Shown here piece after piece: positions 1 to 64,000 of a stretch of DNA of 64,000 nucleotides (positions are counted from its first letter, which is position 1; each line of letters starts with the position of its first letter). The notes below the pieces were generated by a model that had not been told where the DNA came from, searched no databases, and saw only the letters and a list, made by a program, of their open reading frames with translations. The DNA is from an uncultured Rubritalea sp. GTDB lineage: Bacteria > Verrucomicrobiota > Verrucomicrobiia > Verrucomicrobiales > Akkermansiaceae. The stretch is from the NCBI GenBank assembly GCA_937132085.1, contig CAKZNV010000107.1, forward strand, positions 39,484 to 103,483. The letters run 5' to 3'. Position numbers and translations under genes: made by a program.

Positions 1-231
1 GATCGAGATCGAAACCCATATAAGCCAAAATACCCTGTGAGTATCTACAAGATGTTTTTCATTGGAAGTGTGGTGGCTGGAAAACCGGAAGCTAATATGG
101 AAGTCTCAGAGATTGAATTTTTCTCAGTGAACGATCTGCCGCCTCTCTCAGAGGCAAGAGTTCTGGCGCAAGACATTCAAGATGGCTATGAATTCTTCAA
201 GAAGGGAACCCGTGGGATCCAGTGCGACTAG
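1..231 (+). CDS. NUDIX hydrolase, C-terminal part (5' end outside window)
   Basis: Frame open from base 1: DRDRNPYKPKYPVSIYKMFFIG...ETSEIEFF-like...LPPLSEARV, resembling the C-terminus of NUDIX/ADP-ribose pyrophosphatase-like proteins. Confidence 0.7.
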   Translation, partial: DRDRNPYKPKYPVSIYKMFFIGSVVAGKPEANMEVSEIEFFSVNDLPPLSEARVLAQDIQDGYEFFKKGTRGIQCD

Positions 232-286
232 TGTGCTAAGATTTTCACTCAGTAGTAACAATCGTCTAAACCCCAACATTGTTTAA

Positions 287-652
287 ATGCGTATGAAGAA
301 AGTGACCTTATCAGGCTATATAAAAGTGCTAGATTCTGATCTTAATCAGGTAAGAGGATTCTTACCTGAGCATATCCGTTTGACTTGTTTAGAATCTGGG
401 TGCCTGATTTTTAAAGTAGATGAGCACGAGACCGAGATTGGACGATTTGATGTTTATGAAGAATTTGAATCGAAGCAAGCATTCGAGGCCCATCAGGATC
501 GTGTGCAACAATCTGATTGGGGGAAAGCAACGAAGAGGGTAGAGCGATTTTACACTATCCAAGGGCTGGAAGACGATGCTATGGTTCTTAACTCAGAGAG
601 AACAGAGAAGTCGGACAGCTCGATTCACGACCCAAACCAGAAACGAAAATAA
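287..652 (+). CDS. Antibiotic biosynthesis monooxygenase (ABM/YgiN-like) domain protein
   Basis: ORF; FDVYEEFESKQAFEAHQDRVQQSDWGKAT motif typical of quinol monooxygenase-like proteins. Confidence 0.65.
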   Translation: MRMKKVTLSGYIKVLDSDLNQVRGFLPEHIRLTCLESGCLIFKVDEHETEIGRFDVYEEFESKQAFEAHQDRVQQSDWGKATKRVERFYTIQGLEDDAMVLNSERTEKSDSSIHDPNQKRK

Positions 653-656
653 AAAG

Positions 657-1106
657 ATGAACTCAATTATTATTCGCCAAGCTACCGCCCAAGACGCTCC
701 ATCTATCATGCCTTTGATGATCGAATTAGGGTATTCGTTGGAACTTTCAGAGCTCGAATCACGGATTGAGATATACTCTGGACCTAATGATATTGTTTTG
801 GTCGCAGATGAGGGTGGAGAAGTTATTGGCTTCGTAAGTTTTCACATGATCCCTCTATTCCACGCTCCAGGCAATCTGGGTAGAATCACAGCGATGAGTA
901 TTTCTGCACAGCACCAGCGAAAAGGTATTGGCAAAGCTTTGTTAGAGAAATTAGAGGATCACGCATTGAACAGAGGTTGCGTAAGAATCGAAGTCACTAG
1001 CGGAGACCACAGAAAAGATGATGCCCACATATTCTATCTGTCCTGTGGCTACGCAAAGGATAGTAGACGTTTCCAGAAAATGCTGAGTAAGGAGAATCAA
1101 CATTAA
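657..1106 (+). CDS. GNAT family N-acetyltransferase
   Basis: ORF trimmed to ATG at 657; ITAMSISAQHQRKGIGKALLEKLEDHALNRGC acetyl-CoA binding motif. Confidence 0.85.
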   Translation: MNSIIIRQATAQDAPSIMPLMIELGYSLELSELESRIEIYSGPNDIVLVADEGGEVIGFVSFHMIPLFHAPGNLGRITAMSISAQHQRKGIGKALLEKLEDHALNRGCVRIEVTSGDHRKDDAHIFYLSCGYAKDSRRFQKMLSKENQH

Positions 1107-1107
1107 A

Positions 1108-1653
1108 ATGTCTGAAAATCAGAAGACTCTCGCATTAAATATAGCCCCACAGCGTATTCTGATCACAGGTAATGCTGGTTCTGGTAAGACGACCTTAGCT
1201 ATACAGGTCTCCTCTGCATTAGGTATCCCTTTTGATTGCTTAGATCGTATCGTTTGGCAGGAAGGTTGGAAAAAGACGCCAGATGTTGAGAGAACGCAGC
1301 TGATAGAAGAGCTAACCCAGCAACCATTATGGGTGATCGATGGAGTGTCATTTCAGGTTCAAGAATCTGCGGATCTTGTGGTGCTGTTAGACATTCCTAG
1401 ACGGGTTTGTTTTCTCCGAGTTATTAGGCGTAACTGGTGTTATCTGTTTAAATCTAGACCTGAACTACCTCCCAACTGTCCAGAAATACGTATCATCCCC
1501 ACCTTATCCAAAATCATTTGGAACTTCCCTAACAAAGTGCGACCTCAGATCTTGAGTAGGGTGCAGGGGAGTTCAGAGGATCAAGATTTCTACCACATCA
1601 AATCAAAACAAGAACTACTAGTATTTACTCAGTGGCTCAACAGTCTGAAATAG
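1108..1653 (+). CDS. P-loop adenylate kinase-like / DNA topology modulation-type protein
   Basis: ILITGNAGSGKTTLA Walker A; LDRIVWQEGWKKTP and WVIDGV motifs. Confidence 0.75.
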   Translation: MSENQKTLALNIAPQRILITGNAGSGKTTLAIQVSSALGIPFDCLDRIVWQEGWKKTPDVERTQLIEELTQQPLWVIDGVSFQVQESADLVVLLDIPRRVCFLRVIRRNWCYLFKSRPELPPNCPEIRIIPTLSKIIWNFPNKVRPQILSRVQGSSEDQDFYHIKSKQELLVFTQWLNSLK

Positions 1654-1673
1654 GCTGCTACTCTGATTATGCT

Positions 1674-1703
1674 TCACACAACTTCACTAAGGAAGGTGTG
1701 TGA
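1674..1703 (+). terminator. Possible terminator hairpin
   Basis: tcacacaacttc / gaaggtgtgtga inverted repeat (11 of 12 paired); no strong U-tract. Confidence 0.35.
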
Positions 1704-1780
1704 TTTAACGTTCTGTAGAAAAATAACTTTCCATGCTCAAAATCATTGGTTAAGTTATCTTACAAAGTGAAGTGTTAAAC
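1703..1780 (+). other. attC-like site (integron recombination site candidate 1)
   Basis: ATTTAAC (RYYYAAC) ... GTTAAAC (GTTRRRY) with internal ataactt/aagttat stem. Confidence 0.35.
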
Positions 1781-1784
1781 AACT

Positions 1785-1886
1785 ATGTCAGATGCAGAAA
1801 AAATGCGGAAGATAAGGAAATTGCCACTAAAATTAATGTCGTCGAATATGCTAGATGAAGTTATATATGAAACTATACAACAATGA
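1785..1886 (+). CDS. Small ORF, 33 aa, unknown
   Basis: ATG TCA GAT GCA GAA AAA ATG CGG ... CAA CAA TGA (MSDAEKMRKIRKLPLKLMSSNMLDEVIYETIQQ); begins just after the attC-like site. Confidence 0.25.
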   Translation: MSDAEKMRKIRKLPLKLMSSNMLDEVIYETIQQ

Positions 1887-1973
1887 TCTATGGAACAAAG
1901 AGCCTCAACAAAAAACTCCAAGTTTTCTTACTGAATATCAGCTAGAATTTAACTATTAATTTTTTCTTAAAAA

Positions 1974-2807
1974 ATGACTATTACTTCACTAGATGAACCA
2001 GTTCTCCAAAAACTCTGTGCAGTGTTGGCTGATACAAGCACTGGGCTTACTGGCTCTGAGATCGGTCGTTATCTTCAATATTGCGGTATCTTAGACCCAG
2101 AGCCGTTACTTACTAAGCGGATTCGACTCTTCCAGGCTCTACATAAAAGGCAGACTGAAGATCGTTGTGCTAACAACGTGATCTCTTTCGTGCAGAACTC
2201 ATTTAGCCCAGTTCTTTATACGGATAATAGAGAGTATTTTGAAAGTAAGCGGAAAGAGATTAATTCTGTTTTAGCCTTTGCTGGTCTTCAGTTCAACGAC
2301 GATGGACGAGTCCAAAAAGTGCAACCAGTTAAGAGTCTTTCAGAAGCCTCCGAAAGGGCAGATCGACTACGGCATATTCTTAATGAGAGAGGAGTTCATT
2401 CAGATGTTTTAAGGTTTTGTAAGGAGGAACTACTTGTTAAGAATTATTTTCATGCTGTTCTTGAGGCCACCAAAAGTGTAGCAGAGAAAATACGATCTGT
2501 TACGGGATTGACTTCGGACGGAGCATCACTAGTCGACGAAGCTTTCATATTTAAGAATAGGATTCCTCATTTAGCATTGTCATCATTGACATCTGAAAGT
2601 GAACAGAGTGAACAAAAAGGTTTCGTGAACTTACTAAAAGGATTATTTGGCACATTCCGGAATCCAACTGCACATGCTCCACGATTAACATGGGAAATGA
2701 ATGAGCAAGACGCTTTAGATATACTAGCAATAGTATCTCTAGCGCACAGAAGAATTGATTCAGCTGTTCCTGCATACCGTATTTCTACAAATAGTTTACC
2801 AGGCTAA
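1974..2807 (+). CDS. TIGR02391 (Ymh)/abortive-infection-like protein
   Basis: C-terminal GLFGTFRNPTAHAPRLTWEMNEQDALDILAIVSLAHRRID signature. Confidence 0.7.
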   Translation: MTITSLDEPVLQKLCAVLADTSTGLTGSEIGRYLQYCGILDPEPLLTKRIRLFQALHKRQTEDRCANNVISFVQNSFSPVLYTDNREYFESKRKEINSVLAFAGLQFNDDGRVQKVQPVKSLSEASERADRLRHILNERGVHSDVLRFCKEELLVKNYFHAVLEATKSVAEKIRSVTGLTSDGASLVDEAFIFKNRIPHLALSSLTSESEQSEQKGFVNLLKGLFGTFRNPTAHAPRLTWEMNEQDALDILAIVSLAHRRIDSAVPAYRISTNSLPG

Positions 2808-2896
2808 CAATATGTATCTGCTAATGACGTGAACTCACTAAATTTTAATGATAATTAACTACCAACCCTTGAAGACGAAGATACGCCGCGTTAGGT
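2802..2896 (+). other. attC-like site (candidate 2)
   Basis: ggCTAAC(2804-2808)...GTTAGgt(2890-2896); symmetric 5-nt unpaired spacers, then gtatct(2814-2819)/agatac(2879-2884) stem; overlaps the stop codon of the upstream gene. Confidence 0.4.
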
Positions 2897-3611
2897 GTGC
2901 TTTGGTATTAACTTAAAAATGACACGCAGAGATAGCTTCAAAATCATACGGTTTTTCTTTCGTAGGAAATCTGTTAGTAAACCTAGGTATCTTGAGAAAA
3001 ATTCTTGGGAACAAGAATTTAACTATAAGCTATGGGTCACTAAAGGAACCCGCTTTGCTGCAGCAAAAAGATGTGCAAGGTTAGCTCAAAATTCTCAACT
3101 GGCTCTAACTATCTTATCCTCATATCTGATAGTTGCTGGTATAAGCCCATATTTATTAAAGACATTTTCACAGACGCTTGATGTGGACGTCATGGCTCTG
3201 ATAACGACAGGAACTTCAATACTCTTGTTAGTTTATGGATTACTTGAGTCCTCAAAGAATTTGGGACTTAAAGCTCATGAATATGATGAGTGTGCTCTCA
3301 AAGTTTCACGACTGTATAATAAACTACGTTACGCTAAAGAGTTCGAAAATGATAAACAGAAGATGCAATCGTCATTATTGGATTTGACGACTCAGTATGA
3401 TGAAATACTAGATGGTTACGAGAATCATGACTCTATAGATTTTGCGATTTTTAAGACACAAAAGAGAAGATATCATGGACTGAGCAAAATGGATGTGTAT
3501 AAAATTTATTTTGAGTATTATCGTAAAGTTCATATGATTTACCATTCGTTTATAATAATTCCACCACTGATTTCAGTAGTCATATTTTGGGCAACCGCAA
3601 AAAGTAGTTAA
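2895..3611 (+). CDS. SLATT-domain-like 2-TM protein (putative membrane effector)
   Basis: Two predicted TM stretches (LALTILSSYLIVAGISPYL; ALITTGTSILLLVYGLL), then ESSKNLGLKAHEYDECALKVSRLYNKL helical region; a more likely start is ATG 2919. Confidence 0.6.
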   Translation: MCFGINLKMTRRDSFKIIRFFFRRKSVSKPRYLEKNSWEQEFNYKLWVTKGTRFAAAKRCARLAQNSQLALTILSSYLIVAGISPYLLKTFSQTLDVDVMALITTGTSILLLVYGLLESSKNLGLKAHEYDECALKVSRLYNKLRYAKEFENDKQKMQSSLLDLTTQYDEILDGYENHDSIDFAIFKTQKRRYHGLSKMDVYKIYFEYYRKVHMIYHSFIIIPPLISVVIFWATAKSS

Positions 3612-3648
3612 CCAGAATTGTAGTGAATAACAACAAAATCACCCAGAA

Positions 3649-4107
3649 ATGAACAAGCGTTATGATCAAGCCAAGACAGCATGGAATCAACGAGTAATCC
3701 CTGTTATTCTTCGTAGGAAGCGCTCTAATGAAGGAAACCCTAAATTGAGGATTCGATTGCCAGAATGTGGCTCTCATTATCATCTCCTCAAAGCAAACCC
3801 TAATAATCATAATCCTGTTCACATAAAGAATGGCGACTACTGGGAACTGCCCTATTCTCGACTCAACAGCCTAGTCCGTATTCTAGGAGATCACTATGGG
3901 AAAGTTATCTTGATGCAACCAGTTAAACATAAGCAGGTATGTGCCAAATCATGTATGGATGCTGGCGGTTTTGAGTGCGAGTGTAGTTGTTTGGGTGCAA
4001 ATCATGGTTCCCATAATATGGATTCATCATGGTATGAAGTTGATGATACTTATGCTGTCAGATATGGAGAAGAAGAAGTGTCGTTAAAAATCATAACAAA
4101 AAAGTAA
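3649..4107 (+). CDS. Cys-rich small protein, unknown function
   Basis: ORF with CAKSCMDAGGFECECSCLGANHG motif. Confidence 0.6.
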   Translation: MNKRYDQAKTAWNQRVIPVILRRKRSNEGNPKLRIRLPECGSHYHLLKANPNNHNPVHIKNGDYWELPYSRLNSLVRILGDHYGKVILMQPVKHKQVCAKSCMDAGGFECECSCLGANHGSHNMDSSWYEVDDTYAVRYGEEEVSLKIITKK

Positions 4108-4162
4108 ATTTAATCAGACATGAGATCACAAAATTTAACTAGAGCCAATCCGGGAACAGCAT

Positions 4163-5227
4163 ATGCTGAAGAAAGAACATCTTGAAATCTTGATGCGTCC
4201 TTATGGGATCGATGTGTCCCAGTTGGAGTTTATTCAGTGTAGCCAGAACTATGTCTACAAGGTTTGTGATGATGATGGGTGTAGGATCGTTAGGGTTTGT
4301 AGAGGTCGGTATCGGAGAGAGTCCGAAGTAGCGGCAGAGCTGGAATGGATTAGGTATTTGGTGGAGCAGGGAATCAAGGTGTGTCAGCCTATTCTCTCCA
4401 ACGAAGGTAAGCTTTTTCATTCATTTAACATCGATGGTGAAGTAAGTATCGTTACTGTTTTTGAACATGCTCCAGGAGTGGCTATGCATCGTAGATTTGC
4501 TGATGAAGCGACCTTTGAGAAGCTGGGGCATTTAACAGGGCGGATGCATGCTATAGCGAGTAATGCTAGTGAGTTCGAGAGGGATGATGGCCCATTAAGT
4601 CGGCCATTATGGAATGAATCTAGATTGTTGAACGAGGATTTTGATGCTTGTAGAGCAGTTCTAAGTAAGGAATTTCTAGCAGGAGTGAAAACCCTGATTC
4701 ATGACCTTACTGCAATTCCAAAGAATACGGATAGTTTTGGGCTTCTGCATGGAGATATCCATTCCAATAATCTTTTTGAAGACAAGGGAGAGCTATGGAT
4801 TTACGATTTTGATAACTGTGAGTATGGCTATTTTGTTCAAGATCTCGCAACCATCTTGTGGGATTCTATCTACTGTAAAGAGCTGAACAAGTTTGCTGAC
4901 GATGGACTCAACGATCGGATACGGCCATTGTGGAAAGCTCTTCTCAAGGGCTATGCTGAGACAAGCCCAATGAAAGAGCTGAATCTCGAACATCTAGAAA
5001 AATTCTTCTTACTCAGAGAGGCGATCATCTACGTCCATTTTCATATGACCTTGAATCTCTCTGAAGCTCCAGAAAGCTTTCACCAAGGCTTAGACGTGAT
5101 GAGGCGGAACGTCGAAACTCAAAGCCACCAAGTCGATTTCTCATTGATCTCGAAACATCAAAAGCATATTAAGATAGTGATCACACCTCCATGTGTGACT
5201 TCTAGGTCGATCGATAATAAACAATGA
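4163..5227 (+). CDS. Aminoglycoside phosphotransferase (APH)/homoserine-kinase-II-like kinase
   Basis: FGLLHGDIHSNNLF and IYDFDNCEYGYFVQDLA catalytic motifs. Confidence 0.85.
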   Translation: MLKKEHLEILMRPYGIDVSQLEFIQCSQNYVYKVCDDDGCRIVRVCRGRYRRESEVAAELEWIRYLVEQGIKVCQPILSNEGKLFHSFNIDGEVSIVTVFEHAPGVAMHRRFADEATFEKLGHLTGRMHAIASNASEFERDDGPLSRPLWNESRLLNEDFDACRAVLSKEFLAGVKTLIHDLTAIPKNTDSFGLLHGDIHSNNLFEDKGELWIYDFDNCEYGYFVQDLATILWDSIYCKELNKFADDGLNDRIRPLWKALLKGYAETSPMKELNLEHLEKFFLLREAIIYVHFHMTLNLSEAPESFHQGLDVMRRNVETQSHQVDFSLISKHQKHIKIVITPPCVTSRSIDNKQ

Positions 5228-5234
5228 GAATAAT

Positions 5235-6146
5235 ATGAGAAGAAAAGTCAGATTTGAGCTGGTTCTAGAGTATGAGCATGTTCTGGGGAATCGTAGGTTT
5301 TTAAAAGAAGAAGAGCTACAGCGAATCACCGAGATCAGTGGTATCGAGAGAACGATTGTTCCTCAAACAGGGTATAATGCCATCGTGGTAGAAGGTTACT
5401 GGGATCAAGAAGTGATCCATCGCATCTTAGCTGAAGTAAAGGGGCCAATGCAGCGCAATGTGCACTTTTCCCAAACTCCACCAAGTCCAGGTGCTCAAGC
5501 CATAGATGTGTCACTGAGCTACGTATACAGTAAACAAGATATTGAGGCTGCACCCTTTTTTCAAGTTATGGCGAAACAGTCCATAGCCGAAACTCATTTT
5601 GAGCACATGTTCGAGCATGGTGGCTACCCTATCGTCAAATCTTCTATAAAAAAATGCCCTATCGGCTTCCCCGGTTACGGGCAAAAGATTGCATGTAATC
5701 ACGAACTGATGCTCGCTATGCAATCTCAGAACTTTAACGGCCTAGAATTTGACGAACTGCCTCGTATAGGAGAATCGAAGAAAGAATACCCGAGGATTTA
5801 CAATCTAACAAGTGGAGTGAAGTTCCCTCCCTTGTCATGCCGATTTACAGGCGAAAACTATGAGCCACTATCAAGCTACCCAGAGGAGGGCAGTTGCCAT
5901 ATTCAAGACTCATGCCTGTGGCAACGACTCACATACAAGCATACAGTCATTCAAGAGATGCTAGATATCGACTTTGCGATGACTATGGAAACGTTTGGCC
6001 ATGTCACTCCTCCTGAAAAGTCTGAAGCTCCTGATGATTTTGTCTATCGTAGACCATGTCTCATTGCTTCACAGCGTTTCAAAAAGTGGTGTGATCAGAA
6101 TAAACTCAAACTCGATTGGTTTCCTGTGGATATTCTTTATCCGTAG
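5235..6146 (+). CDS. Hypothetical protein (weak resemblance to Imm11-type proteins at the C-terminus)
   Basis: Long ORF; C-terminal RRPCLIASQRFKKWCDQNKLKLDWFPVDI. Confidence 0.5.
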   Translation: MRRKVRFELVLEYEHVLGNRRFLKEEELQRITEISGIERTIVPQTGYNAIVVEGYWDQEVIHRILAEVKGPMQRNVHFSQTPPSPGAQAIDVSLSYVYSKQDIEAAPFFQVMAKQSIAETHFEHMFEHGGYPIVKSSIKKCPIGFPGYGQKIACNHELMLAMQSQNFNGLEFDELPRIGESKKEYPRIYNLTSGVKFPPLSCRFTGENYEPLSSYPEEGSCHIQDSCLWQRLTYKHTVIQEMLDIDFAMTMETFGHVTPPEKSEAPDDFVYRRPCLIASQRFKKWCDQNKLKLDWFPVDILYP

Positions 6147-6165
6147 TTAGAGTTCTAATACCAAC

Positions 6166-6837
6166 ATGAATCTCGATAATCACATCAGCCATTATTTCGA
6201 ACGAGAATATGGACCGCTACTCAATATATGTGATTTAGATACTGACGAAACACAAGCTATCATCGAGAGTGAGCGTGCTGCGGAAACTGGATTTAACAGG
6301 TTTTCTTATGGGCAGGAATTTTTTGATTATCGGAAGCTTGCAGATGATTTACTTATCAAGCTCTACTCTGAGAAGTTGGATAAACTTGCGCCTCGTCGTC
6401 CCTTCTATGCGGTGCTGGGCGATGCTGATGTAGTCGGTGGTCTGTATCGTGACCCACATAAGATAAGGATTCCCATAGAGGAATTCGAGGAGCACGAGCT
6501 TACCTTCATGTGCCCTGACCACTTTCACTTGGTCGGTCTTAGCGGTATAGAAATGAAGAATCACTTCGGCTTGCAAGCTCCCAAAGATTGGAGCGAGGAG
6601 GAATATCCTTACTTTGGAAAACTGCTGACCTACAGAGAACTAGAGGAAAGGCTTCACGAACTCAAAATTGACAAATTCGTGGACGAAGGGAAAAGAACCA
6701 ATTATTGGTATCGATATGTTGAAGCTCAGATCTGGGCTGAACCAGAAGACCTAAGATCTAGATTTAATGATTGGATAGAAGTCGATCCAGAGCCATGGTC
6801 ATTTAGCACGATCACTCACCTACAAAACTATAAGTAA
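6166..6837 (+). CDS. Hypothetical protein
   Basis: Long ORF with codon bias similar to its neighbours. Confidence 0.55.
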   Translation: MNLDNHISHYFEREYGPLLNICDLDTDETQAIIESERAAETGFNRFSYGQEFFDYRKLADDLLIKLYSEKLDKLAPRRPFYAVLGDADVVGGLYRDPHKIRIPIEEFEEHELTFMCPDHFHLVGLSGIEMKNHFGLQAPKDWSEEEYPYFGKLLTYRELEERLHELKIDKFVDEGKRTNYWYRYVEAQIWAEPEDLRSRFNDWIEVDPEPWSFSTITHLQNYK

Positions 6838-6866
6838 TTACGACAAGATAAGTAGTCTCAAACATT

Positions 6867-7793
6867 ATGAAAAATAATCGAAAATGTCTTAGTCCTAAAG
6901 CCTTTGAAGACGCCGCTACGTTTATTAGATCCCAAGCTAGACCTCTGGAAGTAGCTCGGTTTGATCATATCTTCAATGGTGCGGACGTTGCTGATGTTCT
7001 GAGTGAATTGAAGAAATTTCAGAATGCTGATGGTGGTTTTGGTCATGCTTTGGAAGCGGATTTGCGTGCTCCTGAAAGCTCCGCTCTCTGCACCTCTATC
7101 GCATTTCAGATCATCCGTGAACATCAGATCTCTGGAGGAGAAGAAATGGTGCAGCAGGGGATGCGTTACTTTGCGGATACATTGGATCGGAGTGAACTTC
7201 ATTGGCGGATTATTCCGGAGACAGCAGGTGGCTCACCACATGCTCCTTGGTGGACTCAGGAAGGTCGTGATACTTTTTCACTCAACCCAAATTCTGAGAT
7301 ACTTGGCTATTTGTTAGATTACGGTGAGTCTGTCATCGATGAACGAATCGTATCACAGCTGACTGATCGCATTGTAGAGTCTCTGCGGTCGATGAAAGAA
7401 ATTGAAATGCACGATTTGCTATGTTGCTTGCGATTACTGGATTCGAAAAACTTACCTCCAGTTATCAGCCAGAGTGTTCTCAAAGAGCTGAAACGTCTCA
7501 TCTCTGGGGCAGTATCTACGAATCCTGAGCAATGGAAAGAATACGGTCTGAGACCTCTACAGGTGGTGAATTGTCCTGATTCTCCCTTTATCGATGGTCT
7601 GGAAGAAGCCATTTCTCTGAATTTAGAATATGAGCTAAATGAACAACAAGACAATGGCTCATGGGCTCCTACATGGTCATGGGGCGATACGTATTCAGAG
7701 ACATGGGAAGTGGCGATACGTGAATGGTCAGGCTGGCTGACCTTAGAAAAACTTCTGATTTTAAAACGTTTCGATTGCATAGAATACCCATAA
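6867..7793 (+). CDS. Terpenoid cyclase/prenyltransferase alpha-alpha-toroid-like protein
   Basis: FQNADGGFGHALEADLRAPESSALCTSIAF and QQDNGSWAPTWSWG repeats. Confidence 0.7.
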   Translation: MKNNRKCLSPKAFEDAATFIRSQARPLEVARFDHIFNGADVADVLSELKKFQNADGGFGHALEADLRAPESSALCTSIAFQIIREHQISGGEEMVQQGMRYFADTLDRSELHWRIIPETAGGSPHAPWWTQEGRDTFSLNPNSEILGYLLDYGESVIDERIVSQLTDRIVESLRSMKEIEMHDLLCCLRLLDSKNLPPVISQSVLKELKRLISGAVSTNPEQWKEYGLRPLQVVNCPDSPFIDGLEEAISLNLEYELNEQQDNGSWAPTWSWGDTYSETWEVAIREWSGWLTLEKLLILKRFDCIEYP

Positions 7794-7830
7794 AATAGAC
7801 ACTGCTTCAAATACGTTACTAGATCAAAGA

Positions 7831-8385
7831 ATGAAAATTAAAGTCATAGATTATGAGCCTGATTGGGCTAGGCAGTTTGAAGAGTTATCTCTGAAACTGT
7901 TAGATATCGTTGGTGATGAAGCTATTTCCATTGAGCATGTTGGTAGCACCTCTGTTGTCGGTTTGGCAGCGAAGCCAGTCATTGATCTTGATATTGTCGT
8001 GACCAGAGAAAATGTTAGTAAGTTAATATCGGATTTAGAAAAATACGGGTATAAACACCGTGGTAATTTAGGATTAGAAGATCGTGAAGCATTCTCTAAT
8101 CCAGAAGATTCGACAATAGATCATCACTTGTATGTTTGCGTAGAGGGCTCGCTGGCATTACGAAATCATCTTTTCTTGCGTGATCGATTGAGAAATAATC
8201 CTGATGAGATGAAATCGTATGGTAGGCTTAAGAAGGAACTTGCCGCCAAGTATCCAGACGACATAGATTCATATGTAGCAGCTAAGACACAGTTTATTTT
8301 GAATATTCTTGAGCATTTAGATTTTAGTGAATCTGAGTTATCATCCATCCGTGAGCCCAATATGAATTCAAAGACCTTACAATGA
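7831..8385 (+). CDS. GrpB family protein
   Basis: VIDYEPDWARQFEEL...IEHVGSTSVVGLAAKPVIDLDIVV...HHLYVC...LRNHLFLRDRLR. Confidence 0.9.
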   Translation: MKIKVIDYEPDWARQFEELSLKLLDIVGDEAISIEHVGSTSVVGLAAKPVIDLDIVVTRENVSKLISDLEKYGYKHRGNLGLEDREAFSNPEDSTIDHHLYVCVEGSLALRNHLFLRDRLRNNPDEMKSYGRLKKELAAKYPDDIDSYVAAKTQFILNILEHLDFSESELSSIREPNMNSKTLQ

Positions 8386-8846
8386 AAATATCTTTCTTAT
8401 CTGAGTATCCACATCACGTCGCTGAAATAGCGCAGTGGTATTTTGATGAATGGGCCGATCCATCATCCTCAAGCATTGATAGTTTTGTTGAGTATATGGA
8501 AGAGAAGGCCGTTAGTAATTTAGAAATTCCACTTAGCTTTATTGCCCATGTAGGCGGTGAATTGTTAGGTGCTGTTGAGCTGAAATTTCGCGAACATAAT
8601 AAATACCCTGAATACGAGCATTGGCTAGGTAGCTTGTATGTAGACTCAAAACATCGAAGTGCTGGTGTGGGGGCAGCACTGATCAATCGAACAAAATCTC
8701 ATGCAGTTAGTTTGAAGCTAGAAAATCTCTATCTACAATGTGAGCACGACTTGGTGAGCATGTATGAAAAATACGGATTTAAAACGCTCCACAAGGCAAA
8801 ATATGGCAAGTTCGATACTATCATCATGGACTGGGATGTAAGCTAG
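8382..8846 (+). CDS. GNAT family N-acetyltransferase
   Basis: WLGSLYVDSKHRSAGVGAALINRTKSHA...LYLQCEHDLVSMYEKYGF. Confidence 0.85.
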   Translation: MKISFLSEYPHHVAEIAQWYFDEWADPSSSSIDSFVEYMEEKAVSNLEIPLSFIAHVGGELLGAVELKFREHNKYPEYEHWLGSLYVDSKHRSAGVGAALINRTKSHAVSLKLENLYLQCEHDLVSMYEKYGFKTLHKAKYGKFDTIIMDWDVS

Positions 8847-8854
8847 AAATTAAA

Positions 8855-9400
8855 ATGAAAATCATCATAGAAACAGAAAGGTTGATCATAAGAGAAATAG
8901 TTTCAACTGATCTTGAAGCGATGTTGGCTCTGCACTCTGACCCGGCTGTTCATCTATATTTAGGAAATAAAACCATCACAAAACGAGAGGAAATGATGGA
9001 AGTTATAGATTCCATCAGACGACAGTATATTGACTTCGGGGTAGGCCGTTGGGCAATGATTAACAAACAGACTAAGCAATTCATTGGATGGACAGGTCTA
9101 CAATTTGTAACAAAAGAAACCAACAATCATCAGAACTTCTATGATCTTGGATATAGGCTGATGAAAAGGTTTTGGAGACAAGGGTATACGACAGAGTCGT
9201 CTTTCGCCTCGCTTGAATATGCGTTTGAAAAGTTAAATTTAACTGAAGTCTATGCAATGGCGGATATGAGAAATAACGGTTCAAATAAGATTTTGAAAAA
9301 TGTTGGACTAAAATTTATTGAAACATTTGATCATGACGGAATCAGACACAATTGGTATAAACTAGAAAAGTCAGAATATGATAAACAGAAACACTACTGA
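8855..9400 (+). CDS. GNAT family N-acetyltransferase (RimJ/RimL type)
   Basis: IETERLIIREIVSTDLEAMLALHSDP...RLMKRFWRQGYTTES. Confidence 0.85.
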   Translation: MKIIIETERLIIREIVSTDLEAMLALHSDPAVHLYLGNKTITKREEMMEVIDSIRRQYIDFGVGRWAMINKQTKQFIGWTGLQFVTKETNNHQNFYDLGYRLMKRFWRQGYTTESSFASLEYAFEKLNLTEVYAMADMRNNGSNKILKNVGLKFIETFDHDGIRHNWYKLEKSEYDKQKHY

Positions 9401-9447
9401 GAAATTATCAAATCGACTATGTTCAGTTAATCTATCATTCTCTCGGC

Positions 9448-10140
9448 ATGAAAGCACTCATCATTGGCGCAAGGGGATCGCTAGGTAGCCAGCTGTGTAA
9501 ATCACTGTCTCATCAAGGGATGGAGATCTACGGAACCTCTCGAAACGCAGAAGACCTTGGTGATTATCTTGCAAAGATGGATGTTCCTCTCAAGCAAGCT
9601 TACTCGGTGGATTTTACTTGTTTAAGATCGATTCAGAAATTTATGGTTGGGATTAAGGCTGTGAACTTTGATCTCATCGTTTTTGTATCATCTCCTTTTC
9701 TCGGCGCCTATGCAGAGATGACGGAAGAGGAACTACTCGGTTGGAATAATTTCACTACAGGGGCTGCTCTGATAGGCAAATTTTCGATTACTAATCTCTC
9801 CGACTCAGGCAAGCTGATCTACATAGGTTCAGTGGCAGGCATGCTCAATAAACTACCGAAAGCAATAGCGCCTTATGGAGTCTATAAAGGAACGCTGAGA
9901 CTACTAGCTGAGGCGATGCAGAATGAAGGAGTGAACGCTCACTACATTAATCTTGGTAGTTTTCGTGATGAAAAGTCTAAAGAAGGTTATTTATTTAGTT
10001 CAGAGGTTGTAAGCTCATTGATAGCTCTGGTTGACGATGCTAATGCTCCTCTACAGCTTGATCTTATGAGTGAGACTGAACGCTTGCATTACTATGGTAA
10101 AGCTAAAGCTGACATTTCAAGCTCTACTGAGCACAGTTAA
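9448..10140 (+). CDS. SDR family NAD(P)-dependent oxidoreductase
   Basis: ALIIGARGSLGSQLCKSLS; YIGSVAGMLNK...YGVYKGTLRLLAEAM. Confidence 0.8.
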   Translation: MKALIIGARGSLGSQLCKSLSHQGMEIYGTSRNAEDLGDYLAKMDVPLKQAYSVDFTCLRSIQKFMVGIKAVNFDLIVFVSSPFLGAYAEMTEEELLGWNNFTTGAALIGKFSITNLSDSGKLIYIGSVAGMLNKLPKAIAPYGVYKGTLRLLAEAMQNEGVNAHYINLGSFRDEKSKEGYLFSSEVVSSLIALVDDANAPLQLDLMSETERLHYYGKAKADISSSTEHS

Positions 10141-10144
10141 TTCA

Positions 10145-10690
10145 CTACTGCCATTCATCATCAGTGATACCGAGCATATTTTCTTCTACCCATTCATCAT
10201 TTTTGACAAAGCCTTTAGCTATGTATTTGAGGAAACGCATTCCGTTCTTTTTGAGAATAGCTTCACTGGCTTTATTCCACAGTGCGTGATCTGCTACAAT
10301 TTGATTGGCGCCTAGTTCCTCAAAACCGAACCGCATCACTCTTTCCACAGCTTCGGTCATATAGCCTTTGCCGTAGTGGTCTGGATGGGTGAAAAATCCG
10401 AGGTCCCAGACATTCTCTTCCTCTTGCTTGCGGATGGAGATTCTACCTAGGAAATCATGATCTGATTTACCTTCAATGGTGAAGCTGTAGGCACGATCTT
10501 CTTCCCAAGCTAAGCAATTATACTCATAGGGAGCAATGAGTTCATCCTCTGTCTCAGGTGGACACCACTGCATACCATCTGTGAATCCAGTCACTTGTGT
10601 CGCAGCGAAGATATATGGAATATCGTCTAAGGAAGGATATCTCAGTATACAACGTTCAGTTTTGAGTGTGTAATTTGTTGGGTAGTTCAT
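10145..10690 (-). CDS. GNAT family N-acetyltransferase (RimJ/RimL type)
   Basis: LKTERCILRYPSLDDIPYIF...DLGFFTHPDHYGKGYMTEAVERVMRFGFEELG. Confidence 0.85.
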   Translation of the reverse strand: MNYPTNYTLKTERCILRYPSLDDIPYIFAATQVTGFTDGMQWCPPETEDELIAPYEYNCLAWEEDRAYSFTIEGKSDHDFLGRISIRKQEEENVWDLGFFTHPDHYGKGYMTEAVERVMRFGFEELGANQIVADHALWNKASEAILKKNGMRFLKYIAKGFVKNDEWVEENMLGITDDEWQ

Positions 10691-10714
10691 GCTATGAATA
10701 TTTTGGCATCACTA

Positions 10715-11311
10715 TCATTTTGTGAGTTCCTTCACATCAGGAAGTGTGTCTTTAGCCTGTTGATAGGATATGTTAGATTGGATCCATTCACAAACTATAC
10801 CAAGTGGTTCAGCAAAGCGTTCGGTGAAATCTAGTTCGCCTTCATGGTCTGTAGGCCATGCGAGTTGTTCAAGTGGTGGGGTGAACTGAGCGTCTATTCC
10901 TTCTTTGTTTCCTCGCGGATCTACTCGATACCATCCATGATCTGGAAGGTGAATGCTGACGAGGCCGTGCAGGGTGAAGCCACCGATATGATCTTTGCGC
11001 ACGCGTTGGTAACAAAAGGCAGCTGGGATATTGTTCGCACGAAGCAGGGCTACGAGAAGATGGCTCTTACTAAAACACCAACCATTTCCTGCTTTCAATA
11101 CGTCCGAGGCTGAGCATGCACAGCCTGCTGACTGCGCATCTCCACTGTGCTGGATATGATCTCTGACCCACTCGAAACAAACACGAGCGATCTCTTCTGA
11201 GGCATTGGTATCACTACAGCCTTTAGCTAATTCTTGACTCTTCGCCATCACTTCAGGATGATGAAAATCGATCACTGGTGATTCTTGAAGAAAGTTGTTT
11301 AATTCATTCAT
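10715..11311 (-). CDS. Transglutaminase-like domain protein
   Basis: ASDVLKAGNGWCFSKSHLLVALLRANNIPAAFCYQRV...HGLVSIHLPDHGWYRVDPRGN (Cys-His-Asp). Confidence 0.85.
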   Translation of the reverse strand: MNELNNFLQESPVIDFHHPEVMAKSQELAKGCSDTNASEEIARVCFEWVRDHIQHSGDAQSAGCACSASDVLKAGNGWCFSKSHLLVALLRANNIPAAFCYQRVRKDHIGGFTLHGLVSIHLPDHGWYRVDPRGNKEGIDAQFTPPLEQLAWPTDHEGELDFTERFAEPLGIVCEWIQSNISYQQAKDTLPDVKELTK

Positions 11312-11318
11312 CGATTGC

Positions 11319-11462
11319 CTATTTGGGATTATTTTTTATGGATTTAAGGATGGAATCAAGTTCAGACCAAAAAGCATTCAATATTTTCTCCGAAATGTCA
11401 GCGTAGTGTTCAGCGGTCGTTCGAATATCCTTAGCTAAGTCTGGGTGACGAATAATTCTCAT
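11319..11462 (-). pseudogene. Truncated RelE/ParE-type toxin (47 codons)
   Basis: MRIIRHPDLAKDIRTTAEHYADISEKILNAFWSELDSILKSIKNNPK*: N-terminal half of a ParE/RelE toxin, 6 nt downstream of the antitoxin ORF. Confidence 0.6.
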
Positions 11463-11468
11463 GGCCGT

Positions 11469-11678
11469 TTAGGTCCTGCCGCAAGCCTTCCAAAATTCAT
11501 CTTCACTTAGGCCGGTTACTTCGCCACTGAGTAATTCATCACGACGTTTCAGAGCTTCCTCATCTGAAACATGATGAGGGGAAGGGTCTAGGTCTTCTAA
11601 AAGAGAAGATACTAGCTCAGCACGATCTTCCGAATTGAGGGAAGATGCTTCGCGGAGTATTTGTGTTACCTGACTCAT
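11469..11678 (-). CDS. Addiction module component, TIGR02574-type antitoxin
   Basis: ILREASSLNSEDRAELVSSLLEDLDPSPHHVSDEEALKRRDELLSGEVTGLSEDEF. Confidence 0.75.
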   Translation of the reverse strand: MSQVTQILREASSLNSEDRAELVSSLLEDLDPSPHHVSDEEALKRRDELLSGEVTGLSEDEFWKACGRT

Positions 11679-11801
11679 GGTTAGAGTGTAACATGTTTTT
11701 TCTATCTAGCTAACAGATTTTTACAAAAGGTATTCTGTGGGCTCTCAGACTTTGTGGACTTGGATGTTGCCAACCGCCGTGACGTTTTCGCTCTGCTAGT
11801 C

Positions 11802-12821
11802 TTAAACACTGGCTGGGGTGCAGGTGCCGGAGATGCAGCCTGAGGCTCCTTTACGGTAGGAAGAGGGTGTGTCTCCTACGAACTTTTGGAAGGTTCTGTT
11901 GAACTGTGACAGTGACTGGAAGCCGCAGTCGTAGGCGATCTCGATGACTTTAGTTACCGAGCTTTCCAGAAGGCGTTTTTTAGCGATGTTGATACGGTGG
12001 ACGTTGATGTATTCCACTATAGTCATGCCTGTGTGTTTCTTAAATTGCTTACACATGTAGCTGTTGGTGACCTTGGTGTGCTCGGCTAGTTCATCGAGAC
12101 AAATTTTCTCTCTGAGGTGCTTGCTGATGTATTGCTTGCATCGGTTAGTGAGAATGGATTCTGAGGATTCTGACTGGAGTGATTTTTCTGCAAGAGTTGC
12201 TAGCTGAAGAGAAAATGCGCCGAGAACGACGAGTTGGTTGACGTATTTTTTCTCATCGAAATTCGTCATTTCAGCAAAAGCATCAGAGAGGTCTTGGGCG
12301 ACGCTGTCTGGTAGATCTTCCTGAAGCTGGTGGATTTTTTCCTTAGAGATAGAATCTACTGAGAGCTTCACTTGGCCAGTTCTGAGGTAGGCGACTACTT
12401 TCTGATCTGAGTGAATGGGGATGAGTGATGAGGTAAGTCCACCTTCACAGATGGCTGTGTTGGAGGTCTTGAATGCTTTTTTAGACAGGTTAATCGTGTG
12501 AGAAAGGCAACGTTTTGAACATGACTGAGTTTCTCTAAGGATAGAGCAATAGTCGTTGCTACAACGTTTAATTTCTTCTTTAGGAGTCTGATCCACATCA
12601 GGGTGGACGAGGGCGACTGTGTGAGCTGTTACCTTTTCAAAGGCGGAGCGGTAGACAGAAAAAAGTTCAGAGTTTAGCAGGTGATCGTAGAGCTGAGACT
12701 TTAGTGGCTCATCGAATGTTTCTGATTTATTGTCGTTAGTTTCTATTCCCATACGCTTGTATTTTTTTAGCACAGGCTGGGATAGTTGACAATTTTTTAG
12801 ACTTTTAATGTGATTGTTCAT
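11802..12821 (-). CDS. AraC-family regulator with PocR-type sensory domain
   Basis: C-terminal IAKKRLLESSVTKVIEIAYDCGFQSLSQFNRTFQKFVGDTPSSYRK; N-terminal Cys-rich CSILRETQSCSKRC...CEGGLTSSLIPI. Confidence 0.85.
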   Translation of the reverse strand: MNNHIKSLKNCQLSQPVLKKYKRMGIETNDNKSETFDEPLKSQLYDHLLNSELFSVYRSAFEKVTAHTVALVHPDVDQTPKEEIKRCSNDYCSILRETQSCSKRCLSHTINLSKKAFKTSNTAICEGGLTSSLIPIHSDQKVVAYLRTGQVKLSVDSISKEKIHQLQEDLPDSVAQDLSDAFAEMTNFDEKKYVNQLVVLGAFSLQLATLAEKSLQSESSESILTNRCKQYISKHLREKICLDELAEHTKVTNSYMCKQFKKHTGMTIVEYINVHRINIAKKRLLESSVTKVIEIAYDCGFQSLSQFNRTFQKFVGDTPSSYRKGASGCISGTCTPASV

Positions 12822-12823
12822 AG

Positions 12824-15121
12824 CTAACAGAGTTTGATTTTTCTAGTGACAATATAGAGGCTAACTAGCGAGCTGAGAGGCATGATGATAGCGGCTACGA
12901 AGGGTGACATGAAGCCACAGGCTGCTATGGCGACGACGATGAGGTTATAAAGTAATGTGTAGATGAGTAGATGTTGACTGAGTTTCTGGCGTATTTTGGC
13001 GAGGTTGAGGAGTCGGGGCAGGAAGGCGAGAGTCTCGTCAGTGAAGAGCATGTCTACGTCGTTGGTGACGAGGTTCATATTGGCAAATGGGGCTGCGCTG
13101 AGTCTGGCTTCTCGCATGGCTGGGATGTCGTTGATGCCATCGCCTATGTAGAGGAGGTCATGGTGTGCTTGGAGTAGCTTTATTTTTTCTAACTTTTGCT
13201 CAGGCTTCAGCTCAGCGTAGTATTCTTCTATGCCTAGTTTTGTAGCGAGTTGTTGGACACTTTCCTCTACGTCGCCAGAGAGGATCATGGATTTTTCAGG
13301 GAGAGCTTTGTCGATTTCGTTGAGAGCTTCTTGAGTATGTTCTCTAGGGCTTTCTACGAATTCAAAGAGGGCTAGCGGTTGATCATCTCTGGTGAAAACG
13401 CAGGCGAGTTTGTTGGTCTTCTGGTTCGGCCTAGTGAGGGCGTAGCTGGTGTCTGCATGCTGTGTAGAGACACCGAGGCCAGGTGTTTCAGTGATGTCGA
13501 GATCTAGCTTGGAGTGGGTGACTCCTTGGTGGATCAGTGCGGAGAAGATGGATCTACTGAGTGGGTGGAGTGACTTTTTAGTGAGGCTAAAGAGGAGTTG
13601 TTTTTCGTCGGCTGTTAGAGCGTCTAATAATTCTGGATTACTCAGCTCTGGTCTATCAAGAGTGAGGGTGCCTGTTTTATCGAAGACGATTTTTTTTAGC
13701 TTGTGGAAGCTCGGCCAGCAGGTGGAGGTGAGTGGGAATACGCCGATGTTGTTGGCTAGATTGTTAAATCTGGTGTCGAGTAGAGGTAGCGCTAGTCCAA
13801 GGCCACATGGGCAGGAGACTACGTAGACGGAGATCATGACTTGGGCAGCTTTTACCCAATCGCCCGAGATGCTGAGCCAGGCGATGCCAGCACCGAGTCC
13901 GATGATGAGGATACTGACGAGGTAGATGCGGATGAAGGCTGATAGAGCAGGGGCGAGCGCTTGTTGCTGCTGTGGTAGCTGGTGGAAGAAGTGTTCGTTG
14001 TCTACGTCTTCTACTGCTTCTACGGTGATGGTGTCTTGAGATTGATTGACAGCTCCAGCGGGGAGGGGATCAGATTTCTGGTAGAGGATGGTGGCTGGTT
14101 CACCGGTGATCCATGCCAGCGAGCATTCTGCCATTTCTGAGATGAGTCGAGATGGTGAGGGGACTACGGTTCCTGCTGGGATGAGGATGCGTTCGCCTTG
14201 GGTGATCTCACTGGTGGTGACTGATCCATTGGCTTCAGTTTGATATAGCTCTGGGATGGTGTTTTCTACGCCGAACTTTGCGTTGGCTTTGTTCAGAGAA
14301 GTGTTCTGCACCTGTTTTCCTAGTAGCATGAGGAAGGTGAAAATGGCTACGAAGTCGAAGTAGAACAGCTCTTCATGTGAGGAAAACCAGCCGATGAATG
14401 AGCCGACGTAGGCAAGTATAAGACCGATGGAAATGGGCAGGTCCATGTGGATATGTCCAAGCTTGAGAGCGCTCCATGCACGCTTGAAAAAGTAGGAACC
14501 ACCAATGAAGAAGGTCAGTGAACTGGAGGCGATGACGATGATGGTGAGCAGCTGGTGAAGCTCGTCAGAGGCTTTCATGCCGGTGTATCTCGGCAGGGTG
14601 AATGCCATGGTATTCATGGCAAGTGCTCCACAGATTCCGAGCTGGATGACTAGTGATGAGCTGGTGCGAGCTGAGTTGACCTTTGGGCTTAGCTCGTAGC
14701 CTAGTTTACAGAGTTCGTCGGCTAGCTTTTCTAGGTCTGCCTGTTTTGGATGATAGGTAATCTGGATAGATCCACGGGTGATACTGAGATGGACATCATA
14801 GACGCCAGTATTCTTTTTGGCGACTGATTCTACTAGCCAGACACAAGCTACACAGGTGAGGCCGTTGATGCCTAGTGTGATGATTTCAGGGCTTTGGGAG
14901 TCTGACTCTGTATGATCAGTTAGATCCTTGAGCCATTGCCAGTTTCTTTCTTGAAATGGTCGCTCTCTGAGTGGAGTGAGGGCTGTGTCTGCCTTGAGGC
15001 TGTAAAACATTTCATGCCCAGATGAGTTGATGATCTCATAGACACTTTCGCAACCACGACAGCAGAATGATTCCTGTGTGGTGGTGAGCGGGGTAGAGCA
15101 GTGAAGACAAGATGAAGGCAT
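12824..15121 (-). CDS. ccoI: Heavy-metal-translocating P-type ATPase (CcoI/FixI-like)
   Basis: HMA domain GLTCVACVWLVE; CPCG; DKTGTLT; GDGINDIPAM; lies in the cbb3 cluster. Confidence 0.9.
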   Translation of the reverse strand: MPSSCLHCSTPLTTTQESFCCRGCESVYEIINSSGHEMFYSLKADTALTPLRERPFQERNWQWLKDLTDHTESDSQSPEIITLGINGLTCVACVWLVESVAKKNTGVYDVHLSITRGSIQITYHPKQADLEKLADELCKLGYELSPKVNSARTSSSLVIQLGICGALAMNTMAFTLPRYTGMKASDELHQLLTIIVIASSSLTFFIGGSYFFKRAWSALKLGHIHMDLPISIGLILAYVGSFIGWFSSHEELFYFDFVAIFTFLMLLGKQVQNTSLNKANAKFGVENTIPELYQTEANGSVTTSEITQGERILIPAGTVVPSPSRLISEMAECSLAWITGEPATILYQKSDPLPAGAVNQSQDTITVEAVEDVDNEHFFHQLPQQQQALAPALSAFIRIYLVSILIIGLGAGIAWLSISGDWVKAAQVMISVYVVSCPCGLGLALPLLDTRFNNLANNIGVFPLTSTCWPSFHKLKKIVFDKTGTLTLDRPELSNPELLDALTADEKQLLFSLTKKSLHPLSRSIFSALIHQGVTHSKLDLDITETPGLGVSTQHADTSYALTRPNQKTNKLACVFTRDDQPLALFEFVESPREHTQEALNEIDKALPEKSMILSGDVEESVQQLATKLGIEEYYAELKPEQKLEKIKLLQAHHDLLYIGDGINDIPAMREARLSAAPFANMNLVTNDVDMLFTDETLAFLPRLLNLAKIRQKLSQHLLIYTLLYNLIVVAIAACGFMSPFVAAIIMPLSSLVSLYIVTRKIKLC

Positions 15122-15129
15122 CTTTGGAA

Positions 15130-15175
15130 CGTTGATTTGAGATTTGAGGATTTGAAATTTGAGATTTGAAATTGC
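15130..15175. repeat. Short AT-rich direct repeats (gatttgagatttgaggatttgaaatttgagatttgaaatt)
   Basis: Repeated gatttga/atttgaa units between ccoI and safE. Confidence 0.7.
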
Positions 15176-15205
15176 TACTGCAAACTTGCAGTTTTATTTT
15201 GTTCC

Positions 15206-15922
15206 TCAGCAGCTGGGTAGGTCGGTTTGAGCAGCTGGTGTTTCGCTGTCTGGTGCTGGGTCTGAGCTGGGGATGGTGCCTTGGAGCCTCATGAAGAGCA
15301 TGACGGTGACAACTAGAAGAAAGCTTGTTCTGAGACCGGTCTTCCAGCGACCTGGGATGAATTTAGCAATGAGGTGTGTGGAGGACTGAGCTGCCCAGAG
15401 TAGCGGGATGGTGCCGAGTGAGAAACAGAGTGCTATCCTGGCTCCGGATAATGGTGAGCCACTAAGGAGACAGACGCCGAAGATAAGGTAGAGCGGGGTG
15501 CAGGGGAGGCAGGGAGAGATGATGCCTAACAGTCCGCCCATGATTCCAGGTGGTTTGGACTCTGCCCACATTTTCGCCTTATAGTAGGGCATGGTGAGGA
15601 ACTTGAGTCGTGGCATTTTGACTAGCTCAGGAAATGCCGTCATGATCAAGAATGGGATCATCATCCATGGTAAGATCACTGCTGGTGAGTCGAAGAAATA
15701 GCTTAATGGCTGATAGGTGATGAGACCTGCGAGCGCTCCGATGAGTGTGTAGGAGATGACTCTGCCCATGTGGTAGGCGAGGGACTCTAGCTGTGCGTGC
15801 TGCTTAGATTTAGCTCGGCTAGTGACTGAGCAGGCAAGTGGTCCACACATGCCGATACAGTGCAGACTAGTGGCTAGTCCAGCACTGAGCGCTGCTACAG
15901 ATGTCATGGTGGTAACTGTCAT
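15206..15922 (-). CDS. Sulfite exporter TauE/SafE-like (UreH-domain) membrane protein
   Basis: ALSAGLATSLHCIGMCGPLA and ISPCLPCTPLYLIFG; cbb3 cluster context. Confidence 0.8.
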   Translation of the reverse strand: MTVTTMTSVAALSAGLATSLHCIGMCGPLACSVTSRAKSKQHAQLESLAYHMGRVISYTLIGALAGLITYQPLSYFFDSPAVILPWMMIPFLIMTAFPELVKMPRLKFLTMPYYKAKMWAESKPPGIMGGLLGIISPCLPCTPLYLIFGVCLLSGSPLSGARIALCFSLGTIPLLWAAQSSTHLIAKFIPGRWKTGLRTSFLLVVTVMLFMRLQGTIPSSDPAPDSETPAAQTDLPSC

Positions 15923-15931
15923 TTCTCTAAT

Positions 15932-16039
15932 TTAGCTAGTGAGTCGTATCAGAAAAATCCAAATCGCGATGATAATTAGATGCGATAGGATGACCCAGAA
16001 CCATAAGTTGCTTAAAATCTTTTTTATCATGATTGGCAT
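15932..16039 (-). CDS. Small single-TM protein (35 aa) in the cbb3 cluster
   Basis: MPIMIKKILSNLWFWVILSHLIIIAIWIFLIRLTS*; fills the gap between ccoG and safE. Confidence 0.45.
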   Translation of the reverse strand: MPIMIKKILSNLWFWVILSHLIIIAIWIFLIRLTS

Positions 16040-16052
16040 AGTCTGTTAGTAA

Positions 16053-17510
16053 TTATTTATTGGTGTTGAGTGATTCATCTTGTCCAGCAGTTCCCTTGTA
16101 GAGGAATTGGTTAGGGCCAGTGAATCTCTGCTTGAGAATGATGGTAGATCCATCACTTGAAATGATGTTAAATTTTACATCCTTGGCTCCCTCATAGCCT
16201 TGCTTAGTAGTGAAGACACGCATGGTGAACTTCTTTGTTTCACCTTTAGGGATGGTGATACTACCTGTGTCGGTGAATTGGATTTCCTCAGAGGCTTCAG
16301 GCTCAATTTTGAAGCTCATTGCTTCATTCTTTTTGTTGATGATTTCAAAGCTGAACATGTTTCTGACTCCATCCTCATTGCTCACGTAGTTAGAGCCTTC
16401 GAGACGAGCTACATCGGCATAGAATGGGCGAGCTTTACTTTTCAGAGTGTAGAACATGGCTACAGCTCCTAGTAAGATAAAGATACCATACATGTAGGTT
16501 CTGGGACGGAGAATTTTGCGTTCACCGCTTTCTATGTTGTTGACCGAGTCATAGCGGATCAGACCTTGTGGTCTTTTGAGCTTTTTCATGATGTCATTAC
16601 AGGCATCGATGCAGGATGAGCAGGCTACACATTCGAGTTGGATTCCATTGCGGATATCGATGCCAGTAGGGCAGACATTGACACAGCGGCGGCAGTCTAC
16701 ACAGTCGCCGACTGGCTCTGGTGCAGGCTCTAGCTCAGGGACGATTCTTCTTTTTTTGCCACGAGGTTCACCACGTTTGTAGTCGTAAGCCACGGTGATG
16801 GTGTCGTCATCTGTTAGGGATGACTGGAATCTGCCGTATGGGCACATGATGATACAGAATTGCTCGCGGAAATAGCCAAACATGAAGCAGAAGACGAGGG
16901 TGAATGAGAGAATGAATAAAAATTCACCAATGTGATCTACTGGATTCGCCTGCATGTGCTCCCAGAGCTTTGGTAGGGAGATAAAGTAAGATAAGAAGAT
17001 GTGAGCCAGGATTAGTGAAATGATGAGGAAGCTGAACCATTTAGAGCCTCGCTTGATAAGCTTGTTTTTGTTCCAAGGTGACTTATCGAGTTGTTTGCGC
17101 TTGAGTGAGTTACCTTCGATGAGGCGCTCGACTCTTCTGTAAACGTGATCTAGAAAGACCGTGTAGGGGCAATACCAACCACACCAGACACGACCGACTA
17201 CGGAGCTGAGCACAAACAGAGCAAAGGCTAGACCAGCGATGAGGAAGAATAAAATCCAAAGATCGTGGGTGAGTAGAGTGATGCCGAAGAGGTGGAATCG
17301 GCGCTCCTCAATATCTAGAAACACTGCCGGGTATCCATTGATAGGAATCCACGGCAGTGCGATATAGATGATAAGAAGTATAGCTGCTGTGACCCGACGC
17401 ATGATGGTGAATTTACCTTTCACATCTGCTGGGTGGATGGCGTATCTAGATCCGTCCGCATTGATGGTGGTGACGGAGTCTAGGTTAGGCTTTTTGGTTT
17501 CGAGACTCAT
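16053..17510 (-). CDS. ccoG: Cytochrome c oxidase accessory protein CcoG
   Basis: CGWYCPYTVFLDHVYRRVERLIEG; CVDCRRCVNVCPTGIDIRNGIQLECVACSSCIDACN; C-terminal Ig-like domain. Confidence 0.95.
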   Translation of the reverse strand: MSLETKKPNLDSVTTINADGSRYAIHPADVKGKFTIMRRVTAAILLIIYIALPWIPINGYPAVFLDIEERRFHLFGITLLTHDLWILFFLIAGLAFALFVLSSVVGRVWCGWYCPYTVFLDHVYRRVERLIEGNSLKRKQLDKSPWNKNKLIKRGSKWFSFLIISLILAHIFLSYFISLPKLWEHMQANPVDHIGEFLFILSFTLVFCFMFGYFREQFCIIMCPYGRFQSSLTDDDTITVAYDYKRGEPRGKKRRIVPELEPAPEPVGDCVDCRRCVNVCPTGIDIRNGIQLECVACSSCIDACNDIMKKLKRPQGLIRYDSVNNIESGERKILRPRTYMYGIFILLGAVAMFYTLKSKARPFYADVARLEGSNYVSNEDGVRNMFSFEIINKKNEAMSFKIEPEASEEIQFTDTGSITIPKGETKKFTMRVFTTKQGYEGAKDVKFNIISSDGSTIILKQRFTGPNQFLYKGTAGQDESLNTNK

Positions 17511-17549
17511 CAGCTACTATACTTAATTTTGATTGCTTATCTTTAATGA

Positions 17550-18206
17550 CTATTTCTTAAACTTGGCGAAGTCATCAGGGTTCTTGCTGAGGATATAGGC
17601 AGTCACTTGGGCTACCTTTTCCGGACCTATTTTTTCACCCCATTTTTCCATTCTCATCATTTTATAGCCTTCGCTATCCTTAGGAGTGCCAGTTAGGATG
17701 ATGTTGAAGACATCCATTGGTTTGTCACCATAGTGCCAGACTCCGTCTGTTAGAGGTCTTGCGGTAAGTCCGTTGTTAGAGTTCATGTCAGGTGCATGAC
17801 ATGCCACACAGTGCTGATTATAAACCTCTTGACCCTTTGCTAGGATAGTTGTGTCTGAACCCCATTGGTTGACTAATATGCTGTCATCCAATGAGTCTAG
17901 AGTTCTCTTAACAGCATCTACTCTTTGTTGTGCTATAGCTTCTACTCTAGCATCCATGCTCTCTGTAGAGGTAGGAAGCAGGCCGAATGAATAGTAAACG
18001 AGATAGTAAACGAAGAAGAACGCGATGGATAGCCACAGGATAGTGAGCCACCAGTTAGGCATCTTCTGATCATACTCTTGAATGCCATCAAAGACATGTT
18101 CACGGAGCACTACTTCACCCTTTTTCTCAGCAAATTCTTTGCCTGGGGTCGTTTTGACTCCGTATTTATCCGTTACTCCAGATTCGTTATTGTTTTCCTT
18201 ATTCAT
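17550..18206 (-). CDS. ccoP: cbb3-type cytochrome c oxidase subunit III, one CxxCH in the ORF
   Basis: DGIQEYDQKMPNWWLTILWLSIAFFFVYYLVYYSFG; GQEVYNQHCVACHAPD. Confidence 0.9.
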   Translation of the reverse strand: MNKENNNESGVTDKYGVKTTPGKEFAEKKGEVVLREHVFDGIQEYDQKMPNWWLTILWLSIAFFFVYYLVYYSFGLLPTSTESMDARVEAIAQQRVDAVKRTLDSLDDSILVNQWGSDTTILAKGQEVYNQHCVACHAPDMNSNNGLTARPLTDGVWHYGDKPMDVFNIILTGTPKDSEGYKMMRMEKWGEKIGPEKVAQVTAYILSKNPDDFAKFKK

Positions 18207-18363
18207 TGTCTGATTCTAGTGCGAGGTTTGCCATTTCATCGAGTTTGGAGCGCTTCATCTTAAGTGTGTGAACTGTGGCTAAGATGAAGACAGCGGCGGT
18301 GATGATGAAGAATGTAAGAGGTCGGAGCATCTCTTCGTATTGGATCATGAATTCTTTAATCAT
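18199..18363 (-). CDS. ccoQ: CcoQ-like small subunit (54 aa)
   Basis: MIKEFMIQYEEMLRPLTFFIITAAVFILATVHTLKMKRSKLDEMANLALESDNE*; overlaps the ccoP start. Confidence 0.7.
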   Translation of the reverse strand: MIKEFMIQYEEMLRPLTFFIITAAVFILATVHTLKMKRSKLDEMANLALESDNE

Positions 18364-18384
18364 AATGATAGTTCCTTTCTTTAG

Positions 18385-20889
18385 TTAGTTTGATTTCTCT
18401 TCTTTTATCTTTTTATCCATTTCGAGCTTCTGGTCAGGCGTGACCCAGAGTGGATTCTGGTCATCACCGTCTTCAAAGACAGGAACATCGTATGTTCCGA
18501 GCTTTTGAAGGTAAGCGATGACAGCGACGATCTCTTTCTGCGATAGCTTGGCTTCGATTTCCTGCTTAGACATTCCTTCTTTTACCCATGGGATGTCGGC
18601 ATTGTTTGAAACGAGGTTCTTCGCTATTTCCAAAGCTTGTTCTTGAGCAAGAGCTTCAATTTCATACTTGTTCATTGCTGGCCAAGGGACATTCAGCCAT
18701 TCGACTTGAGCTTTAATTTTCCCAGGGAGAGCCTTGATGTCAGTGTCTTCATAAGCCATGGATGAATAGGATGGCATGTTAGAAAGTTTTTCCTTAGCAC
18801 GAGGATCCATGAGGTGGATGTAATGCCAGAGGTTATCTTTAATTCCGCCACGCATTAGCTTACTGCCTTTTACGAGTGGACCGCCTTCACGAGCTAGATC
18901 TGGACCTGTTCGCTTAGATCCCCACTGGTGTGGGTAATCATAGACGGATTCACCCATTCTGGAGTAGTCTCCGTAGCGGATCACGTCTGTGTCGAGCATG
19001 CGGATCATCTGTGAGTGACAGTTGTAGCAACCTTCAGCGATGAAGATGTCACGGCCAGCTAGCTCTAGTGGTGTGTAGAGTGTCTGTAGTCTGTCACGCT
19101 GGATTTCTGGTTTAGAGGTCAGAGCATTCGGGATGATCTGCACTGCACCACCGATCGCTGCTGCGAAGAAGGTCAGGATGGTGAATGGTAGATAGTTCTT
19201 GGTGATAGACTCATGCCATTCGATCCAGTTTTTGGTGAATTTCTTAAATCTTACAAATGCTAGAACGATGAAGAACAGTAGCACTGCGAGCGCCATGAGA
19301 TTCTCCGGGTGAGTCACCCAGTAGACGAGTGAGAGGATACCACCGAGCACTGCAGCGAATGGGTCCTGAGTTACGATCTGCTTTAGTGTGACTTTATCAG
19401 AATTATTTCTATTTCTAAGAACGACGTCTACAGAAACATCAGTCGGGGTTCCGCTTTTACAAGTCTTGTAGAGGTTGTAGACGAGGACAATGAATCCGAT
19501 GAGGTAGAGGAGTCCACCTAGAGATCTAGCTGCGTGCAGCACCTGGATGTCTTGGAGTGTGGAGATGAATGAGTTTACAGTTGATCCATCCACGCTCTCA
19601 CTGAGGCTGAGTCCCTGAGCGATACCTGATACCCACATGGAAGCCACGTAGAGTAGGATACCTACGAAACCGATCCAGAAGTGGAAGTTAGCGAGTGATT
19701 TAGAATAAAGCTCAGTCTTCCAGAGACGTGGGACTAGCCAGTAGAACATACCAGCAGCCATGAAGCCGTTCCAACCGAGGGTTCCACTGTGCACGTGACC
19801 AATAGTCCAGTCAGTATAGTGGGACAGAGCGTTGACTGATTTGATCGCTAGTAGAGGACCTTCGAATGTAGCCATACCATAGAAGGTAACCGCTGCTGCG
19901 AAGAACTTGATCACTGGGTCTTTCTGGAGTGTTCCCCAAGCTCCGCGGAGAGTGAGGAGACCGTTAAGCATACCACCCCAAGATGGCGCCCAGAGGATCA
20001 CTGAGAAGAGCATTCCTAGCACCTGTAGCCACTCTGGAAGAGCGGTGTTGAGAAGGTGGTGAGGTCCTGCCCAGATGTAGATGAAGACGAGTGCCCAGAA
20101 GTGAATGATGGATAGTCTGTATGAATAGACAGGGCGATTCGCTGCCTTAGGCAGGAAGTAATACATGATACCTAAGATCGGTGTAGTGAGGAAAAATGCT
20201 ACCGCATTGTGTCCATACCACCACTGCACAAGGGCATCCTGCACTCCTCCGAAAATTGGATAAGAGTGAGTCCATGAGGTCGGGATCTGAAGGTTATTGA
20301 CGATGTAGAGCATCGCTACCGTAATGATTGTCGCTATGTAGAACCATATAGAAACGTAGAGGTGCTGCTCATTACGTTTGATGAGAGTCCAGAAGAAGTT
20401 GATTGCGAAAACGACCCAAACAAGAACAACTGCGATGTCGATTGGCCAGATAAGCTCAGCGTATTCTTTACCTTGAGTGAAGCCTAGAGGAAGCGTGACT
20501 GCAGCTGCTACGATGATGAGCTGCCAGCCCCAGAAGTGGATGCTAGTAAGCTTATCGGAAGCAACTCTACATTTACAAAGTCTCTGTGTGGAGTAGTAGA
20601 CACCAGCAAATACCATATTACCTACGAAGGCAAAAATAGCGGCATTGGTGTGGAGTGGTCGGAGTCGCCCTGCAGTGATGTAGGGGAGACCTTCTTTCTC
20701 CAGTGAACCTCCGGAGAGGAACTGGATGGTAGAGGTTAGCCACTCAGAGTTAAACTCACTGAGTATGGTAATGTTCAGCTGGAGAGCTACGATCAGCCCT
20801 GCTAACATTCCTACGACGCCCCATATAATGGCGGCCCATGTAAACCAACGAACGCATTTGTCGTTGTAAGTAATAGTTGTTTGGTTCAT
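18385..20889 (-). CDS. ccoNO: Fused cbb3-type cytochrome c oxidase subunits I and II (CcoN-CcoO)
   Basis: CcoN heme-copper oxidase core followed in the same ORF by CcoO (LELAGRDIFIAEGCYNCHSQMIRML...RTGPDLAREGG). Confidence 0.95.
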   Translation of the reverse strand: MNQTTITYNDKCVRWFTWAAIIWGVVGMLAGLIVALQLNITILSEFNSEWLTSTIQFLSGGSLEKEGLPYITAGRLRPLHTNAAIFAFVGNMVFAGVYYSTQRLCKCRVASDKLTSIHFWGWQLIIVAAAVTLPLGFTQGKEYAELIWPIDIAVVLVWVVFAINFFWTLIKRNEQHLYVSIWFYIATIITVAMLYIVNNLQIPTSWTHSYPIFGGVQDALVQWWYGHNAVAFFLTTPILGIMYYFLPKAANRPVYSYRLSIIHFWALVFIYIWAGPHHLLNTALPEWLQVLGMLFSVILWAPSWGGMLNGLLTLRGAWGTLQKDPVIKFFAAAVTFYGMATFEGPLLAIKSVNALSHYTDWTIGHVHSGTLGWNGFMAAGMFYWLVPRLWKTELYSKSLANFHFWIGFVGILLYVASMWVSGIAQGLSLSESVDGSTVNSFISTLQDIQVLHAARSLGGLLYLIGFIVLVYNLYKTCKSGTPTDVSVDVVLRNRNNSDKVTLKQIVTQDPFAAVLGGILSLVYWVTHPENLMALAVLLFFIVLAFVRFKKFTKNWIEWHESITKNYLPFTILTFFAAAIGGAVQIIPNALTSKPEIQRDRLQTLYTPLELAGRDIFIAEGCYNCHSQMIRMLDTDVIRYGDYSRMGESVYDYPHQWGSKRTGPDLAREGGPLVKGSKLMRGGIKDNLWHYIHLMDPRAKEKLSNMPSYSSMAYEDTDIKALPGKIKAQVEWLNVPWPAMNKYEIEALAQEQALEIAKNLVSNNADIPWVKEGMSKQEIEAKLSQKEIVAVIAYLQKLGTYDVPVFEDGDDQNPLWVTPDQKLEMDKKIKEEKSN

Positions 20890-21077
20890 TTCTTCGAAGA
20901 GTTAGTTTCCTCAGTAGTTTGTGTTGGAGTTTGTTCGTTGGAATCATCTTGTAGTGGCAGAAGTGAAGTCTGCTCTACGCCTTGATTTTTATTTCTCCAT
21001 GCCTCCATCACAAAACACACAATGAATATCACTGCTAAGATGAGTGAGACGAATATAGTGAGGTGTAATACTGGCAT
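20886..21077 (-). CDS. ccoS: cbb3-type oxidase assembly protein CcoS
   Basis: Short TM protein with ATGA overlap to ccoNO. Confidence 0.75.
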   Translation of the reverse strand: MPVLHLTIFVSLILAVIFIVCFVMEAWRNKNQGVEQTSLLPLQDDSNEQTPTQTTEETNSSKK

Positions 21078-21159
21078 AATGGTGAAATTCCGTGGAACGC
21101 GGGGACTATGTTCTAATTTGCTAGAAAATGCTGAGCGTTTCTTGTGATGTGTGAGGTTG

Positions 21160-21188
21160 AAATATGCGCATTAAGTGCAAAATATGCG
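21160..21188. promoter_or_regulatory. Direct repeat aaatatgcg N11 aaatatgcg upstream of the cco operon
   Basis: 21160-21168 and 21180-21188, 20 bp apart; compatible with two AraC-type half-sites. Confidence 0.35.
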
Positions 21189-21326
21189 TGTTGAGCTAGA
21201 TAATCAGCTTTAGGCTCTTACTCATGTTCACTGCCTCCTCTAGAGAGTGTGCCAATTGTGGAGAATTATATAGGGAGGAAGCGGATAATCCTTGCAGGAT
21301 CAATTTCAGCCAATTAAGTTGCGCCT

Positions 21327-22532
21327 ATGAACTGTTGCTTCAAACTTTTTTCCAGTATGATATTCTCTGCTGGCTTACTGTGCCAGTCAGCTATCGCAGG
21401 AACTACGATCCCTGCGGAGACTCTGACCTACAACCGTGAACTCTGGGTGACATCGCCTAGTGATATCGCTGCGAAAAGTCCGCATCTAAAATGGAATGGG
21501 CTTAAGTCTAGGAGTGCTAACCTGACCCTCTGGGACCAACCTATCAAAGCGGTTAGCCTAGCTGGTGCTGACGGAGTGACTCAAGAACTTAGCTATACAA
21601 TCTATAACTCTGCTGAACTGAGCTCGCAAGAGTCTCTTAAAATGGTGAAGAGTTGGACAGGTCTGCTTTCTAAAATGTCGAGCAAACCAGCTCGTTCACT
21701 TAGTGCTATCCGACTAGGGAATGGCGCATATCAGACACGCACTGTTTGGGATGCTGATGACTGCACAGTTCTTCTTTCCAGCACTAAGAAAGATGGTAAT
21801 CAAGCCATCAAGGTTTCTTTCTTACAAAAAGACCATGCTAAGTCAGTTCTGTCTATTTCAGACCCTGATGTAGTTTCAAACCGCACATTCTATAACAATG
21901 ATTTTACCAAATCGTTTATTGGTAGACTCTACGCTTATGACGAAAGACAGAATGTTGCGAAGATAAAGCTGAAGACTACTAGCCAAATAAAGCCTATCAG
22001 CATGGATCTTCTCAGCACAGAAGACCAAGTCTACATTAAGAAAATGGGGCCACCAGTAGCTATCTACCGCGGACTTTCATTCAAATTCAAGGAAGTGAAG
22101 TCCAAGCCAGAAAAGAGGGGGCAACTTTCTATCTCAAATTTTAATTTCGATGTAACGATACGCAATAGTGCTACAACGATGATTGAGAATGTGAAGATTG
22201 ATTATCACATCTATTACTATATTGGTGACGTAGCTAAAGCTGGCTCAGTGCTAGCAAGGACTTCAGGAAGCAAGACCACAAGTATTTATCCGAAGATGAC
22301 TGATTACCTCTCGACTGATAAACTCGAACTGGTGAAAAATATAGTCAGTGGTCGAGCCGGTGGATGATGAGGGGCACCTGGAACTAGCGGCGGTCGCCGC
22401 ACTGACAGAATATTAGGAGTTATCTTAGAAGCATCATACAAAGGCAAAGTCATCCGTGTTGAATCAGATGACAGGAACTTACTACGAGATTATCTCAAGG
22501 GAGATCTCAAGGTAGGAGCTGAGAAAAAGTAG
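21327..22532 (+). CDS. Secreted hypothetical protein with in-frame tandem UGA-UGA and a 53-aa coding extension
   Basis: ORF 21327-22367 has a signal peptide and ends ...SGRAGG*; after TGA TGA (22365-22370) the same frame continues GAPGTSGGRRTDRILGVILEASYKGKVIRVESDDRNLLRDYLKGDLKVGAEKK* to 22532. Confidence 0.55.
22387..22400 (+). promoter_or_regulatory. SECIS-like hairpin downstream of the tandem UGA
   Basis: GCGGC-GGUC-GCCGC, 16 nt after the second UGA; apical GGUC as in E. coli fdhF. Confidence 0.35.
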
Positions 22533-22552
22533 GAGGACGAACTAATCTACCT

Positions 22553-22993
22553 CTAAACCCTATGGTAAGGCTCGCCGCGTTTGATGGTGGCGATGCGGTA
22601 GACTTGTTCTAACAGAACTACCAGTGCGAGCTCGTGCTGGAGGGTTAGGGCGGAGAGTGAGAGGACTAGGTCAGCTTGATCACGGAGTTCTTGCGTATGA
22701 CCATCGCTGGCACCGATGAGGAAGGTGACTTTCTTCACACCACGCATTTCCCATTTGTTATAAAGCTCGGTTAGTTTAGTGGTTGTTAGAGAGGCTCCAC
22801 GTTCGTCCATCACGATGCGGATCGAGCCTTCACTTGCTTTGTAGAGTCTCTCAGACACATCTTGGCTGGAGCCGTCTTTGATGTGAGTCAGCTTATATTT
22901 GCCATAGCGGGTAAGGCGCTTGAGGTATTCGGCTGTGCCATCTTTAGCGTATTTTAGGGCTGGCTTGCCTGCGACTATGATTTCGTGATTCAT
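22553..22993 (-). CDS. rlmH: 23S rRNA (pseudouridine1915-N3)-methyltransferase RlmH
   Basis: [46 protein letters not shown]...YHR. Confidence 0.95.
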
Positions 22994-23059
22994 GGTAGTA
23001 GAGAGATGTTAGATGAGATGGGTAGCGGGTGGAAGCTCTTTTATGCCTTTGGCATTTGG

Positions 23060-23150
23060 AGCGGGGAGCTGGGAGCGTGAAGCGGGGAGCTGCAAGCGTT
23101 TGACGGAGTTCTAGAGCTTCATGCTTCGTGCTTCCCGCTTCCTGAGTCAC
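23060..23150. repeat. Degenerate gcggggagctg / cttcccgcttcc repeat cluster
   Basis: gagcggggagctgggagcgtgaagcggggagctgcaagc ... gcttcatgcttcgtgcttcccgcttcc. Confidence 0.6.
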
Positions 23151-23251
23151 GGACTCCACTCTCAATTACATAAATGAACTCGTTTTGTAATGGATATTTT
23201 ACAAATGAGCAGTCAGAGTCTATCTATACCAAACTAAACAAATAAAAAACT

Positions 23252-23833
23252 ATGTGGATAATAATAACATTAATAGTCGTCGCCCTCGTGCTAGTATTCT
23301 GGCTGATGGGAATGTATAACGGACTCGTTAAATTCAAGAACCGTTACAAGAATGCCTTTGCGCAGATCGAAGTGCAGCTAAAGCGCAGACATGATCTCAT
23401 CCCTAACTTAGTAGAGACAGCTAAGACTTTCATGGCACATGAGCGTGATACTCTAGAAGCTGTGATCAAGGCAAGAAATGCTGCTCAAAGTGCGCAGAAA
23501 GCAGCTTCTGCTGGCGATGTGAGCTCTATGAAAAACCTCGCAGTGGCTGAAGCCGGTCTAGGCGGATCACTCGGAAACCTTTTCGCTCTATCAGAATCTT
23601 ACCCAGACCTGAAGTCAAACCAGAACATGATGCAGCTCACTGAGGAGCTTACTACTACTGAGAATAAGGTAGGGTTCTCCCGTCAGTCATATAACGATGC
23701 GGTGACAATGTATAATGACAAATGTCAGATGTTCCCATCTAGCATCTTTGCTAATATGTTCAACTTCAGAGAAGCTGCACTCTTCGAGGTTGCTGATGAT
23801 AGTGAGCGTGAAAGTATTAAAGTGGAATTTTAA
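23252..23833 (+). CDS. LemA family protein
   Basis: YNGLVKFKNRYKNAFAQIEVQLKRRHDLIPNLVETAKTFMAHERDTLEAVIKARNAA. Confidence 0.95.
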   Translation: MWIIITLIVVALVLVFWLMGMYNGLVKFKNRYKNAFAQIEVQLKRRHDLIPNLVETAKTFMAHERDTLEAVIKARNAAQSAQKAASAGDVSSMKNLAVAEAGLGGSLGNLFALSESYPDLKSNQNMMQLTEELTTTENKVGFSRQSYNDAVTMYNDKCQMFPSSIFANMFNFREAALFEVADDSERESIKVEF

Positions 23834-23913
23834 AGAACACTGTGAGTAGTCAGTAGTTAGCGGGAGTGATCCTGCTAACTACTCTCGACTAAATACTCAT
23901 TACTTTAACAAAA

Positions 23914-25896
23914 ATGAATTTCTACGAAGCTCAAGACGACGCTAGAAAAAGGACAAAGTGGCTCGTGCTCTACTTTATTCTAGCGGTGATAGGTGTCATT
24001 GTGGCGCTCTATTCTGTGTTCGGTATTTATCTGATGAATACTAGCGCTCGTTACTTTGACGAGACTACCAAGACGTATCAAACGATTGGTGGTGAGTGGT
24101 GGAATCTGGAAGCATTTATTACCATCGCTGTCGGCACTACGGCAGTGATTTTGTTAGGCAATATTTTTAAATCTCTACAGCTAGCTGGCGGTGGAGAAGT
24201 AGTGGCGAGAGACATGGGCGGTAGGCTGGTGGATCCGCATACATCAGATTTTCATGAGAAACGTCTGATCAATGTGGTGGAAGAAATGGCGATCTCTAGT
24301 GGTGTGCCAGTGCCACAGGTCTGGATGATGGATCAGGAAGCTGGGATCAATGCTTTCGCTGCTGGAACTGAGCCAGGCAATGCTGTGATCGGTGTGACCC
24401 GTGGCTGTGTCCAGCAACTCAACAGGTCTGAGCTTCAGGGCGTGATTGCGCATGAGTTTAGTCATATTTTAAATGGCGACATGAAGATGAATATGCGGCT
24501 GATCGGCTGGCTATTTGGCATCATGATGCTGTCGCTTCTGGGACAGATGTTATTTCATTCACTGCGTTTTGTTAGAATCAGGAGTAATAGCAGAGACAAC
24601 AACGGAGCAGGAATCGTCATTGCTATGTTAGCTGCAGGTGTGGCTCTGATGGTGATCGGATCGATCGGGGTGTTTTTTGCAAGAATGATTCAGGCCGCTA
24701 TTTCTCGTCAGAGAGAATATCTGGCTGATGCGAGTGCGGTAGAGTTCACCCGAGACCCTGCAGGAATAGCTGGTGCGCTGAAGAAGATAGGCGGTCAGCA
24801 AGAGGGCGCAGCGATGACGAGTGCCAAGGCTGGCGAAGCGAGTCACATGTTCTTTTCCGATGGAGGAATGTTTAGTTTCGGCTTTGCGACCCACCCACCG
24901 CTAGATGTGAGGATTTCAGCGATCGAGAAGAGCTGGGATGGTAAATTTAAGAAGACAGAGCTGCCTCCAGTGGCTGATCGTAGCGTGATGAATAGAGGAG
25001 ATGCTCGTGTCAGTGGATTTTCAGCTGGTGGCTCAACTAGCGATATTGCTAATGATGAAACGTCTGTGAATGTGCCTCGTGAGGATTGGAATCATTTAGG
25101 AGATGCATCACTAAATGACATCGCTGTAGGTGGTAAGATTTTAGCGGGATTATCGGAAGAGTGGATCTCCGCCTGTCACGATAGAGAGTATGCTCAGGCC
25201 TTAGTGTTTGGCATGCTGTTAGCGGAAGATAAGGCTTTGAAAAAGGGGGAGGTTTCCTTCTTGAGAAAAACAGCGGGAGATTCAGCTGTAGAGCTGGCTC
25301 TTCAGTGGCAAGATGAGTTAGCTGAAATACATAGTTCTAAAAAGATCGCTTTGTTAGATCTTTGTATCCCTACTTTACGAAGACTCACTATGCCTGAGTA
25401 TGAGAGATTCATCGAGATCACCAGATGGCTAATTGCTAGCGATGGTGAAGTCGATATTTTCGAATACATGCTGCAGAAGGTGTTAGAGAGACATTTGTCA
25501 TCGCACTTCCTCAGACATGGTAGTGTGAGAGTGAAATACAACAAGCTTTCTAAGGTGTCGCACGAAGCGAATATTCTACTTTCGACCTTGGCTGGTATAG
25601 GAGCAAGTAACGAATCTGATCTTAAAACTGCATATCAACAGGCCACTCAGGAGATTCAGTATGAGCTTGGTGGTGATTTGCAAATTCTGCCACCAGAGGA
25701 ATGTGGGCTTGGTCAGGTGAATGAGGCGCTAGAGAAGCTAGAGCAGACTTCATCGCTCGTCAGAAAGCAACTCATCCATGCCTGCGGCTTAGCCGTGATG
25801 CATGACGGAGTGTTAGAGAGCCGAGAAGCGGAAATGCTTAGAGCCGTAGCAGATGCGATGGGCTGTGCGATTCCTCCGTTTGTGAAAGCTTCTTAG
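23914..25896 (+). CDS. M48 family (HtpX-like) metalloprotease with TerB-like C-terminal region
   Basis: GVIAHEFSHILNGD HExxH; SRQREYLADASAVEFTR; C-terminal WLIASDGEVDIFEY / AVMHDGVLESREAEML. Confidence 0.9.
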   Translation: MNFYEAQDDARKRTKWLVLYFILAVIGVIVALYSVFGIYLMNTSARYFDETTKTYQTIGGEWWNLEAFITIAVGTTAVILLGNIFKSLQLAGGGEVVARDMGGRLVDPHTSDFHEKRLINVVEEMAISSGVPVPQVWMMDQEAGINAFAAGTEPGNAVIGVTRGCVQQLNRSELQGVIAHEFSHILNGDMKMNMRLIGWLFGIMMLSLLGQMLFHSLRFVRIRSNSRDNNGAGIVIAMLAAGVALMVIGSIGVFFARMIQAAISRQREYLADASAVEFTRDPAGIAGALKKIGGQQEGAAMTSAKAGEASHMFFSDGGMFSFGFATHPPLDVRISAIEKSWDGKFKKTELPPVADRSVMNRGDARVSGFSAGGSTSDIANDETSVNVPREDWNHLGDASLNDIAVGGKILAGLSEEWISACHDREYAQALVFGMLLAEDKALKKGEVSFLRKTAGDSAVELALQWQDELAEIHSSKKIALLDLCIPTLRRLTMPEYERFIEITRWLIASDGEVDIFEYMLQKVLERHLSSHFLRHGSVRVKYNKLSKVSHEANILLSTLAGIGASNESDLKTAYQQATQEIQYELGGDLQILPPEECGLGQVNEALEKLEQTSSLVRKQLIHACGLAVMHDGVLESREAEMLRAVADAMGCAIPPFVKAS

Positions 25897-26040
25897 TGAT
25901 GAGAGGAACTCAGACGGAGAACTTTTTTAGATAGAAATTACAGAATTAATCAGAATTTTTGTGCACGATGGAACTTGTGGATTTGTGTTTTGCTTAGACT
26001 TTATTCTTTCCCTTTTTCCTTTCCCCACTAATTTAAACCC

Positions 26041-27411
26041 ATGTCTTTTGAACTTCGTTTGAACCCTGTGACTCGTTGCTTGTTGAGTCTGCTAAGTGCT
26101 GGCTTGGCTATTTTTGCGTTTCCTCCATTTGGGATTTGGCAGTTGGTTTTGGTGGCTTGGATTCCGTTGTTCTTTGCGATTCGTGGGCTGAGTGCTAGGG
26201 CTGCTTTTTATGTGGGATTGTTGCAGGGCTTCGGCTTGTATGCTGTGACTCTTTCTTGGATGTGGCTACTGTTTGGTCCTACTGCTATTGCGCTTTGGTT
26301 GATTCTTTCTTTGTTTGTGGCCTTGGCTTGTAGTCTGATGGCTGGACTGAATCTTAGGAAGGTTTCGGGTGTCTTGCTTGGTGCGTCGGCTTGGGTGGGA
26401 TGTGAGTTTTTTAGATCAGAAATTTATGCGTTACATTTTCCGTGGATGACTCCCGGGGTGGGAATGAAGCCGTCGTATCTTGATTCGATTGTTGGGGTGT
26501 ATGGTGTGAGTTTTCTGATTATTCTGTCGGCTTTATTGATTGTGGGTAAAGGGCGCATGAAGTTGATCGGAGTAGGGGTAGTGATCGCTGTTTTCGGAGC
26601 GACTTTTATTCAAAGAGGGATTCCGAAAAATGCAGTGATCAATGTATTGGCGATGCAGAATGAACATGCTCACCATATTGAGAAACTCAAATTTACCAAA
26701 GAAGAGATGGCTAAGAGTGAGGAGCAATTTGATGTGGTATTGTGGCCAGAGATCTCAGTAGAAGGTCTGGTGTTAGAGAGGGAATCTGTTCGTGAGAGAG
26801 TCGATGAATTTTCTAATGAACATGAAGGGATTTTCATCTTCGGGTCGTATGTGACTGCGAACGAGACTGAGAAATACAATACAGCACTGACGATGCAGAA
26901 AGGTGGAGTTTTGGGGATGCATTTTAAGAATAGACCTGTGCCGTTGTTTAATGATGGCAAGAAGGGGACTGAGGCGAAGGCGATAGATACGCCGATTGGT
27001 AGGATTGGGACACCGATCTGTTTTGATTGCGACCATGAGAGTGTGATCCGTAGAATGGTGGCTGATGGAGCGGAGTTGATTTTAGTTCCGAGTCTCGATG
27101 CTATCAGCTGGACGGAGCGTCAGCACTTGCAACATGCCGAGCTGTTCCGTCATAGGGCGGCTGAGAATCATCGATGGATCGCTGTCGCAGCGACATCTGG
27201 GATGACTCAAATTATTGACCCTACTGGGAATCGAGTGCAGAATATACCTTTAATGGAGCCAGGCTTCATGAAGGGAGCTGTCGGCTTAGTGACTGGGCGC
27301 ACGTTTTATAATCAATACGGATGGCTCATAGGCTGGATCTGTATGGGAGTGACTGTGTTGGTGTTGGTTAGAGCGTTGGTCTTAGGGGTTATCAACAAGT
27401 TTAAGTCGTAA
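26041..27411 (+). CDS. lnt: Apolipoprotein N-acyltransferase-like (nitrilase superfamily)
   Basis: N-terminal TM region; VVLWPEISVE, FKNRPVPLF and GTPICFDCDHE (Glu-Lys-Cys triad). Confidence 0.8.
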   Translation: MSFELRLNPVTRCLLSLLSAGLAIFAFPPFGIWQLVLVAWIPLFFAIRGLSARAAFYVGLLQGFGLYAVTLSWMWLLFGPTAIALWLILSLFVALACSLMAGLNLRKVSGVLLGASAWVGCEFFRSEIYALHFPWMTPGVGMKPSYLDSIVGVYGVSFLIILSALLIVGKGRMKLIGVGVVIAVFGATFIQRGIPKNAVINVLAMQNEHAHHIEKLKFTKEEMAKSEEQFDVVLWPEISVEGLVLERESVRERVDEFSNEHEGIFIFGSYVTANETEKYNTALTMQKGGVLGMHFKNRPVPLFNDGKKGTEAKAIDTPIGRIGTPICFDCDHESVIRRMVADGAELILVPSLDAISWTERQHLQHAELFRHRAAENHRWIAVAATSGMTQIIDPTGNRVQNIPLMEPGFMKGAVGLVTGRTFYNQYGWLIGWICMGVTVLVLVRALVLGVINKFKS

Positions 27412-27414
27412 TCT

Positions 27415-27600
27415 TATGCCGTGCCTTCAGCACGGTGTGATAACGGGGCAGGTTCCTAGGAATAAATTCCTAGGCTTTGGTTGTTAGATCCCTTCAGGAT
27501 TATTTTGTCTCCTTAAGGGAGAATAGGTGCAAAGCCCAGTGTTTTAACGCTGGGTTAGAATCGTTATTACATAACTGTGCTGAAGGCACAGCAGAGGTTT
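27415..27600. repeat. Cluster of short hairpin repeats
   Basis: gccgtgccttcagcacgg; cctaggaataaattcctagg; cccagtgttttaacgctggg; ctgtgctgaaggcacag. Confidence 0.7.
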
Positions 27601-27621
27601 GTGCTGGTGAGTTCTAAGTAT

Positions 27622-27657
27622 AAAAAAATGGCACACAGAAATTTCTGAGCGCCATTT
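27622..27657 (-). terminator. Rho-independent-like terminator downstream of dsbD
   Basis: Minus strand: AAATGGCGCTCAGAAATTTCTGTGTGCCATTTTTTT. Confidence 0.7.
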
Positions 27658-27679
27658 GAAAGTTAGTTGTTAGTGAATC

Positions 27680-30013
27680 TTATTTAGCTTTCTCTACACC
27701 TTGTATAACGTGTTCTTGTTTCAAAGGGAAAGTAGGTAATAGAATAGCTGGTTGGTCTATGGATGATGGGTAGACTGCGTTTACTGGGATACTTGATCTA
27801 TTAAACTCTTCTCTTAACACTTTAGTAATAGCTGGGTCTTTATTGGTCCAGTCTGCCTTTAGTGCCACAACATTGTTGTCTGTAAAGAATTTCTGAAGTG
27901 TCTTAGCTGAATCTCCTGAGAACACACTGTTCTCATTAATTTTACAAGTTACTCATGTATCAGCGGTAAAGTCGACATAGACTGTTTTTCCTTCAGCTCT
28001 GTATTGAGCAACTTTTTCAGGAGTCCATTTTTCCCAGATGAAGCCATCAGCTGTAGTTAAAGCTCCTCCTGTAGATTTGTCAGGTTGAGAGTTTACAGAG
28101 TTCACCGTCATCCAAATACCAGCAATCATAAAGAGAATACTGATTGCGAACGATTTGTATCGGGTCGCTTTTGGTTTGTAAGGAACTCCCCAATGGCCGA
28201 AGATGAATAAAGCGATAGTGTAGGTGAGGAATGCTGTTAGTAGCCACATACCACCAGTTTGACCAGTGATGCTCATATAGCCTCCTAGGAAGAAGATCAC
28301 AGCTGCAAACATAGGGAATGCCATGATTTTCTTAAATGTAACCATCCACGCTCCTGGTTTAGGTAGCTTCTGAATGAGCTTCGGCATGAAGGATAGTATG
28401 AGAAACGGTGCTGCAATACCTAACCCGAAGAGTGTGAATACAAACAATGCAGGTAGAGGGCTCAAATTAGTAGCGAACCCCATAACAGGCGCTACGATAG
28501 GAGCTGAACATGGTGTAGCAATGATAGTTGTAAGCAGACCTGAGAAGAATGACCCGCTATAGCCTTTTTTCATTTGGAGATCGCCACCCACACTTGTCAT
28601 GGATGTTCCAATTTCAAACAGACCGCAGAGATTGAGACCCATAGCGAACATTACGATAAGGATGATAGATAGAAGGACTGGATTCTGCAATTGGAAGCCC
28701 CAACCAACGTCATCGCCGAGGCTTTTTAGGACAATGAGTGCTCCAGCAAGTATCCACATCGATACGAGAATTCCCAAAGCAAAAACCATACCGTGAATTT
28801 TGATTTTTGATTTATCTTCACCAGCTTGCTGAGCGAAACCTGTGATTTTTAGACCTAGCACTGGGAATACGCAAGGCATGATGTTTAGGATGAGTCCACC
28901 TAGTAAAGCGAAAGGGATCACAGTAAGTAGTGTGTATTTAGTCTCAGTGGTGCCGTCTAGTGAAATTGCTTTAGGTGATACTACTGCATTATCAGATCCA
29001 GTCTTAGCTTCTGGCTTTACCACATCTTTTATTATTTCCATTGTCGCTGACTCAGCTTTGGCTGGTGCTCCCCATTTTGAGCTAATGAAAATAGCGTGGT
29101 TGTCGCCTGAGAGTGGAGTGGATGCGCTGTAGAGGATACCGCGGATGAATTCACGAGTAGGTGGAACTTCATCTGAGAAGTCATTGCCTTTGTTTCTCGC
29201 TCCAGTGATAGTTGCTGTTTTATCAGTTACCTTGATTTTGATTGGCTTTTGAGCGTCAAGCTGGCGGTCGTATTCGTAGAAGTGGAGGTCAGCTGGAAGC
29301 TTGTTGTCTGAGACGAATGTGAGAGTGATGGTGCCATTCTCGTCTTTCGCTCCTACTTTGAGACTATCTGGGACAACGAAGGTTGGAACGTGCTTTGCTA
29401 CATAGTCACCGAGTTCAGTTGCATAAGCTGCATTTATTACGGTGGTGTCAGCAGATTTTACTGAGAAGTTATAGCTAGCCTTTTCTTGGGTGCAATTGAC
29501 TTTACAGATCTGCCAAGAAGCATCTGCTGTGAAGCTGAGGTTTGAGCCTGCTTTGAGGTCAGCTGGTGCAGTGATGGTGGTGATGAAGTAGTTAACTCCT
29601 TCGTAACCATAGGAATTTAATCCAAATGAGTCCATCTCGTGAGGAGCTGGGAAGGTGAGGGCAGAGGCGGTGAAGCCTGCTGGGAGTGTCCATTTGATCG
29701 CTGGAACCTGAGAGATGCCGATACCATCGTTAAAGTAGTAGGAGTGCCATTTCGGTGGGTGGCTGAGCTTGAGGGCTACTTTGAATGTTTCGCCAGCTTT
29801 GATGCTGTTAGCGCTGACGATGATTTCTGAGGTAGATTCCTGTGGGCCTGCATCACCAAGCTCTCCAGCTAGGTCATTGCCGCTTGCAAACGGGTCTTCA
29901 AACTGGGCGAATGCGCTGGTGCTAAGTCCGATAAAGCCTGTGAGGCCGATCAGTGTGGTAAATAGTTTTCTCATACTGTGAAGTGTTAGTTGGCAGATAG
30001 TAACCAAAATCAT
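27680..30013 (-). CDS. dsbD: Thiol:disulfide interchange protein DsbD, candidate selenoprotein (UGA 27953-27955 = Sec in UVTC)
   Basis: ORF 27953-30013 (likely start 29974) ends ...VYVDFTADT-UGA; same frame continues VTCKINENSVF...ALKADWTNKDPAITKVLREEF...VYP to 27680. Homologs read ADWCVTCK here. Confidence 0.88.
27917..27935 (-). promoter_or_regulatory. Candidate bacterial SECIS of dsbD
   Basis: UGA + 17 nt + UGAGAAC-AGUGU-GUUCUCA: 7 bp perfect stem, G at loop position 2, loop begins 24 nt after UGA. Confidence 0.75.
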
Positions 30014-30133
30014 TCTTTTGAAAAGGGAATGATGACTGATTAACTAATTCTTACAGGTAAACGTCTCCAACAGCGTATTTATTCCCTTTATTTTACTTTT
30101 TTAGTAAGAAATGTAGGAAATGGGCAGAGAATG

Positions 30134-31003
30134 CTAGCGAGGACGGGCGATGAGAATGCCAGCGTGTTTGTTGAACTTATTGAGATAAGCAGAGATGGTT
30201 TCATCGACGACTACTTTCTTGTAGGTAGTGGAGGCGTGCATGAAGCGAGCTTTACCATTTTCATCCTTGATGATGATGCCTACGTGGGAGCAATAACTAC
30301 CATCACCGTGTCTGGCAATGCCGATGATGTCGCCGTTGCGCAGGTCTTTTTCGATGCCAGCGACTTTTGTCTTTGGCACCATTCTAACGGTCATAGCGGT
30401 CATGCGTCTTTCCTGGGCTGCCATTTTTGGACGGAGTTCTGGGTTGTGCTTTAGGTAGCGATAATACTTCCAGAGCTGTGACATCTCATTGCACTTGTTA
30501 GGCATTTTGCTGGTAGGGAACTTTCTCGTAATATCGTAGATTGTTTTGCGTTTAGCATTATCGGTATACCACTCGGCTAGGTAGTGGATGCGGTCGAGAT
30601 AGTTGCCGTTGCATTTGCCGCCACGGTAGCGGGTGTGCTCTATCTGTTTTAGCAGATCGCTCGGTGTGTAAGATTTCTTTGGTGTTTCGAGCATTCTAGC
30701 GATGCCCATGGTGGTCTCGAAGAATGTCCAGCAGTCGAGGCCTTTGAAGTTTACTGATGGTGACTCGATGTGGTCGTCGATCTCTAGAGTGTAGGCTTTG
30801 TAAGGTGTGCCGTTGAGTTCTAGTGCTATCTTGGCCATGCGGTCGCCGATAGGGAGCTTGCGCCAGTTTTCTTTGATGGCTTTCTTGGCGATGGCGTCAA
30901 ACTTAGCTTTGCCAACGAAGGTGGTTTTTTGCGGTAGGTATTCCTTGGCTTGAAGGCTTAGTAAAGGAAAGAGAGTGAGTGTGAGGAAGAGTAGAAATTT
31001 CAT
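30134..31003 (-). CDS. DUF1460-type (amidase-like NlpC/P60 fold) secreted protein
   Basis: LDCWTFFETTMGIARML; RNGDIIGIARHGDGSYCSHVGIIIKDENGKARFMHAS. Confidence 0.75.
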   Translation of the reverse strand: MKFLLFLTLTLFPLLSLQAKEYLPQKTTFVGKAKFDAIAKKAIKENWRKLPIGDRMAKIALELNGTPYKAYTLEIDDHIESPSVNFKGLDCWTFFETTMGIARMLETPKKSYTPSDLLKQIEHTRYRGGKCNGNYLDRIHYLAEWYTDNAKRKTIYDITRKFPTSKMPNKCNEMSQLWKYYRYLKHNPELRPKMAAQERRMTAMTVRMVPKTKVAGIEKDLRNGDIIGIARHGDGSYCSHVGIIIKDENGKARFMHASTTYKKVVVDETISAYLNKFNKHAGILIARPR

Positions 31004-31050
31004 AATACGAGCTATATGGTAAGGGTAGAGAGGGAAGATTCAAATGAAAT

Positions 31051-31911
31051 TTACCAATCCCAAGCATAGCGATCCCAGAGTGCGTAGAGTTCTTTTCTGC
31101 TGCCGTTGAAGCCGTTGCGCTCGATGGGGCGGTTGAGTCCTGATAGGTAGCGAGGAGTTTTCCATGAACCTGCTGAGTAGTGTTTTGGTCTAGATCTGCC
31201 GCGTTCCCACTCTACGCCACCGTATTGCCAGAGTGCCCAGGTTTTCCAGACTTTGGTGGCTTTGATGAGGGATTTAGGAGTGGGGATGCCTGGGTAGTTG
31301 TCGCTATAGAGAGCTAGCCAATATGGGCATTTTCTGAGGGTGCGCTTCTGGGATGAGGTGGCTCTGCGTAGTCTGCTGCGGATGAGTTCGCCATTCTCGA
31401 TGTAAATCATCGGGTAGGTGCCGGTGAGTGATTTGATTCTGTCGATAAATCTGATCATGTGTGGGACTGAGCAGTTTGCATCAATGTCGCCAACGAGCAT
31501 GATCTTGTCTGTGCGGAGACCTCTGGAGGACTGGATTCTTCTGAGTCTGGCGATGTATCGATCCGCCTGAGCGGTGGCGCTGCTGTAGGGGGTGAGGTAG
31601 TGGTAGGTGCCGAGGAGTAGGCCTTGGCGCTCGGCACCTACTAGGAAATCGCTACATTTGGAGTCGAGTGCTGAGCCTTTTGAGCAACGAGCGATTTGTC
31701 CGAGTGCTCCACTGCGTTTGAGTGCTGCTTGGTTGAGCGGTGAATATGAGCCGCCAGAGCGCTGGACTTCCTTTGGATCATACGAGGATACGTTGATGAT
31801 CTTTGGTGACTCTCGGTAGGAAACTTCGCCGTAGGGATTGCACGAGTTGAGAAGTATTAGAGCAGTTAAAAGAAAGAGCGTGGCATAGGATTGGTGGAAT
31901 TTTTTAGACAT
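31051..31911 (-). CDS. Glycoside hydrolase family 25-like lysozyme, lipoprotein
   Basis: Lipobox LLNSC; INVSSYDPKEVQ...GLLLGTYHYLTPYSSATAQADRYI...MLVGDID...YWLALYSDNYPG...WALWQYGG. Confidence 0.75.
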   Translation of the reverse strand: MSKKFHQSYATLFLLTALILLNSCNPYGEVSYRESPKIINVSSYDPKEVQRSGGSYSPLNQAALKRSGALGQIARCSKGSALDSKCSDFLVGAERQGLLLGTYHYLTPYSSATAQADRYIARLRRIQSSRGLRTDKIMLVGDIDANCSVPHMIRFIDRIKSLTGTYPMIYIENGELIRSRLRRATSSQKRTLRKCPYWLALYSDNYPGIPTPKSLIKATKVWKTWALWQYGGVEWERGRSRPKHYSAGSWKTPRYLSGLNRPIERNGFNGSRKELYALWDRYAWDW

Positions 31912-31971
31912 AACGAGGTAGCAGTCGAAGTGGAAACTTAAGAGAAGTTGAAATTATAGCATTTCAATTTA

Positions 31972-33000
31972 ATGATAGGAATAAGGAATCTAAAGAATTG
32001 TAAAATAATTTTTAATCGTGAAAATAGGTGGATGAAGATCGTATTTTTAGATGAGAGCACATTGCATAGTGGTGAGATGGATTTGTCTGGGCTGGCTGAG
32101 TTTGGTGAGCTGACTTGTTATCCTGTGACTGGTGCTGCGGAGGTGCTTGAGCGTTGTCTGGGGGCGCATACTTTGATTTCTAACAAGGTGGTGTTAGATG
32201 AGGCTACGATTGCTCAGTGCAGTGAGCGTGGACTGAAACAGATTATTTCTTGTGCGACTGGGGTGAATCAGATCGATGTGGTGGCTGCGAAGAAGTATGG
32301 AGTGACTGTGCAGAATGTGGCTGGTTATAGCACGGAGGCGGTGGCTCAGCATGTTTTCGCAATGATTTTGAATCTCGCTACTAAGGTGCATTTGTTTGAT
32401 AAGGATGCTAGGAATTGGCCAGAGTATCCGATCTTTACATCTCTGGAGTATCCTATCTTTGAACTTAAGGGGAAGGTGTTAGGAATTGTTGGACTCGGAG
32501 AAATAGGTAGAGCTGTGGCTAGAGTAGGCATGGCATTTGGTATGCAGGTGCAGGCTTTAGCTAGGGGAGAGAATCAAGCGGGGCAAGTATCTGAAACGGG
32601 TGTTGAGCGTGTGACTGAAGAGGAGTTCTACGCTACTTCTGATGTGATTTCTCTGCACTGTCCGCTGACTGAGACTACACAGGGGATGATCGATAGAGCG
32701 AAGCTGAAGTCGATGAAGTCCAGAATTGTTCTGATCAATACAGCGAGAGGACCGTTGATCGTAGAGGAGGATTTGGCGCAAGCCTTGCGCTCCGGAGAGA
32801 TCGCCGCTGCGGGACTGGACGTGCTTTCTACTGAGCCTCCAGCTGCTGATAATCCCTTGATAAATTATAAAGGCGATAATCTCATGCTGACTCCACACAC
32901 TGCTTGGAGTGCGCAGGAAGCCAGAGTGAGGCTTTACAATGGACTCTTAGAGAACCTCGAAAGTTATCGTTCGGGCTCGCCTAAGAATCTGATTTGTTAG
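31972..33000 (+). CDS. D-2-hydroxyacid dehydrogenase (NAD-binding)
   Basis: LGIVGLGEIGRAVARVGMAFGM; INTARGPLIVEEDLAQAL; LMLTPHTAWSAQEAR. Confidence 0.9.
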   Translation: MIGIRNLKNCKIIFNRENRWMKIVFLDESTLHSGEMDLSGLAEFGELTCYPVTGAAEVLERCLGAHTLISNKVVLDEATIAQCSERGLKQIISCATGVNQIDVVAAKKYGVTVQNVAGYSTEAVAQHVFAMILNLATKVHLFDKDARNWPEYPIFTSLEYPIFELKGKVLGIVGLGEIGRAVARVGMAFGMQVQALARGENQAGQVSETGVERVTEEEFYATSDVISLHCPLTETTQGMIDRAKLKSMKSRIVLINTARGPLIVEEDLAQALRSGEIAAAGLDVLSTEPPAADNPLINYKGDNLMLTPHTAWSAQEARVRLYNGLLENLESYRSGSPKNLIC

Positions 33001-33010
33001 AGTTAGGAGC

Positions 33011-33238
33011 TTAGTGTCCAGGTCTGTAAGTTGTTTGTGGAACCGCTGGTGCTGTTGATTTAGGGATGTTTGGCACTGGCTTAACTGCCGGTTCTGGGAG
33101 AACTTTGTTTACTACGTTGCCGATGGCGTTACCTGCGTTGGTGAAGCCGTCGCCTATAGGATCAGTAGACTGGTGGGATACGCAGTTAGCGAGGCTTAGC
33201 AGGGAGAGGGAGGCGATGAGTTTGATAGTTGTTTTCAT
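33011..33238 (-). CDS. Small lipoprotein, hypothetical
   Basis: MKTTIKLIASLSLLSLANCVS lipobox. Confidence 0.6.
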   Translation of the reverse strand: MKTTIKLIASLSLLSLANCVSHQSTDPIGDGFTNAGNAIGNVVNKVLPEPAVKPVPNIPKSTAPAVPQTTYRPGH

Positions 33239-33269
33239 GTGGAGGTAGGCTAGCTGTTAGTGTGTGGAG

Positions 33270-33490
33270 TGGGCAAGTGGTTTTTTTAATACAGAATTTT
33301 CAGAATGGGGGAGAATTTACAGAATTTTGCTTGGGTTGATTAGGTGGTGGTTGATTTTTTTCGACAGAATTTACATGATTTACAGAATTTTTGTGCACGA
33401 TACAGCTAATTCAACATTGGCTATACAACATTTACTATTTTTTGACCACGGAATAGCACGGAATTCACGGAACCGGGTTGATTGAGCGGA
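33270..33490. repeat. Interspersed cacgga/acagaatt-type repeat tract
   Basis: tacagaattttcagaat...ttacagaatttttgtgcacgata...ccacggaatagcacggaattcacggaacc. Confidence 0.6.
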
Positions 33491-33546
33491 ACCAGCATGA
33501 TGGAGGGATTTACTGACTGACTCATTAACTAGCAAGATACGCTTGC

Positions 33547-33954
33547 TTGGTGGGGAATGGGAATTATGGTGTTGAGGTGATTGTAGATAGAATAATTCTT
33601 ATGGTGTATGGCTTGGTGTTGCTGTTCTTCTGGGGGAGTGCGTATGGGCTGGCTAAGGATCGTGCTCGACGTGGAGTTTCTCTTGGGCGAGCTACGACAT
33701 TTTCTCTTTCTTTTATTCTGGGGGTGACTTTAGCGCTTATGTTAATCATCTATGTTTTACTCAGGTCAGGAGTGGGGAGCGGTAATATTGGAACGGTATT
33801 ACTTGAGTTTGTAGGCTATGTTGGAGAATTAGTCTTTTTAGAATGGAAAACGTCAGTAGTTCTACTTGGAATGTTGATGAGTGCTTTATTGGGGGCTTAT
33901 TTTGGGATGAAGCTGTATCATGAGGTGGATAAGGACTACGTGGAGCCAGAGTAA
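33547..33954 (+). CDS. Hypothetical membrane protein
   Basis: ORF with three hydrophobic segments. Confidence 0.45.
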   Translation: MVGNGNYGVEVIVDRIILMVYGLVLLFFWGSAYGLAKDRARRGVSLGRATTFSLSFILGVTLALMLIIYVLLRSGVGSGNIGTVLLEFVGYVGELVFLEWKTSVVLLGMLMSALLGAYFGMKLYHEVDKDYVEPE

Positions 33955-34014
33955 AGTGACATGAGGTGATTACAGCCTTGACCATATTTAGGTGCTCGGC
34001 TTGACTTCTTTTAT

Positions 34015-35265
34015 ATGAGAATTTTAGTAGTAGGAAAAGGTGGCCGTGAACATGCTCTGATCACATCAATGAAGGATTCAGCTAGTGAGACAGAAATCTT
34101 TAGTTTCCCTGGTAGTGATGCGATCGCTGAATTAGCAACTGTGGTGAATGTGGATGGTCTGGAGTCTCTGATCGACTGGATGAGTGAGAATAAGATCGAT
34201 CTCTGTGTGGCAGGTGAAGAAAGCTATTTAGTAAAAGGTGAAGGGCTTGCTAATCTTTGTGAGAAGGCTGGAATCCCTTGTTGGGGGCCGCATAAGCAGT
34301 CTGCTCAGCTAGAGGCTTCTAAGGAGTTTGCTAAAGAATTTATGTTCAAGCATAACATCCCTACAGGTGCAGCGGCAGGTTGTGCCGACATTGATGAAGC
34401 GAGAGCGGCGATCAATGGAGTGTATCCTACTGTGCTGAAGTTTGACGGATTAGCAGCTGGTAAAGGTGTGGCAGTCTGTGCTGATGAAGCGTCTGCTGAG
34501 GAATTTCTCAATGAGGTTCTAGTAGAGCGTAAGTTCGGTGCTGGAAGACTTCTCGTTGAGGAGTGCTTGATTGGACCAGAGGTGAGCGTCTTTGCGGCGG
34601 TGGTAGATAGTGAGTATCAGATTTTCACACCAGCTAGAGATTACAAGCGTGCTCTGGATGGTGATGGTGGTCCAAACACTGGCGGTATGGGAGCAGTGGC
34701 TTCTCGTCAGCTTGTGGATAAGGCTTTGTTAGACCAGATCGACAGAGAGATCGTGAAGCCTACTGTGGATGGATTAGTGAGCGATGGATTACCATACCGT
34801 GGCTTCATTTACTTTGGTCTTATGATCACTGAGGCTGGGCCTAAAATTATTGAATATAACTGCAGATTCGGAGATCCTGAGTGTCAGGCTGTGATGCCTA
34901 TCGTGAGTGGAGATATGGCGGCGTTCTGTCTAGAGGGAGCTAAGGGGAATCTGAATGAAGATTTACTAAGCTTCAGTGATGGTTGGTCAGTTTGCTTAGT
35001 GAAAGCATCCGCTGGATATCCTGAGAGTTCACGTAGTGGTGATGTAATTTCTGGTTTAGAGAATGTTTCTAACGCTAGAGTTTACCATGCAGGGACTCGT
35101 AAGAATGCAGAAGGTAACTGGGAGACTAACGGCGGGCGTGTTCTAGCAGTAGTAGCAGGAGGTGACGATAGGATGTCTGCTGTGGAAGCTGCTTATACAG
35201 AACTTGCTAAAGTAGAATTCGACGGGATGCAGAGCCGAACAGATGTAGGAGTATTTAATTTCTAA
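34015..35265 (+). CDS. purD: Phosphoribosylamine--glycine ligase
   Basis: RILVVGKGGREHALI; KFDGLAAGKGVAVC; GGPNTGGMGA; EYNCRFGDPECQAVMP. Confidence 0.97.
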   Translation: MRILVVGKGGREHALITSMKDSASETEIFSFPGSDAIAELATVVNVDGLESLIDWMSENKIDLCVAGEESYLVKGEGLANLCEKAGIPCWGPHKQSAQLEASKEFAKEFMFKHNIPTGAAAGCADIDEARAAINGVYPTVLKFDGLAAGKGVAVCADEASAEEFLNEVLVERKFGAGRLLVEECLIGPEVSVFAAVVDSEYQIFTPARDYKRALDGDGGPNTGGMGAVASRQLVDKALLDQIDREIVKPTVDGLVSDGLPYRGFIYFGLMITEAGPKIIEYNCRFGDPECQAVMPIVSGDMAAFCLEGAKGNLNEDLLSFSDGWSVCLVKASAGYPESSRSGDVISGLENVSNARVYHAGTRKNAEGNWETNGGRVLAVVAGGDDRMSAVEAAYTELAKVEFDGMQSRTDVGVFNF

Positions 35266-35419
35266 GGGTTGAATAGTGTCGAAATCGGCACCTGAAATCC
35301 TTCAGTTATAATAGTTTTAGCTTGAAGAAGTATTGAAAAACTATATGCGAGACGCACAAATATTATTTATCACTTCGAATTTTAGATAACTCATAGAACC
35401 TAACAATTACAAAACTATC

Positions 35420-36844
35420 ATGGCAGCAAAGAAAAAATCAGCGAAAAAAGTGGCTAAGAAGCCGGTAAAGAAGGCTCCAGCTAAGAAGGCTGTTAAGAAA
35501 GCCGTTTCTAAAAAGAAGGTAACTAAAAAAGTAGCTAAGAAGCTGACTAAAAAGGTGGCTAAAAAGACTACAAAGAAGCTAGCTAAGAAGGTAGTGAAGA
35601 AAAAGACTGCGAAGAAGCCAGCTAAAAAGGTAGTGAAGAAAAAGACTGCGAAGAAGCCAGCTAAAAAGGTAGTGAAGAAAAAGACTGCAAAGAAGCCAGC
35701 TAAAAAGGTAGTGAAGAAAAAGACTGCAAAGAAGCCAGCTAAGAAGGTAGTGAAGAAAAAGACTGCGAAGAAGCCAGCTAAAAAGGTAGTGAAGAAAAAG
35801 ACTACTAAGAAAGTAGTGAAGAAAAAGGCTGCAAAGAAGCCAGCCAAGAAAGTGGTGAAGAAGAAGGTAGCTAAAAAGGTCAAGAAAGCACCTGCAAAGA
35901 AGGTTGCTAAAAAATCTGTTAAGAAATCAACGAAGAAAGTAGCTAAAAAAACGGCTAAGAAGGCGACGAAGAAAAAGGTCACTAAGAAGCCTGCTAAAAA
36001 AGCAGCGAAGAAAGTGACTAAAAAGAAAGTAGCCAAGAAGCCTACTAAGAAGAAGATCGCTAAAAAAGTAGTGAAAAAAGCTGCAAAGAAGGCAAAGAAG
36101 GTTGCTAAAAAAGCAGTGAAGAAAGTCGCGAAGAAAAAAGTGACGAAAGCTAAATCAGCAGCTAAACCTAAAAAGGCCGCGACTAAGACAAAGTCTAAAC
36201 CAGCTACGAAAGCTAAACCGAAAGCAGCGCCAAAAGCTAAAGCAGCACCTAAAACTGCGACTAAGGCAAAGCCAAAAGCTAAAGCTGCCGCAAAGCCAAC
36301 AGCACCAGCTAAACCAAAAGCCGCAGCTAAGCCTAAAAAGCCAGTGAAGACTGTAGAGCTAAAACCAAAAACTGTGAGTGTGAAAAAATCACTTAAGAAA
36401 AAGGCGATTAAGGTGAGAAAATTAACTGCATTTGATAAAAAGCAGCAGCAGAAGCTTCTTGATCTTAAGGATCAGCTTATTGACTCTACAAGCAGCTTAG
36501 CACAAGACACTCTGAGGTCTTCTGCTGATGGTAGCGATTCATCTGGATCAGGTGAGCACACTGCAGATGCTGGAAGCGATGCTTATGATCGTGACTTAGC
36601 GCTCAATATTTTATCGAAAGAGCAGGACGCTCTCTATGAAATCAAAGAAGCGATCAGAAAATTAGAACAAGGTGTCTATGGTTACTGTGAAATCTCTGGT
36701 GAGAAGATTAAGAAGGAGCGCTTAGAAGCGATTCCATTCTGTCGACTAACTGTAGAGCAGCAGTCACGCTGGGAAGAGAAGTATGGCAAACAACGCTTCC
36801 GTAGACCAGATGAAACAGGCTATACTGGTGCTAAGCTAGACTAG
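35420..36844 (+). CDS. Histone H1-like Lys/Ala-rich N-terminus fused to TraR/DksA-type C-terminus
   Basis: KKAPAKKAVKK/VVKKKTAKKPAK repeats; C-terminal EQDALYEIKEAIRKLEQGVYGYCEISGEKIKKERLEAIPFCRLTVEQQSRWE. Confidence 0.9.
   Translation: MAAKKKSAKKVAKKPVKKAPAKKAVKKAVSKKKVTKKVAKKLTKKVAKKTTKKLAKKVVKKKTAKKPAKKVVKKKTAKKPAKKVVKKKTAKKPAKKVVKKKTAKKPAKKVVKKKTAKKPAKKVVKKKTTKKVVKKKAAKKPAKKVVKKKVAKKVKKAPAKKVAKKSVKKSTKKVAKKTAKKATKKKVTKKPAKKAAKKVTKKKVAKKPTKKKIAKKVVKKAAKKAKKVAKKAVKKVAKKKVTKAKSAAKPKKAATKTKSKPATKAKPKAAPKAKAAPKTATKAKPKAKAAAKPTAPAKPKAAAKPKKPVKTVELKPKTVSVKKSLKKKAIKVRKLTAFDKKQQQKLLDLKDQLIDSTSSLAQDTLRSSADGSDSSGSGEHTADAGSDAYDRDLALNILSKEQDALYEIKEAIRKLEQGVYGYCEISGEKIKKERLEAIPFCRLTVEQQSRWEEKYGKQRFRRPDETGYTGAKLD
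35588..35830. repeat. In-frame 39-bp tandem repeats coding VVKKKTAKKPAKK
   Basis: aaggtagtgaagaaaaagactgcgaagaagccagctaa repeated head-to-tail. Confidence 0.85.
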
Positions 36845-36890
36845 TTATTGGCAGGCAAGAGCATTGAAGAAGCTCGATGAATTTTAAGCA

Positions 36891-36920
36891 GAGCAGCTAC
36901 TGAGGTAGCTGCTCTTTTTT
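36891..36920 (+). terminator. Rho-independent terminator
   Basis: gagcagctac tgag gtagctgctc tttttt. Confidence 0.9.
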
Positions 36921-37000
36921 ATGCTCACTGACTATGTGTATAATGGATTTTTAAGATTCTCCTAGATTTTCAGTTTGTATGGTTTAGCTTTTGTTCCTCT

Positions 37001-37942
37001 ATGAAAGCAAAACGATCAAAATTATCAATGTGGCTGCCTCTGGCAATTCTATCAATGCTAGCTGCCTGCTTAGGTATCATCTCTTGTAATGATTCTAATG
37101 CGCAAACTGAGCAGGCTAAGCCTAGCGAGAAGGAAGAAGTAGCTGATAATGGTCCTACGAAAGTTCTCTACGTGACGTTTGAGCCTGGAAAATACCATAA
37201 ATACACTCCGCAGATGAATATTTTCAAAGAAGTCGCTAAGGCGAATGAATGGGAAGTAAAAGTGATGACAGGCACACATGATGGAGTGATCAAGGAGCTT
37301 GCTGAGAATCCTGATTTTGCTGAAGGCTATGATGTGGTTGTTTATAATTTCTGCTTTGCTCACTGTGATAATCTTAATGTTCCATACAACATTATTGAGC
37401 AGACAAAGACGAAGGGTGTTCCTGCGATGTTAGTTCACTGTGCTCTACACAGCTTCTGGCCTACCTATAAGGAAAAAGGTGATCATGCTGTGCACGCACC
37501 TGGTGCGCATGAGAAAGCGAAGACTAAGAAGGAGCTTCTCGCTAAGTGGAATAAAGAGCATCCGGGTAAAGAGTTCCCAGCTTGGCCTAAGTTTACAGGA
37601 ATTGCATCCACTGGTCACGGTGCTCAGAAGCCAATTCAGACTGTCCACCTTGTTAAGGATCATCCGATCGTAAAAGGCACGACTGAATATAAAACTGTGA
37701 ATGCAGAGCTTTATAACAACTTTATTAATGCTGATGATTCTAAGGATACGATCTCTATCATTAAAGGAGATCAGGGTAAAAAGTCAGCAATCATTCTCTG
37801 GGAGCATCCAGTGGGTAAATCAAAGGTGGTATCGTTCACACTCGGTCACGGTATGGAAGAGTGGTCACAGCCTGAGTTCCGTCAGATTCTTGTGAATGGT
37901 GTTAACTATCTTGCGAAGAATCCTAGTTCGGAGAAGAAGTAA
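37001..37942 (+). CDS. ThuA domain-containing lipoprotein
   Basis: VLYVTFEPGKYHKYTPQMNIF...VHCALHSFW...ELYNNF...VVSFTLGHGMEEWSQPEFRQILVNGVNYLA. Confidence 0.85.
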   Translation: MKAKRSKLSMWLPLAILSMLAACLGIISCNDSNAQTEQAKPSEKEEVADNGPTKVLYVTFEPGKYHKYTPQMNIFKEVAKANEWEVKVMTGTHDGVIKELAENPDFAEGYDVVVYNFCFAHCDNLNVPYNIIEQTKTKGVPAMLVHCALHSFWPTYKEKGDHAVHAPGAHEKAKTKKELLAKWNKEHPGKEFPAWPKFTGIASTGHGAQKPIQTVHLVKDHPIVKGTTEYKTVNAELYNNFINADDSKDTISIIKGDQGKKSAIILWEHPVGKSKVVSFTLGHGMEEWSQPEFRQILVNGVNYLAKNPSSEKK

Positions 37943-38035
37943 TTCTAGACTGAGATAAATCATTTCAAATGCCTCGCTTCAGATTGTTGGAGCGAGGGGT
38001 TTTTGTGTGGTGAAATGGCTTAGAGGGTGACGGGA

Positions 38036-38260
38036 TTCTAGCAGCATAAAGTTCCCCTTCAGGGAACGCTGGGGTTGGTGGAAATACACAGGGATGCGTC
38101 GTTGCTCTCCTTTCCGCTGTGCTGGTATAAGATTCCCTTTCAGGGAATGGGCTTGGTTGTAGGTGTGCACAGGGATGCATAGCTTCGCTATTTTCCCGAT
38201 GCTGGTATGAGACTGGCCTTCAGCCAATGAGGGGTCTTTGTGACAGCGGTTTGTAACCGC
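38036..38260. repeat. Cluster of hairpin repeats (ttcccyttcagggaa, ggccttcagcca types)
   Basis: gttccccttcagggaac; attccctttcagggaat; tggccttcagcca; cacagggatgc repeated. Confidence 0.75.
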
Positions 38261-38323
38261 CATGTCAGAGTGTAGGTTGAGGCTAGTTGGATTTGACTGG
38301 GCGGTTGGAAACCGCCGTCACGG

Positions 38324-39091
38324 TTAGCTGCGTTGGTTCCATTGGACTAGTTCGTCTAGGGTCATGCCTGTGCCGCCGAAGATGTCTAGGGCACTGCCTA
38401 CGGTGATGTCGACTTTGCCTTGGCTGCGTTCTTGAGTTTGTTGGACGTCTTTGATGGTGGCGGCTCCGCCTGCGTAGGTCATGGGGATCTTGCCCCAGTT
38501 GCCTAACATCTCGACTAGTTCGAGGTCTACTCCGCCACACATGCCTTCTACGTCGGCAGCATGGATGAGGAATTCGTCACAGTAGTCGGCTATCTGGTCT
38601 AGTGTGTCGGTGGTGATATTGAGGTCTGTTAGAGTCTGCCAGCGGTTCATGGCGACTGTCCAGCCTTGCTGAGTGCGTCGGCAGGATAGGTCTACGATGA
38701 GTCTGTCTTTTCCGATTTCTGATGAAAGTTGCTTGAGGCGATCAGTGAGGAATTTACCATCTGGTGAGAATAGCCATGAGGTGACGATGACGTGGCTGGC
38801 TCCGGCTTCGATCCATGAGGCTGCATTGTCGATAGTGACTCCTCCACCGAGTTGCATTCCGTTTGGCCAGGCTGAGAGAGCTGCATGGGCGGCTTCTTTG
38901 TTGCCTGGTCCTAGCTGGATGATGTGTCCGCCAGTGAGATTGTGATCACGGTAGAGTTTTGCGAAGTCTGCTGAGGATTTATCTGAGGTGAAATTCTCCT
39001 TTAAGCCTGTTCCGTCATCGCTGAGGGTTCCGCCTACGATCTGTTTTACTTTGCCTTCGTGGAGGTCGATGCATGGTTTAAATTGAGTCAT
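38324..39091 (-). CDS. hisA: HisA-like phosphoribosylformimino-AICAR isomerase (eukaryotic/plant-type)
   Basis: MTQFKPCIDLHEGKVKQIVGGTL...IQLGPGNKEAA...MQLGGGVTIDNA...VEGMCGG; start trimmed from ORF track. Confidence 0.85.
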   Translation of the reverse strand: MTQFKPCIDLHEGKVKQIVGGTLSDDGTGLKENFTSDKSSADFAKLYRDHNLTGGHIIQLGPGNKEAAHAALSAWPNGMQLGGGVTIDNAASWIEAGASHVIVTSWLFSPDGKFLTDRLKQLSSEIGKDRLIVDLSCRRTQQGWTVAMNRWQTLTDLNITTDTLDQIADYCDEFLIHAADVEGMCGGVDLELVEMLGNWGKIPMTYAGGAATIKDVQQTQERSQGKVDITVGSALDIFGGTGMTLDELVQWNQRS

Positions 39092-39130
39092 GTGCTTGCT
39101 AAGTTCTAATGAGAGGCTACATTTCCCGAG

Positions 39131-40633
39131 ATGAGAAGCAAGATGAAGATTTCCAAGCATAGTAGATATCTGGCACTGATAATGATCGCTGGAGCGTGTG
39201 TCTGTGTGACGAACTGTAAGGAGGAAGTAGTAAGTCTGCCTCCTGAGAGCAGTGCGGAAGATCAGGCGAATAGAATCAGACTTGATCAAGAGCAGAAGGA
39301 ATATGAATCAGAAGTGAAGCTTCAAGAGCAGCGAAGAGTGCAACGTTCTAAAAACGCGATTGATATTAGCAAGTTGACTAAAGAGCAAATACTGGCTGAT
39401 TCCAAGATGGATGAAGGGGTGAAAGAGGCTCTCCTGCAGGCTAGGCAGAAGTATGAATACAGGAAGAATGCGAAAGTAGATCTGATGAAGCGTGAGCAGG
39501 AGGCTAAGACTATTTTAGAAAAGCAGGATCTCCGTGAGAAAAGGATCGCTACTGCAAAGGCTGAGTATCTAAAGCTGAAGCCAGCTAAAAGTAAGTTAGA
39601 GGAATCTGAGAGACTTAAAATGAATGCTCAAGGAGTCGCTCCTGCTGGCATGGTGTGGGTGCCGGGTGGAAAATTTATGCGTGGAAATCACTCTAAGGAT
39701 GAGAAGTTTCTAATGAGATACGCGGAAGAATACCCTGAACATGTGGCTGAGGTGAGTGGGTTCTATATGGACGCTACTGAGGTGACTGTTGGTCAGTTTG
39801 CGGCTTTTGTGAAGGCGACTGGCTATAAGACATTTGCTGAGCGAGGATTAGATCCGAAAGATTTCCCAAAGGCTAAGCCAAAGGATTTACAAGGTGGATC
39901 GAATGTCTTTAAGAAGACCACAGGCAAAGTTGATCCATGGGTAGGTTCAGCATGGCGATGGTGGGCATTTACTCCAGGAGCTACTTGGAAGACTCCAGAA
40001 GGTCCGGGTTCCAGCATTGAAGGAAAGATGGATCATCCTGTGAGCTGTGTGAACTACGATGATGCGGTTGCTTATGCGAAGTGGGCTGGTAAGAGACTGC
40101 CTACGGAAGCAGAGTGGGAGCGAGCATCTAAAGCTGGTAACGATAATCAAATCTACAGCTGGGGTAATGAGATGAAGATCGATGGAAAGTGGCAGGCGAA
40201 TGTTTACCAAGGAGAATTCCCGACGACACAGGAACAAGAGGACGGGTATCTGTTGACTGCGCCGGTGAAATCTTACCCTGCTAATCCATGGGGGCTGTAT
40301 GATATGGCTGGAAATGTTTGGGAGATCTGTAGTGATTACTTTCATCCGGGATACTACTACGAATACGCTCTGAATCCTGTGAAAGATCCTATAGGTCCTA
40401 CCAAAGCAATCACAGATCACGAGCGCATGCAGTTCGACCGTGTCTCTGGCACCTGTCCAGAGCCGAGAGGTGAGATGAGTGTTCTGACTCAGCTACGTGT
40501 GGCTAGAGGTGGGTCATTTTTATGTAGTTCACAGTATTGTCTAAGATTTAGACCAGCTGCGAGGCACCATCATGAGCCGCTTACGCCGAGTCAGCATATG
40601 GGATTCCGCTGTGTGAAAGATTTTAAGAAATAA
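39131..40633 (+). CDS. Formylglycine-generating enzyme (SUMF1) family lipoprotein
   Basis: GMVWVPGGKFMRGN...GFYMDATEVTVGQFAAFVKATGY...PVSCVNYDDAVAYAKWAGKRLPTEAEWE...GGSFLCSSQYCLRFRPAARH...HMGFRC. Confidence 0.92.
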   Translation: MRSKMKISKHSRYLALIMIAGACVCVTNCKEEVVSLPPESSAEDQANRIRLDQEQKEYESEVKLQEQRRVQRSKNAIDISKLTKEQILADSKMDEGVKEALLQARQKYEYRKNAKVDLMKREQEAKTILEKQDLREKRIATAKAEYLKLKPAKSKLEESERLKMNAQGVAPAGMVWVPGGKFMRGNHSKDEKFLMRYAEEYPEHVAEVSGFYMDATEVTVGQFAAFVKATGYKTFAERGLDPKDFPKAKPKDLQGGSNVFKKTTGKVDPWVGSAWRWWAFTPGATWKTPEGPGSSIEGKMDHPVSCVNYDDAVAYAKWAGKRLPTEAEWERASKAGNDNQIYSWGNEMKIDGKWQANVYQGEFPTTQEQEDGYLLTAPVKSYPANPWGLYDMAGNVWEICSDYFHPGYYYEYALNPVKDPIGPTKAITDHERMQFDRVSGTCPEPRGEMSVLTQLRVARGGSFLCSSQYCLRFRPAARHHHEPLTPSQHMGFRCVKDFKK

Positions 40634-40643
40634 TATAAATAGT

Positions 40644-41072
40644 ATGTCTAAGAAAGAAGTGAAGGCGCAGAGAATTCTGCTAGGAAAAGGGTTGGATGAT
40701 TTGCCATTCGGTGCAAGTCAGGAAGAAGTAGAAGCCGTATTAGGTAAAGCCGAGGAGTCTGATGAGCTCGATATGAAGGGCGAAAAATCAATCGCTTGGC
40801 ATTATTGGGAAATGGGTATTTCAGTGAATTTCGATGAGAGTCTGGATTATAAACTCAGCTCTATCGACGTTGCATCGCCAGAGGTATTACTATTCGAGAA
40901 GCCAGTGATAGGGATGCCTATCGATGAGGTGAAAAGCTTCCTGGCAGATAAGAAGCTAGGCGAGCCTGAGGAAGAAGTGCAACGCGGCCTCATTTATGAG
41001 GATGCTAATCTGAGCCTGTGGTTCAACGGCGGAGACCTAGAGGAAATCCAGTGGGGTGTGATTGAAGAATAA
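40644..41072 (+). CDS. Hypothetical protein
   Basis: ORF directly downstream of the SUMF1 gene. Confidence 0.6.
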   Translation: MSKKEVKAQRILLGKGLDDLPFGASQEEVEAVLGKAEESDELDMKGEKSIAWHYWEMGISVNFDESLDYKLSSIDVASPEVLLFEKPVIGMPIDEVKSFLADKKLGEPEEEVQRGLIYEDANLSLWFNGGDLEEIQWGVIEE

Positions 41073-41077
41073 TTATC

Positions 41078-41614
41078 TCAAGCTATCGGGTCTGGGCAGT
41101 ATTTTCGGCGTTGGCATTTGAGGCAATGATCGCCTAGGTAGAGAGAATCTATCCATTCAGTTAGTGGTCCGATGTGTTCTTTTTCATCAGTGAGTATGCC
41201 TGCTTCGAAGTTTCGGCGCAGTGGTGATTTGGCACCAAGTCCAGCTCCTGTTAGATTAGCAGATGTGATGAATGCTGATTTTCCATCGACGATGATCGCC
41301 TTGGTGTGGACTCGTGGACAGAGGATGCGCTCGAAGAGGTCGCTATTGATCAGGTCGGGATATTTGTCGAAATCTTTACGGAATCTAGGTCCGGGTTCCT
41401 TGGCATGGATGAGCCTAACAGCGACTCCTTTTTGCACGAGGTCATTGAGCACTGAGAGGAAAGGGACGAAGCGAGTCTTGCGGCCTATTTTTCCTCTAGC
41501 GACATGCAGGTCCTTAATGTCCGCAGTGACGATCCAAAGATAGCGCTCGGCTGAGGGCACGAGTTCTTCGATGATTCGCTTGTAGATAGCTTCGTTAAGG
41601 AGGAGTTCTGTCAT
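41078..41614 (-). CDS. Phospholipase D-like (PLDc) domain protein
   Basis: RVHTKAIIVDGKSAFITSANLTGAGLG HKD-like motif. Confidence 0.85.
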   Translation of the reverse strand: MTELLLNEAIYKRIIEELVPSAERYLWIVTADIKDLHVARGKIGRKTRFVPFLSVLNDLVQKGVAVRLIHAKEPGPRFRKDFDKYPDLINSDLFERILCPRVHTKAIIVDGKSAFITSANLTGAGLGAKSPLRRNFEAGILTDEKEHIGPLTEWIDSLYLGDHCLKCQRRKYCPDPIA

Positions 41615-41634
41615 TAGATATTATAAGGTAGAGC

Positions 41635-42426
41635 CTACCTTTTAGCAGCTGTAGCGAGCTTAAAGCAGTCTTCAGTCATTTTATCCACACCAGGGTTCTT
41701 GCTGTGTCCTGTGCCTGGCCATGTCTTGGAAACGACATTAAACTTACGTTTCTCGAGAGTTTTACTGAAGTCTTTAAACCAATCGATTCTGTTCAATGGT
41801 GATGATGCTACAGATTTGGCAGTATCGTTTTCACCACATGAGATAGCAAAAGGGATGTTCTTAGCGCTGCTGCTAATTCTACCGTAACCTTGAGTTGCCC
41901 ATGAGCCTGCACTATGTGCGGAGACTCCGCATACTAGTCGAGCGTTTTTCATAGCAAAACGGTGGGCAAACTGTGCTCCACCAGAGAATCCATAGAGGAA
42001 CATCTTCTTGTGAAGTTTGTATTTCTTGCCGAGTTCTTTCTGCAGCTTGATGAGTTTCTTAGCGTGGTTACCATCGCCCATCTGGTAGCCGTCTTTGAAG
42101 CTAGGTCCAATGACGATACAGTTAGGGTGCTTATTAATCCATGATGCCATGCCTCCAGCACCTTTACCATTTCCGCGATAGCCATGAACTCCTACTACTA
42201 GCCAATAGGTCTGATTTTTATCGATCTTAGGAGTGTAGACATGACAGGTCATGCCTTGTGAGTCTTTGATCGTGGATTCTTCTGCTGCGCAGAATGGGCT
42301 AATGAGGAGGGAGCAGAGGAGGAATGCTACGGTAAATAAATGCTTCATGAGACGGAGAATACTGGTCGAATCTAGAAATGCTAGCAAACTAATCGGAAAA
42401 GTTGACGGATGAGTAAAAAATGTCAT
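41635..42426 (-). CDS. Alpha/beta hydrolase (PHB depolymerase/dienelactone hydrolase-like), secreted
   Basis: VVGVHGYRGNGKGAGG; MFLYGFSGGAQFAHRFAM (GxSxG). Confidence 0.8.
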   Translation of the reverse strand: MTFFTHPSTFPISLLAFLDSTSILRLMKHLFTVAFLLCSLLISPFCAAEESTIKDSQGMTCHVYTPKIDKNQTYWLVVGVHGYRGNGKGAGGMASWINKHPNCIVIGPSFKDGYQMGDGNHAKKLIKLQKELGKKYKLHKKMFLYGFSGGAQFAHRFAMKNARLVCGVSAHSAGSWATQGYGRISSSAKNIPFAISCGENDTAKSVASSPLNRIDWFKDFSKTLEKRKFNVVSKTWPGTGHSKNPGVDKMTEDCFKLATAAKR

Positions 42427-43449
42427 GTTTATAGTATGGCATTGCGTATTGATAAAGCTGTAGTCGGTGGATGGATAGATAATACGACTCCTGGTGTAAC
42501 TAGGGGAGGTATAGAAGTGCTCGGGATGAAGCGACCATTGGAGCTAGTGTTACGAGGTAATTGCCTCCGAGATCTGGCTGGCACTCGACTGGATTTTGTG
42601 AATCCCGACCCACAGCCTCAACCTGAACTAGTGGAGGTTCTACACGGTCTACATCGTGGTGTAGTGGGGGATATGACCGCTTCTCGCAAAGTGAAATTTC
42701 CTCTTGTCCCTCCGGAAGAATTTGAAGAATACTTGGAGCAGAAAAAGGAAATTCCATTCGACTGGCGAAACTGTATTTCGCTAGAATGGTATAGTCTGAC
42801 TAATGGTAGAGTAGTGCTAGAGGCGACAGGCTTTGAGCTGAAGTTGTCTGCTCATCATTGGGAGTTAGACGTGGCTGGAGAGGCAAAGCAACAAGCTGAT
42901 AACAGGATAGCGATGGAGCACTTTATGCAGCTTATTTCTTATGCTAATGAAGCGGAGTCTCATGTGAAACTAGACTTTGTGGATCAGGCGGATGAGTTTG
43001 AGTGGGAGAAGCGCTTGCGAGTGAGAGACACACTAGAAGAGGCTGCTATGTTTCTGTCGCAGCATCAGGCTGAAGAGGAATTTGATGAGCTAGTGGATGA
43101 GCAGATGCAGGGAAGATTTAGCCTAGTGAAGAGGGCGTATCGCTTACAATCCGAGGTGCTGTTTCACCTAGGGAATTCATTTTTGGATCATGGTGCGAGA
43201 GGTGATTTAGCTCTGGCTGTCGGCTATATTTTCGATAGTTTGGACGAAGCATGGCCTGAGGGCGATCGAGAGCTTGAGAATGGTTTCAAGATTGCTATTT
43301 TGAAGCGCTCTATCGATGCGTGTGTTTCGGCGATAGCCTCCTGCAATACTCTAGAATTAGAGGATGATGGTTTTGAGGCTCTAAGGAGTGATGTATTTGT
43401 GATGCGTGATGCAATGATCGATATGACGCATGAACTTAGAAATGATTAA
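42409..43449 (+). CDS. Hypothetical protein
   Basis: Long ORF; start probably at ATG 42436. Confidence 0.6.
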   Translation: MSKKCHVYSMALRIDKAVVGGWIDNTTPGVTRGGIEVLGMKRPLELVLRGNCLRDLAGTRLDFVNPDPQPQPELVEVLHGLHRGVVGDMTASRKVKFPLVPPEEFEEYLEQKKEIPFDWRNCISLEWYSLTNGRVVLEATGFELKLSAHHWELDVAGEAKQQADNRIAMEHFMQLISYANEAESHVKLDFVDQADEFEWEKRLRVRDTLEEAAMFLSQHQAEEEFDELVDEQMQGRFSLVKRAYRLQSEVLFHLGNSFLDHGARGDLALAVGYIFDSLDEAWPEGDRELENGFKIAILKRSIDACVSAIASCNTLELEDDGFEALRSDVFVMRDAMIDMTHELRND

Positions 43450-43530
43450 ACTATTTTCTAATCTCTAGGCTAGTGACGCGGCTCACTTGACGGTTGCAAA
43501 TCGGCGCTGTCTATTATAGAGATTAGCGCA

Positions 43531-44877
43531 ATGAACATTATCATCGTAGGAGCGGGGGAAGTAGGGCGCCACTTAGCAGAATCGTTATCACGAGAAGCGC
43601 ATAGCATCGTGGTGATCGAGGAAAATGCAGCTTTGGCCCACGAACTTGAGCAGTCACTGGATGCAAAGGTTATTCATGGAGATGGCACCTCTATTAGTGT
43701 TTTGTTAGATGCTGATGTAGGGAGTTCAGACCTCTTCCTAGCACTCACTAGTGATAACTCGGTGAATATGATGGTGGCATCTATGGCTTCAAAGCTAGAG
43801 GCTGGTAGAGTTGTTTGCAGAGTTCACCCAGGGCTGCAACGTGAGGAGTGGCTATTTGACTATCGCGGGCATTTTGGGATCGATCATATTTTCAGCTCTG
43901 AGAGACTCAGTGCTATGGAGTTAGCGAAGTTCATTCGTAACCCAGACTCACTGGTAGTAGAGGAGATAGCGAGAGGCAAGATTGAGCTCCAGCAGGTAAG
44001 AATCTGTGATAGCAGTGATGCGGTGGGCAAGATGCTAATGAAGCTGAAAGCTCCTGAGCGCACCAGAGTAGCTGCTATTACAAGAGGGGGAGAACATTTC
44101 GTTCCTAACGCAAGGACAACACTTGAAGCAGGAGATGTGGTAACGATTTTTGGTGAGCCTAGAAAACTTAGAGATTTAGCGAACAGACTGCAAAAAGAAG
44201 GGGGCAAGGATGATCTTATCCATGTTGTTATCTTCGGTGGTGGTGAGTATGGATTTTCGTTAGCCCAGATGCTAGAGAGCTGGAACTGTAAGGTGAGAAT
44301 TATTGAGAAAGACCCTGTGGTAGCACAGGAGTTGATAGATAGACTCTCTAACACGACGGTGATCAATACGGATGGAACAGTGCTCTCTGAACTAGAAGAA
44401 GAGCAGGTCGGAGATGCTGATTTCTTCGTGGCTACGAGTGGGAGTGATGAGGATAATGTGATGACCTGTCTACAGGCTCACAACCTAGGAACTAAAAACT
44501 GTCTGACACTGATTCACCGAGCTGACTATGCGAAAGCGATTAGTGCTAGTGGCCGTCACTTTGGTATGCTTGCTGCGGTGAGCCCTCGTGAGGCTTGTCG
44601 TAGAGATTTGGAGAAATTTATTACTTCTGATCAGTTCCACATTGTCAAAAAGCTCGGTGCAGGCGAGGTGATCGAGACGACTGTAGCGAGTGGATCTATC
44701 GTAGCACAGAAGACTGTGGGCGAAGTAGAGTGGCCTGAAGGCTGCGTTCTTGTCGCTAAGATGCATGGCTTGCATGCGGCTGTGCCGGGGCCTGATGATG
44801 TCCTTGAGCCTGGTGATGTGGTGTATGCGATGGTTACTCCTAAGGTTCGTAAAAAGTTCCTAAAACTAGTGAGGTAA
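43531..44877 (+). CDS. trkA: Trk system potassium transport protein TrkA
   Basis: MNIIIVGAGEVGRHLAESLS; two RCK-N/RCK-C units. Confidence 0.93.
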   Translation: MNIIIVGAGEVGRHLAESLSREAHSIVVIEENAALAHELEQSLDAKVIHGDGTSISVLLDADVGSSDLFLALTSDNSVNMMVASMASKLEAGRVVCRVHPGLQREEWLFDYRGHFGIDHIFSSERLSAMELAKFIRNPDSLVVEEIARGKIELQQVRICDSSDAVGKMLMKLKAPERTRVAAITRGGEHFVPNARTTLEAGDVVTIFGEPRKLRDLANRLQKEGGKDDLIHVVIFGGGEYGFSLAQMLESWNCKVRIIEKDPVVAQELIDRLSNTTVINTDGTVLSELEEEQVGDADFFVATSGSDEDNVMTCLQAHNLGTKNCLTLIHRADYAKAISASGRHFGMLAAVSPREACRRDLEKFITSDQFHIVKKLGAGEVIETTVASGSIVAQKTVGEVEWPEGCVLVAKMHGLHAAVPGPDDVLEPGDVVYAMVTPKVRKKFLKLVR

Positions 44878-44943
44878 TCTCTCTCAGAAGAGATGTCTTC
44901 ACAATGGGTTGACAATAATTAAGCTCAATAGTAGTCATCGGCT

Positions 44944-46455
44944 ATGAACTCTATTGAGCTTACAGAAAACGGATTGATCAAGAACCCAGATGTGGTTCTC
45001 ATAGGTGGTGGCATAATGAGCGCCACGCTAGGTGTGATGCTAAAAAAGCTGAACCCTGAAATGACAATCCAGATCGTAGAGTTGCTCTCATCAGTTGCGC
45101 TCGAGAGTAGTCACGCTTGGAACAATGCTGGCACTGGCCATGCTGCTCTATGTGAACTGAACTACACTCCATTGAATGAAAATGGTGAGATTGAGATAGA
45201 TAAAGCGATTAAGATTAATGAAGAATTTGAGTTGTCTAAGCAGTTCTGGGCATTTCTTACTGAAGAAGGTGTGATTGAAAATCCATCTGACTTTATCCGC
45301 AGAGTGCCACACATGAGCTTCGTAAATGGTGAAGAGAATGTCGACTACCTGAAGAAGCGATTTGAAGCAATGCAGGGACACCATTTCTTCGATGATATGG
45401 AGTTTACTTCTGACCATGATAAGATCTCCGAGTGGACTCCATTGCTAGATAAGGGCAGAAATGATTCTGAAAAGATTGCTGTCACACGTGTCCAGAATGG
45501 AACAGATATTGATTTCGGTTCACTGACTAAAGTGTTATTTAACTATCTCGTGAGTCTTCCGGGAGTAGAACTTTCTACTGAGACAGCAGTGAGAGATTTA
45601 GATGAAGAGAAAGACGGAAGCTGGGAAGTGAAAGTTAAAAAGGTAGGCGATTTCTTCTCTGAGAAGATCCACACACCATTCGTCTTTATCGGAGCTGGTG
45701 GAGGCTCACTGAAGCTACTGCAGAAGTCTGACATTAAAGAAGGTCGTGGTTTTGGCGGTTTCCCTGTAAGTGGACAGTTCCTAGTTTGTAAGAACGAAGA
45801 TCTGGTCAACGAACACAGTGCTAAGGTCTATGGTAAAGCAGCTGTAGGCGCTCCTCCTATGTCAGTGCCTCACCTAGATACAAGAGTCATTCAGGGGAAG
45901 AAGAGTCTCTTGTTTGGACCATACGCAGGATTTTCTCCTAAGTTCCTTAAGCGTGGTTCTATGCTAGATCTACTTTCCACTGTATCGCTCGATAACATCA
46001 AGCCGATGATCGCAGCAGGACTCGCTAACATGAGTCTCACAGAATACCTTTATCAGGAAGTAATGAACTCTCATGTTGATAGAATGGACATACTTAGAGA
46101 GTTCTTCCCTGACGCTAAAGATGATGAGTGGGAGCTAGTGACCGCTGGTCAGAGAGTTCAGATCATCAAGAAGGATGAGGTAAAAGGTGGTAAGTTGCAG
46201 TTTGGCACTGAAGTGGTGGCTTCGGCAAACGGCTCAATGGCAGCTTTGTTAGGAGCTAGTCCTGGAGCATCGACTTCCGTTGCTGTTATCTTAGAGGTCT
46301 TAGATCGCTGCTTCACAGAGCAAATGCAGACATCTGACTGGAAAGAAAAGATGAAGAAGATGGTGCAGACCTACGATGTAACTCTTTCGGAGAACAAGGA
46401 TCTCTATGAAGAAGTGAATCCAAAGGTTAATCAAACTCTAGGCATCCAAGCCTAG
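44944..46455 (+). CDS. mqo: Malate:quinone oxidoreductase
   Basis: PDVVLIGGGIMSATLGVMLKKLNP; HAWNNAGTGHAALCELNYTP; LLGASPGASTSV. Confidence 0.97.
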   Translation: MNSIELTENGLIKNPDVVLIGGGIMSATLGVMLKKLNPEMTIQIVELLSSVALESSHAWNNAGTGHAALCELNYTPLNENGEIEIDKAIKINEEFELSKQFWAFLTEEGVIENPSDFIRRVPHMSFVNGEENVDYLKKRFEAMQGHHFFDDMEFTSDHDKISEWTPLLDKGRNDSEKIAVTRVQNGTDIDFGSLTKVLFNYLVSLPGVELSTETAVRDLDEEKDGSWEVKVKKVGDFFSEKIHTPFVFIGAGGGSLKLLQKSDIKEGRGFGGFPVSGQFLVCKNEDLVNEHSAKVYGKAAVGAPPMSVPHLDTRVIQGKKSLLFGPYAGFSPKFLKRGSMLDLLSTVSLDNIKPMIAAGLANMSLTEYLYQEVMNSHVDRMDILREFFPDAKDDEWELVTAGQRVQIIKKDEVKGGKLQFGTEVVASANGSMAALLGASPGASTSVAVILEVLDRCFTEQMQTSDWKEKMKKMVQTYDVTLSENKDLYEEVNPKVNQTLGIQA

Positions 46456-46475
46456 AGTTGGTGGTTCGTCTGCAG

Positions 46476-47345
46476 TTAGCGATCAGCTAGCTCGTAGTTG
46501 AACTGGATGGATTGACGTAGAGCCTTCATGAGTTTAATGAGAGGTTCTTTGGTGCAGGCTGCTTCTCTGCATTCACTATCTATGAAGTAGTCTTTACTGA
46601 TGTTTTTACCGATTTCATCATAGTGTTCCATGATCTTGCCATCTAATAGACCGAGCTGTGAACGATAGTGAGAAATTGCTTTGTTCGCTTTCCCCATGAT
46701 CTCGTAATTATTCGTAGCGTCATCCTTATAGCTTGTTCTGTTAGAGTAAATACTATCAGATATCTTTTTGAGAATAGCTCTTTGCTTGCTTAGTTCGCCG
46801 TCACAAGTGATTTTACTTTCTTTGAGGTTACTGAATTTTTCTTTCAGCCTAGCGATGTTCAGTTCTTCGACATTAATCTCTTCAGCATCAGCATGATTAT
46901 CGATGAGTGTCTGTAGTTTAAGGATAGTTCCGTCGTAGAGTCTTCGGATATTGTTAGCTACTCGTGAGATGTCGTGCTGTTGAGTTTCTATCTCTTTCAC
47001 TCTGACAGTTTGCTTAGCTAGCATGTCTTCGAGGTTCAGGTCACCCACGTTGCTTTTACCTTCAAACCGAGTTTTCTTGTTCTGCTTGATGGATTCTACC
47101 TTATCTTTGACTTCTTGGATCTTATCAGAAATCTCAGCTCTCTGTTTGAGTAGATTCTTGATATTCCAATAATTAACTTTGTAGAGGTCTAGTTGTTCGG
47201 TGTTTTGCCAAACGCTTCGGCCTAAAATATCTTCAGCTTCACGGAGAAGCTGAAGCTCAGTAGCGGCATCATTGAGCCGCTTCTGCTTGTTTAGGAAGCC
47301 AAATTTCTTAAGAAATTTGGCGAAGATGAACTGTCTCTTAGTCAT
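46476..47345 (-). CDS. Coiled-coil hypothetical protein
   Basis: ORF trimmed to MTKRQFIF; Lys/Glu-rich helical sequence. Confidence 0.6.
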   Translation of the reverse strand: MTKRQFIFAKFLKKFGFLNKQKRLNDAATELQLLREAEDILGRSVWQNTEQLDLYKVNYWNIKNLLKQRAEISDKIQEVKDKVESIKQNKKTRFEGKSNVGDLNLEDMLAKQTVRVKEIETQQHDISRVANNIRRLYDGTILKLQTLIDNHADAEEINVEELNIARLKEKFSNLKESKITCDGELSKQRAILKKISDSIYSNRTSYKDDATNNYEIMGKANKAISHYRSQLGLLDGKIMEHYDEIGKNISKDYFIDSECREAACTKEPLIKLMKALRQSIQFNYELADR

Positions 47346-47346
47346 G

Positions 47347-49305
47347 CTAGGTTGCTTGCATTGATTTCTGCAATACGTCAATCACTTTACTGTCTTCAAG
47401 TGTAGTAACATTACCTGTGACTTTACCCGTCTTAACGAGTTCCTTGAGTAGTCTGCGCATGATCTTACCAGAGCGAGTCTTAGGTAGGGCAGGGGTGAAG
47501 TGGATCGCATCAGGTTTAGCAATAGCTCCGATGACTTTACCAACGTGATTTCTAAGCTCTTTCTTAAGTGCGTCAGTATCTTTAACACCAGTTTTCAGAG
47601 TCACGAAGCAGACGATGGATTCACCTTTGATCTCATGTGGTTTACCTACGACAGCGGCTTCAGCTACTGTTTTATGAGAAACCAGTGAACTTTCCACCTC
47701 GGCTGTGCCGAGTCTGTGACCAGAGACGTTGAGAACATCATCGAGACGACCTACGATGTAGATATTGCCTTTCTTGTCCTTACGAGCACCATCACCAGCA
47801 GTGTAAACACCCGGGTAGTCGCTCCAGTAAGTGTCTTTATAGCGCTTTTTGTCTTTGTAGATATTACGCAACATAGATGGCCATGGCTTGCGGATAACAA
47901 GTTTCCCTGGGACGTCTGGCTTACACTCGTTGCCTTCTTCGTCTAGAATTGCCGCATCCACTCCGAAGAATGGTAGTGTGGCTGTTCCAGGCTTAATCGG
48001 TGTGCACCCAGGTAGTGGTGAGATCATCACAGCACCAGTTTCTGTCTGCCACCATGTGTCCACGATAGGGCATCTGCCACCACCGATTTTCTCATAATAC
48101 CAGAGCCATGCAGCTGGGTTGATCGGCTCACCAACGGTGCCTAACAGACGTAGTGATGAGAGATCATGCTTATCCACATGTTCGTCACCAGCCTTGATAA
48201 ATGCTCGGATCGCTGTCGGTGCAGTGTAGAAGATAGATACGCCGTATTCTTCGATGATACTCCAGAAGCGATTCCACTCTGGGTAGTTCGGAGCACCTTC
48301 ATACATGATCTGTGTGACGCCATTTAGCAGCGGTCCATAGGTAATGTATGAGTGACCAGTGATCCAGCCCACATCAGCGGTGCACCAGAAGACATCGTCT
48401 TCCTTCATGTCGAAAATATATTTGCAGGTAGTGTAAGTGCCGACCATGTATCCACCAGCAGTGTGGAGGATTCCCTTAGGCTTACCAGTAGAACCAGAAG
48501 TGTAGAGGATGAAGAGAGGGTGTTCAGCATTGAAGCCCTTTGGCTTGTGAGTTCCTGGCATGTCTGCGATAGCATCATCCCACCACTTATCGCGGCCTTT
48601 TTTCATGGTCACATCATTGCCGACTCTTTTCTGAACGATAACAGTTTTGACAGTCTTGTTGCCTTTGAGAGCTTCATCGACGTTAGCTTTGAGAGCAACT
48701 GTTCCGCCTCGGCGCCAGCCACCATCACAGGTGATCACAGCTACTGCTTCTGAGTCATCGAGTCTGTCCTTGATAGATTCAGCGGAGAAACCACCGAATA
48801 CTACTGAGTGCACAGCGCCGATACGTGCACAGGCTAGCATGGCGATCGTTGCCTCAGGAGTCATTGGCATATAGATAATGACATTGTCCTTAGGTTTGAT
48901 TCCTTCGGCGATTAGAGCATTTGCGAATCTAGATACATCACGGAGAAGCTGGCGGTAAGTGATCACACGCTTGTCTCCTGGCTCACCTTCCCAGATAATA
49001 GCAGCCTTGTTACCGCGGCCTTCTTCTACATGGCGGTCCACACAGTTTTCACAGACGTTAAGTTTAGCTCCGCTGAACCACTTGGCATTTGGGGCTTTCC
49101 AGTCGAGAACCTTGTCCCACTTCTTTTGCCATTTCAGTTCTTTAGCTTCTCTTGCCCAGAACACATTCGGCTTGTCGATAGACTCAGCGTGCATGCGTTT
49201 GTATTGTGCCATGCTTTTAACTCTGGCATTTTTCGAAAATTCTTTGGATGGTTTGAACTCAGTATTTTCGTCTATCTCGATGGCTTTTTTGGCTTTCTTG
49301 GGCAT
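47347..49305 (-). CDS. acs: Acetyl-CoA synthetase
   Basis: YTSGSTGKPKGILHTAGGYMVGTY; WWQTETGAVMISPLPG; YIVGRLDDVLNVSGHRLGTAEVES; KTRSGKIMRR. Confidence 0.98.
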   Translation of the reverse strand: MPKKAKKAIEIDENTEFKPSKEFSKNARVKSMAQYKRMHAESIDKPNVFWAREAKELKWQKKWDKVLDWKAPNAKWFSGAKLNVCENCVDRHVEEGRGNKAAIIWEGEPGDKRVITYRQLLRDVSRFANALIAEGIKPKDNVIIYMPMTPEATIAMLACARIGAVHSVVFGGFSAESIKDRLDDSEAVAVITCDGGWRRGGTVALKANVDEALKGNKTVKTVIVQKRVGNDVTMKKGRDKWWDDAIADMPGTHKPKGFNAEHPLFILYTSGSTGKPKGILHTAGGYMVGTYTTCKYIFDMKEDDVFWCTADVGWITGHSYITYGPLLNGVTQIMYEGAPNYPEWNRFWSIIEEYGVSIFYTAPTAIRAFIKAGDEHVDKHDLSSLRLLGTVGEPINPAAWLWYYEKIGGGRCPIVDTWWQTETGAVMISPLPGCTPIKPGTATLPFFGVDAAILDEEGNECKPDVPGKLVIRKPWPSMLRNIYKDKKRYKDTYWSDYPGVYTAGDGARKDKKGNIYIVGRLDDVLNVSGHRLGTAEVESSLVSHKTVAEAAVVGKPHEIKGESIVCFVTLKTGVKDTDALKKELRNHVGKVIGAIAKPDAIHFTPALPKTRSGKIMRRLLKELVKTGKVTGNVTTLEDSKVIDVLQKSMQAT

Positions 49306-49363
49306 GATGAATTTTGATGTTAGGGTGAAAAATAATTTAGTGGAGATAAACTAGCAAAATAAA

Positions 49364-49411
49364 AGGGCTGAACACAACTACGTTTTCGTAAAAACGTGTC
49401 TGTTCAGCCCT
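49364..49411 (-). terminator. Rho-independent terminator downstream of the M42 peptidase
   Basis: Minus strand: AGGGCTGAACAGACACGTTTTTACGAAAACGTAGTTGTGTTCAGCCCTTTTATTTT. Confidence 0.85.
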
Positions 49412-49446
49412 AGCTAATTAATCTAACAGATTAACTATCGATATAT

Positions 49447-50673
49447 CTAAAGAGTAGAAGCGTTGTCTAGTCTCGCATAGTTGTTCTTGAGGTCGTCACG
49501 ATTAATGCCCTTACCTTTATTCATCTTATCGAGCGCGATGAATGATGCTTCCATACCAGCGATGGCAGAGAGGACGTCAGCAGTGTGTCCAGTCTCAGAG
49601 ATAGTGTGCATGTTACGGATAGGGAATCCAATAGATGTAGCAGCTGCATCGAATCCTGCTAGTGCAGCAGCCATCGCATCAGTGCCTGTGTCTCTACCTG
49701 AGAAATCTAACTGATAAGGAATTTCTTCGCCTTGGCATGCCTTCTCGATCAGAGCTACGAGGAAATCACTCGTGATAGAACCGTTCGTTAGAGAGAATCC
49801 TTTGCCCATTGTTAGAGAGTTCATCTTCTTAGCTCCTAAGTTCGGAGCAGCATCGTAGTCGTGGTTCACGTCAGCACCGATGAGGATGTCTGGCTTTAGT
49901 TCACCAGCGATTGCTGTTGCACCAAATCTGCCAATCTCTTCGTGCGTAGCCATTGTGTAGAGCACACGGATGTTCTTTAGCTGCTTCTTCGCAAAGATAC
50001 GAACGAGCTCAGCTACTACGAAACAACCGAGTCCGTTATCGAGATAGGCGCCGTAAAATGAGTCTTTTGAGAAGCCTCTGCGGATTGGGCGGTCGAGAAT
50101 GATCGGGTCACCAGCACGGATACCTAGCTTCTCAATTTGTTCCTTAGGCTTGTCACCTGAGACCTGAAGTTCTAGATAGAGTTCAGTCGGCTTGATGCCT
50201 TGGTCGCCAGTGCGCTGCTTAGGATCTGAGAAGTGGATCGCACCGAGAGCTTCGATAGTTCCACCTTCGATGAGTCTATATTTACCAGGATTCTTTGGCT
50301 CTTGTGAGAAGAGTTTGACCTCGTGGCCGATGAGTGTGCAGGGGAGGAATGAGTCGCTGTTGACCCAGATCTTACCATCTGCTCCGATGCTGCGGACTTG
50401 GAGACGGATCTTGTCAGCATGTCCTACGATCATTACTGAAACGCGATCATCTTCACCTGGGTGAGAGTCGAGCACGATTCCTGCATTGCCTTTAAATTGG
50501 TGAATTTCCCAAGACTTAGGTTTGATCTTTTCAAAGAATGGTTTGAGCACTCCGTAAGTCATTGCTGCCTCAAGTCCGATTGGGCTTGGTGCTGCAAGGA
50601 TTTCCTTCATGAAGTCAAATTGCTTAGCTGGCATGGATTTCTCCCATGCTGGTTTAGTTTTCTTAGTAGCCAT
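49447..50673 (-). CDS. M42 family metallopeptidase
   Basis: LAAPSPIGLEA; VMIVGHADKI; AYLDNGLGCFVV; MATHEEIGRFGATA; GRDTGTDAMA; RNMHTISETGHTADV. Confidence 0.92.
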   Translation of the reverse strand: MATKKTKPAWEKSMPAKQFDFMKEILAAPSPIGLEAAMTYGVLKPFFEKIKPKSWEIHQFKGNAGIVLDSHPGEDDRVSVMIVGHADKIRLQVRSIGADGKIWVNSDSFLPCTLIGHEVKLFSQEPKNPGKYRLIEGGTIEALGAIHFSDPKQRTGDQGIKPTELYLELQVSGDKPKEQIEKLGIRAGDPIILDRPIRRGFSKDSFYGAYLDNGLGCFVVAELVRIFAKKQLKNIRVLYTMATHEEIGRFGATAIAGELKPDILIGADVNHDYDAAPNLGAKKMNSLTMGKGFSLTNGSITSDFLVALIEKACQGEEIPYQLDFSGRDTGTDAMAAALAGFDAAATSIGFPIRNMHTISETGHTADVLSAIAGMEASFIALDKMNKGKGINRDDLKNNYARLDNASTL

Positions 50674-50811
50674 AATAATATTGTTTGTCTGTAGTGGTAG
50701 TTTTTTACTAGAGCCACCGTGAACCACCGACTATTGGATACAAGAGAAATTTCCTGAAATTGTGAACTTGTTATCTAGAAGGGGAAGCTATGATCTTTGG
50801 ACTATTGCCCT

Positions 50812-50935
50812 GACCTTTATTGGCTGAATGCCAATGTCATACCAGCATAGGGAAAGGAGTGAAGCGACGCATCCCTATGTAAAATAGAATGAGTGAAGTT
50901 GGCTGAAGGCCAACCTTATACCATTTGAATAGTTA
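50812..50935. repeat. Hairpin repeat cluster (ttggctgaatgccaa, ttggctgaaggccaa)
   Basis: Includes cataccagcatagggaaagg...gcatccctatg. Confidence 0.7.
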
Positions 50936-51084
50936 TTGGATTGTTTCTCTCTAGATCAGCTTTGCTACAAATTCAAATACTTCAACTCAAACTATTGCTC
51001 CAGAATAACTGCGAAGATGGTATTAGTGCTGATTAGAATGATGATACACATTAAGGCTATTATAGAATTACGTTTATATAGCGC

Positions 51085-51190
51085 TAAGGTTCACTTTCAG
51101 CGAACGTGTTATAATCCATGCCAACATAGGGATGCGGCGATGCCTTTCCCTATGCTGATAAAAATTTAGCCTTCAGCTAAACTGTTCAAG
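51085..51190. repeat. Hairpin repeat cluster, inverted relative to 50812-50935
   Basis: ggttcactttcagcgaac; catagggatgcggcgatgcctttccctatgctg; tagccttcagcta. Confidence 0.7.
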
Positions 51191-51236
51191 ACGAGCGGAA
51201 TGGTGAGAGCTCAGATGTGTATAAAAGTCAAAACTA

Positions 51237-52694
51237 CTACCTCAGAGTCATCACTGCTGGTGCGCTGGTGTTTCCGTAGCGGTCTACTGAGTAAACGGCG
51301 ATCGCATCTGGTTTGCCGGCTATGTTTGCGCCATTCCCATAGGTCACTTCTACTGAATGCCATTGTGCTTCGTAGCGTGCTTGGATAGCGTATTTTGATG
51401 CTCCGGCAGCACGGTTCCACTTGATGTTGATGTAGTTGTTTTTAGTGCTAGCAGAGATCGTTGGTGGTGCTGGGGCTTGAGCCTGCATCCATGTCATTGG
51501 TGGGACGAGAGCTGGTGCCACGTAGGCACCTTTTTGGAGTGCTGTAGTGACTCCAGCACGGTTTTGCATCAGAGATTTCATGCTCCAGTGGCAGTGGCCA
51601 GCCCAGTTGCTGCCTATCTTGCGGGAGAGGTTGACTTGATTGAGGATTTCACTGGCAGGGCGTCCTGGGTCAGTCTTGGACATGACTCTGTCAGTAGCGA
51701 TTCCCGGCCAGACTGGGCGCTTAGCCGCAGATCTCTGACTCTGGTCTCTCCACCATGTTAGAAGGTTGGTGTAGGATTGTTTTTTAGGGCTAATGCGCCA
51801 GTAAAGCTGAGGTGACATGTAGTCACACCAGCCATTGACTAGCCACTTTCGTGAGTCAGCAGCGAGGTGATCGTAGGCATTGATATTGGCTTCGATGCCA
51901 CGTGGGTAGCCTGGCTGCCAGATACCGAATGGGCTGATACCTACTCTTAGGTATGGCTTCACCTGCTTGATAGACGTATACATTTGCTTCACGAACGAGT
52001 CCACATAGTAGCGACGCTGAGCAGGTGTCTTACCGTCTGGGAAGATCTGTTTTGGCGTTCCGTCTTTGTTTACAAGTGGGTATGGGTAGAAGTAGTCATC
52101 GATGTGAATGCCGTCTACATCGTAACGTCTAGCCACGTCTAGCATGACATTGAGCGCACGTTTTCTGGCAAATTCGGATGACGGATCCATCCATTTGTAG
52201 TTACGGAAATTTCTGATGAGTGAGCGGTGAGTCTTGGTGATGTGGTTCGATGAAGTTGGTAGACTAGCATTCGGTAGTGCTCTGAATGGATTGAACCAGG
52301 CATGGACTTCGATACCTTTTTTATGTGCCTCATTGATGCAATATTCTAGCGGGTCGTAGCCGGGGGATTTACCCATAGTGCCAGAGACCCAGTGACTGAA
52401 TGGCTCATAGTTAGAGCGGTAAACAGCATCGGCATTGGGGCGGACTTGGAAAATGATCGCGTTGAGTTTGTATTGATCTGCTCTGTCGATCAGCGCACGT
52501 AACTCGGCCTTCTGGGTAGCTGCAGGGAGACCCGGCTTGCTCGGCCAGTCGATATTATAAACACAAGCTACCCATGCTCCACGGAACTCACGTGGGAATG
52601 CTGGCGGCTTTTCATTACTCCGCACATAGCTCTGCGCTAGGCAGAATGACGATAGTAATAGACTAAAAATAATGTTCCTCAGAAAAGATCTCAT
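51237..52694 (-). CDS. Glycosyl hydrolase-like 10 (GHL10/DUF187) family protein
   Basis: FRGAWVACVYNIDWPSKPGLP...LNAIIFQVRPNADAVYRSNYEPFSHWVSGTMG...YDVDGIHIDDYFYPYP. Confidence 0.9.
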   Translation of the reverse strand: MRSFLRNIIFSLLLSSFCLAQSYVRSNEKPPAFPREFRGAWVACVYNIDWPSKPGLPAATQKAELRALIDRADQYKLNAIIFQVRPNADAVYRSNYEPFSHWVSGTMGKSPGYDPLEYCINEAHKKGIEVHAWFNPFRALPNASLPTSSNHITKTHRSLIRNFRNYKWMDPSSEFARKRALNVMLDVARRYDVDGIHIDDYFYPYPLVNKDGTPKQIFPDGKTPAQRRYYVDSFVKQMYTSIKQVKPYLRVGISPFGIWQPGYPRGIEANINAYDHLAADSRKWLVNGWCDYMSPQLYWRISPKKQSYTNLLTWWRDQSQRSAAKRPVWPGIATDRVMSKTDPGRPASEILNQVNLSRKIGSNWAGHCHWSMKSLMQNRAGVTTALQKGAYVAPALVPPMTWMQAQAPAPPTISASTKNNYINIKWNRAAGASKYAIQARYEAQWHSVEVTYGNGANIAGKPDAIAVYSVDRYGNTSAPAVMTLR

Positions 52695-52814
52695 TGCGTC
52701 TGCAACATAGTCTATCTTTGTAATATGGAAACTTTAAATACAGAAAAGGTGATTTTTAAACTAAACGAACACGTATCGAACTCTAACTACTGAAGGCTCT
52801 GAATAGATGGAGCC

Positions 52815-53115
52815 GGTATGATGGATTTTTCTAACCACGAATCTCCACGAATTTTCACGAATGTTGTGCACGATGAAACTGAGGATGATGGATTTTTTTT
52901 GGCCATCGCCGCAGTTGCGGGACTAGCTTCACTAGCGGAAGGCACGGAATAGACGGAACCAGTATGATGAAATAGAACACTTTTTTTAGCAAAGCACCAA
53001 GCTTCCGTGTAATTCAGTGTCTTCCGTGGTCAGGCATCCCGCATATGCGGGGTCAAAGCACAAGCACACAACCCAAGCATTCGAGAAAATTCGTGTAGAT
53101 TCGTGGTGAAAAAAG
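52815..53115. repeat. Interspersed cacgaat/cacggaa repeats plus cccgcatatgcggg palindrome
   Basis: ccacgaatctccacgaattttcacgaatgt; ggcacggaatagacggaaccagtatgatg; tcccgcatatgcgggg. Confidence 0.6.
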
Positions 53116-53173
53116 CAAAGCACCAAGCCTACATTTCCTAAAACGAACTCAGTGATTCAAAAAATCAGAAGCT

Positions 53174-54553
53174 CTAATCATGCACCACTGGTGTCCCAAA
53201 TAAGGTGAATCCAGAAGAACGTTCGATCTTGATTGGTAAAATTTTGCCAACCATGCGGTCATGATTTCCGTCGAAGATGACGATCTTGTTTTGGCTAGTG
53301 CGGCTGCTGAGTCGGCTAGCATCCTTCTTAGAGCCGCCAGTGCAGAGCACTTCTTGAGTCGTGCCTACTAGAGCATCGTGTTTAGCGATTGCCATCTTGT
53401 TGATCATCGCTAGTAGATCTTGGTTTCGCTCTTCCTTCACTGTCTCAGCGATCTGGTCTACCATCTCAGCGGCTGGTGTGTTGCGGCGTTTTGAGTAGCG
53501 GAAGATAAAGGCATTATCGAAGCCAATGTCTCGCATCGTCTCCTTCGTCATGAGGTAGTCTTCTTCCGTTTCTCCTGGATAACCTACAATGACATCTGTA
53601 GTGATGGCTAGGTCCTTGCGGGCTTGCTTCATCTTGTTACAGATCTCTACGAACTTCTCGTTCTTGTAGGGACGACGCATCAGCTTAAGAATGCGGTCAC
53701 TGCCACTCTGCATCGGGAAATGGATGTGTGAGCAGAGTTTTGGAAGATAAGTGAACGCATCGATGAGGTCGTCACGATAGCCGATCGGGTGAGGGGAGGT
53801 GAAGCGGATACGCTCGATACCCTCGATCTCATGCACCTGCTCTAGCAGCTGGACGAATGGTGATTTTCCATCCACTTTTGGAAATTCTGTTCTGCCGTAA
53901 AGATTGACGATTTGTCCGAGCAGAGTGACTTCTACCACTCCACGGTCACGCAGAGTCTTGATTTCATCGATGATGCTCTGGATCGGTCTGCCACGTTCTT
54001 TTCCACGTGTGTCAGGGACGATGCAGTAGGAGCAACTCATGTTACAGCCCTGCATGATAGAAACGAAAGTCGAAGGATTGATTGTCTCTGTGACGTGATC
54101 TTTAATCGTGTTCTGAGAATCTTTTTCTTCCTCGATATCACAGACTGACTCTCCAATCATGGAGAGCTCCACATCATCCATGCGGCGTTCGAGTCGCTTG
54201 GTGAGGATGTCATCCACATATTGGAAAACCTTATGGTATTTCTGAGTGCCCACGACCACATCGAGGTGAGGCACATTATCGAATAATTCATTGCCACGGC
54301 TCTGCGCCATACAGCCCATGAAGCCATAGACTACATGTGGTTTACGCACACGGTGCTTACCCATGTGGCCCATTTTTCCAAGCGCCTTTTGTTCTGCTTG
54401 ATCACGCACTGAGCAAGTATTGACGAGGATAGCATCTGCATCAAACTCATCTTTAGTAAGCGTGTATCCACCTTCTGAAAACATCCGAGCAACCTGCTCA
54501 GAATCACGTTCATTCATTTGTCATCCGTAGGTCTTGATAAATACTTTAGGCAT
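53174..54553 (-). CDS. miaB: tRNA-2-methylthio-N6-dimethylallyladenosine synthase MiaB, candidate selenoprotein (UGA 54521-54523)
   Basis: True start ATG 54553: MPKVFIKTYG-UGA-QMNERDSEQVARMF...; homologs read KTYGCQMN. Remaining Cys (VNTCS, GFMGCMAQ, CNMSCSYC) intact. Confidence 0.9.
54485..54501 (-). promoter_or_regulatory. Candidate bacterial SECIS of miaB
   Basis: UGA + 19 nt + CUGAGCA-GGU-UGCUCGG: 7 bp stem including one U-G, GG at loop start, loop begins 26 nt after UGA. Confidence 0.75.
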
Positions 54554-54788
54554 AGCGAGTGCGTGATAGTGCGGGATGCCACATAAATCAACGTTAATTT
54601 ATGGATAGAAAACCGATTCACGATGAACTTTGCTCAGAATAAAACTCAATGTGAATTTCCACCCTGCGTTACTCGGGCTTCTTGGCCTCTGTGGTTTCGA
54701 GCGAATAATTTTACTATTTCACCAAGCTGATAGGGGCTTCAATAACACACTCACTATGCTAGCCAATGCGGTATGTGTTAAGATCAAT

Positions 54789-57700
54789 TTACCGTGCCAT
54801 ATTTATTCTTACAGGTTTTTTATCTTTATATTGAGTGATTTTACTGAGTAGAAAATTCTCTAGTCGTTTGTTTTTCATCAGCCGAGCTAAGTCAATTGCT
54901 TTTTGTTGAGTGGCTAGGGCTTGTTTGAAATCGCTTGTCTCTGCATAGGAAGCAGCTAATAAATCTAAGGATAAGGGGTGCTGACCTTTGGTTTTTTTTA
55001 CTAGATCTTCTGCTAGTTTGACTGCTTTCGCTCCATCGCGGAGTGAGGCTTGTGTCGATGTGGCATAAATGCGAGCGAGGTTACTCATGCTATTCATGTC
55101 TTCTGGGTGTTGTTTTAGAATAGCTTGGTATAGAGTTCTGGCAGCTCTAGGTTCCCCCATTTTTTCATAAGTGACAGCAGCCTGATGTTGATAGGATGTT
55201 ACATTAGGCCATTTTTTTATCAAGTTATTGTAGTGTTTGATCGCTTTTTTAAATTGACGACCCCGGTCAAAATATGCGGCAAGACTGAGTTCAAAAAGAG
55301 CTTCTGTTGGTGCAAGTTGATGTGCTTTTAAATAATGCTCTGCGGCAGTTATTCGATTGCCTTGACGCTCCAGGACGATTGCGTATTGGAGCTGCGCTTG
55401 TGGAAAGTCAGGATTCATTTTGATTGCCTTTTCTAGTATAGTTTGCGCTTCTGGATACTGTTTTAGCGAACTCAGTATGAATGCTGTGTTGATATGAGCT
55501 GCGACAAGATTGCTATCGATTGCCAACGCATTTTTATAATACTGAATGGCGGCTTGGCTATTTCCTTTTTCTTGCTGTAGCAGGCCTAAATAAAAATGCG
55601 GCTTAGCTGATTTAGGGTAGATTCCTCTGATGCGCTCGAAGTGGGTGATCGCTTCATTTGTTCGTTTATTTTTTACTAAGTAATCACCAAAGCTTAGATC
55701 GAAATCTCGTCTGCTGTGTGCAGCGATTAGAGGCTTTTGTTGTTCAAAGTAATCATAACTACTGTTTAAGTAACCTGCATCTAACAATAAACTCGATACA
55801 TTAACATAGGAGAAGGTTGTGGCTTCTCTTTCATACCATTTGCCCTTAAAGGGGAGTATGGCATCACGTAGTTTAGTGTTTTCCAAAGAGGCTAACTTTA
55901 GGTCTGCTAAAATTGTTTCGCTTGTTGCTCCACCTTTGTAAATAGCTACTAGCTCTCCTTTAGAGTCGAGTAACAATAGAAGGGGCACTGGGAGAGGGCG
56001 ATGTTTTCCTAGTAGAGCATTGTTTACTATCTGAATTGTTTCGATCATTTGTTGACTGGCATGGCCAACAGGAAAGGGTGGTTTAACTTCGTTAATGTAG
56101 TTTTCGGCAGCTTGTCGTCCACCAGAGAGAGTGTCTGTTGCTAGAGCGATAACACCTAGTCCTTCTTTTTGGTAGTTTGAGTAGTGTTTAGTAATTTCTT
56201 TGATCTCTTCTTGGCACAATGGGCAACTACTGCTGAATATTTTTATTAGAGTGCCTTTCTGGTTTGCGAGTGGCTTAAGTTGTTTCTTGTCTCCCTTTAA
56301 TGTTTCATAGTCGAGCCTAGGTAAACTGATTCTTGCACTAAGAATAATCCGTTCTTTTCCTGACTTCTTAGGCAGGATAACTGGCGTTTCAGATATGCTT
56401 GGAGCAGGAGTAGAGTGAGTGAGTAACTGCGCCTTCCCATGATTTTGGACCAGCAGGTTACGTTTACCTGAAATGACTCCAGAGAACGTTTCTTTCTCTC
56501 CGCCTGGCCATTTAACGGAAACGGAAACGATACTTGATTCATTACCGAAGGGGATAGTAAGGACTTTAGAGTTCTGGCTCAAGAAACCTTCACCAGCACG
56601 CAATGTCCTGATTATAGTTGGAGTGTTTTTGTCTTTGAAGTTTAAAGTAACTTGGGCTCCTATCGCATCACGGTTGGAGCTAGTGCCTCGAAGGCTTAAA
56701 GCTACCCAGTTGTTGTTGCTAGTTGAGTTATTTCTAAGGACTCTGATGCGGGGGGCTGTGCGGTTGGCAACGATCATGTCTAGGTTTCCATCTCGATCCC
56801 AATCTGCTACTGCGACGGTTCGAGCATCATCGATGAAATCTACTCCAGACATAGCAGATGCTGTGGCAAATCGTTTCTCTCCAGTATTGAGGAAAAAGCA
56901 ATTACGTTCTCTACCGCTCCAGGCTTCACCTTTAATCACTCTATTATTTGCTTCTTGAATAGCGGTAAGGTAGGCGGCTTGCACATCTTGAGATGATTGG
57001 TTCTCGATTGCTGATTCTGGTGTGAGCGACACGACCTGTCGCCAAAAGAAACTTCAGAGATCTGGAGCACTTTTCTCAGAGCTTACGAAGCCATTTGGGA
57101 CATAGATGTCTTCCCATCCATCACCATTGGCATCAATAAATCTAGCACCCCAAGACCAGCGACCTTGACGAGTTCCGGAGCTATAGACTTGGTTCTCGAA
57201 TGTCCCATCTTCTTTCTGGATGTAGAGAACATTTCCTTGTGAGGTAAATTGAAGTGATTTACGTGAGTTACTAGTAGCATGTGGCATGAATTGCTTTTGG
57301 AATGCGATACGGTTGCCTGCGGCGGAGAACATGTTTGAGACATAGAGGTCTGGTCTACCATCTCGATTAGCATCTCCCCAGGCTACACCCATGCTGAAAG
57401 ATGAGGTTTCTAGGCCTAGCTCCTTTGTTACATTGGTGAATACTCCTTTGTCACTGTCGTTTCTGTAGAGACAGTTTTTGCCAAAATCATTAGCAACAAA
57501 CAGATCGCTGTCACCATCTTGATCATAGTCTTCCCAGCTGGCAGAATAAGAAAACCGGCTGTTATCTTGATTGAGACCTACTTCTTGAGTCACATCACGG
57601 AATTTCCAGTCTCCTTGATTGAGCAATAGAATGTTTTGGCCACCATTGTTGGCATCAAAGTAAGGAATAGGTGAGGCGATTGAGGTTCCATGATCACCTA

Positions 57701-58826
57701 CTTTATAATATCTCGTAATGTAGAAATCAATTTTACTATCATTGTTGTAGTCTGTAGCTGCCATGGTGTATCCTTGACCGGCATGTTTGATGCTATTTAC
57801 ATGTTTGAATTTTTCTCCACCCAGGTTCTCGAACAAGACGAAAGCTTCCTTAGTCTGAAGGGCGACGTCTTGATCGCCATCGTTATCAATATCTAGAATG
57901 AGTGCTGATCCTGATTCATTGAGAGCTGCTAAGTCTGAGTCCAGAGAGCCTTCTCGCACTGTTCCGTCTGGGTTCTGATAGAATACCCGGTTAGGGAGAC
58001 CTCCTGGCTGGCAAAGGTAAATGTCATCGAGACCATCGTTATTTAGATCTCCAACAGCCAGTCCATTAAAACCAAAATAATTGCGAATGAATGATCGTTC
58101 TAAACGCCCTTGCCAATCAGTCTGGGATAACGTCAGCTGCTCTTTCCATGCAGAAGTCTTCCCGAAAACAGTTTGCGAAACATCTGTGAAGAGTCGCTTT
58201 GCTGCGGTTATTTCCTCATAACTTTGCAACCATATTTTGCTGATTTTTGCCTTTCCTTCAACTTTCACCCATTCAATTTTCCAATCGGAATGTATTGTTT
58301 TGATCGAGTGTTTACTGATGTATGAAGTCTCGAGAAATTGTCTGGTGAGGTATACGTTTGGCTTATCGTTGTTCTTTTCTACCTTATAGAGTTTCCATGT
58401 AAACCGAGTAGTCGCCTCTGTTAGCTTAGTTTGGCTGATCCAAGTTTGGATGTTTTTTACTGGATCAGGTGAGAGTGTGCCATCTATTTTTTGTGTTCGA
58501 GCTACAGTGATTCCTTTTTTCTTCATCACAGTTTGGAGATGAGTCGGAGCTAGCAATGTGGACTGCGCATTTTCTGTGAAATAGAGTTTAAGTTTATGAG
58601 TAGGGATTTCTTTTTCCTTTAATTGAGTAGTTATCTCTTTGAGAGTGGTTTTTGCCAGTGCGCCAAATTGTTCCGTATCCCATTCAGTGGCTGCAGTGGC
58701 TGCTGAGTCCTCTTCAATGACTCTGCTTTGTTGCGTTTTAGTAGTTAATTCCTCAGCAGTAACGTTATATGCTGATAGAGCTAAAAAAAGTATGGATAGA
58801 TTTTTTAAGGTATTATTAAAGAGCAT
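54789..58826 (-). CDS. FG-GAP/VCBS - ASPIC/UnbV - thioredoxin-like - TPR protein (1345 aa), candidate selenoprotein (UGA 57054-57056)
   Basis: ORFs 57054-58826 (...SEKSAPDL) and 54789-57032 are in the same frame, joined by UGA-AGT TTC TTT TGG CGA CAG GTC (U-SFFWRQV) then VSLTPESAI; CRTAC1-like FG-GAP upstream, ASPIC/UnbV, SSCPLCQEE Trx-like and TPRs downstream. Confidence 0.75.
57026..57042 (-). promoter_or_regulatory. Candidate bacterial SECIS of the FG-GAP protein
   Basis: UGA + 11 nt + GCGACA-GGUCG-UGUCGC: 6 bp stem, GG at loop start, loop begins 17 nt after UGA. Confidence 0.7.
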
Positions 58827-58851
58827 AGAGATGAGGATCTTTATTAGATGA

Positions 58852-58886
58852 AAAAAAACGAGGGTCAGCCTTTTGGGCTGCCCTCG
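58852..58886 (-). terminator. Rho-independent terminator downstream of the PEP-CTERM gene
   Basis: Minus strand: CGAGGGCAGCCCAAAAGGCTGACCCTCGTTTTTTTT. Confidence 0.9.
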
Positions 58887-58926
58887 TAGAGACTAATGTA
58901 TTTTAGATTTATTGCAACCGTTCCGC

Positions 58927-59742
58927 TTACTTACGACGACGCAGGATCAAAGCCAATCCACCAAGGCCTAATAGAGCCGTTGATGATGGTTCTGGAACAC
59001 TATCAAAAGTGATCGCGTTAATATGAAGCTGAGTGCGAGACCCAGTGCCTGTATCACCATTGTTCGTTGCATAAATTCTGATCTTATCTCCTGCTACAGC
59101 ACCTGTTACGTTGAAAAAGTAGTGATCTGCAGATTCGAACGTGCCTTCTCCGCCAGCAGCTTGGCTAACATCACCTTGGCTAACATTAGCAGAGTTTAGG
59201 TGATCCACACGAAGGTCTGTTGGCGTAAACACACCACCTAGATCACTGCCGTCTACAGTGAGACCGATGCTAATCGTGTCAGGTGTAGAAGCTCCAAGAG
59301 TGAATTCAAAAAACTGAACTTCATTTCCTGCTGCTCCACCTTCCAGCTCAAATACTCCTAGTTGACCTGTGCCTGCTGCTGAATTTGTGACAGTGTCATA
59401 TCCCCATCCACCAGCACTTGAGACACCCGCATTTTGAGTTACAGAAGATACATACCCAGGTGTCGAGCTGACCATGTTGTTGTCCCATGCCAGTCCGTTA
59501 ACACCAGTTGTGCCTCCAAATTGAGCGAAGTAGTAACCATCGGTTCCGAGAGCGCCATCTCCATCAGCGTCACCTGTAGTGGCTCCAGTGGTGTAGTCGT
59601 ATGTGCTACCTCCTGTATTGGTGACTGCGCCAGTATATGATGTCGCTGCTTGTGCGGTATAAATGAGAGCGAAAGTCGCTGCCGCAATCGTTGTAATAGA
59701 TTTTAGTTTCATATTGTGTTTTTTATTTTTGTTTTCAATCAA
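58927..59742 (-). CDS. PEP-CTERM sorting domain protein, secreted
   Basis: Signal peptide; C-terminal VPEPSSTALLGLGGLALILRRRK. Confidence 0.9.
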   Translation of the reverse strand: MIENKNKKHNMKLKSITTIAAATFALIYTAQAATSYTGAVTNTGGSTYDYTTGATTGDADGDGALGTDGYYFAQFGGTTGVNGLAWDNNMVSSTPGYVSSVTQNAGVSSAGGWGYDTVTNSAAGTGQLGVFELEGGAAGNEVQFFEFTLGASTPDTISIGLTVDGSDLGGVFTPTDLRVDHLNSANVSQGDVSQAAGGEGTFESADHYFFNVTGAVAGDKIRIYATNNGDTGTGSRTQLHINAITFDSVPEPSSTALLGLGGLALILRRRK

Positions 59743-59857
59743 ATCGATTGATCCATTTTATAGCCTTTACGCAATGACTTGGCCAATAAGATGTGCTTTT
59801 TGGAGTGGTGAATGTGGAAAAAAGACAAAGAATTGAGCTAGTTATAAAGACAACCTA

Positions 59858-59923
59858 GAGCCAAGCAGCACAGCTCTACTCGGATTAGGTGGACTAGCTC
59901 TGATCCTACGCCGTCGCAACTAA
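59858..59923 (+). pseudogene. Orphan PEP-CTERM tail remnant
   Basis: EPSSTALLGLGGLALILRRRN* with no upstream ORF (in-frame stop 10 codons before). Confidence 0.7.
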
Positions 59924-59958
59924 GCTATATATCTACCAACTAAAATCTATTGGACAAC

Positions 59959-59988
59959 GCTTCGTGACTGAGTTCACGGAGCTTTTTT
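59959..59988 (+). terminator. Terminator following the orphan PEP-CTERM tail
   Basis: gcttcgtga ctgag ttcacggagc tttttt. Confidence 0.75.
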
Positions 59989-60074
59989 ATGTATCTTTGA
60001 TATTTGCAATGTCTACAGCAATTACTCCAACGGTTTCTAGTTGTTAGTTCCGGGATTGAAATGAAGTTTTTTTG

Positions 60075-60407
60075 TTAATTGGATGAAGGGTGATATTGAG
60101 ACCACCTAGAAATGTCCTCTGTGAATTCAAATCTAGTTGTGATATTTATAAAGCTGGATTTGACTTTATAAGTGCCAGCATACCCAAGATCTGTAGTCTT
60201 ATTGTGTGAGGCATGGAAGAAATCATACTTTTCCGAGGAACCCATATACCATAAATATGTGGGAAAACTGTTAGCTAAGTTTTGAATATTAACTAACTCT
60301 GCTTGAGTTATCTCTTCTATTTTATCATTATTATTAAAGTAGATAGTAGTGTAAATAGTTATTAAAAGTAGGCAAGTTGAGTAGGCTAATATCTTACGAG
60401 TCGCCAT
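60075..60407 (-). CDS. Hypothetical protein with N-terminal TM
   Basis: ORF only. Confidence 0.4.
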   Translation of the reverse strand: MATRKILAYSTCLLLITIYTTIYFNNNDKIEEITQAELVNIQNLANSFPTYLWYMGSSEKYDFFHASHNKTTDLGYAGTYKVKSSFINITTRFEFTEDISRWSQYHPSSN

Positions 60408-60438
60408 ATTTATGGTTTATTTAGTTTCAATTCGAGGT

Positions 60439-60837
60439 TTATGTAGTTTCTGCTAAAAGGATTATTTTAGAATCAACCGTTAAAAAATAGATATTCTTAT
60501 GCGACAAGTCTGCTTGCCTTAAAATGACTACAAGCCACCCCATCTTGTCCGAGAGTTTAGGGTGCCTAGAGTTGAGAGGGACGTCTGGATTGACATTACC
60601 TTTAGGATAAACCTCACTCAGTTTTCCATATGAAGCTTTAATTATAAAAGATGTTTCTTTGCTCTTTGGTTTCCGTTTGTTGTGTTCCGCTAATACGCTT
60701 TTACAAGCGTCTAGGATTTGGATTTTAGGATTTTCGATGATCTGAGGTATCCCATAAATAAATTGAGATGAAAGTATGAAGCTGAGTCCTATGAGTATGG
60801 ATTTTATTGGTTTCATTTTAGCAGGACGTCCTAGCAT
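60439..60837 (-). CDS. Hypothetical secreted protein
   Basis: ORF with signal peptide-like N-terminus (start probably MKPIKSILIG). Confidence 0.45.
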   Translation of the reverse strand: MLGRPAKMKPIKSILIGLSFILSSQFIYGIPQIIENPKIQILDACKSVLAEHNKRKPKSKETSFIIKASYGKLSEVYPKGNVNPDVPLNSRHPKLSDKMGWLVVILRQADLSHKNIYFLTVDSKIILLAETT

Positions 60838-61131
60838 AGCCTCGCCTGATGTGGGGGAGAAATTAGACTAAGGTGTTGAGGTTCTAGTTAGGTTAAAAGC
60901 TAGCAGACCTGCCCCGTGTGTGTGGCAAATGTAGCTGGATCACTGGCTCTATTTTTTCGTTAAGGAGGGGCTTTTCCATACGCCGTTTATTGATTGATTC
61001 TTTCACAATGAACTAGATTTTGTTCAGGAAAAGGGTCACATCTATTTGATTCGTCCCAACGAGTGCGCCAAAGCTCAAAAACTCTCTTTTTTGATTGTGA
61101 ATTCATCTATTTTTTAGCAGAGCGTTAAAGG

Positions 61132-61716
61132 TCAGGCAAGGCACGAAGTGCTGTTGTTTGCACCGCCTTGTTCTGCTGTATTCTTGACCTCAAAATAGTT
61201 TCCACCCTTCAGCTTGTGGTCGTCCGTGTTCCAGTGAATTTTTTTATCCATTTTTTGTAAGAGAGGGATATGCTTTGAGCAGTGTATATACGCTTCTTCA
61301 ACGCTTACACAAACCCAGTGCTCAGCTAAGGGGTCATTCACGCCCTCTGGATTATCAACAATTTGAACCTGGCCATTGATATGTAAGCCGATAGTTGAAT
61401 TCAAAAAGTCTACAAGCAGTATGCCTATATGCGGGTTCTCTGCAATGTTTCCTAAACTGGCGTAAACTCCATTTCCTCTGTATTCGGGGTATAATAAAGT
61501 TTTTTCATTGATAACAGAAATGAAACCTTTCTTTCCTACGCGAATAGAATTATCACAGTTCCCCTCCTTATCAGAGGTCGCAATGAACATAAATTCTTGA
61601 TTAGAGATGAACTTAATCATCATTTCGTTGAGATGATCGATTTGCTGCTTGTCATAGAACTTCTTAGCTCGCTCTGCAGTGCCATAATCTTCTTGTAGTT
61701 GTTTCTCTTGGCTCAT
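61132..61716 (-). CDS. Pyridoxamine 5'-phosphate oxidase-like (FMN-binding) protein
   Basis: QEFMFIATSDKEGNCDNSIRVGKKGFISVINEKTLLYPEYRGNGVYASLGNIAENPHIGILLVDF. Confidence 0.85.
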   Translation of the reverse strand: MSQEKQLQEDYGTAERAKKFYDKQQIDHLNEMMIKFISNQEFMFIATSDKEGNCDNSIRVGKKGFISVINEKTLLYPEYRGNGVYASLGNIAENPHIGILLVDFLNSTIGLHINGQVQIVDNPEGVNDPLAEHWVCVSVEEAYIHCSKHIPLLQKMDKKIHWNTDDHKLKGGNYFEVKNTAEQGGANNSTSCLA

Positions 61717-61841
61717 CTTATTTTATTGTAGAGATTCTATGGCTGAAGCTCATTGTGAGCCATGCCTTGGTTAAAGGGTATGATGAGCTTAGGGCTTCCG
61801 TGGGCTATCTCTCTGACATAAAGATAATACCTAAACTCATC

Positions 61842-62045
61842 ATGAAAAAAACATACTACATCGGGCTAGACGTGCACAAGGACACAGTTGCTATCGCATC
61901 TATTAAATCAGGTTCTCGCTCAGAGGCTATCTACCACAGCACCTGTGGAGGTAGCAACGCAGCAGTGGAGCGGGCACTTCGCAAGCTGGCAAAACAATTA
62001 GGAGTAAAACTCCAAGAGCCACACTGCACGGATTTTCACGAATAG
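61842..62045 (+). mobile_element. IS110-family transposase N-terminal fragment
   Basis: MKKTYYIGLDVHKDTVAIASIKSGSRSEAIYHSTCGGSNAAVERALRKLAKQLG; truncated into a repeat tract (ctgcacggattttcacgaatag). Confidence 0.7.
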
Positions 62046-62314
62046 GGTTGGGGGCTTTGAAATAGGACTTATGTGGCTAATAGGACTTATGCTTTGGTGG
62101 ATGAAGCCTAAAAAGATGGGTTTAATCGACGATCACCGCAGTTGCTGGACTAGTTGCTTGAGTGGAAAGTAGGGAGTTGACGGATCTGGGTTTAAGGCTT
62201 GGGTTTAAGGGGGGGCTTGAGCAGGATGACTGTTGCTGACTCTGGCTCTTTAAATCACTGGAAAGTGATATGGAGAATGGTGTAATAGTTTTTTGTTACA
62301 CTGGTCTTATGAGA

Positions 62315-63145
62315 TTACTGCTTTAGAGGGTTCTTACGTTCTACGAGTCTGAACATGATCTCGTGAGCTCCGATGTAGTTTGTTTCTATCAGAGTTTTGT
62401 TCCACACTTCAATGAGTTCTGAGTTCTTGAAGATGAGGTAGGCTTTTAGTATCCAGATGAGGCCTTCTTGTTTGTTGCCTAGGTCAAATTCTTGAAGTGC
62501 GTGAGCATAATAGTGATAGGGATGATCATCCATATAGCTATAGCGCTTCATTAATTGCTGCCTTGTCTCATTGTATTTAACTGGGTCGAGTTTGGCTAAT
62601 TTATTGATAGCAATGAGGTATTTGAAATCGAGCAATGGCAGGTGATCATTTCCTTTGCTGTCGAGTAGAGCGTTGACAAACTCAATGTGTTTTACCGTCT
62701 CAGCATGTCTGCCAGCAAAGAAGTTAATCTCGACCAGATTCATGAGAGAAGGGAGGTGGTGAGGATTAATTTTTAATACCTCATTGTAATAGCCTATGGC
62801 GGCATCTACATCTTGGATTTGGGCGCTACATATGCCTTCAAGCCAGATTAGTTCGATGTCATCCTTGAAAATATTACGAGCATCGCTGATGGCGATCATG
62901 CAGCTGAAAAATTTCTGCTTACTACTAGCCTGAGATGCCTTCATTTTGAATTTAACGAATTCAATTCTTTCGGCTTTTGGTAATGCTTGGAACTGGTTTT
63001 GCAGGCCAAGTATTTTGTTCTTTATAGCGGGGGCTTGACTTAAGGCTAAGCCACTAAAAGAAAACAAGATCAAGGCAACAATTTTAGTAAAATGTTTCAT
63101 GATCTTGTAATGGATGAGTTTAGAGCTTTCCTGAGGAAGGCTCAC
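62315..63145 (-). CDS. TPR-like secreted hypothetical protein
   Basis: Signal peptide; DVDAAIGYYNEVLKINPHHLPSLMNLVEINFFAG. Confidence 0.65.
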   Translation of the reverse strand: MSLPQESSKLIHYKIMKHFTKIVALILFSFSGLALSQAPAIKNKILGLQNQFQALPKAERIEFVKFKMKASQASSKQKFFSCMIAISDARNIFKDDIELIWLEGICSAQIQDVDAAIGYYNEVLKINPHHLPSLMNLVEINFFAGRHAETVKHIEFVNALLDSKGNDHLPLLDFKYLIAINKLAKLDPVKYNETRQQLMKRYSYMDDHPYHYYAHALQEFDLGNKQEGLIWILKAYLIFKNSELIEVWNKTLIETNYIGAHEIMFRLVERKNPLKQ

Positions 63146-63164
63146 TCAAAGTTAGTTAGAAAGA

Positions 63165-63788
63165 TTAATCTTTTCTCTTGCGGCGCATAGCGAGGCCGAG
63201 AGCAGCTACTGCGGAGAGTAGTGTTGTGCTTGGCTCAGGGATTGTGTTGGTAGTGAAGTCATCGTAAGTAGTTCCAGAAGAAGCCACTGTAGTAGCGTCA
63301 TCTACATGGATACCTAGACCAACTCCAACATTTGCTAAGTTGAGAGAAGTGGACACACCATTGATACTAGAGTTATGGAAGTTGCTGTTTACTTCTAATG
63401 TAGGGTTGAAGATAGAAGATCCAACTTGGTATCCGCCTTTCCACTGATCAACGTCGATAGCTATGTCTAGGTTACCATTGTTGTTGGTGTAGGTAAGGTT
63501 GAATTCATACCAATAACGATCAGTTGTTGTGCTAGAACCGATACGTTGGTGAGTGAGGTCTGATCCAGTCATTGTGGAATTAGAGCTGATGCTTGTTCCG
63601 CTACCACCGATGAGTTGGTATTCTAGGTCGTGAGTTTGGTTAGAGAAATCAAATTGTCCAGCAGCCTTGCTCCATGCGTTCTCAATACCTGCGAGGTAGA
63701 GGTAATTACTGTCTGCGCCGAATACAGCAGAGGTGGAGTCTACGATACCAATTTGGAAGACCTCGTTTGTTCCGCCAGAGTTAGGCAC
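63165..63788 (-). CDS. PEP-CTERM protein, 5' end disrupted or unresolved
   Basis: C-terminal IPEPSTTLLSAVAALGLAMRRKRKD; frame stays open upstream (RTFWQSGNFQDGRLAVPNSGG) to a TAG with no good start. Confidence 0.65.
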   Translation of the reverse strand: MPNSGGTNEVFQIGIVDSTSAVFGADSNYLYLAGIENAWSKAAGQFDFSNQTHDLEYQLIGGSGTSISSNSTMTGSDLTHQRIGSSTTTDRYWYEFNLTYTNNNGNLDIAIDVDQWKGGYQVGSSIFNPTLEVNSNFHNSSINGVSTSLNLANVGVGLGIHVDDATTVASSGTTYDDFTTNTIPEPSTTLLSAVAALGLAMRRKRKD

Positions 63789-64000
63789 TGCTAAGCGACC
63801 GTCTTGAAAGTTTCCAGATTGCCAGAATGTTCTTACTGTTAGAGAATCTCCGTGGTTGCTGATGTTAACAAATCCATTTTGTGATACTGAAGTAGAGTGG
63901 TAACGAGAGCTGTTTTTAGATATGGCAAATTCAAAGTTCTAAAGAATAATTTCTAACAGAATACTTCATTTCTTTAAGCTGCAAATTTTGTTTCTAGTTC

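Follow-up and report, generated by a model that had tools for sequence, protein, structure and literature searches.

Does the in-frame UGA codon at this locus end one protein just upstream of another, or is it read as selenocysteine (Sec) within a single long chain, and what would such a residue do at the edge of a propeller domain? We addressed these questions in the window, the whole 64-kb stretch of DNA that was analysed, and in homologs of the gene from Verrucomicrobiota and Planctomycetota.

One reading frame across a UGA codon

On the minus strand, 58826-57057 and 57053-54789 form one frame, the sole interruption of which is the TGA at 57056-57054; reading through it yields a protein of 1345 aa. 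The preliminary description had joined the two open reading frames in the same way, and this joining holds. It had also let the open frame run on for 755 codons past the UGA; the continuation stands, while the count has to be corrected to 754 sense codons. The junction reads SEKSAPDL-U-SFFWRQVVSLTPESAI, with the translated context DL[UGA]SFFWRQVVS, and nowhere else in the 64-kb window does a TGA link two open stretches that each span 150 codons or more. The combination of FG-GAP, ASPIC, thioredoxin and TPR regions that had been proposed is recovered by Pfam on the read-through protein (FG-GAP_3, 5e-39; UnbV_ASPIC, 3e-13; AhpC-TSA, 4e-8; TPR families). Judging from its sequence, the protein is probably exported to the periplasm.

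Table. Features of the UGA-containing gene, with positions in the window
Feature	Position	Strand	Basis
Complete selenoprotein gene (1345 codons, with one UGA read through)	54789..58826	minus	Frame and translation, Pfam
In-frame UGA, codon 591, read as selenocysteine (near certain)	57054..57056	minus	99 distinct homologous sequences share the TGA at this codon
bSECIS stem-loop GCGACA-GGUCG-UGUCGC, nt 12-28 past the UGA	57026..57042	minus	Pairing in homologs, covariation, synonymous-codon nulls
Probable signal peptide MLFNNTLKNLSILFLALSAYNVTA	58755..58826	minus	By eye from the translation
N-terminal alpha/beta domain with Lys145	58130..58750	minus	AlphaFold2 secondary structure; conservation contrast
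FG-GAP propeller and ASPIC/UnbV domain	56460..58070	minus	Pfam, AlphaFold2 model, Foldseek
TlpA/ResA/AhpC-TSA-like thioredoxin domain, CPLC motif (C-x-x-C)	55920..56330	minus	Pfam, alignment, profile match
TPR repeats	54850..55680	minus	Pfam TPR families

A scan of genome contigs returned 45 loci, and the 42 close homologs among them, which come from separate public records, all have a TGA at exactly the equivalent of codon 591, in the context DL[UGA]S(F/V/T)(F/Y/M)WRQVV(S/A). Wider searches, in which the UGA site was masked in the profile, extended this to 106 loci in Verrucomicrobiota and Planctomycetota, 99 of them distinct by flanking DNA; one of the 106 (L162), probably off-frame, was excluded from the RNA tests. 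Because the TGA stands at the same codon in every close homolog and in all these loci, chance or an assembly error as its origin was rejected. Two more copies with UGA at the same site occur in the organism's own genome (C239, DL[UGA]SDHWRAV, and C44, DL[UGA]SCLWRTV). Within the phylum of the window, few genomes have the UGA form (2 of a sample of 394); among Planctomycetota, the family is present at E <= 1e-40 in 101 of 349 genomes, and most copies carry exactly one TGA. Protein conservation is strong on either side of the UGA: W595 is invariant and R596 near-invariant in the homolog alignment, both precede the first listed restart, and together with S592 they are among the most conserved residues of the protein.

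An RNA stem-loop and the selenocysteine machinery

What could direct the insertion of Sec at this codon? An Rfam search of the 64-kb window at gathering threshold returned no matches. Bacterial SECIS (bSECIS) elements have been described by a loop of 3-9 nt, a stem of 4-16 bp, a G in the first two loop positions, a distance of 16-37 nt from the UGA and a minimum free energy at or below -7.5 (PMC13188914). The stem-loop in the window agrees with every one of these rules: nt 12-17 after the UGA pair with nt 23-28, giving a 6-bp stem and a GGUCG loop at a spacing of 17 nt, with an energy of -11.0 kcal/mol. All six pairs are present in 74 of 88 distinct UGA sequences versus 0 of 18 close non-UGA homologs, which keep the WR protein motif despite this absence of full stems. 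On average, 5.41 of the 6 pairs are observed, whereas synonymous shuffles reach a maximum of 5.17 with codons drawn from the same column and 3.75 with background codons. When the partner is shifted by 1-3 nt, pairing drops from 90% to 20-67% and the number of both-sided changes from 30 to 5-13. At the codon level, the choice of arginine codon tracks that of the codon with which it pairs, CGA/CGG going with TCG (n=56) and CGC/CGT with GCG (n=15). This tracking, the covariation and the pairing above synonymous shuffles demonstrate selection on the RNA at the stem-loop, beyond selection on the protein.

The organism's own genome encodes tRNA-Sec with anticodon UCA (58 bits), SelA (503 bits), SelB (306 bits) and SelD (373 bits), the last itself with an in-frame UGA. 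Across Planctomycetota, SelB is found in 63 of the 67 genomes with a UGA copy versus 158 of the 282 others (Fisher p 3e-10, with genomes that are not independent). In a further search, SelB scored above the cut-off in genomes with the UGA form, except for one incomplete MAG (G408), and it is absent from all five genomes with a Cys or Asp form (0/5). SelB does not reach the threshold in four UGA-bearing Planctomycetota genomes, which, like its absence from the incomplete MAG, counts against the reading we favor. A separate observation concerns G560 (locus L161), a genome in which several family copies have one TGA followed by a divergent sequence ([TGA]PPFWKSVV) and in which no SelB passed the threshold; this could reflect a missing contig or something else.

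Computation thus shows selection acting on the UGA, on the stem-loop and on the reading to either side, in an organism equipped with the Sec machinery. The claim that the UGA stands for Sec is thus supported by the conservation of the site, the complete machinery, the covarying bSECIS and the co-occurrence with SelB, and we consider Sec insertion near certain. In the mechanism we propose, SelB and tRNA-Sec would decode codon 591 under the direction of the stem-loop, which starts 12 nt downstream.

A candidate redox centre at the propeller/ASPIC junction

Where would the residue lie, and which parts of the protein change with it? An AlphaFold2 model of aa 22-815, calculated from an alignment of 82 homologs (A2), reached a mean pLDDT of 93 and a pTM of 0.93. 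It predicts Sec591 (model residue 570) at the N-terminus of a helix (model residues 569-580), past the last propeller strands and before the ASPIC domain. The best match of the model among solved structures in Foldseek is murine CRTAC1 (9etn; E 4e-27, TM 0.71 by target length), which is also matched in a profile search (5e-41); the profile of the C-terminal domain matches TlpA (1jfu, 3e-29).

This C-terminal domain carries a CxxC motif in 59 of 67 Sec copies versus 0 of 21 non-Sec copies, the distant group included (Fisher p 4e-14), suggesting that the thioredoxin domain probably recycles Sec. Both cysteines are invariant in 59 of 59 aligned Sec copies. When phylogeny is taken into account, only five independent contrasts lie on supported branches, and those that differ all agree in direction (sign test p 0.06 at best). 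In three non-Sec copies (L136, L137, L141), the thioredoxin domain still aligns, with an hhalign probability of 98-100%, and both cysteines are gone. Residues elsewhere in the chain follow the same course: K145, S637, S501, A503 and Q751 are kept alongside Sec and degenerate once it is gone, conservation falling from 84% to 0% for K145, from 96% to 20% for S637 and from 96% to 40% for Q751. Lys145 is lost in 15 of 15 ingroup non-Sec homologs.

The association is not complete, as CxxC is absent in eight Sec copies, two of them in the organism's own genome; the thioredoxin domain is therefore not strictly needed in cis. L167 and L168 keep the UGA and have a thioredoxin-like domain without CxxC, and the genome's two short paralogs as well as L171, L159, L154 and L163 end soon after the ASPIC domain. 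In the flanking stretches examined, no separate thioredoxin genes were found beside the Sec copies without CxxC, except at L153, where a thioredoxin motif occurs past additional stops in a frame of its own; a search by eye for conserved gene neighbors found none common across clades. A conserved resolving Cys near Sec was also sought among the homologs, and none is universal, the common C643 being present in 52% of Sec copies. Some copies feature an extra Cys close to Sec, either two residues past it (L048, L163) or five (L159, L154). In L159 and L154, which have the UGA and no thioredoxin domain, this Cys replaces a conserved Arg (U-S-x-F-W-C). We offer it purely as a suggestion that the extra Cys of these four copies might act as a partner in place of thioredoxin.

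What takes the place of Sec in the other homologs? Where close homologs lack the TGA, the aligned codon specifies E (5), R (4), Q (3), A (2), N (2), D (1) or H (1). In the sister group that comes next, a distant one, Cys occupies the site in four loci (DYCSNFW, DYCTTFWR, DYCTSYW, DYCTSFW) and Asp in two, and the Cys-form loci sit in genomes without SelB. In a quick maximum-likelihood tree of 88 sequences, Sec is spread over the whole ingroup, where it switches to or from non-Sec about 5 to 7 times, and the Cys/Asp sequences branch outside; Sec is therefore probably the ancestral state of the family, and its usual replacement is probably not Cys. The preliminary description had been hesitant about Cys as the homologous residue, and rightly so: Cys does align with the site in the distant sister group, but inside the family the residue is E, D, Q, A, R, N or H and never Cys. 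With Cys confined to the distant group, no classical Cys/Sec swap takes place inside the family. The absence of Cys in close non-Sec homologs is unusual for a redox Sec and counts against the explanation that we prefer.

That explanation, which we hold with considerable confidence, is that a single gene encodes an exported Sec-containing CRTAC1/ASPIC propeller protein in which Sec is redox-active and recycled by thioredoxin. Sec, conserved with S501, S637, Q751 and K145, would be the catalytic residue; it would react with a substrate and become oxidised in each cycle, the fused TlpA-like thioredoxin domain (CPLC) would re-reduce it in the periplasm, and the TPR tail may bind partners. The protein would most likely be an exported oxidoreductase.

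Four other readings have to be weighed against this one. The substitutions bear first on the role of the residue. Sec serves as a metal ligand in some selenoproteins (PMC13188914) and could here bind a metal or cofactor at the propeller/ASPIC junction, with thioredoxin only keeping Sec reduced or aiding maturation. Residues of metal-ligand type (D, E, H, N) indeed occupy the site in several homologs; however, A, Q and R are also among the substitutions and no further conserved Cys/His set surrounds Sec, and we regard a ligand role as unlikely. The same range of replacements, never Cys, would suit conditional expression, with Sec insertion mainly serving to switch, according to selenium supply, between the full-length protein and a short propeller, and with the residue itself being of minor importance. 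Since the thioredoxin cysteines, K145 and S637 are lost along with Sec, chemistry rather than a switch alone is indicated, and the switch appears improbable. A true stop, separating a propeller protein from an ASPIC-thioredoxin-TPR protein in an operon-like pair, could draw on a GTG start 8 codons past the UGA in the window, but it would leave SFFWRQ, one of the most conserved segments, stranded between the two codons. The frame is, moreover, kept in homologs, which did not present the contrary picture drawn in the preliminary description, that of a site never Cys or Sec in genes that are always two, and the stem-loop and the link to SelB would go unexplained; two separate proteins are hardly tenable. 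Finally, UGA is reassigned in some bacteria, but decoding as another amino acid (e.g., Cys or Trp) through a changed code or suppressor tRNA is scarcely credible in a genome with tRNA-Sec, SelA, SelB and SelD, with no other UGA between two long frames in the 64-kb window and with a SECIS-like hairpin specifically downstream of this one.

Further candidates and relation to known systems

Other in-frame TGA codons were noticed along the way. In the window, miaB (53174-54547, minus strand) has one at the first conserved Cys of the Fe-S site (MPKVFIKTYG[TGA]QMNERDSEQV). One TGA is likewise found in miaB of eight other SelB-bearing genomes and none in other relatives, and MiaB was not found among the names in the 2026 catalogue (PMC13188914). 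On contig C59 of the organism's own genome, a gene of a different CRTAC1-like FG-GAP family (L066:5886-9230) contains an in-frame TGA (PVRGRS[TGA]TCLAMP) at a site that is Cys in 9 of 16 aligned homologs (RGRSCS, RGRECS) and K, D, V, L, S or P in the others; its product is likely a second new selenoprotein. In two Akkermansiaceae MAGs (L028:8639-11377 and L038:9047-11791), the gene adjoins, by eye, an apparent two-piece formate dehydrogenase gene, possibly encoding another selenoprotein.

How does the family relate to what has been described? FG-GAP, ASPIC or propeller families are absent from the 119 prokaryotic selenoprotein families and subfamilies in Table 1 of a 2026 review (PMC13188914), and NCBIfam release 20 has no model above cut-off for the Sec-bearing propeller/ASPIC part, its matches to the window protein being mostly to the TPR and thioredoxin parts and below cut-off. 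Sec machinery and selenoproteins have been reported in Planctomycetes from Porphyra-associated genomes; the main text of that study, as distinct from its supplementary candidate table, names fdhA and fmdB and no FG-GAP/ASPIC protein (PMC4807772). Text searches of the open-licence literature, supplements aside, returned no papers linking selenocysteine or the selenoproteome with FG-GAP and none of relevance for ASPIC/UnbV, and an earlier mention is possible, notably in the supplement of PMC4807772. Relative to the published catalogue (PMC13188914), this appears to be a new and widespread planctomycete and verrucomicrobial selenoprotein family. As at least 67 of 349 sampled Planctomycetota genomes and many Verrucomicrobiota records carry one or more UGA copies, it seems that a selenoprotein frequent in common bacteria has been overlooked; a standard gene finder would split such genes in two at the UGA.

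With known bacterial selenoproteins (PMC13188914), the gene shares the UGA, a rule-conforming bSECIS, SelA/B/D and tRNA-Sec. Most characterised members, however, carry Sec in a thioredoxin-like fold, whereas here Sec lies outside the thioredoxin domain and forms no UxxC motif. We see roughly even chances that the family represents a new class of Sec enzyme, with a selenium centre that sits at the propeller/ASPIC junction, outside any thioredoxin fold, and is recycled by a thioredoxin domain within its own chain. In Planctomycetota it would then be a large, multi-copy enzyme family, and loss of Sec would lead to joint decay of the whole redox centre (Sec, CxxC, K145 and S637), leaving non-catalytic paralogs. 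Like CRTAC1/ASPIC-UnbV propellers (PF13517, PF07593; murine CRTAC1, PDB 9etn), the protein places an FG-GAP propeller before an ASPIC domain; unlike them, it adds N-terminal alpha/beta, thioredoxin and TPR domains, and the stretches of CRTAC1 matched by the profile leave out Sec and the DLUSxFWR helix. Its C-terminal domain resembles, by sequence profile, exported TlpA/ResA-like thioredoxins with their CxxC, but belongs to a chain of 1345 aa and is linked to a Sec that lies in a different domain. For the ASPIC/UnbV propellers of this family, this pairing is a first concrete proposal as to which residue is catalytic and what reduces it.

Follow-up and report, generated by a model that had tools for sequence, protein, structure and literature searches.

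Does the TGA that splits a long minus-strand reading frame in the window (the whole stretch of 64,000 nucleotides analysed here, from an uncultured Rubritalea sp.) end one protein, or is it read as selenocysteine (Sec) within a single, longer one? The standard-code ORF listing gives two ORFs, 58826-57054 and 57032-54789, which lie in the same frame and are separated by this one TGA, the only TGA in a scan of the window to be flanked by more than 300 open codons on each side. The minus-strand letters from the UGA on are TGA AGT TTC TTT TGG CGA CAG GTC GTG TCG C. Our answer, inferred from sequence alone and without proteomic or selenium-labelling data, is that the UGA is almost certainly a Sec codon served by the usual kind of bacterial SECIS. 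The features of the gene, and of the miaB gene in the same window, are collected in Table 1.

Table 1. Positions of the features discussed in the text, numbered within the window.
Feature	Position	Strand	Basis or remark
FG-GAP / UnbV-ASPIC / TlpA-like / TPR protein gene	54789..58826	-	single frame, 1345 codons, one in-frame TGA (putative Sec591), TAA stop
Putative selenocysteine UGA (residue 591; motif DL-U-SFFWRQVV)	57054..57056	-	TGA/Cys column in homologues
Putative bSECIS hairpin GCGACA-GGUCG-UGUCGC, 6 bp	57026..57042	-	sequence, covariation, background count, fold
Apical loop GGUCG	57032..57036	-	GGU in almost all homologues
UnbV_ASPIC domain (PF07593)	56466..56666	-	E 2.9e-13; 3' of UGA
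AhpC-TSA/TlpA-like thioredoxin-fold domain with CPLC motif	55947..56321	-	E 4.1e-8
C-terminal TPR repeats	54885..55697	-	domain search
miaB (TIGR01574) with in-frame UGA	53174..54553	-	445 bits vs cut-off 355
UGA replacing first Fe-S cysteine of MiaB (KTYG-U-QMN)	54521..54523	-	Cys/TGA column, 30 loci
miaB SECIS-like hairpin UCUGAGCA-GGU-UGCUCGGA	54484..54502	-	perfect 8-bp stem, loop GGU

The 1345-residue read-through product begins with a signal-like segment, followed by FG-GAP repeats, UnbV_ASPIC, an AhpC/TSA (TlpA-like) domain and TPRs. Since UnbV_ASPIC sits downstream of the UGA, it is joined to the propeller only when the UGA is read through. The product meets the criteria for membership of the CRTAC1-like proteins (PF13517 at 133 bits and PF07593 at 50 bits, both over the gathering score, with 9etn as best fold match). 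By sequence, then, it is an FG-GAP propeller that is exported and carries an ASPIC/UnbV domain; in its family the two are usually fused to a TlpA-like CxxC domain.

The read-through protein was searched against 98 genomes (its own and those of relatives), which returned about 70 genes with exactly one internal TGA; the loci were then fetched and aligned. At the column of residue 591, TGA is present in 79 of 85 distinct homologues of relatives and Cys in the other six, within the motif DL-(U/C)-SxxWRxVV or DY-C-TKFWCHD. Other FG-GAP genes and secondary matches without the motif at this column were left out of the count. The frame is open for at least 60 codons upstream of the TGA, and downstream to the end of the protein, in all 79 TGA homologues. 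The genome of the window itself carries two more paralogues, 33-38% identical to the window protein, with the same UGA. A scan of named genomes, based on a 12-row alignment of the type I sequences defined below and with search patterns drawn from downstream peptides rather than from the UGA, yielded 79 loci; the site is covered in 78 of them, and all 78 have TGA. Judged by record title, these loci belong mainly to Verrucomicrobiota (Akkermansiaceae, Roseibacillus, Limisphaerales), Planctomycetota (Pirellulales, Phycisphaerae) and Acidobacteriota (Terriglobia, Thermoanaerobaculia, Holophagales). Conservation of the UGA and its exchange with Cys are thus shown, and the window gene meets the selenoprotein criterion of an in-frame UGA aligned with Cys in homologues. 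In a tree calculated with the Sec/Cys site masked, one branch (100/100) separates all 79 Sec forms, with no Cys form among them. A sequencing error or pseudogene at the UGA is ruled out by its conservation in 157 genes. One very divergent UGA member (L140, G048:C157, locus position ~4826; DG-U-TCMWRAVV, branch length 4.3) was also seen and might represent a third subfamily.

A preliminary description of the locus had placed the hairpin at 57026-57042 with its loop 17 nt from the UGA, and this held to the base. The published bSECIS criteria (PMC13188914) are a UGA-to-loop distance of 16-37 nt, a loop of 3-9 nt with G in the first two positions, a stem of 4-16 bp and a minimum free energy of -7.5 kcal/mol or lower. 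The window hairpin meets all of them, with its loop GGUCG beginning 17 nt after the UGA, a 6-bp stem and an RNAfold energy of -10.0 kcal/mol over 50 nt. No Rfam family matched anywhere in the window at gathering thresholds. We set a strict rule, requiring a stem score of at least 5 and a loop that begins with GGU at 16-37 nt from the UGA, and applied it to a background of 47,173 TGA trinucleotides in the fetched loci and the window, not the whole genome. The rule is satisfied by 0.73% of the background TGAs, by 67/79 family UGAs in the relatives and 61/78 in the named loci, and by none of the six Cys forms of the family. The preliminary description had taken equally common hairpins at ordinary UGAs as the outcome that would refute it; the opposite was observed (0.7% vs about 80%).

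Covariation was compared with a null in which codons were permuted among genes with the same amino acid in each column, so that the protein and the column codon usage stay fixed (1000 permutations). In the 68 type I sequences (stem 15-20/26-31, counting the UGA as 1-3), 388 of the 408 cells are paired, against 368.4 ± 2.2 after permutation; 53 of the 68 sequences are fully paired (36.2 ± 2.1 permuted), and there are 15 two-sided (double) changes (6.9 ± 0.9 permuted). No permutation reached the observed value for any of the three measures. The pair 18-28 occurs as GU (29), AU (25), GC (7), CG (5) and UG (1). The permutation ignores sequence relatedness, so these counts are not independent events. 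The covariation itself is shown, and selection on the type I hairpin at the RNA level, beyond the protein and the column codon usage, is very likely. Nine shorter paralogues form type II, in which the stem is shifted by one and the loop GGUC starts from the same base; in this set alone, which is too small (n=9), pairing was not above the permutation null.

The organism is equipped for selenocysteine: its genome (4.46 Mb) encodes SelA (502.6 bits), SelB (305.6), tRNA-Sec (58.3) and SelD (373.4), all over cut-off, and so the criterion of a complete Sec machinery is met and this too is shown. The same is true of co-occurrence with SelB: every one of the 20 genomes that have a UGA family gene contains SelB over cut-off, versus 22/78 of those without one (98 genomes; Fisher p 1.5e-9). 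The figures for tRNA-Sec are 19/20 with the family and 21/78 without; three of the 19 matches came only from a more sensitive rerun, which was applied to the family-carrying genomes and not to the others. In G053 (a MAG, 93% complete) family genes and SelB are present and no tRNA-Sec was found. As for the genetic code, the family genes themselves end in TGA, TAG or TAA (56, 51 and 41, respectively, of the 148 with a visible stop), and TGA is therefore not reassigned; it is also the true stop of 5/40 long ORFs in the window. The selD gene of this genome (L225:1531-1533, contig C201) has an in-frame UGA of its own, SCGG-U-ASK, followed by a hairpin with the apex GCAA-GUU-UUGC.

The window MiaB is a true MiaB by score, and it differs from the TIGR01574 family in having UGA, accompanied by a SECIS-like hairpin, at the position of its first Fe-S cysteine. 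Among 30 miaB loci, its own included, the corresponding column holds TGA in 13 and Cys in 17, and the strict rule is met by 12/13 UGA genes (consensus UCUGAGCA-GGU-UGCUCGGA) versus 0/17 Cys genes; UGA and hairpin have been gained or lost together among relatives. The criteria for a MiaB selenoprotein, namely a UGA at the cluster Cys and a hairpin with UGA and none with Cys, are met. By the same reasoning as for the propeller gene, the window MiaB is a candidate for a second selenoprotein, though this also is inferred and not observed. MiaB is missing from the 2026 list of 119 prokaryotic selenoprotein families (PMC13188914). The case hints that Sec may be a ligand of the Fe-S cluster in this widespread tRNA-modifying enzyme. 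A further miaB homologue (L056, G003:C93:18510-19895) contains two in-frame TGAs.

In the mechanism that we propose, the hairpin would act as a bacterial SECIS and recruit SelB:GTP:Sec-tRNA-Sec to the ribosome at the UGA, and read-through would give a single exported protein of 1345 residues made of a Sec-containing propeller, ASPIC/UnbV, a TlpA-like CxxC domain and TPRs. Actual insertion of Sec during translation is inferred. The reading given in the preliminary description, in which a SECIS directs Sec to the FG-GAP protein and miaB is another such gene relying on one SelB, is supported by the Sec/Cys column, the covariation, the presence of selA, selB, selC and selD, the co-occurrence with SelB and the loss of the hairpin in Cys forms. 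Its claim of a shared cAGGU apex held only in part, being true of the window FG-GAP gene and miaB and failing for the two short paralogues of the same genome (GCGGUC, ACGGUC) and for selD (AAGUU). One cAGGU apex for all Sec genes is thus not general; what the loops have in common is a start with G[G/U]U. The window hairpin resembles bacterial SECIS elements of the E. coli fdhF type (consensus in PMC13188914) in lying just 3' of the UGA, with a 5-nt GGU(C) loop at 17 nt, a 6-bp stem and an energy below -7.5 kcal/mol, in a genome with SelA, SelB, tRNA-Sec and SelD. The stem of the fdhF SECIS has a bulged U; the window stem, unlike the fdhF type, has only 6 bp, with no lower stem and no bulged U.

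The AlphaFold model of the propeller-ASPIC part is confident (pLDDT 91.5, pTM 0.93) and predicts that Sec, model residue 366, lies in the first part of the helix 365-376. The nearest solved structure is CRTAC1 (PDB 9etn; Foldseek TM 0.67/0.70), and the FG-GAP plus UnbV_ASPIC architecture also matches by profile (E 2.6e-38). The Sec segment DL-U-SxxWRxVV, however, falls outside the stretches aligned to CRTAC1, and most bacterial forms, unlike CRTAC1, carry an extra TlpA-like domain and frequently TPRs as well. The CxxC in the TlpA-like region is found in nearly all long homologues and the domain is absent from most short paralogues; an ERN-C cysteine is present in most long homologues and absent from some homologues. 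No enzymatic function of the FG-GAP/ASPIC fold was known in the sources searched, and the genes neighbouring family members include no constant operon partner. Beside a Sec family member in one relative we observed a gene (L091:7688-10564) in which SCO1/SenC is fused to FG-GAP and UnbV_ASPIC, so that here too a CRTAC1-like propeller is combined with a thioredoxin fold. The selenol, placed at a helix start, could be activated by the helix dipole. On the mechanism that we infer as likeliest, it is exposed at the surface or in the periplasm, oxidised by a substrate, bonded to a partner Cys (ERN-C) and re-reduced by the in-cis CxxC domain; short paralogues without this domain would need a partner in trans. 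The selenol would then be what makes this envelope protein active in redox chemistry (or in binding a soft metal); this role is inferred, and a catalytic one is without direct support.

Three other readings of the UGA and its hairpin have to be weighed. If the UGA were a genuine stop, the product would be a 590-residue propeller, and the downstream part, from the GTG at 57032, would either be translated on its own after reinitiation or have decayed to a remnant. The ORF listing does give two separate ORFs, 57054-58826 and 54789-57032. However, 79 + 78 genes have UGA at this column with their two halves in frame, the 79 that were checked contain no further stop, the Cys homologues are one uninterrupted protein, and the strongly conserved SxxWRxVV falls between the UGA and the GTG; we consider a genuine stop very unlikely. 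Reassignment of TGA to an ordinary amino acid, or a suppressor tRNA acting without a SECIS, can be all but dismissed. The frame is indeed open under a changed code, but TGA ends 56/148 family genes and 5/40 long window ORFs, the hairpin is under RNA-level selection and lost in Cys forms, the residue exchanged at the column is Cys, and presence of the family tracks SelB; as a genome-wide code, reassignment is refuted by stop usage. The hairpin might also have no function and arise only because the conserved WRQVVS motif has to be encoded. Much of its complementarity does stem from protein conservation, with 368/408 cells already paired under the permutation null, but no permutation that preserves protein and codon usage attains the observed pairing or number of double changes, five different pairs occur at 18-28 (GU, AU, GC, CG and UG), and the unrelated miaB UGA has a similar hairpin that is absent from Cys miaB. 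For type I the by-product reading is rejected by the synonymous column permutation, and overall we hold it to be most improbable.

The main functional rival to a redox role accepts Sec insertion and has the selenol act at the envelope as a binding site for a haem-like ligand or a soft metal (copper, mercury), instead of taking part in thiol redox catalysis. This remains possible: the L091 fusion joins SCO1/SenC, a copper chaperone with a thioredoxin fold, to FG-GAP and ASPIC, and most short paralogues lack the CxxC domain. Against it stands the in-cis TlpA-like CxxC in nearly all long forms, with which redox recycling fits better.

The route of Sec insertion seen here is already known; as a selenoprotein, the family seems to be new, widespread and expanded. 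The known families include UGC-containing TlpA disulfide reductases (PMC13188914 Table 1), and the window protein shares with the TlpA selenoproteins (NF041054, WAxxUGC motif) a TlpA-like domain and the use of selenium. It differs from them in that its TlpA-like domain retains CxxC and its Sec is in the propeller, a long way upstream; its score with NF041054 is 31.5 bits, against a cut-off of 300. The 119 prokaryotic selenoprotein families listed in 2026 (PMC13188914 Table 1) include none named for FG-GAP, UnbV or CRTAC, and no NCBIfam model over cut-off fits the family. Nothing in the literature searched links selenoprotein with UnbV or selenocysteine with FG-GAP, and co-mentions of selenoprotein and FG-GAP are, by title, on unrelated subjects. 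Selenoproteins have been reported in Planctomycetes (PMC4807772). The family thus appears to be unlisted as a selenoprotein; priority is unsettled, and an earlier listing in the supplementary table of PMC4807772 is not excluded. A more sensitive search of four genomes gave at least 18 UGA paralogues (one partial) in G053, 14 or more in G045, nine or more in G074 and at least three in the genome of the window, all lower bounds with some first-look candidates left unscored. For comparison, the largest bacterial selenoproteomes known have 57 and 63 genes (PMC13188914).

A bolder reading, to be taken as one joint claim and towards which we lean only slightly, is that these genes form a large unreported family of exported CRTAC1-like propellers whose active-site selenol lies outside any thioredoxin fold and is in most cases coupled in cis to a thioredoxin-like CxxC. 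The family would reach from nine or more to about 18 Sec copies per genome in Verrucomicrobiota and extend to Planctomycetota and Acidobacteriota, with no reversion to Cys seen, and would represent a new selenium-dependent envelope chemistry and a main reason for which the Sec machinery is retained. If this is true, ordinary annotation splits or truncates at the UGA more than 150 genes seen here and many others in databases. Selenoprotein-rich bacteria have been described as anaerobic for the most part (PMC13188914); environmental PVC bacteria and Acidobacteriota, lineages to which reviews give little weight, would then use selenium far more than is catalogued, and a single reactive residue would open the widespread, uncharacterised FG-GAP/ASPIC proteins to functional tests.
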